From: Sphagnum magellanicum | Taxonomy: Eukaryota; Streptophyta; Sphagnopsida; Sphagnales; Sphagnaceae | Length of the DNA stretch: 64,000 bases | NCBI GenBank assembly: GCA_021904315.1 | Contig: CM038908.1 | Span: 24,014,501-24,078,500, forward strand | Reading direction: 5' to 3' | In this document: positions 1 to 64,000 of the stretch, one piece after another | Layout of the letters: every line of letters starts with the position of its first letter | How positions within the stretch are numbered: the first letter of the stretch is position 1 | Notes under the pieces: model-generated | Databases searched by the model: none | Told to the model about the DNA's origin: nothing | Seen by the model: the letters and a program-made list of their open reading frames with translations, nothing else | Position numbers and translations under genes: made by a program

Positions 1-1911
1 GAATCATGACTCTTCTTGTCAGTGATTAGCCACTTTGTTAGTTTTGGCTACATAAAATGGGGGACCACCAATTACACATCCAGGTAATAATTATTCTGGA
101 TCTGAAGTCTAGGTACTGTTGTTTACAAAAAAAAATAAAAAAATAAAAAAAATTTATTATCATTATTAATTATTAATATTATATTTTTTTGGTGATGTTG
201 TCACACTGGCAATCATCCAGAAGGAGATTTTGGCATGTTTGTGGCTATAGACCAGCTATGAAAGTAGAAATTTATTAAATCCTCTTATATCCTGGCTACT
301 TGCTTGAACAAATGTGTGGAAACATGGTGATTTTTCAGAATTATTTTTCAATTTTTGGCAATTATTTTTGAAAAGAATTGAAATACTTGACAGAATATTA
401 TTATTATAAAAAAAACAACCCAAAAAAAAAAAAAAAAAAAAAAAAAGGCCAAACAAACGCTGCTTCCAAGTACAGAAAAAATAAAATCTGTGTATCATCA
501 AGGCAAAAATAAATCACTCCATAACACTGACAAAAGAAAGCTTCTGAAGAAGAAAAAAAAAACTTCTCAATCTGACCAAAATTCTTGCTTTCAATAATAG
601 CACACGAAGTTCAGATGATTGAGAATGGGGGATTGTGGATCTCTTTCTTTCAAAAGGACTCTGATTGTCAAAAAACATTATTATGCTAGGAAACATAATC
701 TCCCCAGGAATCAAGCAAACTCCAAAGAATGATCTTATTATGTCCACGCAATCTCTTCTATTGTCAAGCTCATTGACACCCACTCGACTCTGTAGTGAAA
801 AATCCTTCAGTTTTATGTCTCATTTTTTTTCCCTTAATACCAATCCTAAACCCATCTCTTTTTTTCTTCATACCACTCATAAGCCCCATCTTTTTTCTTG
901 ATGTGAATCATAAACCTGCATGCGCTTTGTACTGGTATAGTAGTAAAAGTTGACCTAATTACCTGATGCATAGGAGCCCCCAAAAATACGGCAGAGTACC
1001 CAAAAACCTTTTTCAACAAGTCAGAGGGAGATCAACTCATAACTTAGTCAGACAGAGATCAACTCATGACCTTTTTTCTTGTTACCAAATCATAACCCGA
1101 TCAACTCATGATCGTTTTTCTCAATACCAATCATAAACCCATCATTTTTCTTAATACCAATCATGAACCTGTATGCACTTTGTACCAGTATAGTAGAAAA
1201 AATTGATGTAATCACCTGATGTTTAGGACCCAAAAAAAGACCCCGAGTGCCCCACTCTTTTTCAACAGTCAGAGGGAGAGAGATCAACTCATATGAGTCA
1301 GAGGGAGATCAACTCATGATTCCTGTGTTTGCAACAATGATCACATCTGGATGCAGATTAGTAGACTCTATCAGTACACAACAGTACGTGATCAGTTCAG
1401 AGAAAACACCCACCCAACAGACATCCAACTTTGACATCCTCTACAAAAAGGAAATCATAAACAAACAGCATTAAAATCCTTAACCCATCATCCTTGGGTG
1501 AAATCCAGTATCCCATCCTTGGGGGTGAAATCCACTATACAGCAGCCCCTCCGGATTGAGGGGGATTAGATTGGTCTTTTGGCCACAAAAGGGGGAACAT
1601 AAAGATGCAACCCCCCTAAAAGCATCTCCCTAGAAATACCTTCTTTCAGTACATTGCTCTCAGATTTTGAGGCCAGTTTTTTTCTAAAACATTTGTATGC
1701 ATTCTGTATCAGTTGACCCCCAATCCAATCTGGTGTTTCTATTGCACATAATGGGATATACAGCAGCAACCTACAACCTACAACCTACAACCTCAATCAA
1801 AGTGTATTGAGCATCATAATCAACATGAGTGTTGCAGCAGCAGCAGCAGCATAGATGTCTATTTCAGATCATCAAATCATTTCCTTTCCACAAGAAATGA
1901 TCCATGTCTCC
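1..1911. other. Gene-free stretch 3' of PDS5
   Basis: No supported gene. The stretch holds an A-rich tract (about 420-446), AT-rich sequence around 120-190, and a tandem duplication described separately at 837-1,322. Open frames here are short and show no domain. The part next to 1,912 is the likely 3' UTR and downstream region of the minus-strand PDS5 gene. Confidence 0.6.
837..1322. repeat. Tandem duplication, about 255-bp unit, two copies
   Basis: Two diverged direct copies lie head to tail. Each runs from an 'aatcataaacc' type segment through 'ctttgtac..gtatagtag', 'cctgatg' and 'ttcaacaa/cagtcagagggaga' to 'gatcaactcatga'. Matching points are 907 and 1,162, an offset of about 255 bp. 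Within each copy the short block 'gatcaactcat' is itself repeated two or three times. No coding content is seen. Confidence 0.7.
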
Positions 1912-4900
1912 TCAGTGCGCCTTCTGTCTCCGTATCACCCATGTGTTCTGTAAGCACCCACAAGAAGAAAGCTTGTTAATAGCCTGCCAGAGACATTTTT
2001 CTGTTTGTCTACAACCACAACAGAATGTTGGCATTTCCAAAAAATTGACAAAACCAACCCAGACACATAATCTCTGAAAGCATTGGTGACTGGAGCAAAG
2101 ATCAAGGACTACTAACCAAAGGCTCGCCATCGCCTGGAGACATATCAGGTGAAAGGGCTGCTGCTGCATCGCCTTCAGAATCTCTGCTAGTAGTAGGCTT
2201 TTCTGTGCTGCTGTCGCCCACACTATGCTTGAAAACCTTCCCACTGGAGCCTGTCCTCCCTCCATTCCAAGCCACAAGCATCAAAAAAGAAATCCTCCAT
2301 TCCTGAGATTCCATGCATATGCAATTTTTTTCTTCTTTGGATGCCATCCAATTGAGAAAGTAAAGAATGAGTGGGTAGTCCCAAGAAGAAAGCATGATGA
2401 GTGGAAGTCACCTTTTGATGTTGAGGAACTCTGGACTTGCTTCCCTTTCATTTTCCCTCCTTTGGGTGCTTCACCATCGTCATCATTATCCTCATCAAAA
2501 TCGAACTCACTTGTGGTGTTCTTGACAGGAGTCTCTTTTGCCTTGAGAAATCTTGCCTCCGAATTGTTTGATTTACCCTCTTGAGAAACACGCTTCTTCC
2601 CAGATTTTGATGAGGATCGTTGTTTCCTGCATGTGTGGGTCAATTGTTACAACAATAAACCTTAAAACCCAAACTCACCAAGTTAAAATCAACTTGTAAT
2701 TACCCTTAAGTACTTGTCAAATGCACCAAGCCCAAATCCCAAGTCGCCATAGTCTTGAGTTTGAACTAGAATGACTTGGGTTGTCTAGAAGTCTATGTCT
2801 TTGAGAAGAAAAAAAGGTGCCAATAAAGAATGCAGCTTTTATTGCTGTCTATTGCAGATAACCAGAAAGAAGGGTAAATAGTGCAAGGAGGTAAAAGCAC
2901 ATACAACTGGTTGGATGGTCTGGGTACATCCTCTTGCTGTGCCAATGCCTTGGCCTTGTTGAGTTCCCGTCTGGAGAGATACAATGTACAGGAGCATTTG
3001 TGATAATACAATGTAAGCCAAGGATAAAACATACAGGTAATTCTGTCTCATGCATTTTTGGTTTCCACAATAGAACTTTTGGGGATATAATTTCCCCTAC
3101 ATTCAACATTCTCAGGCAAGTGTCATTGCAGAACTGTGATAGATCAAGAGATGCATATATAATCCATTCAAGAAAAATAACAGCATGTGTAAACAGAAAA
3201 TACTTTGCAGAATGTAGTAAAACAACTATCAACTCAAAGCCAATTCAGGGTTATGAATGGACAAGTGTGAAAAACAAGGTGCCAAGTGAGATTATGGTTA
3301 CAGTGGGACTGGAGCCCATGCAGGTTTTGATGATGTATCTTGTGGATTCTGTCAAGAAACACTCAACTGTCAGTAGTGTCTTCCAGTCTCTCATTCTGTT
3401 TTGAAAGTGGCAGCTTTATGATCACCAGACCTGCTGGACACTGGAAACATGGAGCAATTGCCAGGGACATATTACTACTGTGAGAGAATATGAGGGATAA
3501 GTACATGAGATCCAGTGAAGGCCATAATATTGGGAACGGAACAAAACCATCCATTGGACAAGAAGAACCCACCTTCACAAACCTCTGTTTCTTGGTTGTC
3601 AGCTGCCAACACTCCACACCCAGATCAAGAATTTCTTGCTCTCCATCGTCATATAGTACCTTAAAGTTGCAAAGTAACAAGACCAGATGAGACCATGAAA
3701 CAAGAGTTCCACTTCTGCTTATCTGTCTGCTCCCATGGGGCTTTGTTGCCAAAAACACAGCTGATTGTGATTAGACAACCCAATTGACAAATGTGTTCTG
3801 AATGAACATAGATTTAGGGTTCAGGGTTTAGCATAACAAAACTCAGACAAACACTTCAGAAAAGGTGAAACTTTTACAGAGGAAATCTGATCCATCATAC
3901 CTTGTGTCTCTTCTTTTTAGCATCGTATGAGATCACCTCCCCCTTGTAAAACCTGGCAGGTCATTCAGCCAGCATAAATGGTGTCAGCTCGATCACTCTT
4001 CTTTGATAAATGGGTGCCTGGAGACTAGGTTCCTTGTACAATCAGGAGGTTTTTCCAAGGTATTGACATGTTGAAGTCCAGAAGAGCAAAGCTTCTGGAG
4101 ACATGATAAGATGCTGACCATATTCTCTCTCACCCAGAGGTTCCTGTGCTGTACTGACAAATGAGAGCATGTCATTGAGGGCAAGTTGACCTGCTCAAGC
4201 AAGTAGAGATTCCCATTAAGATGGCAGTTGAAGATACTAACCTTCGATCGAGTGGCCACCAGACCTTGATGCCACAACCCACAAGATCCTCTTTTCCTTT
4301 GTTGGCTGCAATCTTCTTAGCAGGGCTCTACCCATTTCCAGGACCAAGGGAGGGGGAAAAAATGTCACGAAAACACTACTCCATGACCCAGACACAAATT
4401 TGCTTGGTGACATATGACATGCTTCATACCATCAGGAAAAGAGCAGCTGATTGTGAGCAAGTCTATACCCATAGATCAAGAAAAGAGCAACAGACCTTTT
4501 GTACACTAGAAGAAGCCTTTTCATCACTGCTGGACACCTCCCTGACAGCCTTGTTGATGGAGCCCTTGGTTCGCCCAGGTTTTGTTTTTGTTTTGGGGGT
4601 ATCGATGCTCTTCTCCTCATGCTTTTGTCCAGTTTTTACATCTATGCCAGCAGTAGATCTGATTTCCTTTTTCCCAGTGCTCTTGGGACGCCCAGGTTTG
4701 GACTTTGCAGTTTGGCCCTCCTCCTCCATTTGCTCCTTCTTTTCTCTGCCTTTCCCATCTCCACCAGTCTTACGTGTGATTGCCTTTTTGCCAGAGCTCT
4801 TGGGATGACCCTGGTTTTTGCGTGTTGTAGAGACACTTCCCTCCTGCTCATCGCCATTTCCATGAGATTCACCCATGATCTGTTTCTTGCCAGAGCCCTT

Positions 4901-7900
4901 TGGATGCCCTGGTTTTGACCTTGGAGCAAGGTTTTCCTCAATACCCATATCTCCATCCTTCTTATATCCATCCTTATCTTCATCCTTCTTCTTGCGACGA
5001 AAGACATATGTGGTAATAACCTTGTCAACTGCGCCCATTGGCTGCCCATAATTGGACTTGGGAGTGACATACATTTCCCACTTAGTTCCTTCATTCTTCA
5101 CATCTTTCTCAAACACTTCCGTAATAATTTCCTTCTTGTCAGAGCTCTCAATATGCCCCCTTCCTCGCTTGTGCTTTGGACCAAGCGCCTCTTCATGACT
5201 CTCACTGGCCTTTTCATCACCCACAGAGAGTTTCCTCTTATTCTTTGCAGCGGAGCCCTTTGGGCGCCCAGCTTTACGCTTGGCAGAGAGGTTTTCCACC
5301 ACATCCTTTTCCTCCCCCTCCTTGTCTGTTTCTGTTGGCATCTGTTCTACAACCTGATGATCCACACCCGCCGCCACTTCTTCTTCATCCTTGTCTTTAC
5401 TTGACACCTCCACAGCATGATTCTTGCTAGAATGCTCCAAAGATCCAGCCTCTTCAGCATCATTCCAGCTAGAATCTTCAGGAAGATGTTTACGCTTTGC
5501 AGGCTGGTTCTCCTCTTGGTCTTCTGCATCCTTTTCTGTGATCTCCTTCTCAAGCGCAGTTTTTCCATCCATCACATTTCTAGGTGTGCCCCAATCATGT
5601 GTTTTGCGAGACCCCTTGGAGGGCCCACGTTTGCGCTTTGTGGGAATGTGGTGCTTCTCTTGGTCCTTCTCGCCTTCCTCCCCTGTGGATAGTCTTTGAG
5701 GCGTCTCTACCCCAACCTTCTCGATGTTGTCTCCATCAATTCCTGGGTCCCTAGTTTGATCCTTTTCAACTTCAGGGGTGATGACCTTCTTAACATCCTG
5801 CTTGCCAAGGCTCTTGGGATGTCTGTGTTTCGGTTTCCTGCCTAAGCCCTTGGGTTGCCCACGTTTTCGCTTAGCAGAAAGATACCCCTGCTGCTGCTCA
5901 TCCATTCCCCCATCTTCATCTTTGCAATCGCCTGTATCTGCCTTCTGGGTTATTTCTTTTTCCTCCTCTTGCTCAGTTTCTCTGTCTTCTTGAGCATCAG
6001 GTTTCTGAGGAACTACTCCTCCATCACCTTCTTCCTCATCCTTGCCACCCTCATCTTCCTGTGTGTCAGGTTTCTGAGGAACTACTCCTCCATCGCCTTC
6101 TTCCTCATTCTTGCCATCCTCATCTTCCTGTGTGTCAGGTTTCTGAGGAACTACTCCTCCATCACCTTCTTCCTCATCCTTGCCATCCTCCTCATGGTCC
6201 ATCTTTGCTTGAGTCTCCTCCTGATCTTTAATTTCATCCTCAACCTGGTTCTTGACTCTGTCCTCCTCACGACCTTCTGATCTGCCCTCATGACTCATTC
6301 CTGCATCATGCTCTTTCTCACTCAGTCCTTTTTCCTCATCACCCACAACCTGGTCTTCATCATTGTTTGCTGCATCTGCATCCTGTTCCTCCAGTCCACC
6401 ACCCTCCTCTGTCCCCTCTGTGACAACCTTGTTTGTCTCACCTGCATCCCACTTTTCCAGTCTGCTTCCCTCAGTCCCCTCTGTGGTGACCTCATTTGTC
6501 TCATCTGCATCCTGCTTCTCCAGTCTGCTCCCCTCTGTGGCGACCTTATTTGTCTCATCTGCATCCTGCTTCTCCAGTCCACTCCCCTCTGTGGCAACCT
6601 TGTTTGTCTCATCTGCATCCTGCTTCTCCAGTCCGCTCCCCTCTGTGGTGACCTTGTTTGTCTCATCTGCATCCTGCTTTTCCAGTTTGCTCCCCTCAGT
6701 CCCCTCTGTGGTGATCTCATTTGTCTCATCTGCATCCTGCTTCTCCAGTCCGCTCCCCTCTGTGGTGACCTGGTTTGTCTCATCTGCATCCTGCTTCTCC
6801 AGTCCGTTCCCCTCAGTCCCCTCTGTGGTGACATTGTGTGTCTCATCTGCATCCTGCTTCTCCAGTCCACTCCCCTCAATCCCCTCTGTGGTGACCTTGT
6901 TTGTCTCATCTGCATCCTGCTTCTCCAGTCCGCTCCCCTCAGTCCCCTCTGTGGTGACATTGTGTGTCTCATCTGCATCCTGCTTCTCCAGTCCACTCCC
7001 CTCAATCCCCTCTGTGGTGACCTTGTTTGTCTCATCTGCATCCTGCTTCTCCAGTCTGCTCCCCTCAGTCCCCTCTGTGACAACCTTGTTTGTCTCATCT
7101 GCATCCTGCTTCTCCAGTCTGCTCCCCTCAGTCCCCTCTGTGATGACCTTGCTTGTCTCATCTGCATCCTGCTTCTCCAGGCCGCTCCCCTCAGTCCCCT
7201 CTGTGGCAACCTTGTTTGTCTCATCTGCATCTTGCTCCTCCGGTCCACCACCCTCCTTAGTCACCTCAGCAGCAACCTCCTTGTGGCCACTTTCTACAGT
7301 CTCCTGGTGTTTGTCTGCTTTCTCATCTTCAGTGTGGTTGAATTTTCCATCTTCGTCAAACATAGTGCCATGCTCCTTCAGGTCCAAGTCCTCCTCTTGT
7401 TGATGACTTTGGTTCTCCTCACTTTCACCCTTCTCAGGGATTTGTAAGCCACCCGCTTCCTGGTCTTGGAAGTCATTTCCCTTGGCGGTGTCATCATCTA
7501 TTACAAGATCTTTTTCCACTGCATCCCCTTCATGGTTCTTGGCCAGCACCCCATTATTGTTTCTGTCATCTATTGCATTATCCTCTGCATTCTTTTCCAC
7601 TTTGTCTATGTCCTGATCTTTCAACCCATCCTTTGCAGCAAGCTCCCTCTTTTCCTTCACACCATCACCTATCACTTGCATCTCCTCAACTTCTGGCAAC
7701 CCATTTTTCTCACAGTCTCTCACTTCCGTCTCCTCATCTTCTGGCAACTCATCTTTCTCAAAGTTTCTCACTTCCTCTTCAGGATCCTTTATGTTGTCAC
7801 CCGCCAAAGGTTCAATCCCATCTTTTTCTTCTTCCTTCATTCCATTCTGCTCATTGGGTTTTTGTACTACATCCACCACTGCTGCCTCCTTGATCTTTGG

Positions 7901-10900
7901 TTCATCATTCTCCTGGTTCTTTGGTTCCACCACCACATCCTCCAGCACTTCTTCAACATCCTCAATCTCTGGCACTCTTACATGATGAACCTGTGATTTG
8001 TCTGGTTCATGATCTTGCATCCCACCACCCTCATGGTCCTCCTGGACAACATCCTCCTCCATCTTGCTGCCGTCATTCACCTCCTCATCCTGAATGACCG
8101 CATCCTCCTCCTTGTGCATGTTCATTCCATCTGCCTCTGGACTCTTCACATGGTCAGGATCCTCACCTCCCTTCACTCCATCCTTTTCAGCTTCCTCAGC
8201 AACCTTGCTTTGGCCATCCTTCTTGTTGGATCCTTTGGGTCGCCCACGTTTGCGCTTCAAAGGAAGTCCCTCATCGTGCTGCTCTGTTTCTTCTCCATGC
8301 ATGTCATGAACTGCAATTGGAATTTTCTTTGGACCGATCTGGCCAACACTTTTTATCCTACTGGAATTAGGCAGCTTCTTGAAGGAGCCTTTTGGGCGGC
8401 CACGCTTACGCTTCACAAGGACAGTTTCTTCTTGTTCTTCCTGTTTTTTTTCTTCAGTCTCCACTATGTCCTTTTCTGCCAATCTGGGCTCCTCCATACC
8501 CACAGTGCCTTTTGCCAATATATCATTGTTGTGCTTGCCCTTGTTGTGGTTCACCTCCTCATCTATTGCTTCCTCTTCATCTTCTTCTTCAGACAACACT
8601 TGTGCATCACTGAACACTTGTCCTTGCCTTTGGCTTTGTGGACTAGATTGCTGACATGAGGAAATATGAAATCAGTAATGATCATTTTCCCATGAGATCC
8701 CAAATGAGAAGAGAAAAAGCTTGTTTTTCTGAATCTCAAATGTGGGTCAGAGACATATATATATACCTCATATGTTGCAGCTGAGGAGAGTCCTGAATCT
8801 GCAGTCATAGTAATTTCAGCAACTGCAGATTTGGTGTGCTTGCAGTCTTCCTTGATACAGAGCTCTTCAGATGTTGACATCAATTTGCTGCCAGACACAA
8901 AGCAACATCAACAACCATACTATCATCAGTTAGATCAACAAAACTGGCCCACCCAACTGGCAGTGAGATGATTGATTTCTTTCACAGAATGCTTGGACAG
9001 ATGGCAGGTGGATCACAATGCAAATCACTTCACAATTTATCTCATGTATGCTCTTATCAGCTCTCTGAACCAGCGGCAGCATCACTTTCCTCACTGGGAA
9101 ATGTTTGTGACTCAACTCATACATACCTGCTAACTTCAGACCCAGCTGCATGTGCATAGGAAGAGCTTCCAGGATTCTTAGAGATGACATCTAGCACACT
9201 GTTTCTGATGAATTCCTCATCATCCTTGGACAAGAGATGCAGGTTCTCCTTCACATCATCTATAAGTAGAGGGCAATAGGCAGCAACTTCCTGTAAGGAA
9301 ATGGGAGTTAATATAAACTCTTCAGCAAAGGTTTCACATAGCAACGTAAGTACCAGGACTCCAGTTAGCATTTCTGGCAGTTCACTGATCCCCCTATCAA
9401 CTTCATATAAGTTGGCATAACCCAAAACCCTAAATGCTCCAAAGTCTTTTGAGGATTCCTAATCTACAAAACTAGGTCCAATTCATCCCAAATCAACACA
9501 TGTTAAACCCTAAAGCCTAGCCATGCAAGAACCTACAAAACCAACCATTTTAGCATTACCCATCAAAGCAAATGTCACATGTCTGACAGAGATGGACACC
9601 TCCAGGTATTATCTAATGGACCCTAAACCCTAAACCCTAAACCCTACTACTATAACATCTGTCAGGCTATCTGGAAAAGACAGACAAAATTTCAACTAGT
9701 GATGGGCACCAACCGAAAGCAGATCAATAGTTGATGTCATTTGTTCTTTCCTGGCTGAATTTCTGTAGACAAGAATCTGCTGTATAAAAGCATGAGCATG
9801 CTCCCTGCTGAACAGTGAATATGCGCACTTTGTGGTTAGGATTTTCAAGAAGTCGTGCTGCGGGTGATTCTTTCCTATCTTCTTCAACAGCTCCGCCTGC
9901 ACTCAATCAGACAGTAACAATACTAAAGGGTTTCATCATTTGATATTTTGTAAGCCTCTGTAAAAGGTTAGATTCTTCATTCTCTGCATTGTCTCACCAC
10001 AACAAAGTATGTATAACAGCAGCAGCACTGGTTTTGCTTTTATCCTTACCACCACTTCCCACTGTGGGTTTTGGTGTTAAATTGAGTGAAGATAGGAGAA
10101 TGGCAGGGAGGGGAGCTTTTAGTACTGCTACAGGAGCCTCAAGAGCTGAATTATATGATAAGGAAAAACGTACAGAAGCTGCACGTGCATGAGCAATACT
10201 GGTGCTCGGATCCAGCAGAATAGAAAGCTCCTTGAAAACACCGTCATTGCCCATTTTGTGAAGCTCCCACAGATCTTCCTTTGCTTTGGGTGGATCCACA
10301 AACTGATCAGAAATTACAGTGAAGCTGCTCTCAATCTTCCTCTGGAAATCCAGCATCTCTTTCTCCTGCAAAATGCATAACTTTGTCAAGGGCTGCTGCT
10401 GCTTCTTATGTACAAACAAATGGGTTACAAAACTGCCAAACACACAAACTGCCATAATTTCCAAAGCACAAGATCAGAAGTTCTTTGTTTTCAGCATCAC
10501 AGAGCAACTTTGAGCTGATTGATGATCCTGACTGTTTTTGAGGATTATATGAGCAAGGTGTCCATGCCAAACCACAGATACCACCATGGCAGACAAAAGA
10601 AAAGATCAACTATGATGATATGTGGACAGACTGTAGAATTTGTGAAGTATCAGAGAGGTGTATAATCTTATGACGAAGAGCTAAGTTGCTGCACCTCAGT
10701 TGTCTGTCGCACAGAGAGGTAAGCAAGCATCTCCAACTGCAATCTGCACGACCCCACCCACACTTGCATCCAGATAAACATCCTCTTCAACCCTCCTTGT
10801 CTCTCCTCCTCTCCTTTTTTTTCTTGATGCAATTGTACAATTTCTTGCCTGAATTATGAAGCTCATAGATAATTACAGAGACAGGTCCTTAGTATTCCTT

Positions 10901-13900
10901 TACTTTTGTGACTTCCTCTCTTTTCAGATTCTGAAAGGATGCAGTGAGATAAAAATTAAACCCATCCAAAACAGTAATATCCTGGAGGCGCACTGGAAGA
11001 ACCCAGAAAAGTCCTCACTTTTGCTTCTGTGACAAAATGTGCCGAAGAGCAATTTTATCCTGCTCATCAAATGTGGAGAAAAAGGCTACCCAGTGCTTTG
11101 CCTGCTCCTCCACAGGGAGCAGCTCTGCGTCAAAAAGCTCCTCACAAAGCACAATCTCCATGTCCTGTGCTCTGCCCAATCAGGCCTAACTTTTTCAGTA
11201 CATTCAAAACCCTGTTGGAGAGAATAATTCTTCTGATATATCACTCTGATGAAGGTGGGGGGGAAAAAAAAAGAATCAAGCAAGAAGACCCAACAAAACA
11301 GTCACTATGGTATACAAGATCTTCAGAAGAAACTGATGGCAACAGAGAAAATTTCAGAGTAAATTCCATTGATGGGTACGTGTCCAGATGTGTGTGTTTG
11401 TGATAAGTGAAGAAGCAGTCCCAAGGAAAGTAACTTGCATTTCAGTTCATTGGGAAAAGCAAAAAAAAAACTCACATGAAATCTGCAGAACCTTTTCCAC
11501 AGCAGGAGTGAAAAATTTGACTTGGTATCCACTCAAACTGATCATGGCCAGCCTCAAATCCTTCAAAGAATTTTGTGCAGTAGCTCCTATAAACACCTGC
11601 CAACTTATGTAGAGTTTCTATTCTGATTGAAACCTGCATCATGTTCAGATTCATCACCGCAAATACCAGGTGCATGATGAGTCCTTTGTATGGGAAGACA
11701 AAAGAAACATTCAAATAGTAGTAGTAATAGAAGAAGAAGAAGAAAACCTAAAGGTGTTCATTGTTTTCTTCAAGCTTAACATCTACTGGGACAGCAGCAG
11801 CAGCACAAGTATAAGATTAATGGGCAGTTGATAAAACCAGCTGATTTTACTGATGGGTAGACGTGATGGGCCACCAACCTTGGTATCCTGAAGACAATCA
11901 GCAACTTTATGTAGGATACCAGGGGGACTTAAGTTCAGATTCACTCTTGCAAAATTGCAAATGGCATTTATTGCTGTAATGCGCACTCCATCATCGAAGC
12001 AACAGAGCTGCTCACCAAGTGCAACTATTCATTCCACCCCACAACTGCACTTCATTCAGGTTCAGGACTTGAAGGCAAAAAAAAGACAGAGTTTGGTTCT
12101 TACATACAAAACACCTAATAGGAAGGACATAGAATCTCTTGATGAACATGATAAATGTCTGCTACAATTTTGAGCCAAAGCCTTTCATGACCTACTGAGA
12201 GAAAGAAAGAGCCATATTGACAGCCTCACCGAGAATTTCAGATGTCTCCACAGTGGATGATTTCGTTGTCTCTAGATACACTTTTGCACAGTTCACAGCA
12301 GCTACTCGAACATCAACATCTTCATCATTCAGCCTCTTCAAAAACTCTGAGAAAAGCTGCTGATATTCTGGGGGCACTTGCCGACCTGGCACAGAAAACA
12401 TTCGCCCTAGGAGAATTGTCGCCTTCAAACGTATTGGAACCTGATTGGACTGGAAGAACTCACCCAACCCCACATTTCCAGAAATGCTTGATTTTCAAAC
12501 ACAACCTAAGCCACCCAACTTTCATTGCCTTCCATAATTTCTGGTGATGAGAATATCCCATTCTGCGACTATCAAAAAGAGACCAAAAGGATACGGAAGC
12601 AAACTAGACTGAATCTGGTGCAAACAAGGTAGTAGTCCTTGGCAGTCACAAGAAACTATATCAAGACTCCATTTTCAAGTATGTTGGGTGGGTTGACAAT
12701 TGTGTGAGCTTCCAGAAAAGGAGGGAGACGTGCATACCACAAGCTGCTCTTTAAGATATGGTAGGACCCCCTGTACCATCTGTGGTGCACAGCAATAAAG
12801 CTCATAGATGAGCTCATGATAGTCCTTTTTGAGCGCAGTTGGCAAATCTTTTCCATCTGACATTGCAAGAATAAAAAATTGCCGCATGTATGGCTCCAGA
12901 ATCTCTGCACTCTCCTCCACAACCGCCACTGCCAGCATGTGTCCAGCTTGTGATACACCCTACCCCCAAAACACAGTTTTGCTTTATAGAAATGTAATGA
13001 GAAAATTTGTTTTAAGACCTCTCTTTTCAATAGTTTTTCAAAGGACCCAACTGCCAGAAAGACCTTCTGAACTTAGTACCCTAGGAATCTACAATCTACA
13101 GTATGAGCAGGAGGACTCAAAGACATTGATGAGCTGCAAAGTGCGGCAAACCAACTTGGACCACCCAACTGAAGAGGAGGAAGTTACATTGAAAGTGAGG
13201 ACCATATAAACCAAATTTCTATAATGAGTTTGGGTCTTTTCTTTTCTTTATACCTCTTTCTGGCTCAGAAGATTGTTTAGGATGACCTCCAAGATCTGTG
13301 ATGAAACCTCCTCGCCCTCGTTGATGACCAGCGACAAGACATTCCGCATAGCCAGAAACACAGGTTCTGGATGCTTGTCACTGCATTTTGCAGCAAGATA
13401 TATTGTCTCAGGTACCTAAGTTGAGAACTTTCTTGTCCTTGATGAGAGAGCATGCGAGCATGAACCTTACTAAATAGAAGGGAATAAAAACAAAAACTTG
13501 CCCCCCCCACAAAACATCTTCCTACAACAAACCCATTCGCCAATTGTTTGAGAGCCTGCCTGAAGGTACCTAGTTATAAGATTTTTTTTCTTCTAACATT
13601 ACCTTACACTTGTTCTAGTGTCTGATGAAAACTATGAGGGTGAGAACTCATTGTTACCTAATGGTAGTGAAGAAGATCTCAAACATTTCGGTAATCAGAT
13701 CATCACAATCGAGATCCAGCATGACGACGCATGACCGCACCTTTGCAACCGTCTCGAGAATATTCACCCTGCTGGAAAATGAAGGACTGTGCACGTCATC
13801 CAACCCTCTGAAAATGCCCACAATCAACTGGAAAATTTCCTGCACAACAGAACAACAACAACCACTTTTTTAGTATGTGAGAAAGAAACTGCAAGAGAGA

Positions 13901-14987
13901 GAGAGAGTGTGTGTTTGGTATTGACCAGAATAAAAACCCATTGCCACAATGAAGAAGACAAATAACTACCTTCAAGCAATCATCACTGTAAGGTGCATCA
14001 GGTGCAACAATTCTCATGATTTCACTGATACAGAGTGCCACGAGCACCCCAACATCCTTATCTTTATGACCCAACAGAGTCGGGTCCACAAGCGCATCTG
14101 AACATCCCTTCATAGCAAAGATTGTGCTCGGTGGCGGTGACTGCTCCACATCTTCAAGCATGCTTGCAGCTTGCTGTGTACATCATAAAGTTCAAAAAAT
14201 CATCAGCAAATAGAGCAACCCCACTGATGCACTGTACAGCAAATTTGGGATGAAGAAAAGTCAAAACATGCTGGTTTGGCTCAGCAAAATAGTTTGGCCC
14301 AGCATTTTTGCACATGGTGCTGAGGCAGCTGCCAAAAAGGTGCAGCAAAGCCAAACACCTGCTGCTGCTGAATGGCTAGACTGTCTGATTGGTCCAGGTG
14401 GGTTGCTATTATGTAGTAGCCTCTCAGCCTTTTGCAGTTTTATGGGTGTGGTTGGGAAAAAAGAAAAAACTAATCTTGGATGTGAGCACTACTGTTGCAG
14501 GGCCACATGCTGAGCACATGGGTGGAGATGCAATTAGGGAAAGAAAGGGAAAAATAGAATAGTAAGGTGATAGATCATTCATAGCTGCCAATCAGGTTTT
14601 TTTAATCTCTTCAACACCTACATTCTTTCAAACCAATTACAATTCAATGCTCAAGGAAAGAAATCAATTCGAAATCTGCAACTACAAAACCTTTCCCAAC
14701 CAGCCAGGGCAACGACCAGCAGGCAGTGGGAATCACAGGAACCCTAGAAATGGAAACAACAAAGAGCAGCAGCTTTGGAGCAGCATTAGAGACAGAAAGA
14801 ATTTGGTTATTGCGGTGAGAAAAGTAGTGTGCTCTGGAAAGGAAAATTGTGTTCTCTCCAAGAAAGAAAGAAGAAAAGATTTTGGGAGTATTACCGGTAA
14901 GAGGTTCATGAGATCTTCTTTGGATTGTGCATTGGCGAGTTTCTTGCCGATGTCTGTCAAGTCCAACTCCCTTTGCTTCGACATCAT
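1912..14987 (-). CDS. PDS5: PDS5 sister chromatid cohesion protein, long HEAT form with a giant AT-hook/acidic exon and Tudor domain
   Basis: Twenty-one exons on the minus strand: 14987-14895, 14173-13970, 13839-13658, 13380-13254, 12959-12738, 12449-12230, 12024-11879, 11633-11476, 11171-11019, 10743-10695, 10365-10174, 9896-9714, 9290-9127, 8887-8767, 8650-4496, 4327-4242, 3952-3901, 3659-3583, 2626-2412, 2250-2117, 1947-1912. All phases agree; the total of 6,969 nt gives 2,322 residues. Residues 1-738 are HEAT repeats that follow plant PDS5A/B in order (EQSPPPST, APDAPYSDD, VAKVRSCVVMLD, FDDGVRITAI, HWVAFFSTFDEQDK, LLDPSTSIAHA). The C-terminal half of the usual HEAT array is absent. Residues 739-2123 come from one exon rich in E, D and K, with RGRPKGS-type AT-hooks and tandem repeats. 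A Tudor domain follows (IKVWWPLDRR, FYKGEVISYDAKKKRHK, VLYDDGEQEILDL), then a basic/acidic tail. PDS5 binds cohesin and controls cohesion in the nucleus; this role is inferred from the family. The start may be the second ATG at 14,984, or an in-frame codon further upstream. Confidence 0.93.
5990..6196 (-). repeat. Second in-frame repeat in the PDS5 exon, 69 bp x 3
   Basis: Three nearly identical 23-residue units of the form KDEEEGDGGVVPQKPDTQED lie in tandem, differing by K/N, D/G and T/A changes. The unit length is a multiple of three, so the frame is kept. It lies C-terminal to the 21-residue array in the same exon and extends the acidic linker. Confidence 0.88.
6385..7255 (-). repeat. In-frame minisatellite, 63/54-bp units, 14-15 copies (21/18-residue protein repeat)
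   Basis: The protein repeat has the form LEKQDADETNKVTTEGTEGSG. About 14-15 units can be counted by DADET or its variants. Most are 63 bp (21 residues); at least four lack a TEG step and are 54 bp (18 residues), so frame is always kept. Two neighbouring pairs share the same variants (TEGIEGSGL with THNV), showing a two-unit duplication. The edge units are diverged (DAGET, DADAAN), as expected for an array growing from its centre. Confidence 0.92.
9621..9645. repeat. Short interstitial telomere-type repeat (CCCTAAA)
   Basis: About three and a half copies of the plant telomere unit CCCTAAA lie inside the PDS5 intron between the exons at 9,290 and 9,714. The tract is too short to be a chromosome end. 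It could be a relic of break repair or a telo-box-like element. Confidence 0.8.
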
Positions 14988-15560
14988 GCATGCATGCAGG
15001 CAGGCATGCACACACACTGGTGGTAGTGGGTTGTGCTTTTTGAATATAAAAAAAGAGAAGAAGATAGGTTTTACAAAGAGCTCTAAAGCCTAGAGGACCC
15101 ACAGAAGAAACAATCAAAAACCACCAGCAGCTGCAGCAGCGAAAACAACGACTCCTTTCTTCCTCTTCTTCTTCTTCTTCTTCTTCAATGGCGCTCCTGC
15201 TTCTTCTTCTTTTTATGCTTCACTACGTCAAGACAACAAACGAACCCATCACGGTCGTTGTTTCCAAATCTCTTGTTCATGTGGGCAAACGCAAAACATC
15301 TCCACACCGCCAAAAGATTTCCATTTTCTCTCTTTCTTTTTTTGTTTTGTCCCTGTGCCAAAAACAGCCTCCAAAACGCAGTTGTGGGGTCAATGGGTAT
15401 TTGCGAAAAAAACAGAATTCACAAGAGCAGCAAGTGTACAAAGGCTTCAACGATTCCCATGGCACCCTGAAACACCACCACAAAAACCTTGCCGAGAGCG
15501 ACGACGCAACGACGACAGACAGCGCTCGGGACTGCGCTCGGGCCAAGGAAGAAAGGACCC
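14988..15560 (-). promoter_or_regulatory. PDS5 upstream region with (GAA)n leader
   Basis: Directly upstream of the PDS5 start on the minus strand. It holds a GAA-type microsatellite (TTC on the plus strand, about 15,162-15,187) and a purine-rich stretch typical of plant 5' leaders. An in-frame open stretch runs upstream of the chosen ATG from about 15,017, so an upstream start cannot be excluded. No clear TATA box was identified. Open frames in this stretch show no recognizable domain. Confidence 0.45.
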
Positions 15561-15584
15561 AGCGCGAGAGAGAGAAGAACAACA

Positions 15585-16600
15585 TGGTAGGTAGGTAAAA
15601 ACTTGGTTGGTAGGTAGGTAAAAGCTTGGTTGGTAGGTAGGTAAAAATTTGGTAGGTAGGTAGGTAATTGTTTTTCCAATTTTTTAATAATTCTTTTTTC
15701 CCTTTTTTTTCCCCCTCTCTATCTTTTAATTGCTAGGTAGGTAATAAGTAATAAATAACTTAAAGTCAGTAGGTAACTTCAGTAGGTAGGTAAGTAATTT
15801 GTGGTGGTAGCATCACTTACCTACCTACTTATCTTTTACCCCCAATCTTTTTTTTCTTTTTACACTTTTTTTTTCTCTTTTTTTTTTTTAATCTCTAGGT
15901 TAATAATTACCTTAAGTTGGTAGATAACTTAAATAGGTAGGTAAGTAATTTGTCATTGTAATATCATTTACCTACCTACCTACACTCCAATATATAATTA
16001 GTTATATTCCAAGGATTAAGTATTTACTATTTTTATTTTTATTTCCCATTTTCACCTTTTCTCTTTCCACCTTTTACTCGTTAGGTTACTTTTAACCTAG
16101 TAGGTAGGTAGGTAAGTAACTTGGGCTTCATCATGTTGCTACACATGACAATCAACTAATGAAAAAAATTGAATTCATTTTGTTAAAATTAAGTTTTCAT
16201 TCAAATGAAAATATTGGATAAACTTTGCATGCAACTTGAATTGAATTTAAATTCATGAATATAAAATATAATTAATTGAATTTAAATTCAATTGGATTCA
16301 GATTGAATTCAAGTTCAATTGAAGAGAAATGGGATACAAATTTTTTTGCAAAATAAAATTTTAAAAATTTCTATGATTATGGTTTTTTTTTTTTTAAAAA
16401 AAAACTTTGAAAAGACTTAGATTTGGAATATGAATAAATTTTTTCTCCTTTTCTCCACAAGAGCTTTTGAGAATTATTTTGTATTGAAAATCAATCTTAA
16501 GGTATGATAATGCACTTTGGAATTGGTAGGTTAAAACCTTAAGCTAGTAGGTAGGTAAGTATTTTGTGGGTTGTATCAATTATTTACCCACCTACTTTCC
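15585..16600. repeat. Cluster of GTAGGTAGGTAAGT palindromes and (GGTA)n tracts
   Basis: The cluster begins with GGTA-repeat runs at 15,590-15,666. Three fold-back units follow. In 15,781-15,829 the arms AGTAGGTAGGTAAGT are a perfect 15-bp inverted repeat with a 19-nt spacer. In 15,934-15,978 the arms are TAGGTAGGTAA with a 23-nt spacer. In 16,546-16,596 the arms are 14 of 16 matched with a 19-nt spacer. A left arm alone occurs at about 16,100. Each unit is preceded by a 'taggtta..ttaa' segment, so whole units are repeated. No coding potential. Confidence 0.8.
16147..16335. repeat. Dispersed repeat copy A (partner at 38,467)
   Basis: The segment with 'atcaactaatg', 'attaagtt', 'aaaatattg' and 'gcatgcaacttgaattgaatt' matches 38,467-38,650 in the same orientation. 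A second matching block follows in both (aattcaattggattca). This is a copy of the same interspersed element 22 kb away, not simple AT-rich chance. Confidence 0.7.
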
Positions 16601-19600
16601 AATTTAAATTACATTCCAAGGATTAGCCACCTTTTAGGACATTTTTCCCATGTAATATTTACATTCCAAAGATTAGTTTATATATATTTTTCCAAATAAT
16701 ATTTACATTCCAAAGATTAGAATGAAAAGAAAAAGGATTTTATTATATTTTTAATGATAACCTTTCTTAAGGTAAATCTAAATATTAAAGAAAGGATAAA
16801 TTTACTTATTTTCCCATAATATTCTCCTCCTTTCTCTAAGTAAATATAATTATTAAAGAAATAATTTGATCATTTTCTCACAATTTTCCCCCCTTTTGTC
16901 TAGGTAAATTTAATGATTTAAGAAAGAACTTTCTACATTTCCCCAATATTTTCCCCATTTTTCTTTCCAACTTTTCATTGCTAGGTTAACTTTAAAGTAA
17001 AGTTCAATGGTTTTTATGTTTCAAGTCTTCTAACAAAAATGCATAAGTCTAAAAATTAGAAGTTTTTCAAAACCATTCCAAATTTCCCATCTTTGAAAAC
17101 GTTAACATAAACATTTAGAAATAATTTTGAAGCGTTTTTGAAAATATTAAACATCAAAATTTCATCAAAATTTTCATTATGATACACATTTTATATGCAT
17201 GTGATTTTCATTCAACAAAAGCATGCATTAAAATTAGTCTTTGATATAGGCATGTAATAATAAAGTCATTTGTAAGCCAAAATCCCTATGTAATTTAGGT
17301 ACATGCTAAAATTGTTGTAGAAATTTAAATTGAAATATAACCACTTAGGACAAACTTTTGCATGTGTTAAAATTATATTTTTTAGGTTGCAAAAATGCAA
17401 AAACTAGAACAAACAAAATCACTTATTGTATTGAAATAATCATAAGCTCACCCAAGTCATAAACTCATGATCCAACCCTAATTTTGCAAATGAGTGACAA
17501 TATGTTAGTGTTGTGAGTAACAATGCTAATTTCAATTACCAAACAATTTTTTGGAATATCTTTATCAAATGGAAGCAAGTTAAAAGTTTGATAAGAAATG
17601 AAACCAAATGCAAATCCATGATATGAAAATGGCCAAAAAAAGTGGAATGATCACATGGACAAAGTGGAAATGTTTGTAATAATTCAATGAAGATGACTAT
17701 TGATGAACTTTTTTAATCAATTGTTATTATTAATTTATTGTTTCATCACATTGACTAGAATTTATACATTTTAATTTTGGAACTTTTTTGTCATCCAAAA
17801 AAATGGCAAAATATGTATAAATTTTCATCCAATTTATGTCAAAAACAACAAGCAATCATACCAAATTGTTTATGTTAACATAGGTTCATTTTGTCCACCT
17901 GTATAAGTAATGATAGATATTTAATAATTTTAAAATTGGCAAAAGTAAATCTAAATTACACATATTTGTTTATAACCTTTTTAATATTATTGAATTGTGG
18001 TCATTCATTTTGAAATCTCAATCATAATGTCCCCCCTTGCACACCCCTTTTCCCAAAATATTTTTTATTTTATAATTTAGGCAAATTTGCCTTCCTCTTT
18101 TGAAGATTAAAAAAAAAAAAAAAAAAAGACCTTCGACCATTTTTGAATCCTTTTACGTAAAGAAGTGTAACAACGAATTTTTATGAAAATACAAAAAGCA
18201 CATGTGCATGCTAGATTTCATAAATATACAAAAATGAAAACACAAAGGATGAATTAATTGACAAAATGTCTCAATGAATTTGGCACTTTGTTATAGATCC
18301 ATTAACATGACCTTGAAAACTTGCCATTAAGAGGAAAGGGCGGTTAAAGTATTTTGAAACAAAAATGATGCACAATCAAATCATGGTTTCATATAAATTA
18401 TAAAGTTCATTACACCCTGAATTTAATTATAAACAATTATTGTTCTCCTCTTTATAATATATTTTGTAGTTCCTTGTGAAAGCTATGTTAAAATGGTTAA
18501 AATGTGAAAGTCCCAAAATTGTTAAGTTATGACTTTCAATTTTGCCAAAGGGTGCAATCATGTTAATAGGAGCCAAAAGCAATCATAACCACTGTTTAAT
18601 TTTGTGTTTTTTACACCAAATTCTTTTTAAATAATTTAATTTTGAAATAAATAAATTTTTTTCTACATTATCAAATTTAATATCTTATTCTAAAAATGTC
18701 CAAAATATGAAATTATATCACTAACATTTTGACCTTCAAAAGTAGTGTAATGTCCATGTAATCATTGTTTTTAAACAATAAAATGACTTATAAATGGACT
18801 TGAATTTTTTTGAAAATGACATATATTTTTGGCGAAATTTTAACACAAACCTTAACAAAATAGTACAAAGAAAATTTTAAAAATTTTAAAAGATTTTTTT
18901 GAAGAGTATTTTTCGAAAATATTTTTAAAATATTCCCTAAAAAACAGTCACCTAAATGGGTGGTAGTGGTTCTAATTAACATGTTTGCACCCCAAATTAT
19001 GACTTTCACAATTTTGAGAGTTGATACCTTCATCATATTTGATCCAAATTGATCAATTTAAAGGTTTATATAATAGTTTTTTGAAAGATCTTTTCAATGT
19101 TATATCAAATTCTTCAATCACAAATGATTGAATCCTTAAATTTTATCATTTAAATGGTTGAAAATCACTTTGGTAGTTTGATTCCTTACCATTCAAATGG
19201 CAAAAATTTATATTACAAATCTTTGTTTTGAAAATGTAACCCCATTTTACTATATTATTTTTCGAAACATTTTTAGTAATCTAAATAAGGTTCAACTTGA
19301 AAAGGTTTGGTTTTCAAACCTTGGTCCAAAAATTTGAAACACCTTGAAATTTCCAATTCCCAAAATGAAAGTTCAACTTGTGAATTTTAGGAATGCTTCC
19401 TCTTGATTTTCACAAATTCACTTCAAATGGGAATATGAACTTGAACATTCTTACATTCACTTTAGGATTCAATCCTTTGTTGATCAATTTGATTATAACT
19501 AAGAAGCCATCAAAACTCTTTTATTCCAAAAGTGACATTTTGTTCCCCATCTGTAGAGTTGATGATGCACCCATGTTAAAATCATGACCAATTTTGTGCA

Positions 19601-22600
19601 ATTATTAAAAACAAGGATAGACCCATGGCAATTATAAACTTGAAAATATATATACACTTACCCATTTAGGGTCAAAAAAGTTTTTAACCAAAGATCCTAA
19701 GAACTTTTGGAGGTCAAAGGGCAAGGAAACCTTGTGTCCCAAAGAACAATTGGTTTTGGAAAAGTCATGCCTTTCTTTGAATTCTAATTAGGCTTCACAA
19801 AAATTACGGTTGGTTCTTTCATGAAGGAGTGTGTGTTATAAGAGACAAGCACATGAATGGCACATACATAACATTTCATCTTGATTTTGGAAAAAAAAAA
19901 TCCCTTTTTTTTGGGATTTGATCCTTATTATTTTATGATGAAAAGGTTTGGTGTAAAACTATTGACCAAAAGACAACATGTGTGATTTCAATTATGATAA
20001 TAACATTCATGCTTCATGGGTTAGGTCTTTATAAGTTTTTTGTTTAAAAATAAAATTCATCCCTTTTGTTGCTTTTAGGAATTTTGAATACACCAACATT
20101 GAACACACATGTTACTTCTTCCTCTTGTTTTGATTTGTACAAGTGGTGCATTGGGTGCAAAAGTTAAATTTAATGATTTTCTTTTGTTATTTGATATTCG
20201 TTTTGTATTGAATTTTTGTGTGCATGAATGTTGTCCTCTTGTTGATCATGTGAATAGTGTAGGTGATCTAATGAGACCATAAAATCAAAGAAAATGATTG
20301 TTATTTTTTGTTTCAAGAGGATGGAAATGATCATACATGGATGGAAATAGCTACTTGTATGCAAGAATGTATTGGCAGGTGTTACACATGTGAGGTGTGA
20401 ACTTTTTATATGAATTATTATTTATATGTTTCAATTTTAATTTTGTTGTCATGTGATGTTCAAACAATGGTGAGAAGTTTCTAGAGATGGATCCACCTAG
20501 GAATATATGAAATTTTTGACTTTCAAATTCATGGGAAACATCACACATTTTATTAGGTCAATTTTCTTATGGAGTTTGAGGAAATGGTGATGTTAAATTT
20601 TTGCACGTCTAGTGTTGTTTTGTCAAGAAAAAAACATAAATATTGTTAGGTGTAGGATGGTTAAACTTTAATGGTCATTGTGAACTAAGTGCCCTTTGAT
20701 TTAGAAAAAAAACCTTACATAACAAAATGGCATGGATGGAACCCATCCATAAGAAGTACAAGGCAAATAAAAGCCCAAAAACACATGTCATGAACACACA
20801 TAATAATCAAGACACCACTAATATACTAAAAAAATAAAAGACCATAAGCTAAAAAGGTGTTGTTGGTGACAAATGGGTTAATGGCAAAGATACACTAATT
20901 GTGATGTGTGGAAGAGATGATAAATGCCTCCCAAGTGCAAAAACACACTAAAAATTTGTTATGGCTTGTGCACATTAAAAGGCTATGGACACATGTTGAT
21001 AATAATAAAAAATAAACATCACAAGAATTAAAGAGGATTGCTAATGATGGGCTAGAGTGGCATGAACAAAATAAGTAAAAAAAAGGTCAAAACATGAATG
21101 AAAACAACCATAAGTCTCTATGGTAAGGGGAATGAAGTTGTTTTTTGATGCACACTCTATATATGATCATCTTTTCTCCTAAGTAGCAATTGTCATTGCA
21201 TGTGCTATTGTGAATGATGCATGTTGTACCATATCCAAGCAAGTCAGATTAGCTATGACAATGTCCACTAAGGTCCAAAAGCCATTTTCGATGATTATAA
21301 TATCAACTCATTATCGAGTGTGGCAAGGGAAAATGCAGGTAACCTTTTTTTATATGTGTGTTCCACTCTCCAAAGCAATAGTTGTGACAATATTTCGAAG
21401 AATATTGTGGGTTGGAATGTAATCACTTTCATATGGGCACCGAAGTAAGTGGATACCTAAACCATCAATGGTCGTCCATATTAACAACATGAAAGATGTG
21501 CAATAGTAGGATGTGGGAAGCTAAGGTGGGTATGTAATGTTGTAAGGAAATGAACAAAAAACAAACACATTGCAGGTGTGGTAGGACGGGTTAATAACTA
21601 AATGCCCATAGCTAGACCTACATAACATCGAAAATGTGTTCATGTGACATTTGAAGGGAACATCTATTAGAAGTGTGGCAAACTTTTGCTTGTGTAAGTA
21701 GTTCGAAAAAAAACTTGAAAGTGAAAATATGATTATACTACAAGACTTTCAAAGGGAGGGACTTGAGAATAGACAACTTGGAATAATAAAACTTAGGTAT
21801 CCCATACTACCAACTTGAAAGGAAAAAGGTGCCATTTTTGACATGTGCCATCACATGGAAAAAAAGAGGTGATTATCTAGTTGGAAATGAGTGATACATG
21901 CAAAAAATGATCATTGCCCAACATCTCAAAAAGATAGGAGCAACAAGTCAAACCATTGATGGAAGGCCAAATCCTCTTGAAGAAATAGGTAAAACAATTT
22001 GATGATGAGCTAAATGACCCACTGTAGTGTTGAAAGATCTTGCACCCTATAATTTTTATCACATAGTTATGATACATGAATCAAATTTCACGTAATGCTA
22101 CAGAATATTTAAAGATAGAAATATGGTACACAATAAATAACTTGGGCACTACACATAACAAAATGAAAACATTGCTAAAGTTGTTTGTGGATCTACAAAC
22201 ATAGGGAGGTTCATTATGGTGTTGAAATCCTCTTAAAGTGCTTCTAGAACAAAAGATGCCACAAATGACATAGAGCCCATTAGTGCATCTAAAATATGAA
22301 AACATATGTTATATGTAAATTTTTTTGATGAAAGTGATTTGGATGGGTTTAACCCTTGTGGAGACTAAACTACACATTTTGTCAATTAAATGGAAAATCC
22401 TAATGTGGCAAACATCACCTATAAATGTTAAAAAAAAAAAAAACAAGTACCGCATTTGAAACATGACCAACAATATGCCTATCATTGGCAAATGAAAAAC
22501 AAACACACGTAAGGTGGATTATTGTAATAGGCTAGAAACCATGAAAATGTGTCAAAACAAACAACGCTTTGCCCAAAAGATCCCCATGTTGTGTATTACA

Positions 22601-24050
22601 TTTTAACGAAATGATTATGGGATCCTTGTGTTGAGAAGCTCATGAGAAATATAGTGGGGATGGACATGCATAAAATCGTTAGGCAAATGGGAAAGTATTG
22701 ATAAAAGATCATAACTTTTGAAAAATGGTTGTTTATGATACAAAATTGAAAACATTATGGATGATCACTTGTAATACCACCTAATCTAGATGCAAATCCA
22801 GAATAACGTGAACCCCATGGATCACTGTTTCACACATGCCTTGTGTTATCAAACCAAATTGATGAAATTAAAATGTTTTGCAAATGTATCATTAAACTAA
22901 ATGACAAATGTGCAAACGACTAATTATTGATGACCTTTTCAATCACGATGATGCCTTTGATCTCCACTTCATTGATCTTACCATTTTAGTAGCCACATTT
23001 ATGTTAATAATAAAATGTTTAAATAGTTGTCCAAAATGATAACAAATCTTATGAGAACTTGAAATCGGAAAATAAAATGTGAGTGTTGGAGAAAGTGGTT
23101 TTATGGACAAGCAATCTAGACTTATTTGATGTCAAAATGGTGTGTTTGGTTTCAAATTTTATAATTACAAAATATATGAACCGTGTTGAATGAAAACATT
23201 TTGATGATCCTTTCATGAAATTGTTATTATGGTTGTCTTTTGTAAGTCTTTGAACAAGTGTATAATTCTTTTATTACAAACATGTTGATTTTTTATTTTT
23301 TTGGCCCAAGGTACATGTGATGCAAGAGAATATTTTTAATCAACCTCTTCTAATTTACATAATGTCAAATTTGAAAAAATAATTCCACAAGTGAAAAAAA
23401 CTTACTAATAATCACAACTTATAACCATTAATTATTATTCTTAATGTGACTTGACGTTCTTTAGGCTAAATAGCCATTAAATATAAACATTTATTTTTGG
23501 ATCCAAATATCCTTCCTTAAGAAGAAAAAAATTTCTTATGCCTACATAAAGACCCACTCCAAATGTTTAAAGTGTAATTGAAGGTATGCTTTGCCCTCCA
23601 AAAAAAAAATCACCGTCAACAATTTAAAGTGTCATGGTAAAAGACCCTTACTAGAGGTCAAAATCCGCATTAAAGAGAAAATCCGTAAAGTCCCCAGCAT
23701 TAATAACATTAATGGCGATTGTCCTAGGTGGGCTACTGCAATCGGCGACCTAGGAGTTGTGCCTAGGTCTAGATATGGCTAATTTCATAAAAATCACAAA
23801 GCTAGATATGGCTAATTTCCATAAAAATCACAAAGCTTTCATGTTTTTGTTTTCCCCCTCATTTTACGCCCCAAAAAAATGTGAAAATTCGCCCAAAAGG
23901 AAAAAAAAACACTGCCACTAACCTTTAAATCATTATTCTGAATTAATTTATTTTATTCCAAAAAAACGTAATTATATCATGGTCTCCATGTTCATTCATT
24001 CATTTATTCATTAATTCATCCAGTAACCACTTTATGCTCAATCATTCTTC
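16600..24050. other. AT-rich gene-free stretch, probably decayed transposon DNA
   Basis: No gene can be supported. The stretch is very AT-rich and CG dinucleotides look rare by eye. Open frames are short on both strands. 'ttacattccaa(a/g)gattag' recurs at about 16,612, 16,661 and 16,704. A 33/34-bp direct duplication lies at 23,769-23,835. The 20,700-22,900 part is slightly richer in G and could hold a heavily decayed coding element, but no family can be named with confidence. Confidence 0.55.
23769..23835. repeat. Direct tandem duplication of 33/34 bp
   Basis: The block beginning ctagatatggctaattt and ending aatcacaaag occurs twice back to back, differing by one inserted base. This is a recent local duplication in non-coding DNA. 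Confidence 0.85.
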
Positions 24051-24089
24051 ACTTGTTCCGATATATCCACCCCTACAAGGTCATCCAAA

Positions 24090-24942
24090 TTTCATCCATT
24101 CACCAAAAAATCGGCCCTGAGCTCACTCCCCAGGGACCGAAGGAAACCGGGCGACCGAAGGTAAGAGCAACCGACCGACAGAAGGGAACGAGGGAGCGAC
24201 CGAGATAGGGAGCGAAGGAACGAGCGAGCGCGAAGGAACGAGAGAGAGAGCGCGCGCGAAGGAACGAGCGAGCGCCGGCCCCGAAAATCACGGCCAAAAG
24301 GAAACCCCAGGTATGTCTCCAGGCACATCATCATCATCCACGGCCCTTATTGTTGTGTCAGGTAGCTGATGAAGAAGAAAGAAGGGCGGAATTATTGAGC
24401 CATTTCACTGTTAATGCCGCTCTCTGTCTCTTGTGCTGAGTGAGTGACTAAGTGAGTGAATGAGGGAGTGAGTCGAGCGTCGTCGTCGTCGTCGTCGTCG
24501 TCATTCGCCATAGTTGCATTATTATTATTACCTATCCCACAGTAGTCCCTCTCTGTTGCTTTTGGTATTAGAGTAATAAGTATTGAAAATCAAGTTCCTG
24601 TCCATTATTGTAAGTGCCAGGAACACCAAACAATCAGCGTCTGTTTGTTGTTTCTGCAAATGCAGGAATCGCACACTCTCTCTTGTTGCTTTGTTTGCAT
24701 TCTAGCATAGAACAATATCTCTCTTTTCCCGCTCTATGATCTACTATTGCTGTGGCGTGTTGTTTTTTGACGCGGTGTGGAAGATCCCGGAAGCCAGGCA
24801 GCAAGCAAGCAAGAAGAACAGTTTTGACGTGGTCTGGAAGATCCCGGAATCGAACCAGCAGCAAACAAGAACAGTTTTGAAGTGGTGTGGAAGATCGCGA
24901 AAACAAAGCAGCAAGCAAGAAAGAAGAACAGCAGTAGCAGCT
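24090..24942 (+). promoter_or_regulatory. GC-rich promoter and leader region of the GPI-anchored protein gene
   Basis: This is a sharp change from AT-rich DNA to a GC- and CG-rich patch (24,110-24,300) built of 'cgaaggaacgagcgagcg' type repeats. A strong splice-donor-like CAG/GTATGT at 24,310/24,311 suggests a 5' UTR intron. A (CGT)n microsatellite lies at about 24,477-24,502. The leader just before the ATG is a triplicated segment, given separately. Confidence 0.5.
24766..24935 (+). repeat. Three tandem ~56-bp repeats in the 5' leader of the GPI-anchored protein gene
   Basis: The block 'ttttgacg(c)ggtgtggaagatc' followed by 'ccgga..cagcaagcaag' and 'aagaacag' occurs three times, at about 24,766, 24,822 and 24,876. 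It ends eight bases before the chosen ATG at 24,943. A long open frame through the repeat is in another frame and is not coding. Confidence 0.75.
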
Positions 24943-26031
24943 ATGGCGCGGGCTCGACTTGCAGTCCATGGCGGATCAGGTTCCTATTATCCGCTTGGTT
25001 TCTGCGTCTTCCTCTTCTGCTTCGCATTGTTGCTACAAGCCGGTTTCGCTGACGGTGCGTCGTCTGTCTTCCTCTTCGTCCTGATGATTGCATTCTTCTT
25101 CCAATCTCTTTCTTGGATGCTGTGTGAAAGAAAAATCGTAGCTCCTCCTCTTTGCGTTTTCCTCCTCCAACAGTACTACTCAAGCAGAAAACACGGAAAG
25201 ACAGACATACATCCCTTGACTGCTAAATTTGGCCGTTTACTGTAGGCATTCAGCTTTGTCAAACTGGAAGCTCCTGATCTGATTGCAATCTTCTACCGCG
25301 TGATGAGAGAGATGCACAGTAATGTGTGTCAGAAGTCAAGCAGATGTTGGAGATTTTCTCATAGACATGGAGAAAAAAGTTTGTTCTTGTGTGTGTTGTT
25401 GTTTGCCCTCGATGCGCTACTGTTTCTCTGTCTCTCTGTTCTCGGTTGGAGTATTTTCCTTAATTTCCGGGAGTACTGTGAACGGATGCTGGCAGTGAAT
25501 CAGGACTTGCTGGACCAGATCAACAAGTATCGCATTGCGTTGGACTTGCCAGCGCTAACGGAGAATAAGGGAGCCGCCTGTGTCGCACAGGGGTTGGCGA
25601 ACTACTACAAGGGAAAAGCTTGCACGAACTCGACGGAAGGGGATGTGTTGGATGGTTCGGAGCCTGAAAACCTGCCGGCTGTGTTACCAACGTGCAACTT
25701 GCAGCCAGACAATGTCGAGAACGGCTTCATTGCACCCGATTGTGTGCCGACGGGTACGAGCCCAGCAGATGCGTCCCTGGTAGCTTTTCAAAACTACACA
25801 GAGTTTTATGGCTACTCTGAACAGCTGAACAATACTCAGTACACTTCCGCTGGAGTTGGATCCGTGGACAACGAATGGTTTGTTCTGGTTCTTGCCACCA
25901 ACGAAAGTGGTGGCAACTACGTCTCCCAGAACCTTGATCCCAGTGCAGCAGCTTCTCCGAGTCATCAGGGTATCGCTCTTACTCTCACTGCCACTTTAGT
26001 AGCTGCCCTTGCTATGTGTTTGTTCCTGTAA
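24943..26031 (+). CDS. Plant GPI-anchored protein of the At5g19250/At3g06035 type
   Basis: Two exons: 24943-25054 and 25496-26031, 215 residues. Exon 1 encodes a signal peptide (basic start, then LGFCVFLFCFALLLQAG). The donor is G/GTGCGT, and the acceptor GGCAG at 25,495 fits the phase. The body begins VNQDLLDQINKYRIALDLP and resembles the conserved plant family of small GPI-anchored, cysteine-containing surface proteins (NKYR.AL.LP.LT.N, YKGKACTNST, and a later IAPDCVP). The C-terminus is a hydrophobic tail (IALTLTATLVAALAMCLFL) after a small-residue stretch (DPSAAASPS), as required for GPI attachment. The site of action is the outer plasma membrane; the molecular function is unknown in the family. 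An alternative start at 25,300 would read the T-rich intron as coding and is disfavoured. Confidence 0.8.
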
Positions 26032-27472
26032 ACTGGTGAAGCACACGATCAGTTCTCTAAATTTCTCAACAAATTCCTGCCACCCATTTATTGCTGGCCA
26101 AATTTTTGTCTCCAAATCTCTTTCCACCCAATATATCTATATATTTTCATGTGTCTTATTACAGCCCAACATAGCTCTGTGTCTCTGTGTCTGTCTTTCT
26201 GTCCATTCTTGCCAGCCTTTTCTCCACTGGGACAAAATCTTTCCTCCCTCATCTTCTCTACTGGGAAGAAACTTTTGCCCTTTTTTTGCAATGAATTGTT
26301 GAACTGGTTTTCAGTTCTTGTTCTCTTGGGTCTTTGTTCTTTTTTCAATCCCAATAGTCTTTCAGACATAAATGGTTGGTGGTGCACAAATTGATGATTA
26401 CAAGACCAACCACATGATTTAAGGCCTCCTAAGAACACGAGGATATATTGTTACAGAGTAAGTACTAGTAGTACCTTAGAGGATGAATTTTGTTAGAGGC
26501 TGACATTGGGTGGGAGGAGGAGGCTTGAAATAGAGAGAGCCTCTAGACCAAGAAGAAGCCAGCCCGTGTGCCTGTTTTCATTCTGCTCTCAGTGCAGCTG
26601 TGGAGGATTCACCCTGAAATGAAATGCACTTCTTCCATACTAGACGAGGCTTACAAAATCAATGTCAAATCATGGCACGTGAGTTGTGGGACTTTTTACT
26701 TTCCAACTTTCTTCAGTTTTTGGGCTGGTGAGGCATGAATTGGAAGATTTATGTCACACTATCAATCATTGAAAAGTATGAACATGGTATACTCTCAATG
26801 TTGAAGCTGAATAGCATGAGAAGTACACCACCTTTCCTCTGCATACACTATGCACTGTTGCTGATCCTCTGTCCTACCAAGTCTTGCACTCTTTGGTCAC
26901 CGGAGAAGATCATGTTTACTGACTGCGACTATGATTTCCTTGAACAGATCTCTCCTTGCACTTTGCATATGCTTCAAATCTCCACATTCATCATACCTCA
27001 CCATCCTTTTCTCCTGGGCAAACTAACAATTCCACAACTACAACAGCTGACACCCATTGGCTGAGACTTCCAACTGATGTCTTTCTTTCTTTGGCAAACA
27101 TAAGGCAAACAGAAGATGAAAGTAACTCATGCACAACTCAATCAAGTCCTGCTGCCAAAACTTGCAATACACAAGTGAAGATGGCATATCCTCCAGTCTA
27201 GAAACCTTGAACATTACACCGTGTCAGCCCCATTGCTTAAGTGACTTCATCCAAGGATCTCAAGAACACCAGAGCATAATTGAATACTGAAAAGTTCATT
27301 GCAAAGCTGGAGTCTCACATTATGATGTTAAGAGTGTCGGTTGGTGCATATAACCAAGAAGTTCCTTGTGAGCTGACATATGTCTAGCTCTTGTGGTTGT
27401 TCAATGACACAGCAAATTTCTACCAAAATTTCTACATTGCATTTATGTGTTGCAGGACCCACACTTTTCACC
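26032..27472. other. Intergenic stretch between convergent genes
   Basis: This lies between the plus-strand GPI-anchored protein gene and the minus-strand YIF1 gene, so both 3' UTRs fall here. Open frames of up to 109 codons (for example 26,735-27,064) have no recognizable motif or splice support. No repeat of note. Confidence 0.5.
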
Positions 27473-29710
27473 CTACCTCACACGCACTAGCCAATAAAAC
27501 AAGGGAAATTGGGCAACCCCCATGAGAAGTAAAAGATAGTGATGTCGGGTAGAATCTCGATCGTAACTTCGAGCCTCTGCAAACAATAACCTCTTCATTG
27601 TCCTCACCAGGAAATTTGCCATGCACAAACTTGTCCAAGGCAATGCGAGGTAGTAGGCATAACTCCACACCATAGAGGCTAAAACGGAAGCAGACAACCC
27701 AATAAATGAATAGCCTCCATAGGCAACCACGTCTAGAAGTGGAGCATCACTGCTACCTAATGCAAATAGGGCAGATTTTAGCAGAATTGTTTCCACTGTC
27801 CATCCAAGTACAGCCTTTGTGAATAGCCCACTGATCACATCAGGTGTGAATCTGTCATGACATAGACATAACAGAAACCCAAGCATGTACAAGTAAGTTT
27901 CAAAGGAAACCAAATTGAACAAATCATCCTGAATCTTTGAAGCGAAAGTGCCACCAGAAAGATGTTCAACATGAGATCCATATGCGATGCTACAACATCT
28001 GTTGTGGAGCTGGGAGACTGAATTTGTGACAAGGACGAAAAGGTCTTTGCAATAACTTACTTGCCAGCAATCCCCAGAGTAAGGCCACAGAGAACAATGT
28101 AGGTGCTGAATGCCATAAGTGGCAGGTAAAGGTCTGGAGCATTTATGTCATGGCGAGGGGGCTTATATTTCAAGCCCCCAGCTACCTGCTCCGGTATTCG
28201 GGTCCAAGGGCCCTGTGGTTAAGCAGGTATGAGCATGTGATGTCACCAGCATGGGCATCTTCAAACAAATATATTTCTGATCTGTGGAATTCTACTTCAT
28301 GGACAAAGAAATGTGGAGACAATAAATAGTAAAAGAATTGAACCTTATGAAGAAATGGAAAGAGCACCACTTTGAGCTTGTTCTGGACATACTGGTCATT
28401 GACTTGAAAATAGTACTGCACGTCATGAGTTGCAAAATATCTGCTCACCTATAAACCCAAAACCACACTTCCCCTAAACTCAGTTCTACAAAGACAAGAA
28501 TACAAATTGGAATTGTGCATCCAAAATGGTAACCAAGTCAGATTCTCTAATTTGCCAATCTCAATATTCACCATTCCGGATTCATACTACCACCACACAG
28601 TTCCATTGCACACTACACTTTATGGCCAGGAAGCAGGCAACTTCTGTTTTGAAAGCAAGCCACCATTACAACAACCATCAGTGTGCAGGGATGGCATATG
28701 GCACCGAAGCTTGCCAATGCTTTTTGCTCTTTTGCTTTTGAGCATGGAATAAAAAAGCCACATAGTTTTGTGAACTGGGTGGGCATCACATACATTGCTT
28801 TGAACATATTCTTTGCTGTTGCCAAGATATGTCCCAAGAATGCCAGAGCTTGCCCCATATAAGACATTGTTGAAGGGGTTGCTTACACCTGGGCCCCCAG
28901 TTTGTGGTAGTTGCATGCCAGGCTGTGGCCCATATCGAGGATCATATCCACCTCCCACTCCAGGAAAGCCCTGCCATCATCAGACTCCAAGAAAACCGTA
29001 TCCTGTTTCATAAATTCCCCTACCTTACACCTGAATTATATTGCTTGTGGATATCTGGAGAATCAGTCCTTCACCTACTTTCTCAAGAAGAAATGGACAG
29101 AGTAGTACACTACAAGCCTAGGATCATGCAGCAATCACTCTCAAGCAGGGTCAAAAACAGGATGTCCATGATGAATGAATGCCATGCACATGGCAGCTCC
29201 ACAGTTCAGATCCTCAACCCCTTTGAAACACCAAAACTGTAAATGATTTTCTCACTGCAGAACCTAAACCTGACGGAGCTCAATCGGAGGGCAATTGTCT
29301 TCAAGAACTAACACAGACTCTTGACATCTCTAGATTTGTGCAGTAATCAATCAATCTCTACTGAATAACAAGGACCCAACAGTGACCCAAAAAATTAGGG
29401 TTTTCTGCAATGTTCCACCAAACCCTAACCCTATTCTTCCGTCCAAAAAAATTTCCCAATACTTACTTACACCAGAACCAAAAATCTCATCAAGATCACA
29501 AGATAAAGAAATCTTCAAATGAAAAAAAGGGGCGAACAAGAAATCCGAACCCGAAGAAAATCCCTTCATCAACCACATGGATCATCCCATCCATGACTGT
29601 CCGTTCCGAAATAGACCATGAATGATGATGAAGAAGAAGAAGAAGAAGACGCTGAGTATAGTAGTACCGCGGGTATTACAAACCTGGGACGGAGCTTGTT
29701 GCCACGCCAT
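27473..29710 (-). CDS. YIF1: YIF1 family protein, ER-Golgi membrane trafficking
   Basis: Five minus-strand exons: 29710-29684, 28970-28794, 28448-28344, 28212-28061, 27851-27473; 279 residues, phases all agree. The N-terminus is Pro/Gly-rich ([15 protein letters not shown]), then [42 protein letters not shown] and [11 protein letters not shown], all hallmarks of YIF1. The C-terminal half has several membrane segments ([65 protein letters not shown]). YIF1 pairs with YIP1 and acts in ER-to-Golgi vesicle transport in the family. The first exon codes for only nine residues and is followed by a 713-bp intron. The third acceptor (TTTATAG/GTGAGC) was chosen over a nearby AG because it restores phase and the N-V-S-R-Y-F junction. 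Confidence 0.93.
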
Positions 29711-29823
29711 AAACGTTTCTAGGAGGAAGCTGGCGTAGTCCTGGTGCCAGTTGATAGCTGCTCAAGTTTAGGAAGAAGCGATTCTTGCTGCACCCTCCAT
29801 CTACGGGACTCCAGCAGCAACTC

Positions 29824-29861
<38 letters not shown>

Positions 29862-30060
29862 CTTCCTCTCTCACAGTCTTGCGAAATGTACGAATACATA
29901 TACAGTACATACAGGAAAAGAAGAACACGAATACGTCGTCGTCGTCGTCGTCATTCTCATACATATACATACATTACACAGATGAAATACTCTGTCCAGC
30001 AGGGTAGAATTCATCCAATCGCCATCCTTTACTCTACTCAATTTGGTGCCCCTGCCCTAT
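29711..30060 (-). promoter_or_regulatory. YIF1 upstream region with microsatellites
   Basis: Upstream of the YIF1 start on the minus strand. It holds an (AG)n tract at about 29,825-29,859 (CT-rich on the gene's strand, common in plant core promoters and leaders) and a (CGT)n tract at about 29,935-29,952. No clear TATA box was found. Confidence 0.4.
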
Positions 30061-30900
30061 TTAAAATTTTGTGGGTCCAGCATTAGGCTTCCGGAAGTTA
30101 ACCCACCAGGCTGTTTTTTAAAATTTGAAATTTATTTATTTACTTCTTTTTGGATTCTAAATTTTTAAAAAATTAATTTTAATTTTCTTTAATTAATATT
30201 AATCAGTTACATTTTAAATTTCTGTAGTCGATTTTAATTCATCAATTAATTCAATTTTCCATTATTTTCTTTTCATTTGTATTTTCTTGTACAATTACTT
30301 TTACAATTTTTCGTTTTCTGTTTTCAGGGTAATGAAAATACTTTACAAAGACAAACATTATATTTTAAATATATTTTCAAAGCCGGCGTATTATTGTACA
30401 CACTAGTAGCTCCGTGCAGAGTTTTGTGAGAGAATTTAGCTTGGTACTTGAAGAGGTCGGTCTTTGCTCCTCACCACTCCCTTCCAAGGTACATATATGT
30501 ATATGGCAGTGGTTCTTTTGAAAAAAATCAAAATCCATACACCTCAAAGAAGAAAGTAGGATATGGAAGGGACTACTACTCCGTAGGCTCTTTCTTATAC
30601 ACTCCCTTCCATAACAAATTGTATGGAATCTATTCTCTATAATAAAAAACCACAACTCTTACATCTTTACGTACGAGAGCAAAGACGAGAAAATACCCAA
30701 AGACCCATTTTGAAAAACATATCGATTGTCAGCACAAAAAAGATAAATCTGTTTTGCAAACATTCTCAAAATCAGTGCATTACTCATTCTTTGAAAGATT
30801 TTGTACAACAAATTGAAGTCGATTTTTTCAACCGGGTAATAAATAAGCTTTGGGACATGTATCAGGAGAAGTCAAACATGGAACACTAATCTCGATTAAA
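30060..30900. other. AT-rich gene-free stretch
   Basis: Strongly AT-rich from 30,110 to 30,330. The moderately GC-richer part at 30,380-30,650 has short open frames only. Nothing recognizable. Confidence 0.5.
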
Positions 30901-30902
30901 GA

Positions 30903-31416
30903 AGACCCAGATTTTAGTAGTGTGGTGTTCTCTACATGACCCCAAGAGGACTAGGTTTTTGTTGTCAATGTGGTGGTTATTGATTCAACGTGGGAAATGG
31001 TGGTTTGGAGTGTTATTAGTTAACCAACAAGTGTAATCGCGAAACTTAGTGCCATTGTTAAGATCTCTAAGTATAAAGGGCTTCATGAGGGGCACCATTT
31101 TATTTCAATGGCCATGGAGGTGCATGGTGCACTTGAATGTGATATGAATCGTTTCATCAAGGAGTGTGCCCGTCTTTTCCATGATAGATGGTCAAGAGAT
31201 CATTCATTCTTATTTTTTTGCATTTAATTTTTCAAGTAGCATGTTAATATTGTTTTTCAATGTGCTTTAGCTTCTGCTATAGCTATAGAGAGGAAGATTG
31301 TGTTGGTGGGTGATACATGTTTTAGACCTCCCATTATTATTAAATTTTAGGATTTGTGTGTAGGCGACATTAGAAGGATTGTGGGTGAGATAGCTTCCTA
31401 CCATAAGAGGGAATAG
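30903..31416 (+). pseudogene. Fossil retroelement-type coding fragment
   Basis: One reading frame can be followed for about 170 codons to a TAG at 31,414. It contains KLSAIVKISKYKGLHEGHHF, ISMAMEVHGALECDMNRFIK and ECARLFHDRW, then AIERKIVLVGD and GDIRRIVGEIASYHK. This layout resembles the C-terminal part found after reverse transcriptase in some non-LTR elements ('f.P.avEv.Ga', then a helix with 'LQRa'). The frame holds several stops, and each is explicable as a C-to-T or G-to-A change. A small in-frame duplication (GCTATA) is also present. No reverse transcriptase domain remains nearby. The family assignment is tentative. Confidence 0.5.
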
Positions 31417-33350
31417 TTTTTCCCTTTTTTATGGTTCCTGCGGGTTGTTCGAATTTCTCCTTTTTTTGACCTTCCTTTTTTGTCTCCCCTATGATGGTTC
31501 TTGCCATCGATTTTTAATTCTACTTTTTTCATTGTTGTGTGGTGTTTTTTCAAAAATTTCAAAATGGAAAATGTTGGGTGTTTTTTATAATGAACCTAAT
31601 GGCTAAGGACTGCAATAGCAAATTCTAAGTTGGTGATAATACATGCCACCAGGGATGGTGTTGGTGTTTCAAAAGCTGAACATGATGGAATAGCTATGAT
31701 GTTGGTTCAGAATGGTGATTGTGTTTTGGACCCATCACCTCCAGAGCTTGATGGAGAACCTATGATTGCAAAAAAAAATAGTTCATCATGAATTTGATTA
31801 AATGCAAAATTGGATGAAATAATAAATAACCGTTTTCATGATCTCAAATTTGAAAGGTCCCATACATAAGCACTTCCCCTATACTTCATGCATGTTCATT
31901 TCAAATACAAGTAGGTCGTGAGTCATGAGTGTTGTGAGCATTATTTTTTTTCAACAAATTTTGTCAAATTGTGACATTTTTTTAAAATTAAAAGAATTGA
32001 TTTTTTTTTTCTGTTCTAATGTAAATTTGACTAAATTTTTTTATTAAAGAAATTTTTGTCAAATTTTCCAAATCTCACAATTGAAAAAACCAAACCCTAG
32101 TTGTGAATACTATTTGTTTTTGAACAAATTTGGACTTTTTTTGACAAGATAATTGGCATTTATTTTAAACAAATCTGATGTAAATTCAATTAACTTTGCC
32201 ATTCTAATTGGGACAAACATGACAATTTTATGTCACAAATTTATTTGTTAAAAATAAACCTTGGTTGTGAGTGATGAGTGTCAAGTGAGATAAATAGAGG
32301 CTTATGGTTTAGTATGATCTCATATTATGCAAGTTTGCTGAAAAAAATATGTTTATGATTTTTGTTATAATGTGAAGAGTGAAGACCTTAAATCCCAAAA
32401 ACATTGCATAAACTAGAGAACAATAGTTAAAGTTGATTTTAATAAACATGTTCCAAAATTGATAAAATCCATCTTGAAAATTTGGAAAAAGGAAGAATAG
32501 GAAAAATATGAAATTATACCACCAAAAGCATATATCATTTTCATTCACATTCATCCAAATTATATACATACATACATATATATACCATCATTTTACTATC
32601 ATCCTACTAATGACTTAGAAAGATAAGGGAAAAATACAATGCTTGCAAAAGTCTTTAAATAAAGTTGAAATGTTTATGAAATTATGAAAGTGAGGTACAA
32701 AATGAAATTAGTAGTGTGATCCATGTACCATTTTTTGGGGTGTGAAATTTCACCAAAATAAGAAAAATAAAAATAAAATGGAATATTTTATCACAATAAT
32801 TTTTTTTCTGAAATAAATTGCCAAATTTCCAAGAAAAAATAGAAAACTTTTCATGACATTTTGACTCTAATTTTAGTTTGGTAACTTTTATTTAATTAAT
32901 TTTTTTACTATTTAGATAGGTTTTAAAAACTTGTCACCATTTAATATCAAATCTTACTTGGGATGTTAGCCTCTAATGTAGCATTAGAATTTTTTTTAAA
33001 TTTTAAAAATCATGGGATGCATGTGAATGATGTCTTTGTGATATGGTTTTGCCATCAAATGGCTAATTGTATTCTATTAAAGAATAATTGAAGAAACCTT
33101 ACATCATGGTATTATTCAAATGTACAATTTTTTTTTTTGAAGTGTGATATGTGACATGTAATTAAAACATGCACTTCCACTCTTAAGGTTGGTTCATGCT
33201 TAAGGGTAGCCTATCTTTGTGATAGGCCCTAATGGATGATTATGAGAACCCAACAATTTTTTTCACATTAGAATTTAGTTTTGTAACCTACCATCATAGT
33301 TGTAATGTTAATTTTGTTCATATTGTTCATATAACGTACTTGCTTTCCAT
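31417..33350. other. AT-rich stretch, no gene
   Basis: No supported gene. An open stretch near 31,620-31,790 (including VSKAEHDGIAMMLVQNGD) lacks a start and recognizable domain and may be more decayed element. The rest is AT-rich with short A and T runs and TATA/CATA tracts near 32,555-32,585. Confidence 0.5.
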
Positions 33351-33379
33351 GGATATTTATGCGTACCTTCTTCTTCCTT

Positions 33380-33985
33380 ACTTCTGTTCATGATCATTCT
33401 TGGTGGTTGTGGGTGTCTATCATGAATTCTTTTGGCATTGCTCACTTTTGTTTCATTTTCTCTAAAGTTATACTTTTCCAAAGCTTTAGAGTTTCATATT
33501 TTATCATATGTTTTTCAAGCAAATCTTTTTGAACTTCCATTCTTTCATGTGGTTGTTTTTGGGTGTCCATCACGATTTCTTGTAGTTGAAGCTCCTCACC
33601 TTTTGTTTTTCAAGTGAATTTAAACTTCCATTCTTTCACACAATTACTTTCAGACTTGGGTGTCCATTGTGATTTCTTATAGCTAAAATTTTTCATCTTC
33701 TACTTTTCAAGCAAATATTTTTGAACTTTCATTATTTCATGTAACTGTTCTTGGGTGTCCATTGCAACTTCTTGCGATTGAAGCTCCTCACCTCTAATTT
33801 CTCAAGCAAATTTTTCTAAACTTCCATTCTTTCACATAGCTACTTTTAGACCTCAACTGTCCATCATGATTTATTGTGGCTGAAGCTTTTCACCTTTTGC
33901 CTTTCAAATGAATCTTTCTAAACTTCCATTCTTTCAAGCAGCTATTATTAAACCTCAAATGTCCATCGTGACTTCTTGACTCCAT
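33380..33985 (-). repeat. Minisatellite, about 97-bp unit, about five copies, apparently once coding on the minus strand
   Basis: Copies start at about 33,516, 33,611, 33,708, 33,803 and 33,905 (spacing 95, 97, 95, 102). On the minus strand one unit reads EELQLQEIVMDTQKQPHERM followed by EVQKDLLEK, a heptad-like, charged coiled-coil pattern. Other units show the same peptide with stops and small frameshifts. A 96-bp unit would equal 32 codons, so this looks like a decayed repeat-protein gene, probably from a transposon. Confidence 0.6.
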
Positions 33986-34639
33986 TTTTCGAGCGACATT
34001 TTTTTTCCTTCAACATTTTATTTCTTTATTTTGGTTTTTTCACACAACTCTTTGTGGTGTTTTTGTTTTTTTTCAAGCATTTTTTTTTAATCCAATTTTT
34101 ATTCAACCTCATGAAGCCATTAAAAATCATTCTACTTGTTCATTTTCTCCAACTTGTAATCCAAACACAAGATCTTTTCATTATTAATCATTTCTAGAAG
34201 GAGTTTACATCCAATTCTTTTGATTTCATAGGACTTGGATTCAAATTGTTTTTTTTTTATGTAAACAGAAACATTTGCAAGTTTTTTTTTGAAACATTTT
34301 TCAATGCTTTAATTTCTCATAGTTTTATGATTTCTTGTGTGTATGATCTATTGTTAAATTAGGACCTATGGGATTGGGTTAAAATCAAATCAAGGACATG
34401 TTATTTTTAATTTTTGATGAATTAGTATGATGATAGGAGATGGATTGAACACTTTCAAATATGTAGATCATTTGTGATATAGTTGATTGACATACTAAAA
34501 CACAAAATGGAAAAGCAAAACACAAATTACAAGTGCGTAATTCTAGTCAATATTACAATAGCATGTTCATTGTACAAACTAGTTCATATAGCTGAATACC
34601 TCCAATAAGGTGAACTATTTACTATTGGAAAATCCACAT

Positions 34640-35330
34640 TCCATTTAGAAGTTTTACATGTAATGAATGAAGTTTTCAAGAATCAAGTTTAATGGCCTAA
34701 AGGTGACAATCAAATAGAAATGATAGAAGGTTTCAAGGATTTGTTAGGCCTGCCAAAGATTCAAGGAACTATTAATGTAACTTAGATCCATGTACAAAAG
34801 TTGAAATCTAATGTTTTTGTAATTTCAAATATTATTCCTTTAAATCAAAAGGATATAATGTGTAGTTTCAAGCAATTGTTGATCATAAGAAAAAGGTTCA
34901 TTGACATTTTTGTTGGGATGTTGGGGTCCATGAATGAAACGAAAGTTTTATGCCTTTTTTCCATTTATCAAAAATTGTTCAATGAGTAAATTTTGCATGA
35001 AGGCATCAACCCATATTTGATCAGGGATAAGGGATATCCTTTGCTTTTGTGGTTGATGGTACCACACATGCAAATTAGTGTAAGGCACTTTATTCTACAA
35101 GCTTTGCTCAACAAAAGACTTTCTTGGGCAAGAATTTTGGTTGAAAACAACTTTAGTATTTTGAAGAAAACCTTTAGAGAATTTATGATCCAATTTAAGG
35201 GTCTTGGCATGGTTGGGTGGACCAAAACCTGACAAAAAAAAACTTGGCGCAAAGTCCATTTTGCAAGCTTTATAGTGTGCACAATGTTGCACATGATGAT
35301 GACAAGATGAAATCTATCCATTTTTAGCAA
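34640..35330 (+). pseudogene. Decayed PIF/Harbinger transposase (DDE_Tnp_4 type)
   Basis: One plus-strand frame, interrupted by stops, follows the Harbinger order: IEMIEGFKDLLGLPKIQGTI (the start of the first Asp block), KKRFIDIFVGMLGSMNE (second Asp block), LIRDKGYPLLLWLMVP (the typical 'GDsGYpl..WLmtP'), then WARILVENNFSILKKTFREF (third block, Glu kept). The first catalytic position reads Asn instead of Asp (GTINVT in place of GTIDGT), as from G to A. The second block reads N-E where an Asp is expected. The frame continues across the stop near 34,987. The enzyme is not functional. Confidence 0.82.
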
Positions 35331-36283
35331 TTTTTTCATATGTGATTTGTGCATTGTAGAGGCTCATGATTTACAAAAGTTTGCAAAATTTAAATTCAAA
35401 ACACCTTTGTTTTTAGATGCTATGGACTTTTAAAAATAGTGTGTGTTTTATCAATAGTTAAAAGTCCATAATGTAATACCTTCAATTCATATGATGCAAA
35501 ACTATTTTGCATTTTTTTTATTAATACATTTCCACCTTGAAACCAATTCCCTAAACAAGTTCTAAATCTATTATTGAACCAAATTAAAGTCAATTAACCT
35601 AACTGCAGTTGGTGTTACACCCCAATTTTTCAATTTCAAAAGTCCATTGTAGCTCTTGGGATTTTATGTTTTTTTCATTAAAAAAAATTACACCATGTAA
35701 ATATTAAAGTCTATTATTTGAAAATGAGTCCTTATTAACCAAACCCAACATATGTAGTAAAATATAACACTTGCAATCACACCCATTGTAGAAAAAGTAC
35801 CTTTGTGACACCAAAATTGGTCCACCCTACCATGCTAACACCCTTAACTTGAATGTGTTTTTTCTACATAATGTAGTTATATGTTGTTGTATCTTAAACA
35901 ACATGATCTTGAGTGGGAAAGATGTAAACACTGATGAACTAATGGTTTAATTGGAAATTGAAAATTTGGGAAAATATAGACATGGGGGGATGAGATCAAA
36001 TTTTGATGATCAAGTGGCTGATTAGGGAAGTGAACCTACCTTGCAAAAAGGGGAAATTTTAGAAGTCACCCAAAGAATGGCATTAGAATGTTACTTGGGG
36101 GGACTAGAGACCACAAATCCATGGACAATGTTGAAAATTGTTTATAATTTTATTTCCATTAATGTTTGACTTTGACATGGTGCACATTGCATTAGAACTA
36201 GAGAGGTAACATGAAACATGAATAATACATAGCAAAATTGTGAATTGAAAAGTCTAAATGTTAATTGATTTGGAATGTTGAAG

Positions 36284-36478
36284 CAAGATTCAGAATTGAA
36301 CTGAAAGTTTAAATGTCTACAACAAGATTCTAAATTGAATTGAAAGTTTAAATCTCAACAACAAGATTCAGAATTGAACTGAAAGTTTAAATGTCTACAA
36401 CAAGATTCTAAATTGAATTGAAAGTTTAAATCTCAACAACAAGATTCTAAATTGAACTGAAAGTTTAAATGTCAAGCA
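36284..36478. repeat. Tandem repeat, 39 bp x 5
   Basis: 'caagattc(a/t)(g/a)aattgaa' starts at 36,284, 36,323, 36,362, 36,401 and 36,440, an exact 39-bp period. Copies alternate between a 'gtctacaa' and an 'tctcaaca' ending, so the array also has a 78-bp two-unit period. It lies inside the Harbinger element between the two gene remnants. Confidence 0.92.
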
Positions 36479-36959
36479 AAAGTCTAAATTAAAATCATGC
36501 AACATCTTATAATTGCTTTGTTTCAAATGATTCATGATTGAAATTAACAATGGTTAACAACTCTAGGACTAAAGCCATTAACCCGCAAAGGTCAAACCTA
36601 CATGCTTTTCTTACTTTCTTTGACGGCTTTGAAGCTTGGTATTGCGCATGTTCAATCAACTGATGGTGACAACATTTGCTAACATATGATGGTTAGACAT
36701 AAAATCAAGTCCTTGTAAATGAACAAAACTAGGTGCTCTTATTTTATGACAATAAGGACAATTTTATTTCAAGTGATCCAACTTTTTCATTTTGCATCCA
36801 TTTCCTCCTCTTCATTTGAAGAATTAAGTAAGGCAATTGGTGGAGGCATGAATGTTTGATTTGTGATAAATGCATGGCACATAGCCATGTTTAAGTTTGA
36901 AAGAATGGTCACCAAGCTTTTGTTCATTCGATTCACCTTCTTGTCTCGTGCTTTGAAGA

Positions 36960-37720
36960 ACTAAAGGCGTTCCTTGAAAGTGTGGTTGTAACCATCAAGT
37001 TGCACAACATTGATCTTCTTCATTGCCTCCATAAGAACTTTGTTATTTTTATTTGTAGAATCAATGACAATAGAAAGAACATAATTACATTTTCTTTTGA
37101 GTATAATGTTGCCATGTGCAAGTATTGTGTGAGAATTAGGAAGATTGACCACATGAAGTAGGTAGTTATTACCTAACAATAGCTCTATGTCTTCTTGAGA
37201 CAAATCCATGATACTTGCATATCTTAGCACCCCAAAAACATTTGGAATCAGTTGATCTTGAGAATCATTTGCATTCCTTTGTGATTCAAAATCATCGTTC
37301 TCATTTTATGTCTCATGTGCAACTTGTGCAAGTGTTAGTATGCAGATTTCATCACTTTTAGCATTGATGTTTTTAAAGTGCAATGGAATAGTCACATTCC
37401 TTTCCCCTTGAAATTCCTTAATCAAATCATAGAATTTTCGACATAATTGACGAGGTAAATGATACTTATCCTTCTTTTCAACCACAAAGTCCCAAAAATG
37501 AATATGGTTGTTAGTTCCTTTGTGATAATCAACAATTTTTTTGTAATCAAAATTGAAAGAATTCCACTTATCTTTGCACATTGTTCGATTTCATGGAAAC
37601 TTGCCTTTGGTCCTTGTTTGCAAATCTTGAACAATCTTCTCCCATTAGTGTGTGATAGGAATCATTTGTGTTCGTTGATCAACAAGTTCCTTCGAGGTTG
37701 TGTGTTCTTGATGTTTGTAG
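36960..37720 (-). pseudogene. Decayed Harbinger ORF1: Myb/SANT-like DNA-binding protein
   Basis: A minus-strand frame reads WEKIVQDLQTRTKGKFP, one stop, then CKDKWNSFNFDYKKIVDYH, HFWDFVVEKKDKYHLPRQLC and FYDLIKEFQGERNV. This tryptophan-spaced pattern is the Myb/SANT-like (trihelix-like) domain typical of the second protein of PIF/Harbinger elements. A further open part at 37,230-36,961 follows after an interruption. It faces the transposase remnant at 34,640-35,330, so the two genes converge. Known ORF1 proteins help bring the transposase to DNA. Confidence 0.75.
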
Positions 37721-38299
37721 GAAATGAATGTTAACACTTCTATATGTTCCTAGTTGCCATGCCTTTGTCGATGATTTGTTGATTCTTCATCATTGGCATT
37801 ATGACCCAGTCTATTGCCACCTTGACCTTTGCCTCGACTGCCTATCGATTTGCTTGCATTCAATTGTGTTCTTACTTGCACTTTAGCCTGTGAAGTTGCT
37901 CATGGTGCTTGAAAACTTGTTATTGGAATTTGTGAAGTTGTTGCTGACACTTACAAATTTGTTGTTCTTAAATGCCTTCTTGAATGCAATCTTAATGCCA
38001 TCATTAAAAAATCTTGCAGCTTTTACAAACATCTTCAAGCTTCAATGCAATAGAATGTTTTTTCAAGGTGTAATGGAACAAAATGTTCCTCTACACTTTT
38101 TAAAGTTTTGACGAAACATAGCTATCAAAGTGCTACGATGCTAGTTTACCACCTTGTTTTTCAAATGGTTAGTTTAACTATGTTGATAAGACCACAAATA
38201 AGTGGGAATCTAGGATTTTGAAAGACATTTACCTCTGTGTTTGTGTCCTAACAATGGGCTATCACACATTGATAAACACGTTATTGTGCTAGATAGGCA

Positions 38300-39050
38300 A
38301 TCCACGTTAGTTAACTGCATTGATATGTATGAACATTGTTAACTTAAAAATCATTTATGAACTTTGCTATCAATTGGTGTGAACGGACCTTTATAACATG
38401 AAACATAATTACATATGATGACAATCACTAAAGATAAATATCACACTAGGTCTCAACAACTATTAGTGATGATCAACTAATGGAAAAAAGAATATTGATT
38501 TTGTGGAGAATTAAGTTCCATTCGAATTAAAATATTGAATGACATTGCATGCAACTTGAATTGAATTCTACTTTAAAAAAATCAAAATCCTAAATTTCAT
38601 TTAAAAATTCAAATTCAATTGGATTCATGATCCAAACTGAACAAGAATGACATGCAAATTGATGTAAAAAGTATTGAATTTTTTTGATTTTGTAGAGGCA
38701 AGAAGTCGTTCACCTTATTGAAAAGAAAAAAAAGTTGATATAATAATGTCATATTCAAATATGATCAACTTAATATTAACACTGCCACCACTATTGACCT
38801 TTGTGCTAATTTACTTTTTACATGACAACGGGAAAAAGATAATTGCAATTTGTTGCCAGAAAAATATTATTTGGCATGAAAAATGACTCAATTTTTTTAA
38901 ACTTAAAGGGGTTGAAAGAATTTAGTTCTGAAAAAAAAAAAACAATTTAGTGAGTGGCAAACCAGAAAGAAATTAATTACAAGCATTATTGCATTAGAAA
39001 CAAAGTGGATTTTGTTTGTAGTTATGAAAGAAATGCTATTATGTTTCATA
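38300..39050. other. AT-rich stretch with dispersed repeat copy B (38,467-38,650)
   Basis: No gene. The 38,467-38,650 part matches 16,147-16,335 (shared blocks atcaactaatg, aaaatattg, gcatgcaacttgaattga and aattcaattggattca). It may mark the end of the neighbouring Harbinger element or a separate insert. Confidence 0.6.
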
Positions 39051-42000
39051 AATGTTGATACATTATGATCTTCTTAAGGATTTGCAGAAATGAGCAAAGT
39101 TTCACATGATGGGTGTTTGATTTGTGTGCACTGGAGAGATTTGTATCATACCATTTCTGTGTTCACCATCTATTCTTACAAAAAGGAGTAGCCAGTACCT
39201 CTTTTGTTGCAACATGAAGACAACCAAAAGCTGTAGAGACATTAGACGGCATTGAGAAAGGAAAATGACCAAGGTGTTAATGTTAGTGATCAAGATGATT
39301 TTCATGAAACAAAACTTGCTCAATGTTGAATGAAAATCGAATTATACTCATTTGTCTGGGATTGACAATTTGCAACATCTCAAGAATCTCTTCTTGCATT
39401 TAGTGCAATTGCCCAACTTTGAGATAAGCATCAGTACCTTTAGATCTGATGTTGTCCTCATCCCTTTTGTCATACTTCCAACACTGCAGCAAACTATGAA
39501 GGAAACTTGCCACAAGTGAAACAAGTCAAACTAAGCTTTGATCTACTACCTAGCTGCTCTCATTCATGCAGAGTTTCGATTATCAACTTGTCCTGACCAG
39601 TTTGAAGTTCAAGGAAATCTACCATTACTTATGAATGATGTTGGATTTCTGGTAGTCTCTACTTGAGCTACCCATGTTGTTCAGTACTTGGTTTTGCCCC
39701 ACATGGTTCCCTTGACCTTGGACACAACATAAAAGAAATTTGCAGTAAATTCTGTTTAGTTGCATCCTAGTATAACATCCACAATTTATTTACATTGCCT
39801 ACATAAATTCATTCTCTTCCTCTTAGTTGTTGTTTGGAGTCTGAGAATCTGTAGTGTGAAAGAATGTGTGGTATGTTCAATTCATCTGTGGAGTTCTTGT
39901 TACACTCTATTATGAAGTACACCTTCTTTACCTTTCTTCCTCTCAAATGTATGAACAGAAGTTGCAGCAGGATTGTAATTTTGAAAGATGAACAAGTTTA
40001 GAAATTCCTTCATCAGTTACTGACACTATCCAAGGAAGATTCAGGTTTGAGATCATCTCAACTCTGCTTTCTTTTCAATTATCTAACATGTGATGGTTTA
40101 TTAGGTATAAAGGGAAACCCAATCCTCAATCAGTCATCCCTTCAATGCCTGGGTCCCCGCAGTACAACACAAAATTCCTTGAACCAAGTTACTCATGTGC
40201 ACAACAGATTATGTTGAATTTTGAAATGCAGGTCTCTCAGAGCAGCAGTATCAGCAAAGCAGTCAAAATGAAAATCCATTGTGATAGGTGATATTGCCAT
40301 TTGCTTTGAAGAAGTTGAGCACAATTTTACAATTTGCTGACCAAATGCTGGTAAAGAGCTGGAAGTTTAGTACCCCAACTTTGAATCTAGAACTTGATTG
40401 CAGCCTTTTCCGTATTGTTCTGGAATGCCAACATGTTGGTAGTGCCTCATAGAGCTGATTGCTGTCAATAAGAGGATCAGTGTTTGGGATTTAAACCAAT
40501 CAAAGAATTTATGAGCACAATTGGAGGGTTTTGCAATGTCAACTTTCAACCACAACCTACAACTGGACTGAAAATTGGGTTGTGATCATGTGATATGTTC
40601 ATGAGCGTGTGAGTTGTCTAATGGGTTCTGAAATTATTTTTTCAGGAACTGTGAAGCTGATTTTGCTGAAAGTTTATCAGATTCTTGTGATCAATGCCAA
40701 TTTCAGATTTACCCATAAATGTTGCTAGTGAGCTTGTGACTTTGTGCCTTCCAAGGCCAACAACACAGATTTTCTTTATTATGGTTTCTCCATTTCTTCA
40801 CTCCAGATGAGTTTTTCTCGTACCCAAAACCCACATATAAAATAGGAATTGACCCCACATTTAGTTGTCATGATGCTTAAGAATGTGCCCAACATGCCAC
40901 TTTGGTCACAATGCAGGGAAAGATGTGCATTGCTTGCACTATGATACGAACCCCAGAAATGTTGTGCAAATCTGCTGCAATGGGTAACTAGCTCCTACCC
41001 TGAGCATTACAAGAAATTGTCAATCACCTTCTTGGTTTCATTACAAATGGCATTTGGTGTGGAGTAACATAATCTCATCAGTGTCATTTTCTGTACATGG
41101 TGTTTCTGTCATCTCTTTCACCTCTTTGAAATGTCATCTTTGAGCTTTGCTTGATTTTTCAGATTATTCTCAGACTTGTTTCTTTCTTTCGTTTTCTCAC
41201 TCTTCTGTACAAATTCAGAAACAGAAGTGAGCAGTTAAATGGCAATCATGGACATTGTCTTAATTTGGACAAAGTGTACTGTAACTTGAGCTTCATTCTT
41301 TCTCTGGGGATATGATGAGCAGAATCTATTAAGTTGCTGTCAATATGTCCCTTTGTATATGATGCTAATGGGCTATCATCCAACTCATGTTGCAAGGTTC
41401 CAAGAAGATTCTACTTTTCTCTCTGACTTGTAACCAAATTTGGCAAAGTCCTACTGTGGATTGCAAATCCAACTACCTCACAAAATTGGAAAAAAAATCC
41501 CTTGCTTGGAATATCAAAATTGTATAAAGCACAACGCAAAAATAGGCCTTGACATTGTTTGAGTATTAAAATGCTCAAATGCCCTTTTTGTCACCAAACC
41601 AAAACTCATATTTTATTTGGTTATATCAAATGATGAACCTCATTCCAAACCCAATGTTTGCTAGAGGATAAAAAGATCAAACTCTAGATCACAAGACATA
41701 TGTATGGAAACTATGATATTTGTTTGTATGAAATGTATTTGCCCTTCTTCCCCATAGAGATGATAATCTAGAAACAAAATCAAGACAAGTACAAGCAAGG
41801 TAACATCTGGTTGAGACATCATAAGTAGTGTCATGAAGGCTGGAACTGCTAGTTGAAATTGTGTATACATGTTCACTCCTAGGCAAAGGTAGATCAATGT
41901 GATGCAAAATGGGATGGTTGTGGATATGCTCTTATGATGAGGCCTCTCAAGCACATGATTGCATGTACCCGTTATGAAGAAATTTCCATTATGTAGCTAG

Positions 42001-43171
42001 GGTTCAAGGTATCCTCAAAAGAAACTAACACCTGATCGAGGTTGTTTGGTGTCATTACAAATATTTCTTCAATTGTGCACATCCTCTTAATAGACAAAAT
42101 CGCAAATAATTTACAAATACCAATAGGATGTGATCACTAGAATTTGAGCATGTTCATTATGCTTTCTTTCATGTAATGAAATCCTTGTGAAGCCAACATT
42201 GGAACAAACCAAAATTCCATGAATAGGGTTGGGATTACAAGGTTAGGATTACAGGCACTTGACCCATTGTCAATGTATGTTTCAAATTGAAGAACAACAA
42301 AACAAATGATTGTTTGCCAAGAGAGAAATTTCTTTTTACCTTGCAACATGTCACAACCAGAGTTCAATGTTGTCTCTTATTGATCTTTAAGAGAGCTTAG
42401 CATTCATCTTCTAAGGTCTTGTCAAGTATGTGTGCAGATTTGATGGTTTCATTAGTGTTGGGTGGTGATCTAGTAGTGTGGATGACACTTGGCACCATTT
42501 GTAGCATTGAGTCCAAGTAAGATTCATATATCATCAAGATAAGATCAATTGGTTGGGCATCTTGAAATCCTTTTCTTGCCTAGAACACACGACAAATTTG
42601 TCACTGATTCCCATCACTGAGATGGGAAGTTCATCTCTTCTCCAGAGATGCATCCAATATTGTTTATTTACTAATGGGCAGGAGCCTGAACAATTGATAT
42701 TCATAAAAGTTTTTAAGGCAGATTTCATAACTGCAACCATCAAATCATATGGTACCAAAGTTTGGTAGCTCAGTGGAAGCTTTTGCCAGAATTTGATGCA
42801 CCGCATGTTGTGAATGAATTCAGCTGCACTGTAGAAGTGGAGATGGGCCTTGTCGAATATAGTTAGCTGCACTTGCTTGCATCTGAGAACAGGATAAGTA
42901 CAGGAAATTCCTACTGGTTTTCAGTGTCCCTTCCAAGTCTTGCAAATTCAAAAGACATGAAAGTCTGCAATGCACAACACTTTATTTACCCTAAGTACCA
43001 ACCGGTTGGATAACCACTTACAACTTTCCATTACAATATATATATACTAAAGAGTGTGCGAAATTACAGATTGTGTTGACCCCTGTGCACTTTACAAGAG
43101 CATTGAACACCTGAAATATGCAAAAAGGCATACAAAACACAAAAAAAGGACACAGTTTTGTCTCCATTGCA
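39050..43171. other. Gene-free stretch downstream of SFGH
   Basis: Base composition is less AT-rich than the transposon stretches and resembles UTR or intron DNA, but no exon chain, domain or long frame is seen on either strand. Frames of up to 112 codons (for example 42,534-42,872 minus) have no recognizable family. The right end should include the 3' UTR of the minus-strand SFGH gene. Confidence 0.45.
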
Positions 43172-45566
43172 TTATGCCTGAAGTGATTTGATGTGATGCT
43201 CAATGTGGTCATCCACAAAGGTGGCAATAAAAAAGTATGAATGGTCATAGCCAGGTTGCAGGCGAAAATTCACTGGCACACCAACACTCTTGCTCGCTTC
43301 AACAAAATTCTCTGGAAGCAATTCCTTTTCATGATAAAATTCATCCTCATCACCCTGGAACACAAATTTCCCTTCTATGGTATCAGAAAACCTTATCCCA
43401 TCTTCAGAAATGTGACCAGCAGGTTGTCTTACCATCTTTGAGACAAGCATGTGTTTACAAAACTACTTCCAAATGCACCCAGCATTCAGGACTGATTGGT
43501 AACAGCAATATGGAGCACTATGTGTAAATGATGAGATCTCTGGTATGGTTACAGTTTGTTGAAGGAGAAAAGTTGAGGTCATTATCTGTGTATTACAACA
43601 ACATGACAAGGTCTTTGACCTTCGTTCACAAAACTCACCTGGTCAATGAGAATGGTGGTCTTGGGCCCCTTGTATTTTTTCACCAGTGCAGTAGCATCAT
43701 ACTCCTGCAAAGCACAAATCACGTAGACATTTCTTGCACTCATGATTTTTATGTTCATGAAATTGTAGGGAAAACTTCCCAATAACACTTCGAAGGTAAC
43801 CATTATGTTAGTTCTAGCAAAATCAAAACTCACATGGACAAGTATGAATACAGTCATAACCTTACAAGTATCACTACCGAAAGTATCAGACCATTGCCTT
43901 CATCAAGAACAGCAGTGACTGGCTGCCACAACTTCCCCCTGACCTGATCATCTCCTTATTGTGGGTGCAGATAGGTGGACATAATTTACTTCAAAAGGGC
44001 ATCAACACTCACCTCCCACAGGGACCTGTCCTCGCCCAAGTAGCCCTTGAATGCCTTCTGACCAATTTTAGATTCAGATGGATTGGCAATTGGTGCAAAA
44101 GCTGATACAGACTGCAACATCCAGGTTCAGGGTGGAAGATATTAGGTGGACAAATGCTTCAATAAAAGCTCTTGAAAATTAGATAACAACCCAATTATAT
44201 GCTGCTAAATGGGTCTGTGAAATGCTGCAAAGGAGTTGCAATACAACAACAGATGAAATTTACTTACTTTATACTTGCCCGGGTTTTTTAAGAAGACCAC
44301 AAGCGCACCATGGCCACCCATGGAGTGCCCAAATACTGAGGCTCTCGAAGTGTCCAACTGCTTGAAGTGGGAGTCCAGCAAACTTGGCAGCTCTTTTGTA
44401 ACATAATCATACATACGCCAGTTCTTCCATTTCTCTTGGGTTGCATTTAAGTAGAAACCAGCACCTGTTTTTATATATTATTGCCACCCACAACACCACC
44501 ATAATAAGCACACAGCTTGGTCCAGAAGGTTTGCAAGCCCTGTATTATCATCTGTAGAAGCTCCTCACTAGAATTGCAATCTCCAACAGGCTTGTAAGCT
44601 TTGGTCAATCTGAGATTTCAGTCTCTTTACCTTCACCAAAATCCCAACTTTCGGTTGCACCCTCCACATTCAAACCTCCTGAAAAAAATTGGACAGATGA
44701 GAAAGGGGTCAGCCCTCAGCACATCTATCATATAACACCCCAGTTACGAAGTAGAGGGTTTGAAGGTAATAATTATAATGGGGTCAGATTCATAAAGGGT
44801 CGAGTGGGTGCAGGGGCGTGAAGATGGGTTGGGTCTGTTTGGGATCCAAATGGTGAAAATACCCAAAGCTCAGTGGAAGGAGACTTCAAATAGTAGGAAT
44901 AGGATAACTTACGAGGTGAGGTGTCCGGGACAACCAATGCAACTCCATGTGCAGATGCTGCTCGCTGTGCACCTGACTTTTGAATGAAATTCTCATCTGT
45001 GCACGTGAGTCCTGATAACCAGTACAGAATCTGGAGCTTCCAAGAGATGAGATGTCAAATAAAAGAGACATGATCCAAGCCATCTGACACTACTCAATGC
45101 TCATGGATTTCTCTTTTAGGTAGTGTCCAAAAACAAACTGATTTAACCCATGATTCAATACTACAGGAATCAACATGTTGCAAAGGCAAAAAGTATGTAT
45201 ACATTGATATTGCTTCCTTCCTCTCTATGGAAACATGGGAAGCTGGTAAATGCAAATGAGATTCTTTCTCCTCACCGGCACTTTCTTAGACTCTGCAGCT
45301 GGTGGGAAGTATACGGTAAAAGTCATAGGACATCCACAGGAGCTACTCTCATGCCTGTAGCGCCGGTTGAAGCCACCAAACATCTTGTTCTTCTTGATTT
45401 CTTGTGGAGGAGCTGCCATCTTGTCGTCTGTTGTGTCCTTGTGATATTCTCTCACTGATAGTGCAAAACTCCGAATACTGGATAACTGACCAGCCAGACA
45501 ATGTTTGGTATACAGCAGTGTAGTACGCGATCTGCTACCTAAAAGAGCCACAAGAGCTCCTGACAT
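43172..45566 (-). CDS. SFGH: S-formylglutathione hydrolase (esterase D family)
   Basis: Seven minus-strand exons: 45566-45276, 45030-44913, 44678-44631, 44464-44268, 44111-44013, 43704-43639, 43354-43172; 333 residues, phases all agree. It hydrolyses S-formylglutathione to glutathione and formate, the last glutathione-dependent step of formaldehyde detoxification. Visible family features: [39 protein letters not shown], the nucleophile Ser in GHSMGGHGA, Asp in the DQGDEDEF region and His in [13 protein letters not shown]. The first 49 residues (basic, Ser/Arg/Leu-rich) precede an internal Met at the usual cytosolic start ([16 protein letters not shown]) and look like an organelle-targeting extension. 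No neighbour shares the pathway. Confidence 0.96.
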
Positions 45567-45797
45567 TCACAAGACTTGAAACCAAAACCCAAAACCCAAA
45601 ACAAAACCAAAAAAAAACTGCTCTGTTTCAGAGACAACAACAACTGTTCATTGGATTAGTCCTTATTCGAGATCCGCGGCTTGCAACACATACAATGCCA
45701 CACAAAAACAAGCAGCAAGCATGTTACTGCATGTAGTAACAATCGCCCCACACACGACACGTGTGTGGAGACAAGCACAAAAACACCCACTCCCGCC

Positions 45798-45814
45798 AAA
45801 CCCTAACCCTAACC
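45798..45814. promoter_or_regulatory. Telo-box upstream of SFGH
   Basis: AAACCCTAACCCTAACC lies about 230 bp upstream of the SFGH start codon. AAACCCTAA telo-boxes are known promoter elements of plant housekeeping genes. Here it could also be a tiny telomere-type insert. Confidence 0.55.
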
Positions 45815-47230
45815 ATGCATACCTCCACATGTCATAACTTTAGACATACATACATACATACATACATATACAGATATAGAGAATTTTTTTTTAATTTTAG
45901 TAATCCATGTAAATGTAGAGAAAATAAAAAAATTATTATTTTGTTTATAAAAACCAAAGAAATATTTTAAAAGAAAAAGAAAGATATTCCCTTATCTTTT
46001 TTTACATTGTCCATTATTATTTTTTTAGTAAATGCAATAATATTTTGTCTCATCCATTTTCCCTCCCTTGAATAGCTTTCTATAATCTTCTATGTCAAGC
46101 TTTGTATTCATTCTCAATTTGTATTTGCATCATACATTTTTTTAATGTTAACAATCCAAGCAAGAATGAAAAGATTTAAAAAAAATAAAAAATAAAATAA
46201 AAATGAAGGTTTTACAAACACTAGTTGCCCTGATAGATTATAATTATAATTATCACATTTGAGTTTTAAATTATTAATGTTAGTTTACCATTATTATAAA
46301 ATCAATATGCCTTACCATAATAATTTTACACATGCACACACCACCCACATTGTTATTTTAGATGATGAATGCAAGTGGGCATTACTACCTACTACAATGC
46401 TTCAATTTTGCCCTCGGAATGTTAACTATGACTTTGTTCCACAATTTGGTTTGTTAAGGCTCATACTATAAGATAGTTTTTTTTAAAATGCCTTTTTCTT
46501 TTCTTAATGTAGTTAATAGAGCTTTGTTGTCGATTTTTGAATGTTACACATTATTAGGTTTGCAACCATGGAATGTGGACATTGAGGAATGACATTATTA
46601 TTAGGGAAGCATTGTTGAGGTGGAGAAACATGAAATAATTTCATGATAGGAGAAACACTCAACTAAAACTATCACCATCGTATTATGGCCAAAAAAAACT
46701 TATAACCGTGTGTGCAATGTAATTTCCATATGGTAACTTTGCCACTTCAATCCACCTAGCTTAGAAAATAAAGGCCAATTTTACACAAGATTGAACCTGA
46801 AAAAAAACATTGGTCTACATGGTTTATAATAAATAAATATACAAAATTCTAGGAAGGAAAACACATTTGAATTTCATTGCTTAATAACAATTCACAAAAT
46901 ATTTTTTCACAACTTGCAAAAGCTTTGTCTATGCAAAATAATTTATGGCTAAAATAAATAAGTAAAATGTACAACTCTATGAAAAAATTGAGAGTTGTAA
47001 GAGCAACCCAGGTACTTCTTGCATGAAGATTTGCAGAAAAAAACAGGGTGAAACTGCTTTGAGGCCTGGAAAAGTGCACATTGTTATCAGGGCCTTCCCA
47101 GAGCCAAAGTAGCAGGAAATGACTCTTTCCGAGCACTAAATGATTGTTTCTCATTGGCCAACTACAAGGATTGGCCCAGGTGATGAGTGAGACTCAAACA
47201 GTCTCTTTCTTTCTTTGTACAATCCATCTT
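45815..47230. other. AT-rich intergenic stretch
   Basis: No gene seen. It holds a (CATA)n tract near 45,846-45,867 and A- or T-rich runs. Open frames (for example 46,849-47,154 minus) show no domain. Confidence 0.5.
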
Positions 47231-47259
47231 TTCAGGTTCATGGGTGGGGATGGGGGCAA

Positions 47260-47332
47260 GAAACTAAACAGTGCACATTGGATGTGTTAGATTGGGGAAG
47301 AAACTAAACAGTGCACACTGGATGTGTTAGAT
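47260..47332. repeat. 40-bp direct repeat, two copies
   Basis: 'gaaactaaacagtgcaca' followed by 'tggatgtgttaga' occurs at 47,260 and 47,300, nearly identical. Non-coding. Confidence 0.85.
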
Positions 47333-47734
47333 ACTGGTAGAGAGGGTTGTCGTTGTTGGGTATTGTCTAAGACTAGGTCCACGCCCGAGTGCCAAAGAGA
47401 ACAAACTTTGTACTCAACCGAGGTGCCAAAAGAAAAGAGTGACACTTAGTGCTAAAGGTGAGTGACGACAAATACGATGCTTGACGCTTTCCAACAGAGA
47501 AAGTGCGAAAGAATTGCTGAAAGTGTAAAAGAACAGGAAAAGAAATGCACAAGTGTAAAAGAGAAGAAAAAAAGAATTGCACATGTGTAAAAGAATTGTA
47601 ATAGTGTAAAAGAGTCGTAAACAAATTTGCAAAAAAGAAATTTCGGATGTATCTATCGGCATCCACTTTAGTACACGGCGGTAAAGAAATTTTGTACTGA
47701 ATGAGAGGAAACCCCACTCCACGAAAAGAGACTA

Positions 47735-48185
47735 ATAGGCTACGTAGACAGATAAAAGAAGAAGTGTTGTCAAACAGTTAAAGAGGCTCAAGATATGGGA
47801 AAGAAATCGCAGATTTTTATTATTTAGTTCCACCTAAGACGTAGAAGGAAAAGAAAAGAAAGTATTGTGAAACGGTTAAAGGTGGTTGAAAGAGGCTCAA
47901 GATGTGAGAAAGAAATCGCAGATTTCAGTTAGTTCCACTTTAAAGAACTAGACTGGAAAAAGAAGAAAAAGTTGTCAAACGGTTAAAGATAACTAAAAGA
48001 GCCTCAAGATGTGGGAAAGAAATCTCAGATTTCTTTTCTTCTAGTCCCACTTCGGAAGTACCTAGACGGAAAGAAAAGAGAAGAAGTGTTTGCCAAACTT
48101 GGGTTAAAAGATAGTTCAAGAGAGGTCTCAAAGATATGGGAAAGAAATGCAAGAAATGCGATTTCTTTTAGCTCCAGTCAAGGAA
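47735..48185 (+). repeat. Four degenerate ~107-123-bp tandem repeats in the upstream region of the 48.5-kb gene
   Basis: The core 'gag(g)ctcaagat(g/a)tgggaaagaaatc' recurs at 47,783, 47,892, 47,999 and 48,122. It is followed each time by 'cagattt' or 'gatttc', then 'tagttccac' or a variant, and is preceded by a 'caaac(a/g)gttaaag' block. The array ends about 330 bp before the start codon at 48,512, so it covers the promoter or far leader. Confidence 0.8.
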
Positions 48186-48511
48186 ACGAGAAAGATGGCG
48201 AAACTTTAGGGATAAAGAAGAGGCACCGTCTCTTTTTCCCCTTTGCCTTCTCTTCCCTCCTGCTCTTTGCTGCTGGTGGCGAAGAGGAAAGTAAGCAAAG
48301 AGGGAGTTTTGCAAAGCGCGATTCCCCTCGCCATCTCCATTTTTTTTTTCTGCTGCTTCTAGATCACGGATTGCAAGCATGTGGGCGTATTTTGAATGAT
48401 TCTATTCTCAGGTTTTTTTGGGGAATTTTTTTGGAATTTTTTTTGGGGGTGGGTGCGGGGGAAGTCTTGAAGGAAGGTCTGGTAGTTGGGGTTTGAGGAA
48501 GCTTAGTGAAA

Positions 48512-51218
48512 ATGGTGGGGGCGCATGGAGTGGAGATGGTGGTGGCCGTAGGAGAGATGGCGGAAGCTGCTGTGGGAGCGTTAGAGTGGAACCACCAGCG
48601 GATGGTGGCCAAAACCGTGGCCAAGGAATGGGAGTGGGCGGAGGTTGAAGGAGAACTTGATTCGGAGAGGAAGGAGAACGCGCGACTGCGTGCCACTATC
48701 GCCATGTATGAGCAGGCTTTCAGTCATCTACATGAGCAGAAAATGGAGAATGGAGGCGTGTCCGTGGAACGCTCTGTCGAAGTGAGGCTTCTGCCTGTTC
48801 TCTCTGCATCTCTTTTTTCCTAGGGTTTCGTTTCTAGGTTATCTATTTCCTAGGGTTTCGTTTTCTATGTGATCTCTTTCCTAGGGTTTCCTTTTTTTTG
48901 GGTGGCAATTCCCTGGCCAATTAATTCTGAGCTGCTGGGGTTTTAAACTCTCTTGCAAAAGCTTTTTTATTTTGGTGGCCAAATCTCTTGAACTGAAGTT
49001 TGTGTCTTGAGTATATCATAGGTAATTGCATGTTTTTTAGGATAAGAATTTCATTCAAGGAAAGAGAATTTGGCTTTGCATGAAAGAGAATTTTGGCTTG
49101 GACATCCGTTCATGCCTCTCAGTTCATCATGATCATGTTGTTACATTTTCTGAATTTGCACTTAATTCTTTCCTCTGGTCTTCTCCTGATCAACAAATGG
49201 ACCATTTGCAAGAATTTTTTCAGCAAGAGTTTTAAGAAGATCAAGGGTCTTATGTCAGCAGTGGACCTGCAACCTTTTAGCAATACTAAAATGCTTTTTC
49301 TTTCTGGAATCCTTTTGTTGGGGGGGTTTGTGACATCAGTTGTATGAGAAACTGAAGATGAATGTAGCATCTGCTGCATTTTTGGAGAAGCTAAAGTCAT
49401 TTTCACTGAATGGTGACGGGATGACATCTTCAGATTCCATCCTAGTGAAGACAGAAGGTGAAAAGTTTCTTCCTGACTCTTTTCTCAATTGATTGCAAAT
49501 CACATATGAGTGAAAGACTTCTAGGGTTATGAAGATTGGTTCTGGACTCTTTTCTCAAGTGATTGCAAATTCTGTAGTATTGAAGACTCCTCTAGGGTAT
49601 GTGAATTTTTTTTTCTGAACTCTTTTTCAAGTGATTGCAAATTCCATACTAAGTGAAGACCTCTCAAGTGAAAATTTCCGAACTCTTTCTCATGTGATTT
49701 GCATATCCTTAGAAGACTGTGAAAATGATTACTGCTTTGTTTTGGGTATGTGTTGAAATCCTGCCAATGGAATTCACCCTACCTCTAGAGTTACATGTCA
49801 GTTATGCCTGCAGGTAGTTCTTGGATCTGAACCACTAGTAAGACTTAATTAAGCCATGGCCCTTCCAAGAGATGGAAACCTTGAAGGTCAGGGGGCCTTA
49901 AGTTAGAGTTCTGTAATTTTAGGGATTCCATTTAGGTTTTTCTTGGTAATCTTGGGGTTGTTAATATTTTGACAAGCTGAGGATTGTTACATTTTTATGA
50001 GGTGTGGATTTTCTTTTCCTCTTCCTGCTTGGACTGACAGTGAATGTTGGATCCAGATGGCATGTTTGTAAAGGCAGATGTGGATGATCCAAATGGGTGG
50101 CTATGGCTCTCTGAAACTGACTTGGCCCATGGGGATCCCAAGGAGGTGAAAGATTGTTTGGGAGCTGATGGTTATGTTATGATCAATCAGGATGACATTG
50201 TTGATAGCATTGCAAGCTTTATGGCCCGTTACATCTTGTCCATCCCTCAAGCAAAGGTATCTTTCACCATTCTAGCAGCTAACTCTTCCTAAAACGATGG
50301 ACCCTAAAACATCCATTAGCCTGAGAGGAGGGTGAGAGGAGGGTGATTGATTTAACACCTTGTTCCAATCAAGCTGAAATCTTAGCAGAGTTAACGTCTG
50401 TTTACCTTCTTGTATTAGTTGTGGCCCACAAGGAATCTTTTTCCTCGCAAGGAAGAGGCCGAGGGTGTCCTCTAAGCACCAACCTGACCTACCATATGGG
50501 CTGCTACAATGCGCTGTGGACATTTTTATGGTTTGTTTGGGTGGATATTCATTATGTAAGTTGTGGTTCTAACACACTTGTATGTTGTCCTTGTGTGTGT
50601 CGGGCTGCAGAATCTGTCTGCAAAGGAACTGCAAGATGGTAAAGTTGACTTCCCTTGTGTAGGTTGGATAGTCATCTGTTTTAGTTGTCAGTAATGCCCG
50701 ATTGATTTTATCCCCTTATGGTCTTTATGTTTGCCATCAATGTGCCTCAAACAAGACCTTTTGCATCTGGCTCACACTTTTTAGATCAGGCTTTTGACAA
50801 GTTATTTGTTCCAACAAAATGAATTTGTTGTTTGTGTGTGAACAGCAATAGCGCAAGCATTCAAGAAGGTCGAGAAGAAGGGGAAAATTCGCCAACTTTG
50901 GGAAACTGGCAAATTCCTCTACACTGCTGGGTCTTGGGGTGCTACAGCTCTTTCGTAAGTTCCATAACCTGTGAAGAGTGTTCTGCTATGAAGTATTTTC
51001 AACTTTACTCATGTGATGCAGTGGACAGATATGGTACTTGCAGCTTATGTTTCCTTTGGACCAACTTGTTTGGGAGAGATTTTGCACTATAGCATGGAAA
51101 TACTGATGTGGAATTCTGTGGGATTTTGAACAGGATTTACAGGCACCCTATTATCATCCGGGCTGCATCCATGGCTGTGTGGACATCATGCTGCCTCATC
51201 CTCAAAGTTCTAAGATGA
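48512..51218 (+). CDS. Plant protein of unknown function, coiled-coil N-terminus and C-terminal membrane-type tail
   Basis: Six exons: 48512-48781, 49340-49457, 50057-50256, 50611-50638, 50846-50954, 51134-51218; 269 residues, phases all agree. I cannot name the family; it looks like a conserved plant-only protein. Residues 1-90 are acidic and helical (AEVEGELDSERKENARLRAT). The middle has ADVDDPNGWLWLSETDLAHG and DIVDSIASFMARYILSIP. The end has LSAKELQDAIAQAFKKVEKK, LWETGKFLYTAGSWGATALS and a hydrophobic tail (IIIRAASMAVWTSCCLILK), consistent with membrane anchoring. The fourth exon is only 28 nt. The acceptor at 50,056 (GGATCCAG) was chosen because the stronger-looking one at 50,040 meets a stop or the wrong frame. 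Function is unknown. Confidence 0.8.
48816..48895 (+). repeat. Three ~30-bp repeats with AGGGTTT (reverse telo-box-like)
   Basis: 'tttcctagggtttcgtt' recurs with a 30-31 bp period at about 48,816, 48,847 and 48,878, just after the first donor of the 48.5-kb gene. AGGGTTT is the reverse of the telo-box core AAACCCT. The position at the start of intron 1 is typical of plant intron-borne expression elements, but no activity can be claimed. Confidence 0.6.
49473..49710 (+). repeat. Four degenerate ~70-bp repeats in intron 2 of the 48.5-kb gene
   Basis: 'ct(g)gaactctttt.tca' plus 'gtgattgcaaat' recurs at about 49,473, 49,543, 49,615 and 49,678, each followed by a 'tgaagac' and often a 'tctaggg' block. 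The array begins 16 bp after the exon 2 donor. Confidence 0.75.
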
Positions 51219-52744
51219 GACACTGTCACAACACTCAGCTTTAAGTTCACAAACTTGCGCTGCTTCATCGCTATTCCATAATTGTACAGAAATTGGTGTC
51301 CATTGTACATATAGCCGTAGGCAACATATTTCTTGTGCTAGTTTTGGAAAAAGAAATTCTTGCACTTTCCATCATAGTTTGTAATTTTAGTAGTGTTGTT
51401 CACAGCCCCATCTATTATTTCTTAAGCTGTGTATCTGTTGGATCATAAGAGAGCTTCATGAAAAATGTTTGTTTTGGAAACTCTCATGTCTCTTCCCTTC
51501 ATTACTTTAGGGGTGCTTAATTGCATCAGGGATGAAGATGGTTCAGCTTTCACAAAGCTGAAAAATATGTTCAGTCCAACTTGGCTTGTTATATGACAAT
51601 ACAGTCTGGGATTCTGTTTCATTTGATTCAGACAGTGGCCAGTGACACACATTTGTAGGATTTCCCCATTTCTCTGTAACATATGTGTTTGCTTCATCTA
51701 TGTATGATCTATGTGTGGACTCACCATGGCTACTGAGTTCTGAGGTCAGTATTTTGTTACTCTGTTTTCCTGTGTACGGACCTCTTGATAATTTGTTTGT
51801 GCCACTGGTTGAATGGAATGCTTTTCTTCCTTACTACTACTGTTCTGTATATTGCCTGTGTTGTCGATGTTCACATATCCAATCTCTATTTTTCTCTTTT
51901 GCTCATGTTCCACCCTTGGTGTTATTGCTCCTAGTGATTGTTGCTTCTTCTGTGGTAAGAAGCTTCTTGCAATGGAGACTACTAGTAATCTTGTGTTCCA
52001 CCATTGTGTTGTTGCTCCTTCCTTCTGTGGGAAGAAAAGCTTCCTGCAATGAAGAGTAGTACATGGTCTCGTGTTCCACCATTGTGTTGTTGCTTCTTGT
52101 TCTGTGAGAAAGAAGCTTCTTACAATGGAGATTACATTAGTAGTAATCTTGCAGCTTTGATGATGATCCCTTCTTTGCTCCAACACAAAGTGCCTGCAGC
52201 AAGCAAAACATGCAATTCAAAGACTGCATCCAAGCTCACTCTCAAATCCAGGAGTTTCCCATTGCTTTGTGTACATGCCTCTCTCCCTGTCTCTCTGTCA
52301 CAACTTCTGAGCACATGATCCCCTGTATACAAGATGCGATGCACATTCCAAGCACTCCTCTGTCTCTATTGCATTTAGATCCTACTGCTGCTGCTGAGGC
52401 TGCCCAACAGTCTGCTACCTTAGATTGGTTGCAACAGATTCTCAGTATCAAGGAAGAAAGAAGAAGCATATCCAAATCCTGTAGATACCCAATGCCACTT
52501 TCCATCGATACTTTTCTCTAAAAGTCTGCTCATGACAATCTGTACTCATTGGGTCGAAAGAAGCTGGCTCTATGATTGGACCCAGAAGAAGACAAGACAG
52601 TAAGGTGATCTACAATCTACAACAAAGGGGGAGCAGCAACTGGTTTTTTGGATTTCTCAGTGAAGAAAAGGGAAGAAGGTGGCGAAGAAGGATTTGTAGT
52701 AAGAAGAAAAGAAGGGGAGAGAAGGAGCGGCCGGTCAGTAAGTC
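51219..52744. other. Intergenic stretch with a three-copy ~80-88-bp repeat (51,906-52,152)
   Basis: This includes the 3' UTR of the preceding gene and the upstream region of the epimerase gene. 'gttccacca(t)tgtgttgttgct' and 'aagaagcttcttgcaatggag' recur with starts near 51,906, 51,994 and 52,073. Open frames across the repeat (51,685-52,059) and at 52,210-52,521 have no domain and are taken as non-coding. Confidence 0.6.
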
Positions 52745-55700
52745 ATGGCCAAGTTTTTGGTATCACCTTCTTCTGCTCAGGGTTTGCTGTGTGCATCAGC
52801 ATCGTCTCCTTGGTTCTCCAATGATCTCACTGCTTCTTCTCAACAACAACAGCCGCCACCCACAAATTGTACTCTCTCATGGAAGCACTGCTGCTCATCT
52901 ATAGACGATGATTCTTCTTCTTCTGCAGTTTGGTTGTCTCAGAGGATTGTGGGTGGAGTCAGCACCGGCAGCAGAAGAAGAAGAGCAGCTCCTCTGTCCT
53001 TGAATCTGGTGCTTCCTCAAGCTTCTTCTCAGGCTGTTGGGTAAGTTCCACTGTTTGCGTTCTTGAAGAACCTGTTGTTCCTCCGTGTGTTTTTTCTCTC
53101 AATCTGTTTGTTTTCAGAATTGGGTTTCTGAGCTAAATCTATTCCACATTTGTTTGACTCATGAGACCACAAGTTCTTGTTGGGTCGTGGATTGGAAAAA
53201 CAACTCAAATGGTATCTCGTTGGTCTTCTTCTTCTTCCCTCAGATTATATGGTTGGTTTTTATATTGCTATATCTTTGTTTAGCTTTCCAAAAACATTCA
53301 GTTTCTGCATGAGAAGAAAGCCCTAAAGTTCATCATCACCTTACAAAATGTGGGGCTGACAACAAACAAACATTCACCTGCTGCTTTACCAAGTTTTACC
53401 ACTAGAGACACACACAAAATCTCATCAATGGTGTGTGGAGAAATCAGCAGACTTACAGCTGAAGCTGAGAGCTTGAATGACAAGTTTGGGAAGGAGGGGG
53501 TGAAAGTGGAAAGTGGAGAAGGCGGGCTACCCAAAGTCTCACTTTCCTCACCGAATGGCAGGTATCTCTCTATTTTGTCACTGCCCTCCATCCACCTTGC
53601 CTTTCTCTCCTGGTTTTAGCTTCCCACATAATATCTCGTTGGTTTGGTGGAAAATTTGATTTGATTCAAGCAAAGGTGTTTTTCTAGCCATACTCAATAA
53701 TTTTTTTTGTGAAGCTTCTTTTTGTTCATGGAGCCCCTTGAATCTCTGTTTTACTAAACAAATGTGAATGCTCATGATTTTGGTTGAGGAGCAGTGTGGC
53801 AGAGGTATACTTGTATGGGGCTTGCACTACATCTTGGAAGACAGCAGAAGGCAAAGATTTGCTGTTTGTGAGACCTGATGCGGTCTTCACAGGCCAGAAG
53901 CCAATTAGGTCATTTTCCTTCATGAACTCTTTTGGTCTGTTTTGCTTGTCTGTTCGTTGGGTGATGGCAGAAGCATCAAAAACCCATGCTTTAACAGATA
54001 ACTCTTGCCCTTTTTGTCCTCTTGTTTCTTTCCAAGTTCCTAGTTTGTGAGGTGATTGTGTAGATAGCATGCTCTATTACTGTGTACTAAGTAGTTGCTT
54101 TCACTGTTGTTCTACATTTGTGTTCCAACTCCCATAGTATTTGCTTCTGAGCCTTTGGCATTTGTTATGTGTGTGCAGTGGAGGCATTCCTCATTGTTTT
54201 CCTCAATTTGGTCCAGGAAGCATTCAGCAGGCAACCTCTCCTCTCTTCCCCCTTGAGGGTTTTAGGCATAAGGATTTCGGGTTCTGGCCTTTGGGAGTTT
54301 TTTTAACATAGGGTTTCTAGAATTGTCGTTCTTTAGGCATGTGTTCTTCTGGGTTCATTTGATTTCTAGTATGAATTTCAGGTGGTTTGATGTTTATGGG
54401 TTTCTAACTACAGGGTTCATATCTGTCTAATTCTCTGTTTTGTACTTTGCTAATTTTTGATGTTTCGGTGTCTCTCAATGAGCGCCTGCAATTTTGATGG
54501 GCTAATTTACGCTTTATGATATCTAAAAGCACAATGAATTCATGGTGCTTTCTTCATATATTTGAGATTGGATTGGCTTTGAAACTGAAGGTTAAAGTGG
54601 TTCAGGGAATTGGACATGGATTGTAACAATCAGTGGTTGGCATGAGCAGCATGGATTTGCCCGTAATGTCTCATGGGACATTTCAAGCACAGAGAGTGAT
54701 GCAGACAGCACCACTGTTGTTTTGGAGCTCAAGCCAAGCACTTATAGTCGCAATATTTGGGACTATGAATTTGTTGTAAACTTCAAGGTCAGCTTTTACA
54801 CCGTTCAGTACACTGTAGATTTGGTGTCTCTGGAATAATCCATGAGATTTTGTTGTCCCAGGTTTAGGGTTTAGGGTTTTAGGACAAGTTTTACAACCTC
54901 CGTTCAATGTGTGAGTCTCAGATCTTTTCCCTCATATTTGTGATTCTAATTACAGAAAAGAGAATGAATCAAGTTTCTCTGCAGAAGCTTAACAGTCCTG
55001 CTTGTAAGAAGGTATGACTTTGTTGTGGGTTTCTGGAAACATAGCACAGATTGTCCCTTATTTCATCTTGGGTTGTTGTTGGGAAAATGATTCCTGCATA
55101 TATGGGTTGCAGATTGTGTTGGGCAATGACAAGCTGAGCACAGAGATTACAGTCCAAAATACTGACCAGAAACCATTTTCGTTCACAACGGCACTACATA
55201 CATATTTCCGGGTAATGTGTGCCTCACATTTCCCAACCCATTTTTCCACGCAGTATCATATGTACTTGAAGTGTTATATTTTAAATCCTAAACCCTAAAT
55301 CATTGACGTTGATATATATTTATATATTTTGCATATTTGCAGGCAGCTATTGCCAATGTATCAGTCAAGGGACTAAAGGGTTGTGAAACATTCAATAAAC
55401 CATATGAGGATCCAAAGAACCCTGTAAAGGGCACAGAAGACAGGTCTGTCTTTTTGACATCTCCCAATCTTGTGCACCATGTTTTTAGCATTTTTCTTTT
55501 CTTTGTCATGGGGTTTTATAGTTTTAGAGGTTGGCATGTTTGAAAATGTTACTGCTTGGAAAAACTTATGGATCTGACCATTATGGTACCACAGAGCGAC
55601 AATCACATTCCCGGGGTTTGTGGACTGTATGTATCGTAACACACCAAATGAAGTCGTACTAGAAAATGGCCTTGGCACCACTTTGTCCATAAAGAATTCT

Positions 55701-56369
55701 GGGTAAGCTTTTTTTGTCATTCTAGGTCAAAAGATTCATCCATCAGTGTGATCCTCATTAATATTACGTGCTGAATTTTCCTGACCTTCTAGTTGAAAGA
55801 TACCAGAATATCAGGATTGGGTTGTTGTTAGTTGTGATTCTGTTTCATCCCAACAAGACTTTTTGACCTCAGACTTAAATATTGCATATTGTTGTGAAGG
55901 CATTTGCATCTGATATTCATTCTCTACCTCCACATTTAGTTATAGATGGACTTAATGGTTTGTGTTTTTCTTGCAGATGGTCAGATATAGTCCTCTGGAA
56001 CCCATATTTGACAATGGAAGCATCTTACAAAGATTTTGTCTGCGTTGAAAATGCACAGGTATGAGAGGTGTACAGAACCAAGATATTATGTCACCATCTA
56101 GTCCATGTTCTAATGTTGATTGCAAATGTCTCATCTGGTTATGGGTATTTTGTTACCTCAAATGTTGTATTGCAAGATTTGGGGTTCTGTTTTTCAAAGT
56201 TAGACCCCTAAACCCAAAACCCTAAACTATCAGAAAAAAAATTCCTTGAGGAGAGTGGTGTAACACTGAACTCTGGAATCTGTTTTTTGGGTGGAGTCTA
56301 CAGCTAGAGCCAGTGCAGTTACAGCCAGGGGATTCGTGGACAGCTCAGCAATCTCTTGTCCCCATCTAA
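52745..56369 (+). CDS. Glucose-6-phosphate 1-epimerase (aldose 1-epimerase/YeaD-like), chloroplast-type
   Basis: Ten exons: 52745-53040, 53394-53561 (start less certain, 53,406 also possible), 53795-53908, 54179-54230, 54650-54787, 55113-55211, 55343-55443, 55595-55702, 55977-56058, 56304-56369; 407 residues. It interconverts alpha- and beta-glucose 6-phosphate. Family blocks in order: LPKVSLSSPNG, GACTTSWKTAEGKDLLFVRP, GGIPHCFPQFGPG, HGFARNVSWD, STEITVQNTDQKPFSFTTAL, HTYFR, TITFPGFVD, SDIVLWNP, YKDFVCVENAQ, LQPGDSWTAQQSL. The first exon is rich in Ser, Ala and Gln with few acids until residue 50, consistent with a plastid transit peptide, as in the plant At5g66530 type. Intron 4 starts with GC rather than GT (CAG/GCAACC). 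No linked pathway genes. Confidence 0.93.
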
Positions 56370-59300
56370 ATTTGTATGTGAAAAAATCACTTGCCTCTAG
56401 TGAGTGGATAATTTAGAGGCACCGAGTTTGAGATTCTATGTTTCTAGAGTAACCTGAACACTCCTATGAAAAAGCAGATTAAAACCTTCCCAGCCAATAA
56501 CTACTTAAAAAATAACAGTCTGAAGGAGCATACGCAATTCTGGAAGATATGATGAGCAGTCTATTATGCAGTCTGAACCAGTCATGTGGTGCAGCAGATA
56601 GAATATGAGGGTTTAAGATTGAACCATCTGAACAAAAGATGTTCTCCTTGAGATAAATTGCACTTTTGTATAACCAAAAAGACTTTCTTGGGATTGGAGA
56701 GATTCCAGTTGGGGAAGTATCCACATCGCTCATCTAGAGGGTAATGGGTGTAGAGGATAATGGCTCTTTTGCCTTCCTAACTAAGTTAACATATTAGGCA
56801 CTAGTCCCCAAACCCCAGAGTGAATTTGATTGTTTTCACCTCAAACAATTGTCTCATTTGTTGATCTGGCTCTTGTTATATAGTTTGCTATGCCCTCTTG
56901 CATAGAGTATTGTTTTCTAGGCCATAAATCATGATATGTAATTTTCTGAAATCAACACTTAACACAGTTTAATTTTTTCAGTTCTTTGTTCATCACCAGA
57001 AGCAAAACTATCTTCTGACACCAAGTTCCCTATTGCTTCTTATGCTTAAGATTATATTGCATTTTGCACATTCAATATTGAAACATGTCTGCTGGAAAGA
57101 TGTAGTATCTATAGTATGTTGTTCAGCATAATTTAGACAAGACTTCAAGGTTGGTGAAAGGTTTTAGTGGGGTGTTATGAATTTAGGCACATCTCGCTCT
57201 TCTTCTTTTTCCAATATGTTTAAATTTACAAGTTATATTGTACATGCCATTTTACTGCTGTGGGTGGAGATGCTCTTGCAGTCCGATTCCTTGATGTGAA
57301 GAGGCAAGAGTGAGATAGAGTGAGTTCACCCTATGAGTACACATTGTATGAATCATAAGATGAAACTGAGTGTCGTGTTTCAGTGTAAATCTAATTAATT
57401 AGTTTTGTGGACTTCAGACCCTTGTGATGTTTTTGTGACAAATTTGGAGATACAAAAATCTTGACATTCTGTGGATGTCATAATCATCCTATTTGAATCC
57501 TTAATGATTCAATCATGAGATCAAAAAATATTTTGCATAATCCAAGCAATTTTCAGAGTTTAAAATGTTGCACAATTTCTTTAGCTTGTGCTCCACCTCA
57601 AAAGAGGTTAGAGAATGAAAAATGAGAAGAAGCTTGACATGAGAGCGCTTGCATCCTTTGCAGTTCAAACCAAAATGGAAACTGCTAACTTGGCCAAGAA
57701 TAAAATCACCATTTCTTCTTCTTCTTCTTCTTCAGTCAACAAGAATAAGGATTTAGTGCTGGATATGAGTGTGGCAGATCTGGACTGGAGTACAGATGAA
57801 AATAGGGAGCCATTTCAGCTGAACCGCAACTTGTGGTTGAAGATATGGGAAATGGAGTTTGATCCATTGAGATCATTACTTGAAGCCCCATGGCAGAAGG
57901 ATTATGGGTTTTGGTGCTTGTTGGTCTTAATTCTAATTAAGTCAGCACACTTGCAATCACAAACATACATATGTATGATTTGATGTTGATTGGGTCAAAT
58001 TGGAAACCTGCTAGTTTGTAAGGAGCTCAGAAGCAAGATGCAGGCTTCTTCTCTTCTTGTAGTCCAACAACACCATCCTTCTTCACAAGGCAATTTTGGC
58101 TTTCCCTTTTCAGTTGCAATTTGGAGGGGGGAGCCTCATGACCACACACCTCCTTGTCTTCAAGAAGAGCATGAAATGGAATCCTAAACCTTTCATATGA
58201 GTGGAATTAATTACAATAGTGAGTGGAGGAGAAGACTGAAAAATTGAAACATGATATGTACATTAGTCCTAGTAACCTCTAGTATGATTGGGAGTCTAAC
58301 TCTCCACTAAATCAAATTTGAACAACGTAGCTTGATGAAGTCTTTGATATCATTAATGTTTTGCAAGGATGCCCATCCCAAGACCAATTTCAGCCTAATG
58401 CATTTCACTTTGGAGTTTAATGTGAAGTTACTATCAAGTAGTTACATATCCAAGAATCAGTTTTTAGTCAAGAAAGACACTTCGTAACAAATTAGGTATC
58501 CACCAAATTAGGTGACAATTGATCAATATAGCACCTCAATATATGTGATAGATGATTATTGAGTGTGCAAAAATAGTTTTAGATTATGAGTATGCCAGAA
58601 CTAGTAAGGAAAGGGTGGACCATAATGAGATCATAAAGTTTGTGGCAACTTGTGTGATCCAACCATACATACTCTTGGGTGAAGAGCTCCCAAGCAACCC
58701 TTGAATTCTTAGCTTTTCACTTAAGATTTTGCATCAATTTCCAGAAGGAATTCTACATTGGTCTGGATTGTGTGTGCTTTTTTTTTGTACAGTATTGAAA
58801 AGTTGAGACCAGATCATAATCCAGATGTACCTATTTGAGGCACTTTTGGCTGCCTTTTGTATCTCTCCATCTCCCTCTATCTCCCCACTTCAATATGACA
58901 TCCCTTCTCTCCCCCTTGCCACACATTATTTTGTATTTCACCTCCACCATGCACCACCCTTTCAGGTCCTGCATTTTGCACCAAATTGTTTCATTGAGTT
59001 CACAATACCCCGAATTGGAAATGTGTCCTGGGACAAATCGAGAATTTGTAACTTTGATATAAACTCCATGGGCCCAACAATTAATGTTTAGATCACATTC
59101 ATTTCTTTTTTTTTTGCTTCTTCCAATTCAGCTTCCAACTTGTATACTATTCTTTCCTTTTCATGCGTTTTTCTTCTACTATTCTCCAAATTCATCTCCC
59201 TTTTAATCTACCTCCCACCCACACCCCCAACTCCAAACCTAAAAGATGTGCATTGCATTTGAGGCACTTTTGTTATACGGAGTTCATATAACATGATCCC

Positions 59301-59847
59301 AATTGGAATGATAGCTGGTAGGTGCTTGTTTTCTTTCTTTGGGTTTTCCTGAAAAAGACAAAAAACCCATGATTCTTTGTAAGTCTTTTCATGTCAAGCA
59401 TATAGGTCTTTCTTCTTGTTTTTGTAATCTGGAAAATAATCACTTTGCCTTACTAAAAATTGATGTACTTGTGGAAAATTGCATTTGGAAATAGTAAGTC
59501 CTTTGTGTCTTTGCCCAATGAGCATAGATTCAAAGTTGCAATTTTGGGTCCTTTGTTATATACCACCATTTGGAGCATATACATTATAGAGAGTCGCAAT
59601 GTAGCCCATGCACAAACATACTTGAGGAACAACAAGATGCAGTTGAATACTGGAGCAAAGACATGAGAAAGAAACTAAGACTCACTTGCTCTAGGAGAAG
59701 ACATGCTACAAGACGTATCATATGATCCCCTATCCATGAGAACCCGAAACCTGACTCTCAAATTGATTGGCTCTTCATCTCTCAATAAGAAATAAGCTCA
59801 TTCAGGCATTGGTACTGTAAATCATATTTTGTTGTGGGAGGAGGTGA
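56370..59847. other. Gene-poor stretch with an unassigned open frame at 57,615-57,983
   Basis: No gene can be modelled. The plus-strand frame at 57,615 (122 codons) has a serine run from a (TTC)n tract and a tryptophan-containing part (DLDWSTDENREPFQLNRNLW) that looks protein-like, but no family, splice partner or promoter is seen. It could be an isolated exon, a pseudogene piece or chance. Other frames near 58,000 and 58,825 are weaker. Confidence 0.4.
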
Positions 59848-62206
59848 ATGGAGAATTCAGAATGCCCAAACTGGATGACAGATGCGGTCACTCGTTTTCT
59901 GCATAGCCCTCTTTACTCGGGTCCTTTGCTGAATTTCATAGATACAAATTGTCTCACTTTTGAGAATGGTGAACAGAATAAGCTTGCATACACCACTGTA
60001 TGTTTTGTCCCTTCCTTCCTTCCCCCAAAGAATTTCCCTTCTTAAGTTCTTGCTTGTCATCAGGTGAGGCTGGCCAGTATGTTGTTGTACAGTTGTTGCA
60101 TAGAGAGCTTGGATTTTTCAGGAAAAAAGATGTCCACAAGAACAAAGTTGATGTTTGGGTTCTCTTAAAATTCTCATCAATCTTGTTGGATACCAATTTT
60201 ATTCTGACTATATTCAGACTCGGGAAACACAATTTGCCCAACTTCACAATTTCTGTCCCAACATGAATTTGAACCTATTACAAATCACATTTGTAACGAG
60301 CCCTGGGATGTCATGAGGCACTGCAAGCACCAAAGTGATGCTTGGGTTTATGAGAAGTATACTAAATTATGTTTGAGATTGTATGACCGAATCAAAACCA
60401 ATTTCATACTTTCCTTTTGCAGATACATGAGAACTTCAAGCAGCTCATAGATGGCCTCATTTCTGATTTCTTGAAAACTTTAGGAATTTCCGTGACCCAA
60501 TTTGTTCAAATGCTTGGCAAGTAAGTTCCTCTCTATAACCACTCCCCATCTATCACTGACAATGCACTTCTGAAAACTGCAACCTCACTTGGAAGGCCAT
60601 GAAAACCAGGTAGAAAGCAGTTCTGAAAAAACTCTAGTGTTCATTTTGATTTTTATTTGATTTCGTCAACATGCTTTCCACAGCTAAGTTGCTAAGAAAT
60701 AGCACTTCTACTCTTGCGTGTTACATTGGACATGAATCCAATTAGTGTTTGTGCTTGTCAGCTAAGATTTTCATTAACTAATGATAGAGATATGCCAAAC
60801 TCTAGTTTTAGGCAACTTGGAAATTCACTCGTGAATCATGGGTGAGTTTGTTTTTGATGCAGACACCGAAATGAAGCCATGTCTAGTATTGTGGTGGCTG
60901 CAATTTTGGCAGTTGATGATTTCCTTCTCTTCAAGGTATTTAAAATTTTGGAAGTTGATGACTTCCCCAAGGTACTCTTCAAAATAGAGAATTAGAAAGT
61001 TGACCATTTCTGGAATGCCAAACATCATGAGAAAAACCCTTCTCCTTCTTGCCACTTTTTTTTTTTAATTAATTTTTTTATGTAGCCGAAGTGGTGATAG
61101 AAAGATGTACAAAAAATGGCAACCATCCTTCAGAAGATTTAGTGAAATCTGGCTACAAACCAAATATGAATACAAATATTTAATCAACCTGAAATATTTA
61201 TGACTACATGCACTGAAATCCAAATATAGAAAATCTGGCAATTTGTTCTTCTTTCCTCATCACTTGTGGCAATAGAAACCTTCCAAAATCACTTCATTTT
61301 TGAATTTTGAATTTTCTTTCTCTTTTTAAAGAAATTTCGTCTTGGTAGAGAAAAGGCTACCTACTCTTTATCCCCTCCATGTCACCTATCCACACACACT
61401 TGCCAACTACCCAAATTGCCCCTCCAAGATTTACATCCACACAAATTGACAAATCTTCGTGTGTTTGTGTTTTGAAATTTCAAAACATCTACGTAATATG
61501 TTGAGCATTTCTAAGTTGAAGATCAATGTCATCAAAACTAGCTAAGTCACACACATATAAAAAACATGCACACAAATTGACAAATCTTCATGTGTTTGTG
61601 TTTTGAAATTTCAAAACATCTATCTAATACGTTGAGCACTACTAAATTGACAATCAATGTTATCAAAACTAACAAAGTCACACACATAAAAAAAAACATG
61701 CACACAAATTGACAAATCTTCATGTGTATGTATTTTGAAATTTCAAAACATTTGTCTAATATGTTGAACATTACTAAAATTGACAATCAATATTATCAAA
61801 ACTAACAAAGTCACACCTGTTAAAAAACAAAAAAACATGCACACAATAAATTGACAAATTTTCATGTGTGTGTGTTTTGAAATTTCAAAATGTGAAAAAC
61901 ATTGAGACTTTAGAGCCATGATTCCCTATGATAAAACCTCCAAACATTAAAAGAATTAAAAGCCGATTCACATTGAACTTGGTTACACCAACAAATGAAA
62001 AGTACAAAAAAATAAAATGAAAATGTTGTTCATCATGAAAAATTATGTTCTAATACAAAAATTTACCCAAAAAGACAAAAAAAAAAAGAAGAGAAAAAGT
62101 TCTGCATAATGACAAATATCATGGTACAAATTTTACAGGAAATGATGCAAAAGAGGAACAAACAGTTGTTGAATCAAGGGAAGACTCTGAACAAGGAGCT
62201 GCGAGG
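59848..62206 (+). CDS. CFAP36: CFAP36-like protein with BART domain (partial model)
   Basis: Four exons can be joined: 59848-59997, 60423-60520, 60863-60935, 62139-62206. Phases agree. The protein starts CPNWMTDAVTRFLHSPLYSG, then PLLNFIDTNCLTFENGEQNK, LAYTT/IHENFKQLIDGLI, FLKTLGISVTQFVQML and AILAVDDFLLFK/EMMQKRNKQL. This matches the BART domain of CFAP36 (CCDC104) in order, including the later 'DF..FK.MM..kN' segment after the domain. BART domains bind ARL2/ARL3 GTPases, and CFAP36 is linked to cilia in other eukaryotes. In plants this implies flagellated sperm. The 3' end is unresolved: frames at about 62,488-62,541 (AKYLSKIANKGTK, then a donor) and 62,905-62,958 (ending in TAA) could be later exons via a weak donor near 62,216, or the gene may be truncated. 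Confidence 0.8.
61436..61900. repeat. Four ~131-bp tandem repeats in intron 3 of the CFAP36-like gene
   Basis: 'acaaattgacaaatcttc' followed by 'gtgtttgtgttttgaaatttc' and 'acatgcacac' recurs at about 61,441, 61,572, 61,703 and 61,848. The last copy is slightly longer or incomplete. The array lies wholly within the intron between 60,936 and 62,138. Confidence 0.9.
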
Positions 62207-64000
62207 GTATGCGAGTCTAGATGATTGTGGCAGACACACCATAGTTGCAGCACCATACATCAAGAAAGTCTACTCACATCCCAAGGAAGAAGGCAAATGT
62301 TACCATATCCCTTATTATACTCTTTATAATCTTTCATTACAAGATTCACACAAAAGTTAGATTTCCAGCTTGGGCCCAGGCATAGGTTGACTAGCCATTT
62401 TGTTCAGTGAAATTCTGGAACCATGGCCCTGGGTTGATCAATGACTATTGCAATTTGACACAAATTGCAGTAACATTTGCACAAGAATTTGATAATGAAG
62501 CAGCCAAGTATCTTTCCAAAATTGCAAACAAAGGAACAAAGGTATGATGTAGAAACTTAATTGGCTAAGATCATGCATCATGCGTGCGAACTGTGCTCAA
62601 TTTGAATCATGTCAATTGTCAATCTTTGTGCTAGAGATTTTCTTTAAACTTACCATGTGTACAAATTGAAGTAACTCAAGAACTGATCATAGCAAAATTG
62701 GGAGCTGATGATGGTGGATACTTAAAACAATAATTTATATACATCTGAAAACACGTGCACATTAGAAAATTTCGGCGTAATTTTTTTCCACATGGTACAT
62801 AAATTGTCCTGATTGATTGATGGGTTTTGGCTATGCAAATCTTTGCAATGGAAGGGCGGGTTCAATTTTCCTTGAAATTGATCTTGTGGGTCATCATCTA
62901 TAGGGGAATCTGCTGGGTACAGACGCAGCACGCTTGATGAAATATGCACTTAGCCTGTAAGTTTTCATTCATTCATGAATCTAAACACAGTGTTTCAAAC
63001 TCTTTCATAGTAAAGCCTATAATAATTTTGGTGTTATTTGATAAGTCTTTGTGACTAGACTGAATGAATTATGCAGTTGCTGTATTAATTCATAGTCTAA
63101 AACTTCACTTTTGACACTCCGGAGATCATATATTGCAAATTAATGCAATTTGCTATGATGTCTTAAATTAGCATTCAAACCCTTTTAATTCGACTGAGTT
63201 GACATTGGGTTTCAACTGGTGATTGGGTGGTTCTCAATTGGTCCCGTGGTTCTCAACCTGGTTTTCACAGAATGTGATACCCAGATTGAGAACCTACCCA
63301 TCAGTTCTCACATTATTGAAAATCGGTTCCTGAGAACTGGTTTTAGTTTATAATTTTTCTTTTAATGCTGAGACCTAGGTACCATTAAAGGCTCAACTCG
63401 GGTCCGGTTCTTAGGGGTGAGCTTAAGTTCTAAGAGTTCAATTTTTATAAAATTAAGGTTGTGGTGGCATTGGCACCTGCTTGCAAAAAGGGTATGTCTA
63501 GTGAAGGCACAATGCTCGTAGTCTAAACTAGTTGACAACCTTGTAATCTAGGGAGGAGGTGATAATTGCTGGGTGGTCTTGAGTGCATAATTATCTTTGG
63601 CGGTCGGAGTAAAATTGTTCGTGGTGTAAACATAAAGTTTACTTTTTTGCTTTACCTTCTAAGCAGCTTCAAATATGTTTTTTTTTTAAAATGGGAAAAT
63701 TTCAAATATTTTTGAAAATATAAATAATTACAAAATACATAATCGATGTAGTAAAGACTTAATTAGATAAATTTAAAATATAATTTATGAGGATGAATAT
63801 TTATCTTGGGGGGAACACTAGTTAAAAAAAAAAAGGAAAAAAAAAGTGAGTACAAATATAGAGTGTTACATATTGGTTGTTGAGTAAAAATTAATTAGTT
63901 AAAATGTAAGGTACATGTTATTTAAATATATTATAAATTATATAATAATTTAAAATAATAAATCCTAATTAATATAGGATGATTTTAGTACGTAAATATT
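62207..64000. other. Right end of the window, possible last CFAP36 exons, otherwise no gene
   Basis: Apart from the two possible small exons noted for the CFAP36-like gene, no coding sequence is seen. A TG- and 'gagaacc'-rich part (63,220-63,420) and an AT-rich tail (63,660-64,000) have no recognizable elements. Confidence 0.45.

Follow-up and report, generated by a model that had tools for sequence, protein, structure and literature searches.

A PDS5 gene with a giant acidic exon

PDS5 regulates the cohesin ring that holds chromosome copies together, and decides whether cohesin stays on DNA or leaves it. In the window, a 64,000-nucleotide stretch of Sphagnum magellanicum DNA, we found a PDS5 gene of 23 exons that encodes 2,359 amino acids (aa) (Table 1). 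Exon ends were set by eye, using homology and GT-AG as criteria; all 22 introns have GT-AG ends, and the 2,359 codons contain no internal stop and no frameshift. Exons E1-E14 (14987..8767, minus strand) yield a 738-aa HEAT sequence. E14, which includes ELCIKEDCKHTKSAVAEIT, ends in phase 0, and E15 (8650..4496; 4,155 bp) continues the frame across a 116-bp intron; E16-E23 complete the reading frame, whose stop codon ends at 1912. This in-frame model confirms the arrangement proposed in a sequence-only reading of the locus, a short HEAT array that splices, with its phase kept, into an acidic AT-hook exon of 1,385 codons, and its ends coincide with the outer coordinates given there (1912-14987). 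Overlooked HEAT exons between E14 and E15 were ruled out, as the intron measures only 116 bp. Independent support for the exon model comes from the open frame and from the identical exons of a paralog on contig C1, described below.

Table 1. Exons and repeats of the PDS5 gene, in window coordinates.
Feature	Position	Strand	Basis
E1, start ATGATG, aa 1-31	14895..14987	-	
E2, HEAT; APDAP loop aa 88-92 at about 14005..13991	13970..14173	-	
E3, HEAT	13658..13839	-	
E4, HEAT	13254..13380	-	
E5, HEAT	12738..12959	-	
E6, HEAT	12230..12449	-	
E7, HEAT, spine region	11879..12024	-	alignment to human PDS5B
E8, HEAT, spine region	11476..11633	-	alignment to human PDS5B
E9, HEAT, spine region	11019..11171	-	alignment to human PDS5B
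E10, HEAT	10695..10743	-	
E11, HEAT	10174..10365	-	
E12, HEAT	9714..9896	-	
E13, HEAT	9127..9290	-	
E14, final HEAT piece (to profile position 699), HEAT array end	8767..8887	-	
E15, acidic, 1,385 codons, AT-hook-like cores	4496..8650	-	
63-bp tandem repeat, 14.6 copies, within E15; not in C1 paralog alignment	6363..7246	-	
69-bp tandem repeat, 2.8 copies, within E15	5997..6190	-	
E16, Tudor part 1	4242..4315	-	
E17, Tudor part 2	3901..3952	-	
E18, Tudor part 3	3573..3659	-	
E19, tail	3302..3348	-	
E20, tail	2905..2970	-	
E21, tail	2412..2626	-	
E22, tail	2117..2250	-	
E23, final exon and stop, NTWVIRRQKAH*; C1 copy counterpart NTWVIQRQKAR*	1912..1947	-	

The spliced HEAT part matched the PDS5 profile PF20168 at 552.6 bits (E = 2.3e-165; gathering cut-off 27 bits), over profile positions 2-699 of 1,053 and up to aa 726. 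It also matched the human PDS5B structure 5HDT (E = 2.5e-54; 188 bits over 606 aa), with the APDAP and spine regions aligning over aa 18-623, and the Tudor domain matched the PDS5C/RDM15 structure 7DE9 (E = 7.5e-19). Together these E-values exclude chance as the source of the PDS5 identity. The APDAP loop, described in excerpts of PMC11148194 and PMC10656103 as the binding site of WAPL, Sororin and Haspin motifs, is intact in both the window gene and the C1 copy, and the spine region, made up of middle HEATs, is present and aligns with human PDS5B region by region. The C-terminal HEAT hook (profile ~711-1053) had no match at the window locus, and in the eight stretches tested C-terminal HEAT sequence was nowhere matched at a cut-off of E = 0.05. 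Hand-typed long-form plant PDS5 sequences match PF20168 onward to 1,053 and the window gene ends at 699, so the earlier estimate of several hundred missing HEAT residues was correct.

In the alignment to 7DE9, mapped by eye with the residue numbering of PMC8184781 (in excerpt), the Tudor aromatic cage (W616, Y623, Y641) is fully kept, as are the polar partners D643 and E647; relative to PDS5C, D645 and Q654 are each replaced by E. The long tail is probably chromatin-binding.

Arabidopsis has long PDS5A/B (At5g47690, At1g77600) and, in the short class, PDS5C, which is RDM15 (At4g31880). The moss gene has in common with the long class the HEAT exons up to profile position 699 and an APDAP-type loop, but lacks profile positions 711-1053 (hook and C-terminal domain) and carries its giant acidic AT-hook exon straight after the HEATs. 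In the short PDS5C-E class the HEAT array is truncated, that of PDS5C stopping near residue 250-270. An H3K4me1-type Tudor is common to this class and the moss gene, whereas the moss HEAT array ends at about 726-738 against about 250-270. Of the proposal that the gene is a hybrid with a PDS5C-E-like C-terminus, the layout, the truncation and the Tudor resemblance to 7DE9 stood, but the HEAT length appears to depart from the short class. A C-terminal Tudor is also reported for long PDS5A in an excerpt of PMC11519323, as in the moss gene, so this domain does not by itself mark the short class.

Among the closest known systems, yeast Pds5 structures (5F0N/5F0O; 5FRP, a 703-residue chain) stand beside human PDS5B, the chain to which the N-terminal APDAP and spine regions were aligned. 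The human and Lachancea chains run on into the C-terminal third, whereas moss PDS5 stops before it; 5FRP is presumably an engineered yeast Pds5 fragment solved with Scc1, and its end lies near the natural end point of the moss gene. A survey table in PMC5371999 marks PDS5 as present in every species column, and our literature search for moss PDS5 architecture found no paper among the matches listed.

The C1 paralog and the age of the layout

On C1, the paralog repeats all 23 exons, its phases agree at each of the 22 junctions, and it has an open frame and 72% HEAT identity to the window gene. Since the C1 gene shares it along with the exon structure, the truncated layout is an older shared architecture and no peculiarity of the window locus, and it predates the C1/C2 duplication that separates the pair. 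The E14-E15 intron of the C1 copy measures 227 bp and, like its counterpart in the window, could not accommodate the HEAT exons that are missing. Divergence between the copies amounts to dS 0.53 in the HEAT part (dN 0.16) and dS 0.62 over E1-E15. Purifying selection on the pair shows in its dN/dS, about 0.30 for the HEAT exons and 0.49 for E15; E14 is strongly diverged (27.6% identity over 29 aligned residues). The dS values fall near two Sphagnum genome-duplication peaks (PMC9946827). Local synteny of the pair was rejected, the C1 copy of the neighbouring gene YIF1 lying at 27.6 Mb, 21 Mb away from the C1 PDS5, so the case for a genome-duplication origin draws on dS and chromosome grouping only.

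A layout older than the duplication would also fit an ancestral land-plant or bryophyte plan that is ordinary in mosses and merely unreported. We consider this history somewhat unlikely, though it is compatible with the interpretation that we prefer: the C-terminal third is present in seed-plant PDS5A/B and in human and Lachancea PDS5, which makes loss the simpler direction.

PDS5 sequences elsewhere in the assembly

We searched the 439-Mb assembly for the missing third with two hand-typed plant PDS5 C-terminal sequences, which match PF20168 positions 711-1053 and 710-1053. The first returned a single chance-level match, on C4 (E = 3.5, 31% identity), and the second returned no match. A split gene with its C-terminal HEATs elsewhere was rejected, as neither query rose above chance and the C4 match was judged a chance one from the surrounding frames. 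An empty C-terminal result shows something only beside a genome known to match, and a hand-typed N-terminal query serves only as a partial control: at E up to 1 it gave 29 rows, 18 of which are exons of the PDS5 pair, and recovered 9 of the 14 HEAT exons per gene, with E1, E4, E10, E13 and E14 missed in both. The C-terminal part looks less conserved, at 58 bits over 323 aa between hand-typed plant and human sequences, compared with the 188 bits over 606 aa between moss and human N-terminal parts, a different pair. A PF20168 scan of the assembly (E up to 10) found nothing past position 561; it missed E12-E14 of the known genes too, and so proves little alone. Within the sensitivity of these profile and hand-typed-query searches, the full-length HEAT paralog for which the sequence-only reading had advised a search was not detected.

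Further PDS5 HEAT traces amount to short fragments, spread over 12 loci, and all six of the loci that were read are decayed. A fragment-derived query returned 39 rows, of which 16 belong to the two PDS5 genes and the other 23 to fragments, at 11 loci, and revealed no long stop-free exon series at fragment loci (6 of 12 read). Their assignment to the canonical long class was dropped, as on 447 shared columns they are nearer to the two moss genes (0.519 and 0.537) than to the hand-typed Arabidopsis sequence (0.459); judging from sequence, we claim them as putative remains of another PDS5 and nothing more specific. Three Tudor exons with well-formed splice sites lie in isolation on C7. A third PDS5 there was rejected: in the 16 kb upstream, a search at E up to 1 picked up no N-terminal HEAT, and its C-terminal yield was two chance-level matches (E = 0.63, E = 0.83). 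The Tudor search of the assembly gave 26 rows (six in the two PDS5 genes, three on C7, one on C19 and 16 others), and the four examined among the remaining 16 were set aside as PDS5 candidates, with weak Tudor matches or nothing and no PDS5 HEAT in their frames.

These searches bear on the alternative that the plant does possess a full-length PDS5, which the assembly lacks or which has diverged too far for an exon-wise search to catch; the window gene would then be an additional paralog given over to chromatin tasks, as Arabidopsis PDS5C-E are. Sensitivity does drop toward the C-terminus, where E13 and E14 were missed and the second C-terminal query lacked a matching control genome, and the fragments and lone C7 trio imply that another PDS5 gene once existed. 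However, the fragment-derived query should catch the N-terminal exons of an intact parent, and its 23 fragment rows included no long stop-free series; the C-terminal queries gave one chance-level match in total. We judge this alternative improbable.

A probable hook-less PDS5 with proposed chromatin tethering

The interpretation that we prefer, at a probability of about 0.7, is a functional PDS5 cohesin-regulator gene whose C-terminal HEAT third is replaced by a long acidic linker with AT-hooks and by a Tudor of the histone-reader type, one of two paralogs in a genome where no full-length PDS5 was detected. An erroneous gene model, joining HEAT and AT-hook exons of two adjacent genes or overlooking HEAT exons, could arise from exon ends picked by eye on genomic sequence alone, but is highly implausible given a paralog that repeats the exon order, phases and in-frame join, the short E14-E15 intron and the eight stretches free of C-terminal HEAT matches (E up to 0.05). 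Just as implausible is a pseudogene decaying after loss of its C-terminal HEAT exons, to which the diverged E14 and the PDS5 pseudogene fragments in the same genome would be congenial, whereas the uninterrupted codons, the GT-AG introns and the dN/dS values speak against it.

The functional gene is best read as an old, working, hook-less PDS5 that would bind cohesin and WAPL and be tethered to chromatin by its tail. Its spine would bind kleisin and its APDAP loop WAPL. Lacking the hook, the protein would neither close over kleisin nor provide the C-terminal trough that others have predicted as a docking site for Wapl, Esco1 and Sororin. AT-hooks and methyl-lysine recognition could then tether PDS5 to chromatin, replacing part of the lost grip, and PDS5 would act in cohesin release or stabilisation as an adaptor anchored on chromatin. 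In favour of this reading, an excerpt of PMC4793087 reports that in budding yeast Pds5 lysine at two hook residues is not lethal, and that a spine-residue lysine greatly reduces proliferation and is temperature-sensitive lethal. The same paper describes the hook tip as conserved in all eukaryotes, which suggests that the hook may not be easily dispensable and counts against our preferred interpretation.

Tentatively, and at somewhat less than even odds, the entire cohesin cycle of this moss lineage may run on the hook-less, chromatin-tethered PDS5, the full-length form being lost and another PDS5 surviving in fragments only. If so, the C-terminal hook would be dispensable once AT-hooks and Tudor hold PDS5 on chromatin. 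The comparison across classes suggests that plant PDS5 HEAT arrays were cut at more than one place with the Tudor end retained, and such repeated cutting bears on the origin of the H3K4me1-reading PDS5C-E class. The moss gene also touches the question of how labour is divided between the N- and C-terminal parts of PDS5. A natural PDS5 with APDAP loop and spine region, and without hook and docking trough, would amount to a separation-of-function protein ready for use; WAPL domain matches, partial ones, persist in the same genome, on C9 and C12.

Structure of the window gene

The PDS5 gene on the minus strand of the window comprises 2,359 codons over 23 exons (E1-E23), with a single, terminal stop codon at position 1912. 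We built the gene model one exon at a time, with intron ends picked by eye; all 22 introns are GT-AG. Residues 25-726 of its product match positions 2-699 of the 1,053-position profile PF20168 (E 2.3e-165). As yardsticks we used sequences of the long plant form of PDS5, which match PF20168 at positions 3-699 (706 aa), 711-1053 (401 aa) and 710-1053 (356 aa). Because the long plant form reaches position 1053 and the window gene ends at 699, the final third of the canonical HEAT array is absent, confirming the shortened HEAT array proposed in the sequence-only reading. By alignment, the counterpart of the absent third is residues 753-1070 of human PDS5B (5HDT chain). E14 ends 12 residues past the final PF20168 match and joins the 4,155-bp E15 in phase 0, as expected from the in-phase splice into a giant exon that the same reading had described.

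E15 is acidic (D+E 26.7% versus K+R 15.3%), with a net charge of -17 to -32 per 100 residues across residues 201-900. A loose pattern finds nine AT-hook-like cores, four with GRPK, and the exon carries tandem repeats of 63 bp (Table) and 69 bp (2.8 copies). The 63-bp coding minisatellite may differ among individuals. The Tudor domain is spread over the three exons after E15 and matches 7DE9, the structure of PDS5C/RDM15 (E 7.5e-19). Mapped by eye in the RDM15 numbering of PMC8184781, W616, Y623, Y641, D643 and E647 are retained, and D645 and Q654 are each replaced by E.

On these matches the window gene is a PDS5. It lacks the hook (PF20168 ~711-1053) that marks the long class (PDS5A/B), and its HEAT array appears too long for the short class (PDS5C-E). 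We would place it among the plant PDS5 genes as a new architectural variant. Among the papers that our literature search listed, none gives an account of moss PDS5 architecture.

Table. Locations of features (C2 is contig CM038908.1; other C numbers are other contigs of the assembly).
Feature	Location	Strand	Remarks
Window	C2:24,014,501-24,078,500		within 438,994,042-bp assembly, 31 contigs
63-bp tandem repeat in E15	window 6363-7246		14.6 copies, coding, LEKQDADETNKVTTEG type
PDS5 paralog	C1:6,643,056-6,629,997	minus	23 exons, 1,916 codons
PDS5 fragment	C6:8293362-8301625		decayed
PDS5 fragment	C10:9226836-9227693		decayed
PDS5 fragment	C16:18115314-18115965		decayed
PDS5 fragment	C8:25285996-25286685		decayed
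PDS5 fragment	C2:790818-791330		decayed
PDS5 fragment	C14:19262507-19262686		decayed
PDS5-type Tudor	C7:337719-338595		three exons, good splice sites
Partial copy of C7 Tudor trio	C19:1188804-1188866
WAPL domain, partial match	C9:3192661-3192849		one row
WAPL domain, partial match	C12:13897705-13897893		one row
~300-bp stretch, intron 1	window 14231-14531		77% like next entry
~300-bp stretch, E8-E9 intron	C1:6638610-6638898
YIF1 gene piece	window 27473-28147	minus	E 1.1e-21
Open frame	window 25246-26031	plus	weak CAP-domain match, under curated cut-off

A paralog with the same layout

The paralog on C1 shares all 23 exons with the window gene, with every junction phase equal. Its E15 is 2,916 bp long, with five AT-hook-like cores (GRPK in three); the size gap is due in large part to the tandem repeat that the window gene carries, and alignment of both copies shows that the 63-bp repeat is not present in the paralog. 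The two genes share 71.7% identity over 695 residues of E1-E13 (dN 0.161, dS 0.528) and 50% over 955 residues of E15 (dN 0.354, dS 0.717), with a dS of 0.624 for E1-E15 combined (all NG86), and these substitution ratios indicate purifying selection. E14 stands out as poorly conserved, with 27.6% identity across 29 aligned residues; such divergence would suit a repeat left exposed where the array now ends.

Since both genes have the truncated layout, it is older than the pair, whatever the pair's origin. Two genome duplications are described in Sphagnum, with Ks peaks of 0.406 and 0.643 and cited ages of 189-247 and 102-122 Ma (PMC9946827). Judged by its divergence, the pair may plausibly stem from a genome duplication, although dS here is from NG86 and the published Ks from a different method. 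Local synteny around the pair was not found: the C1 copy of the neighbouring YIF1 sits 21 Mb off. Chromosomes 1, 2, 5 and 8 are assigned to one ancestral set (PMC9946827), and paralogs of this neighbour gene lie on C1, C2 and C5, the same set if contig numbers equal chromosome numbers. The YIF1 piece in the window and an open frame near it are listed in the Table. Separately, the ~300-bp stretch found in differing introns of the two PDS5 genes is perhaps a small transposable element.

Search for a full-length form, and dispersed fragments

An N-terminal query from long plant PDS5 gave 29 rows against the assembly at E<=1 (18 in the two genes, 10 in fragments and one other). It recovered 9 of the 14 HEAT exons per gene, seven of the window's at E<=0.01, with identities down to 29%. 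Of two C-terminal queries, one returned a single chance-level match (E 3.5) and the second none; an empty outcome is uninformative unless a genome known to match is included, which leaves the N-terminal query as a partial control only. The PF20168 profile at E<=10 gave 27 rows, none past position 561, and E12-E14 of the known genes escaped it too. Because the control is partial, the searches score best candidates only, and E13-E14 of the known genes escaped the N-terminal query, we limit our claim: no full-length PDS5 was detected in the assembly, which falls short of proof of absence. The search for a full-length HEAT paralog suggested earlier thus came back empty, at a sensitivity that falls toward the C-terminus.

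A query joined from fragments gave 39 rows: the two genes account for 16, and the remaining 23 are spread over 11 further loci. The locus at 19.26 Mb on C14 brings the total to 12, certain of which rest on one weak row. We read six (Table); the remaining six are known from search rows alone. The fragments on C10, C6 and C14 have stop codons within conserved blocks, exons are absent or fused, and non-exon sequence is common to several copies. These features lead us to read them as dispersed genomic copies, and they look like remnants of another, dead PDS5. Over 447 shared columns, the joined fragments score 0.52-0.54 to the moss genes versus 0.46 to the Arabidopsis sequence, and the moss genes score 0.749 to each other. 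One fragment row pair lies on C20, which would be the small sex chromosome provided that contig and chromosome numbers match.

The isolated Tudor loci on C7 and C19 have 841 bp in common at 95% identity. No PDS5 HEAT sequence was found in the 16 kb upstream of the C7 trio.

Proposed mode of action

In Lachancea Pds5, kleisin runs along the spine and is wedged beneath the C-terminal hook, the tip of which is described as conserved in all eukaryotes; budding yeast survived two substitutions in the hook, while one in the spine sharply cut proliferation (PMC4793087). AlphaFold models of yeast and vertebrate proteins place a Wapl/Esco/Sororin trough, and Esco1 docking, on the C-terminal domain. They assign to the N-terminal domain a WAPL-SA-PDS5 ternary contact, which is predicted for Arabidopsis too (PMC10656103). 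In the window protein APDAP is still found at aa 88-92 and the spine region is present; the C-terminal remainder is gone. Given these features, the partial WAPL domain matches in the assembly and the retained Tudor cage, we propose a PDS5 that would bind WAPL and kleisin without the C-terminal clamp, and that its AT-hooks and Tudor domain would hold on chromatin. The WAPL domain matches on C9 and C12 are partial; chromosomes 6, 7, 9 and 12 are grouped as one ancestral set (PMC9946827), and the two rows look like a retained duplicate pair.
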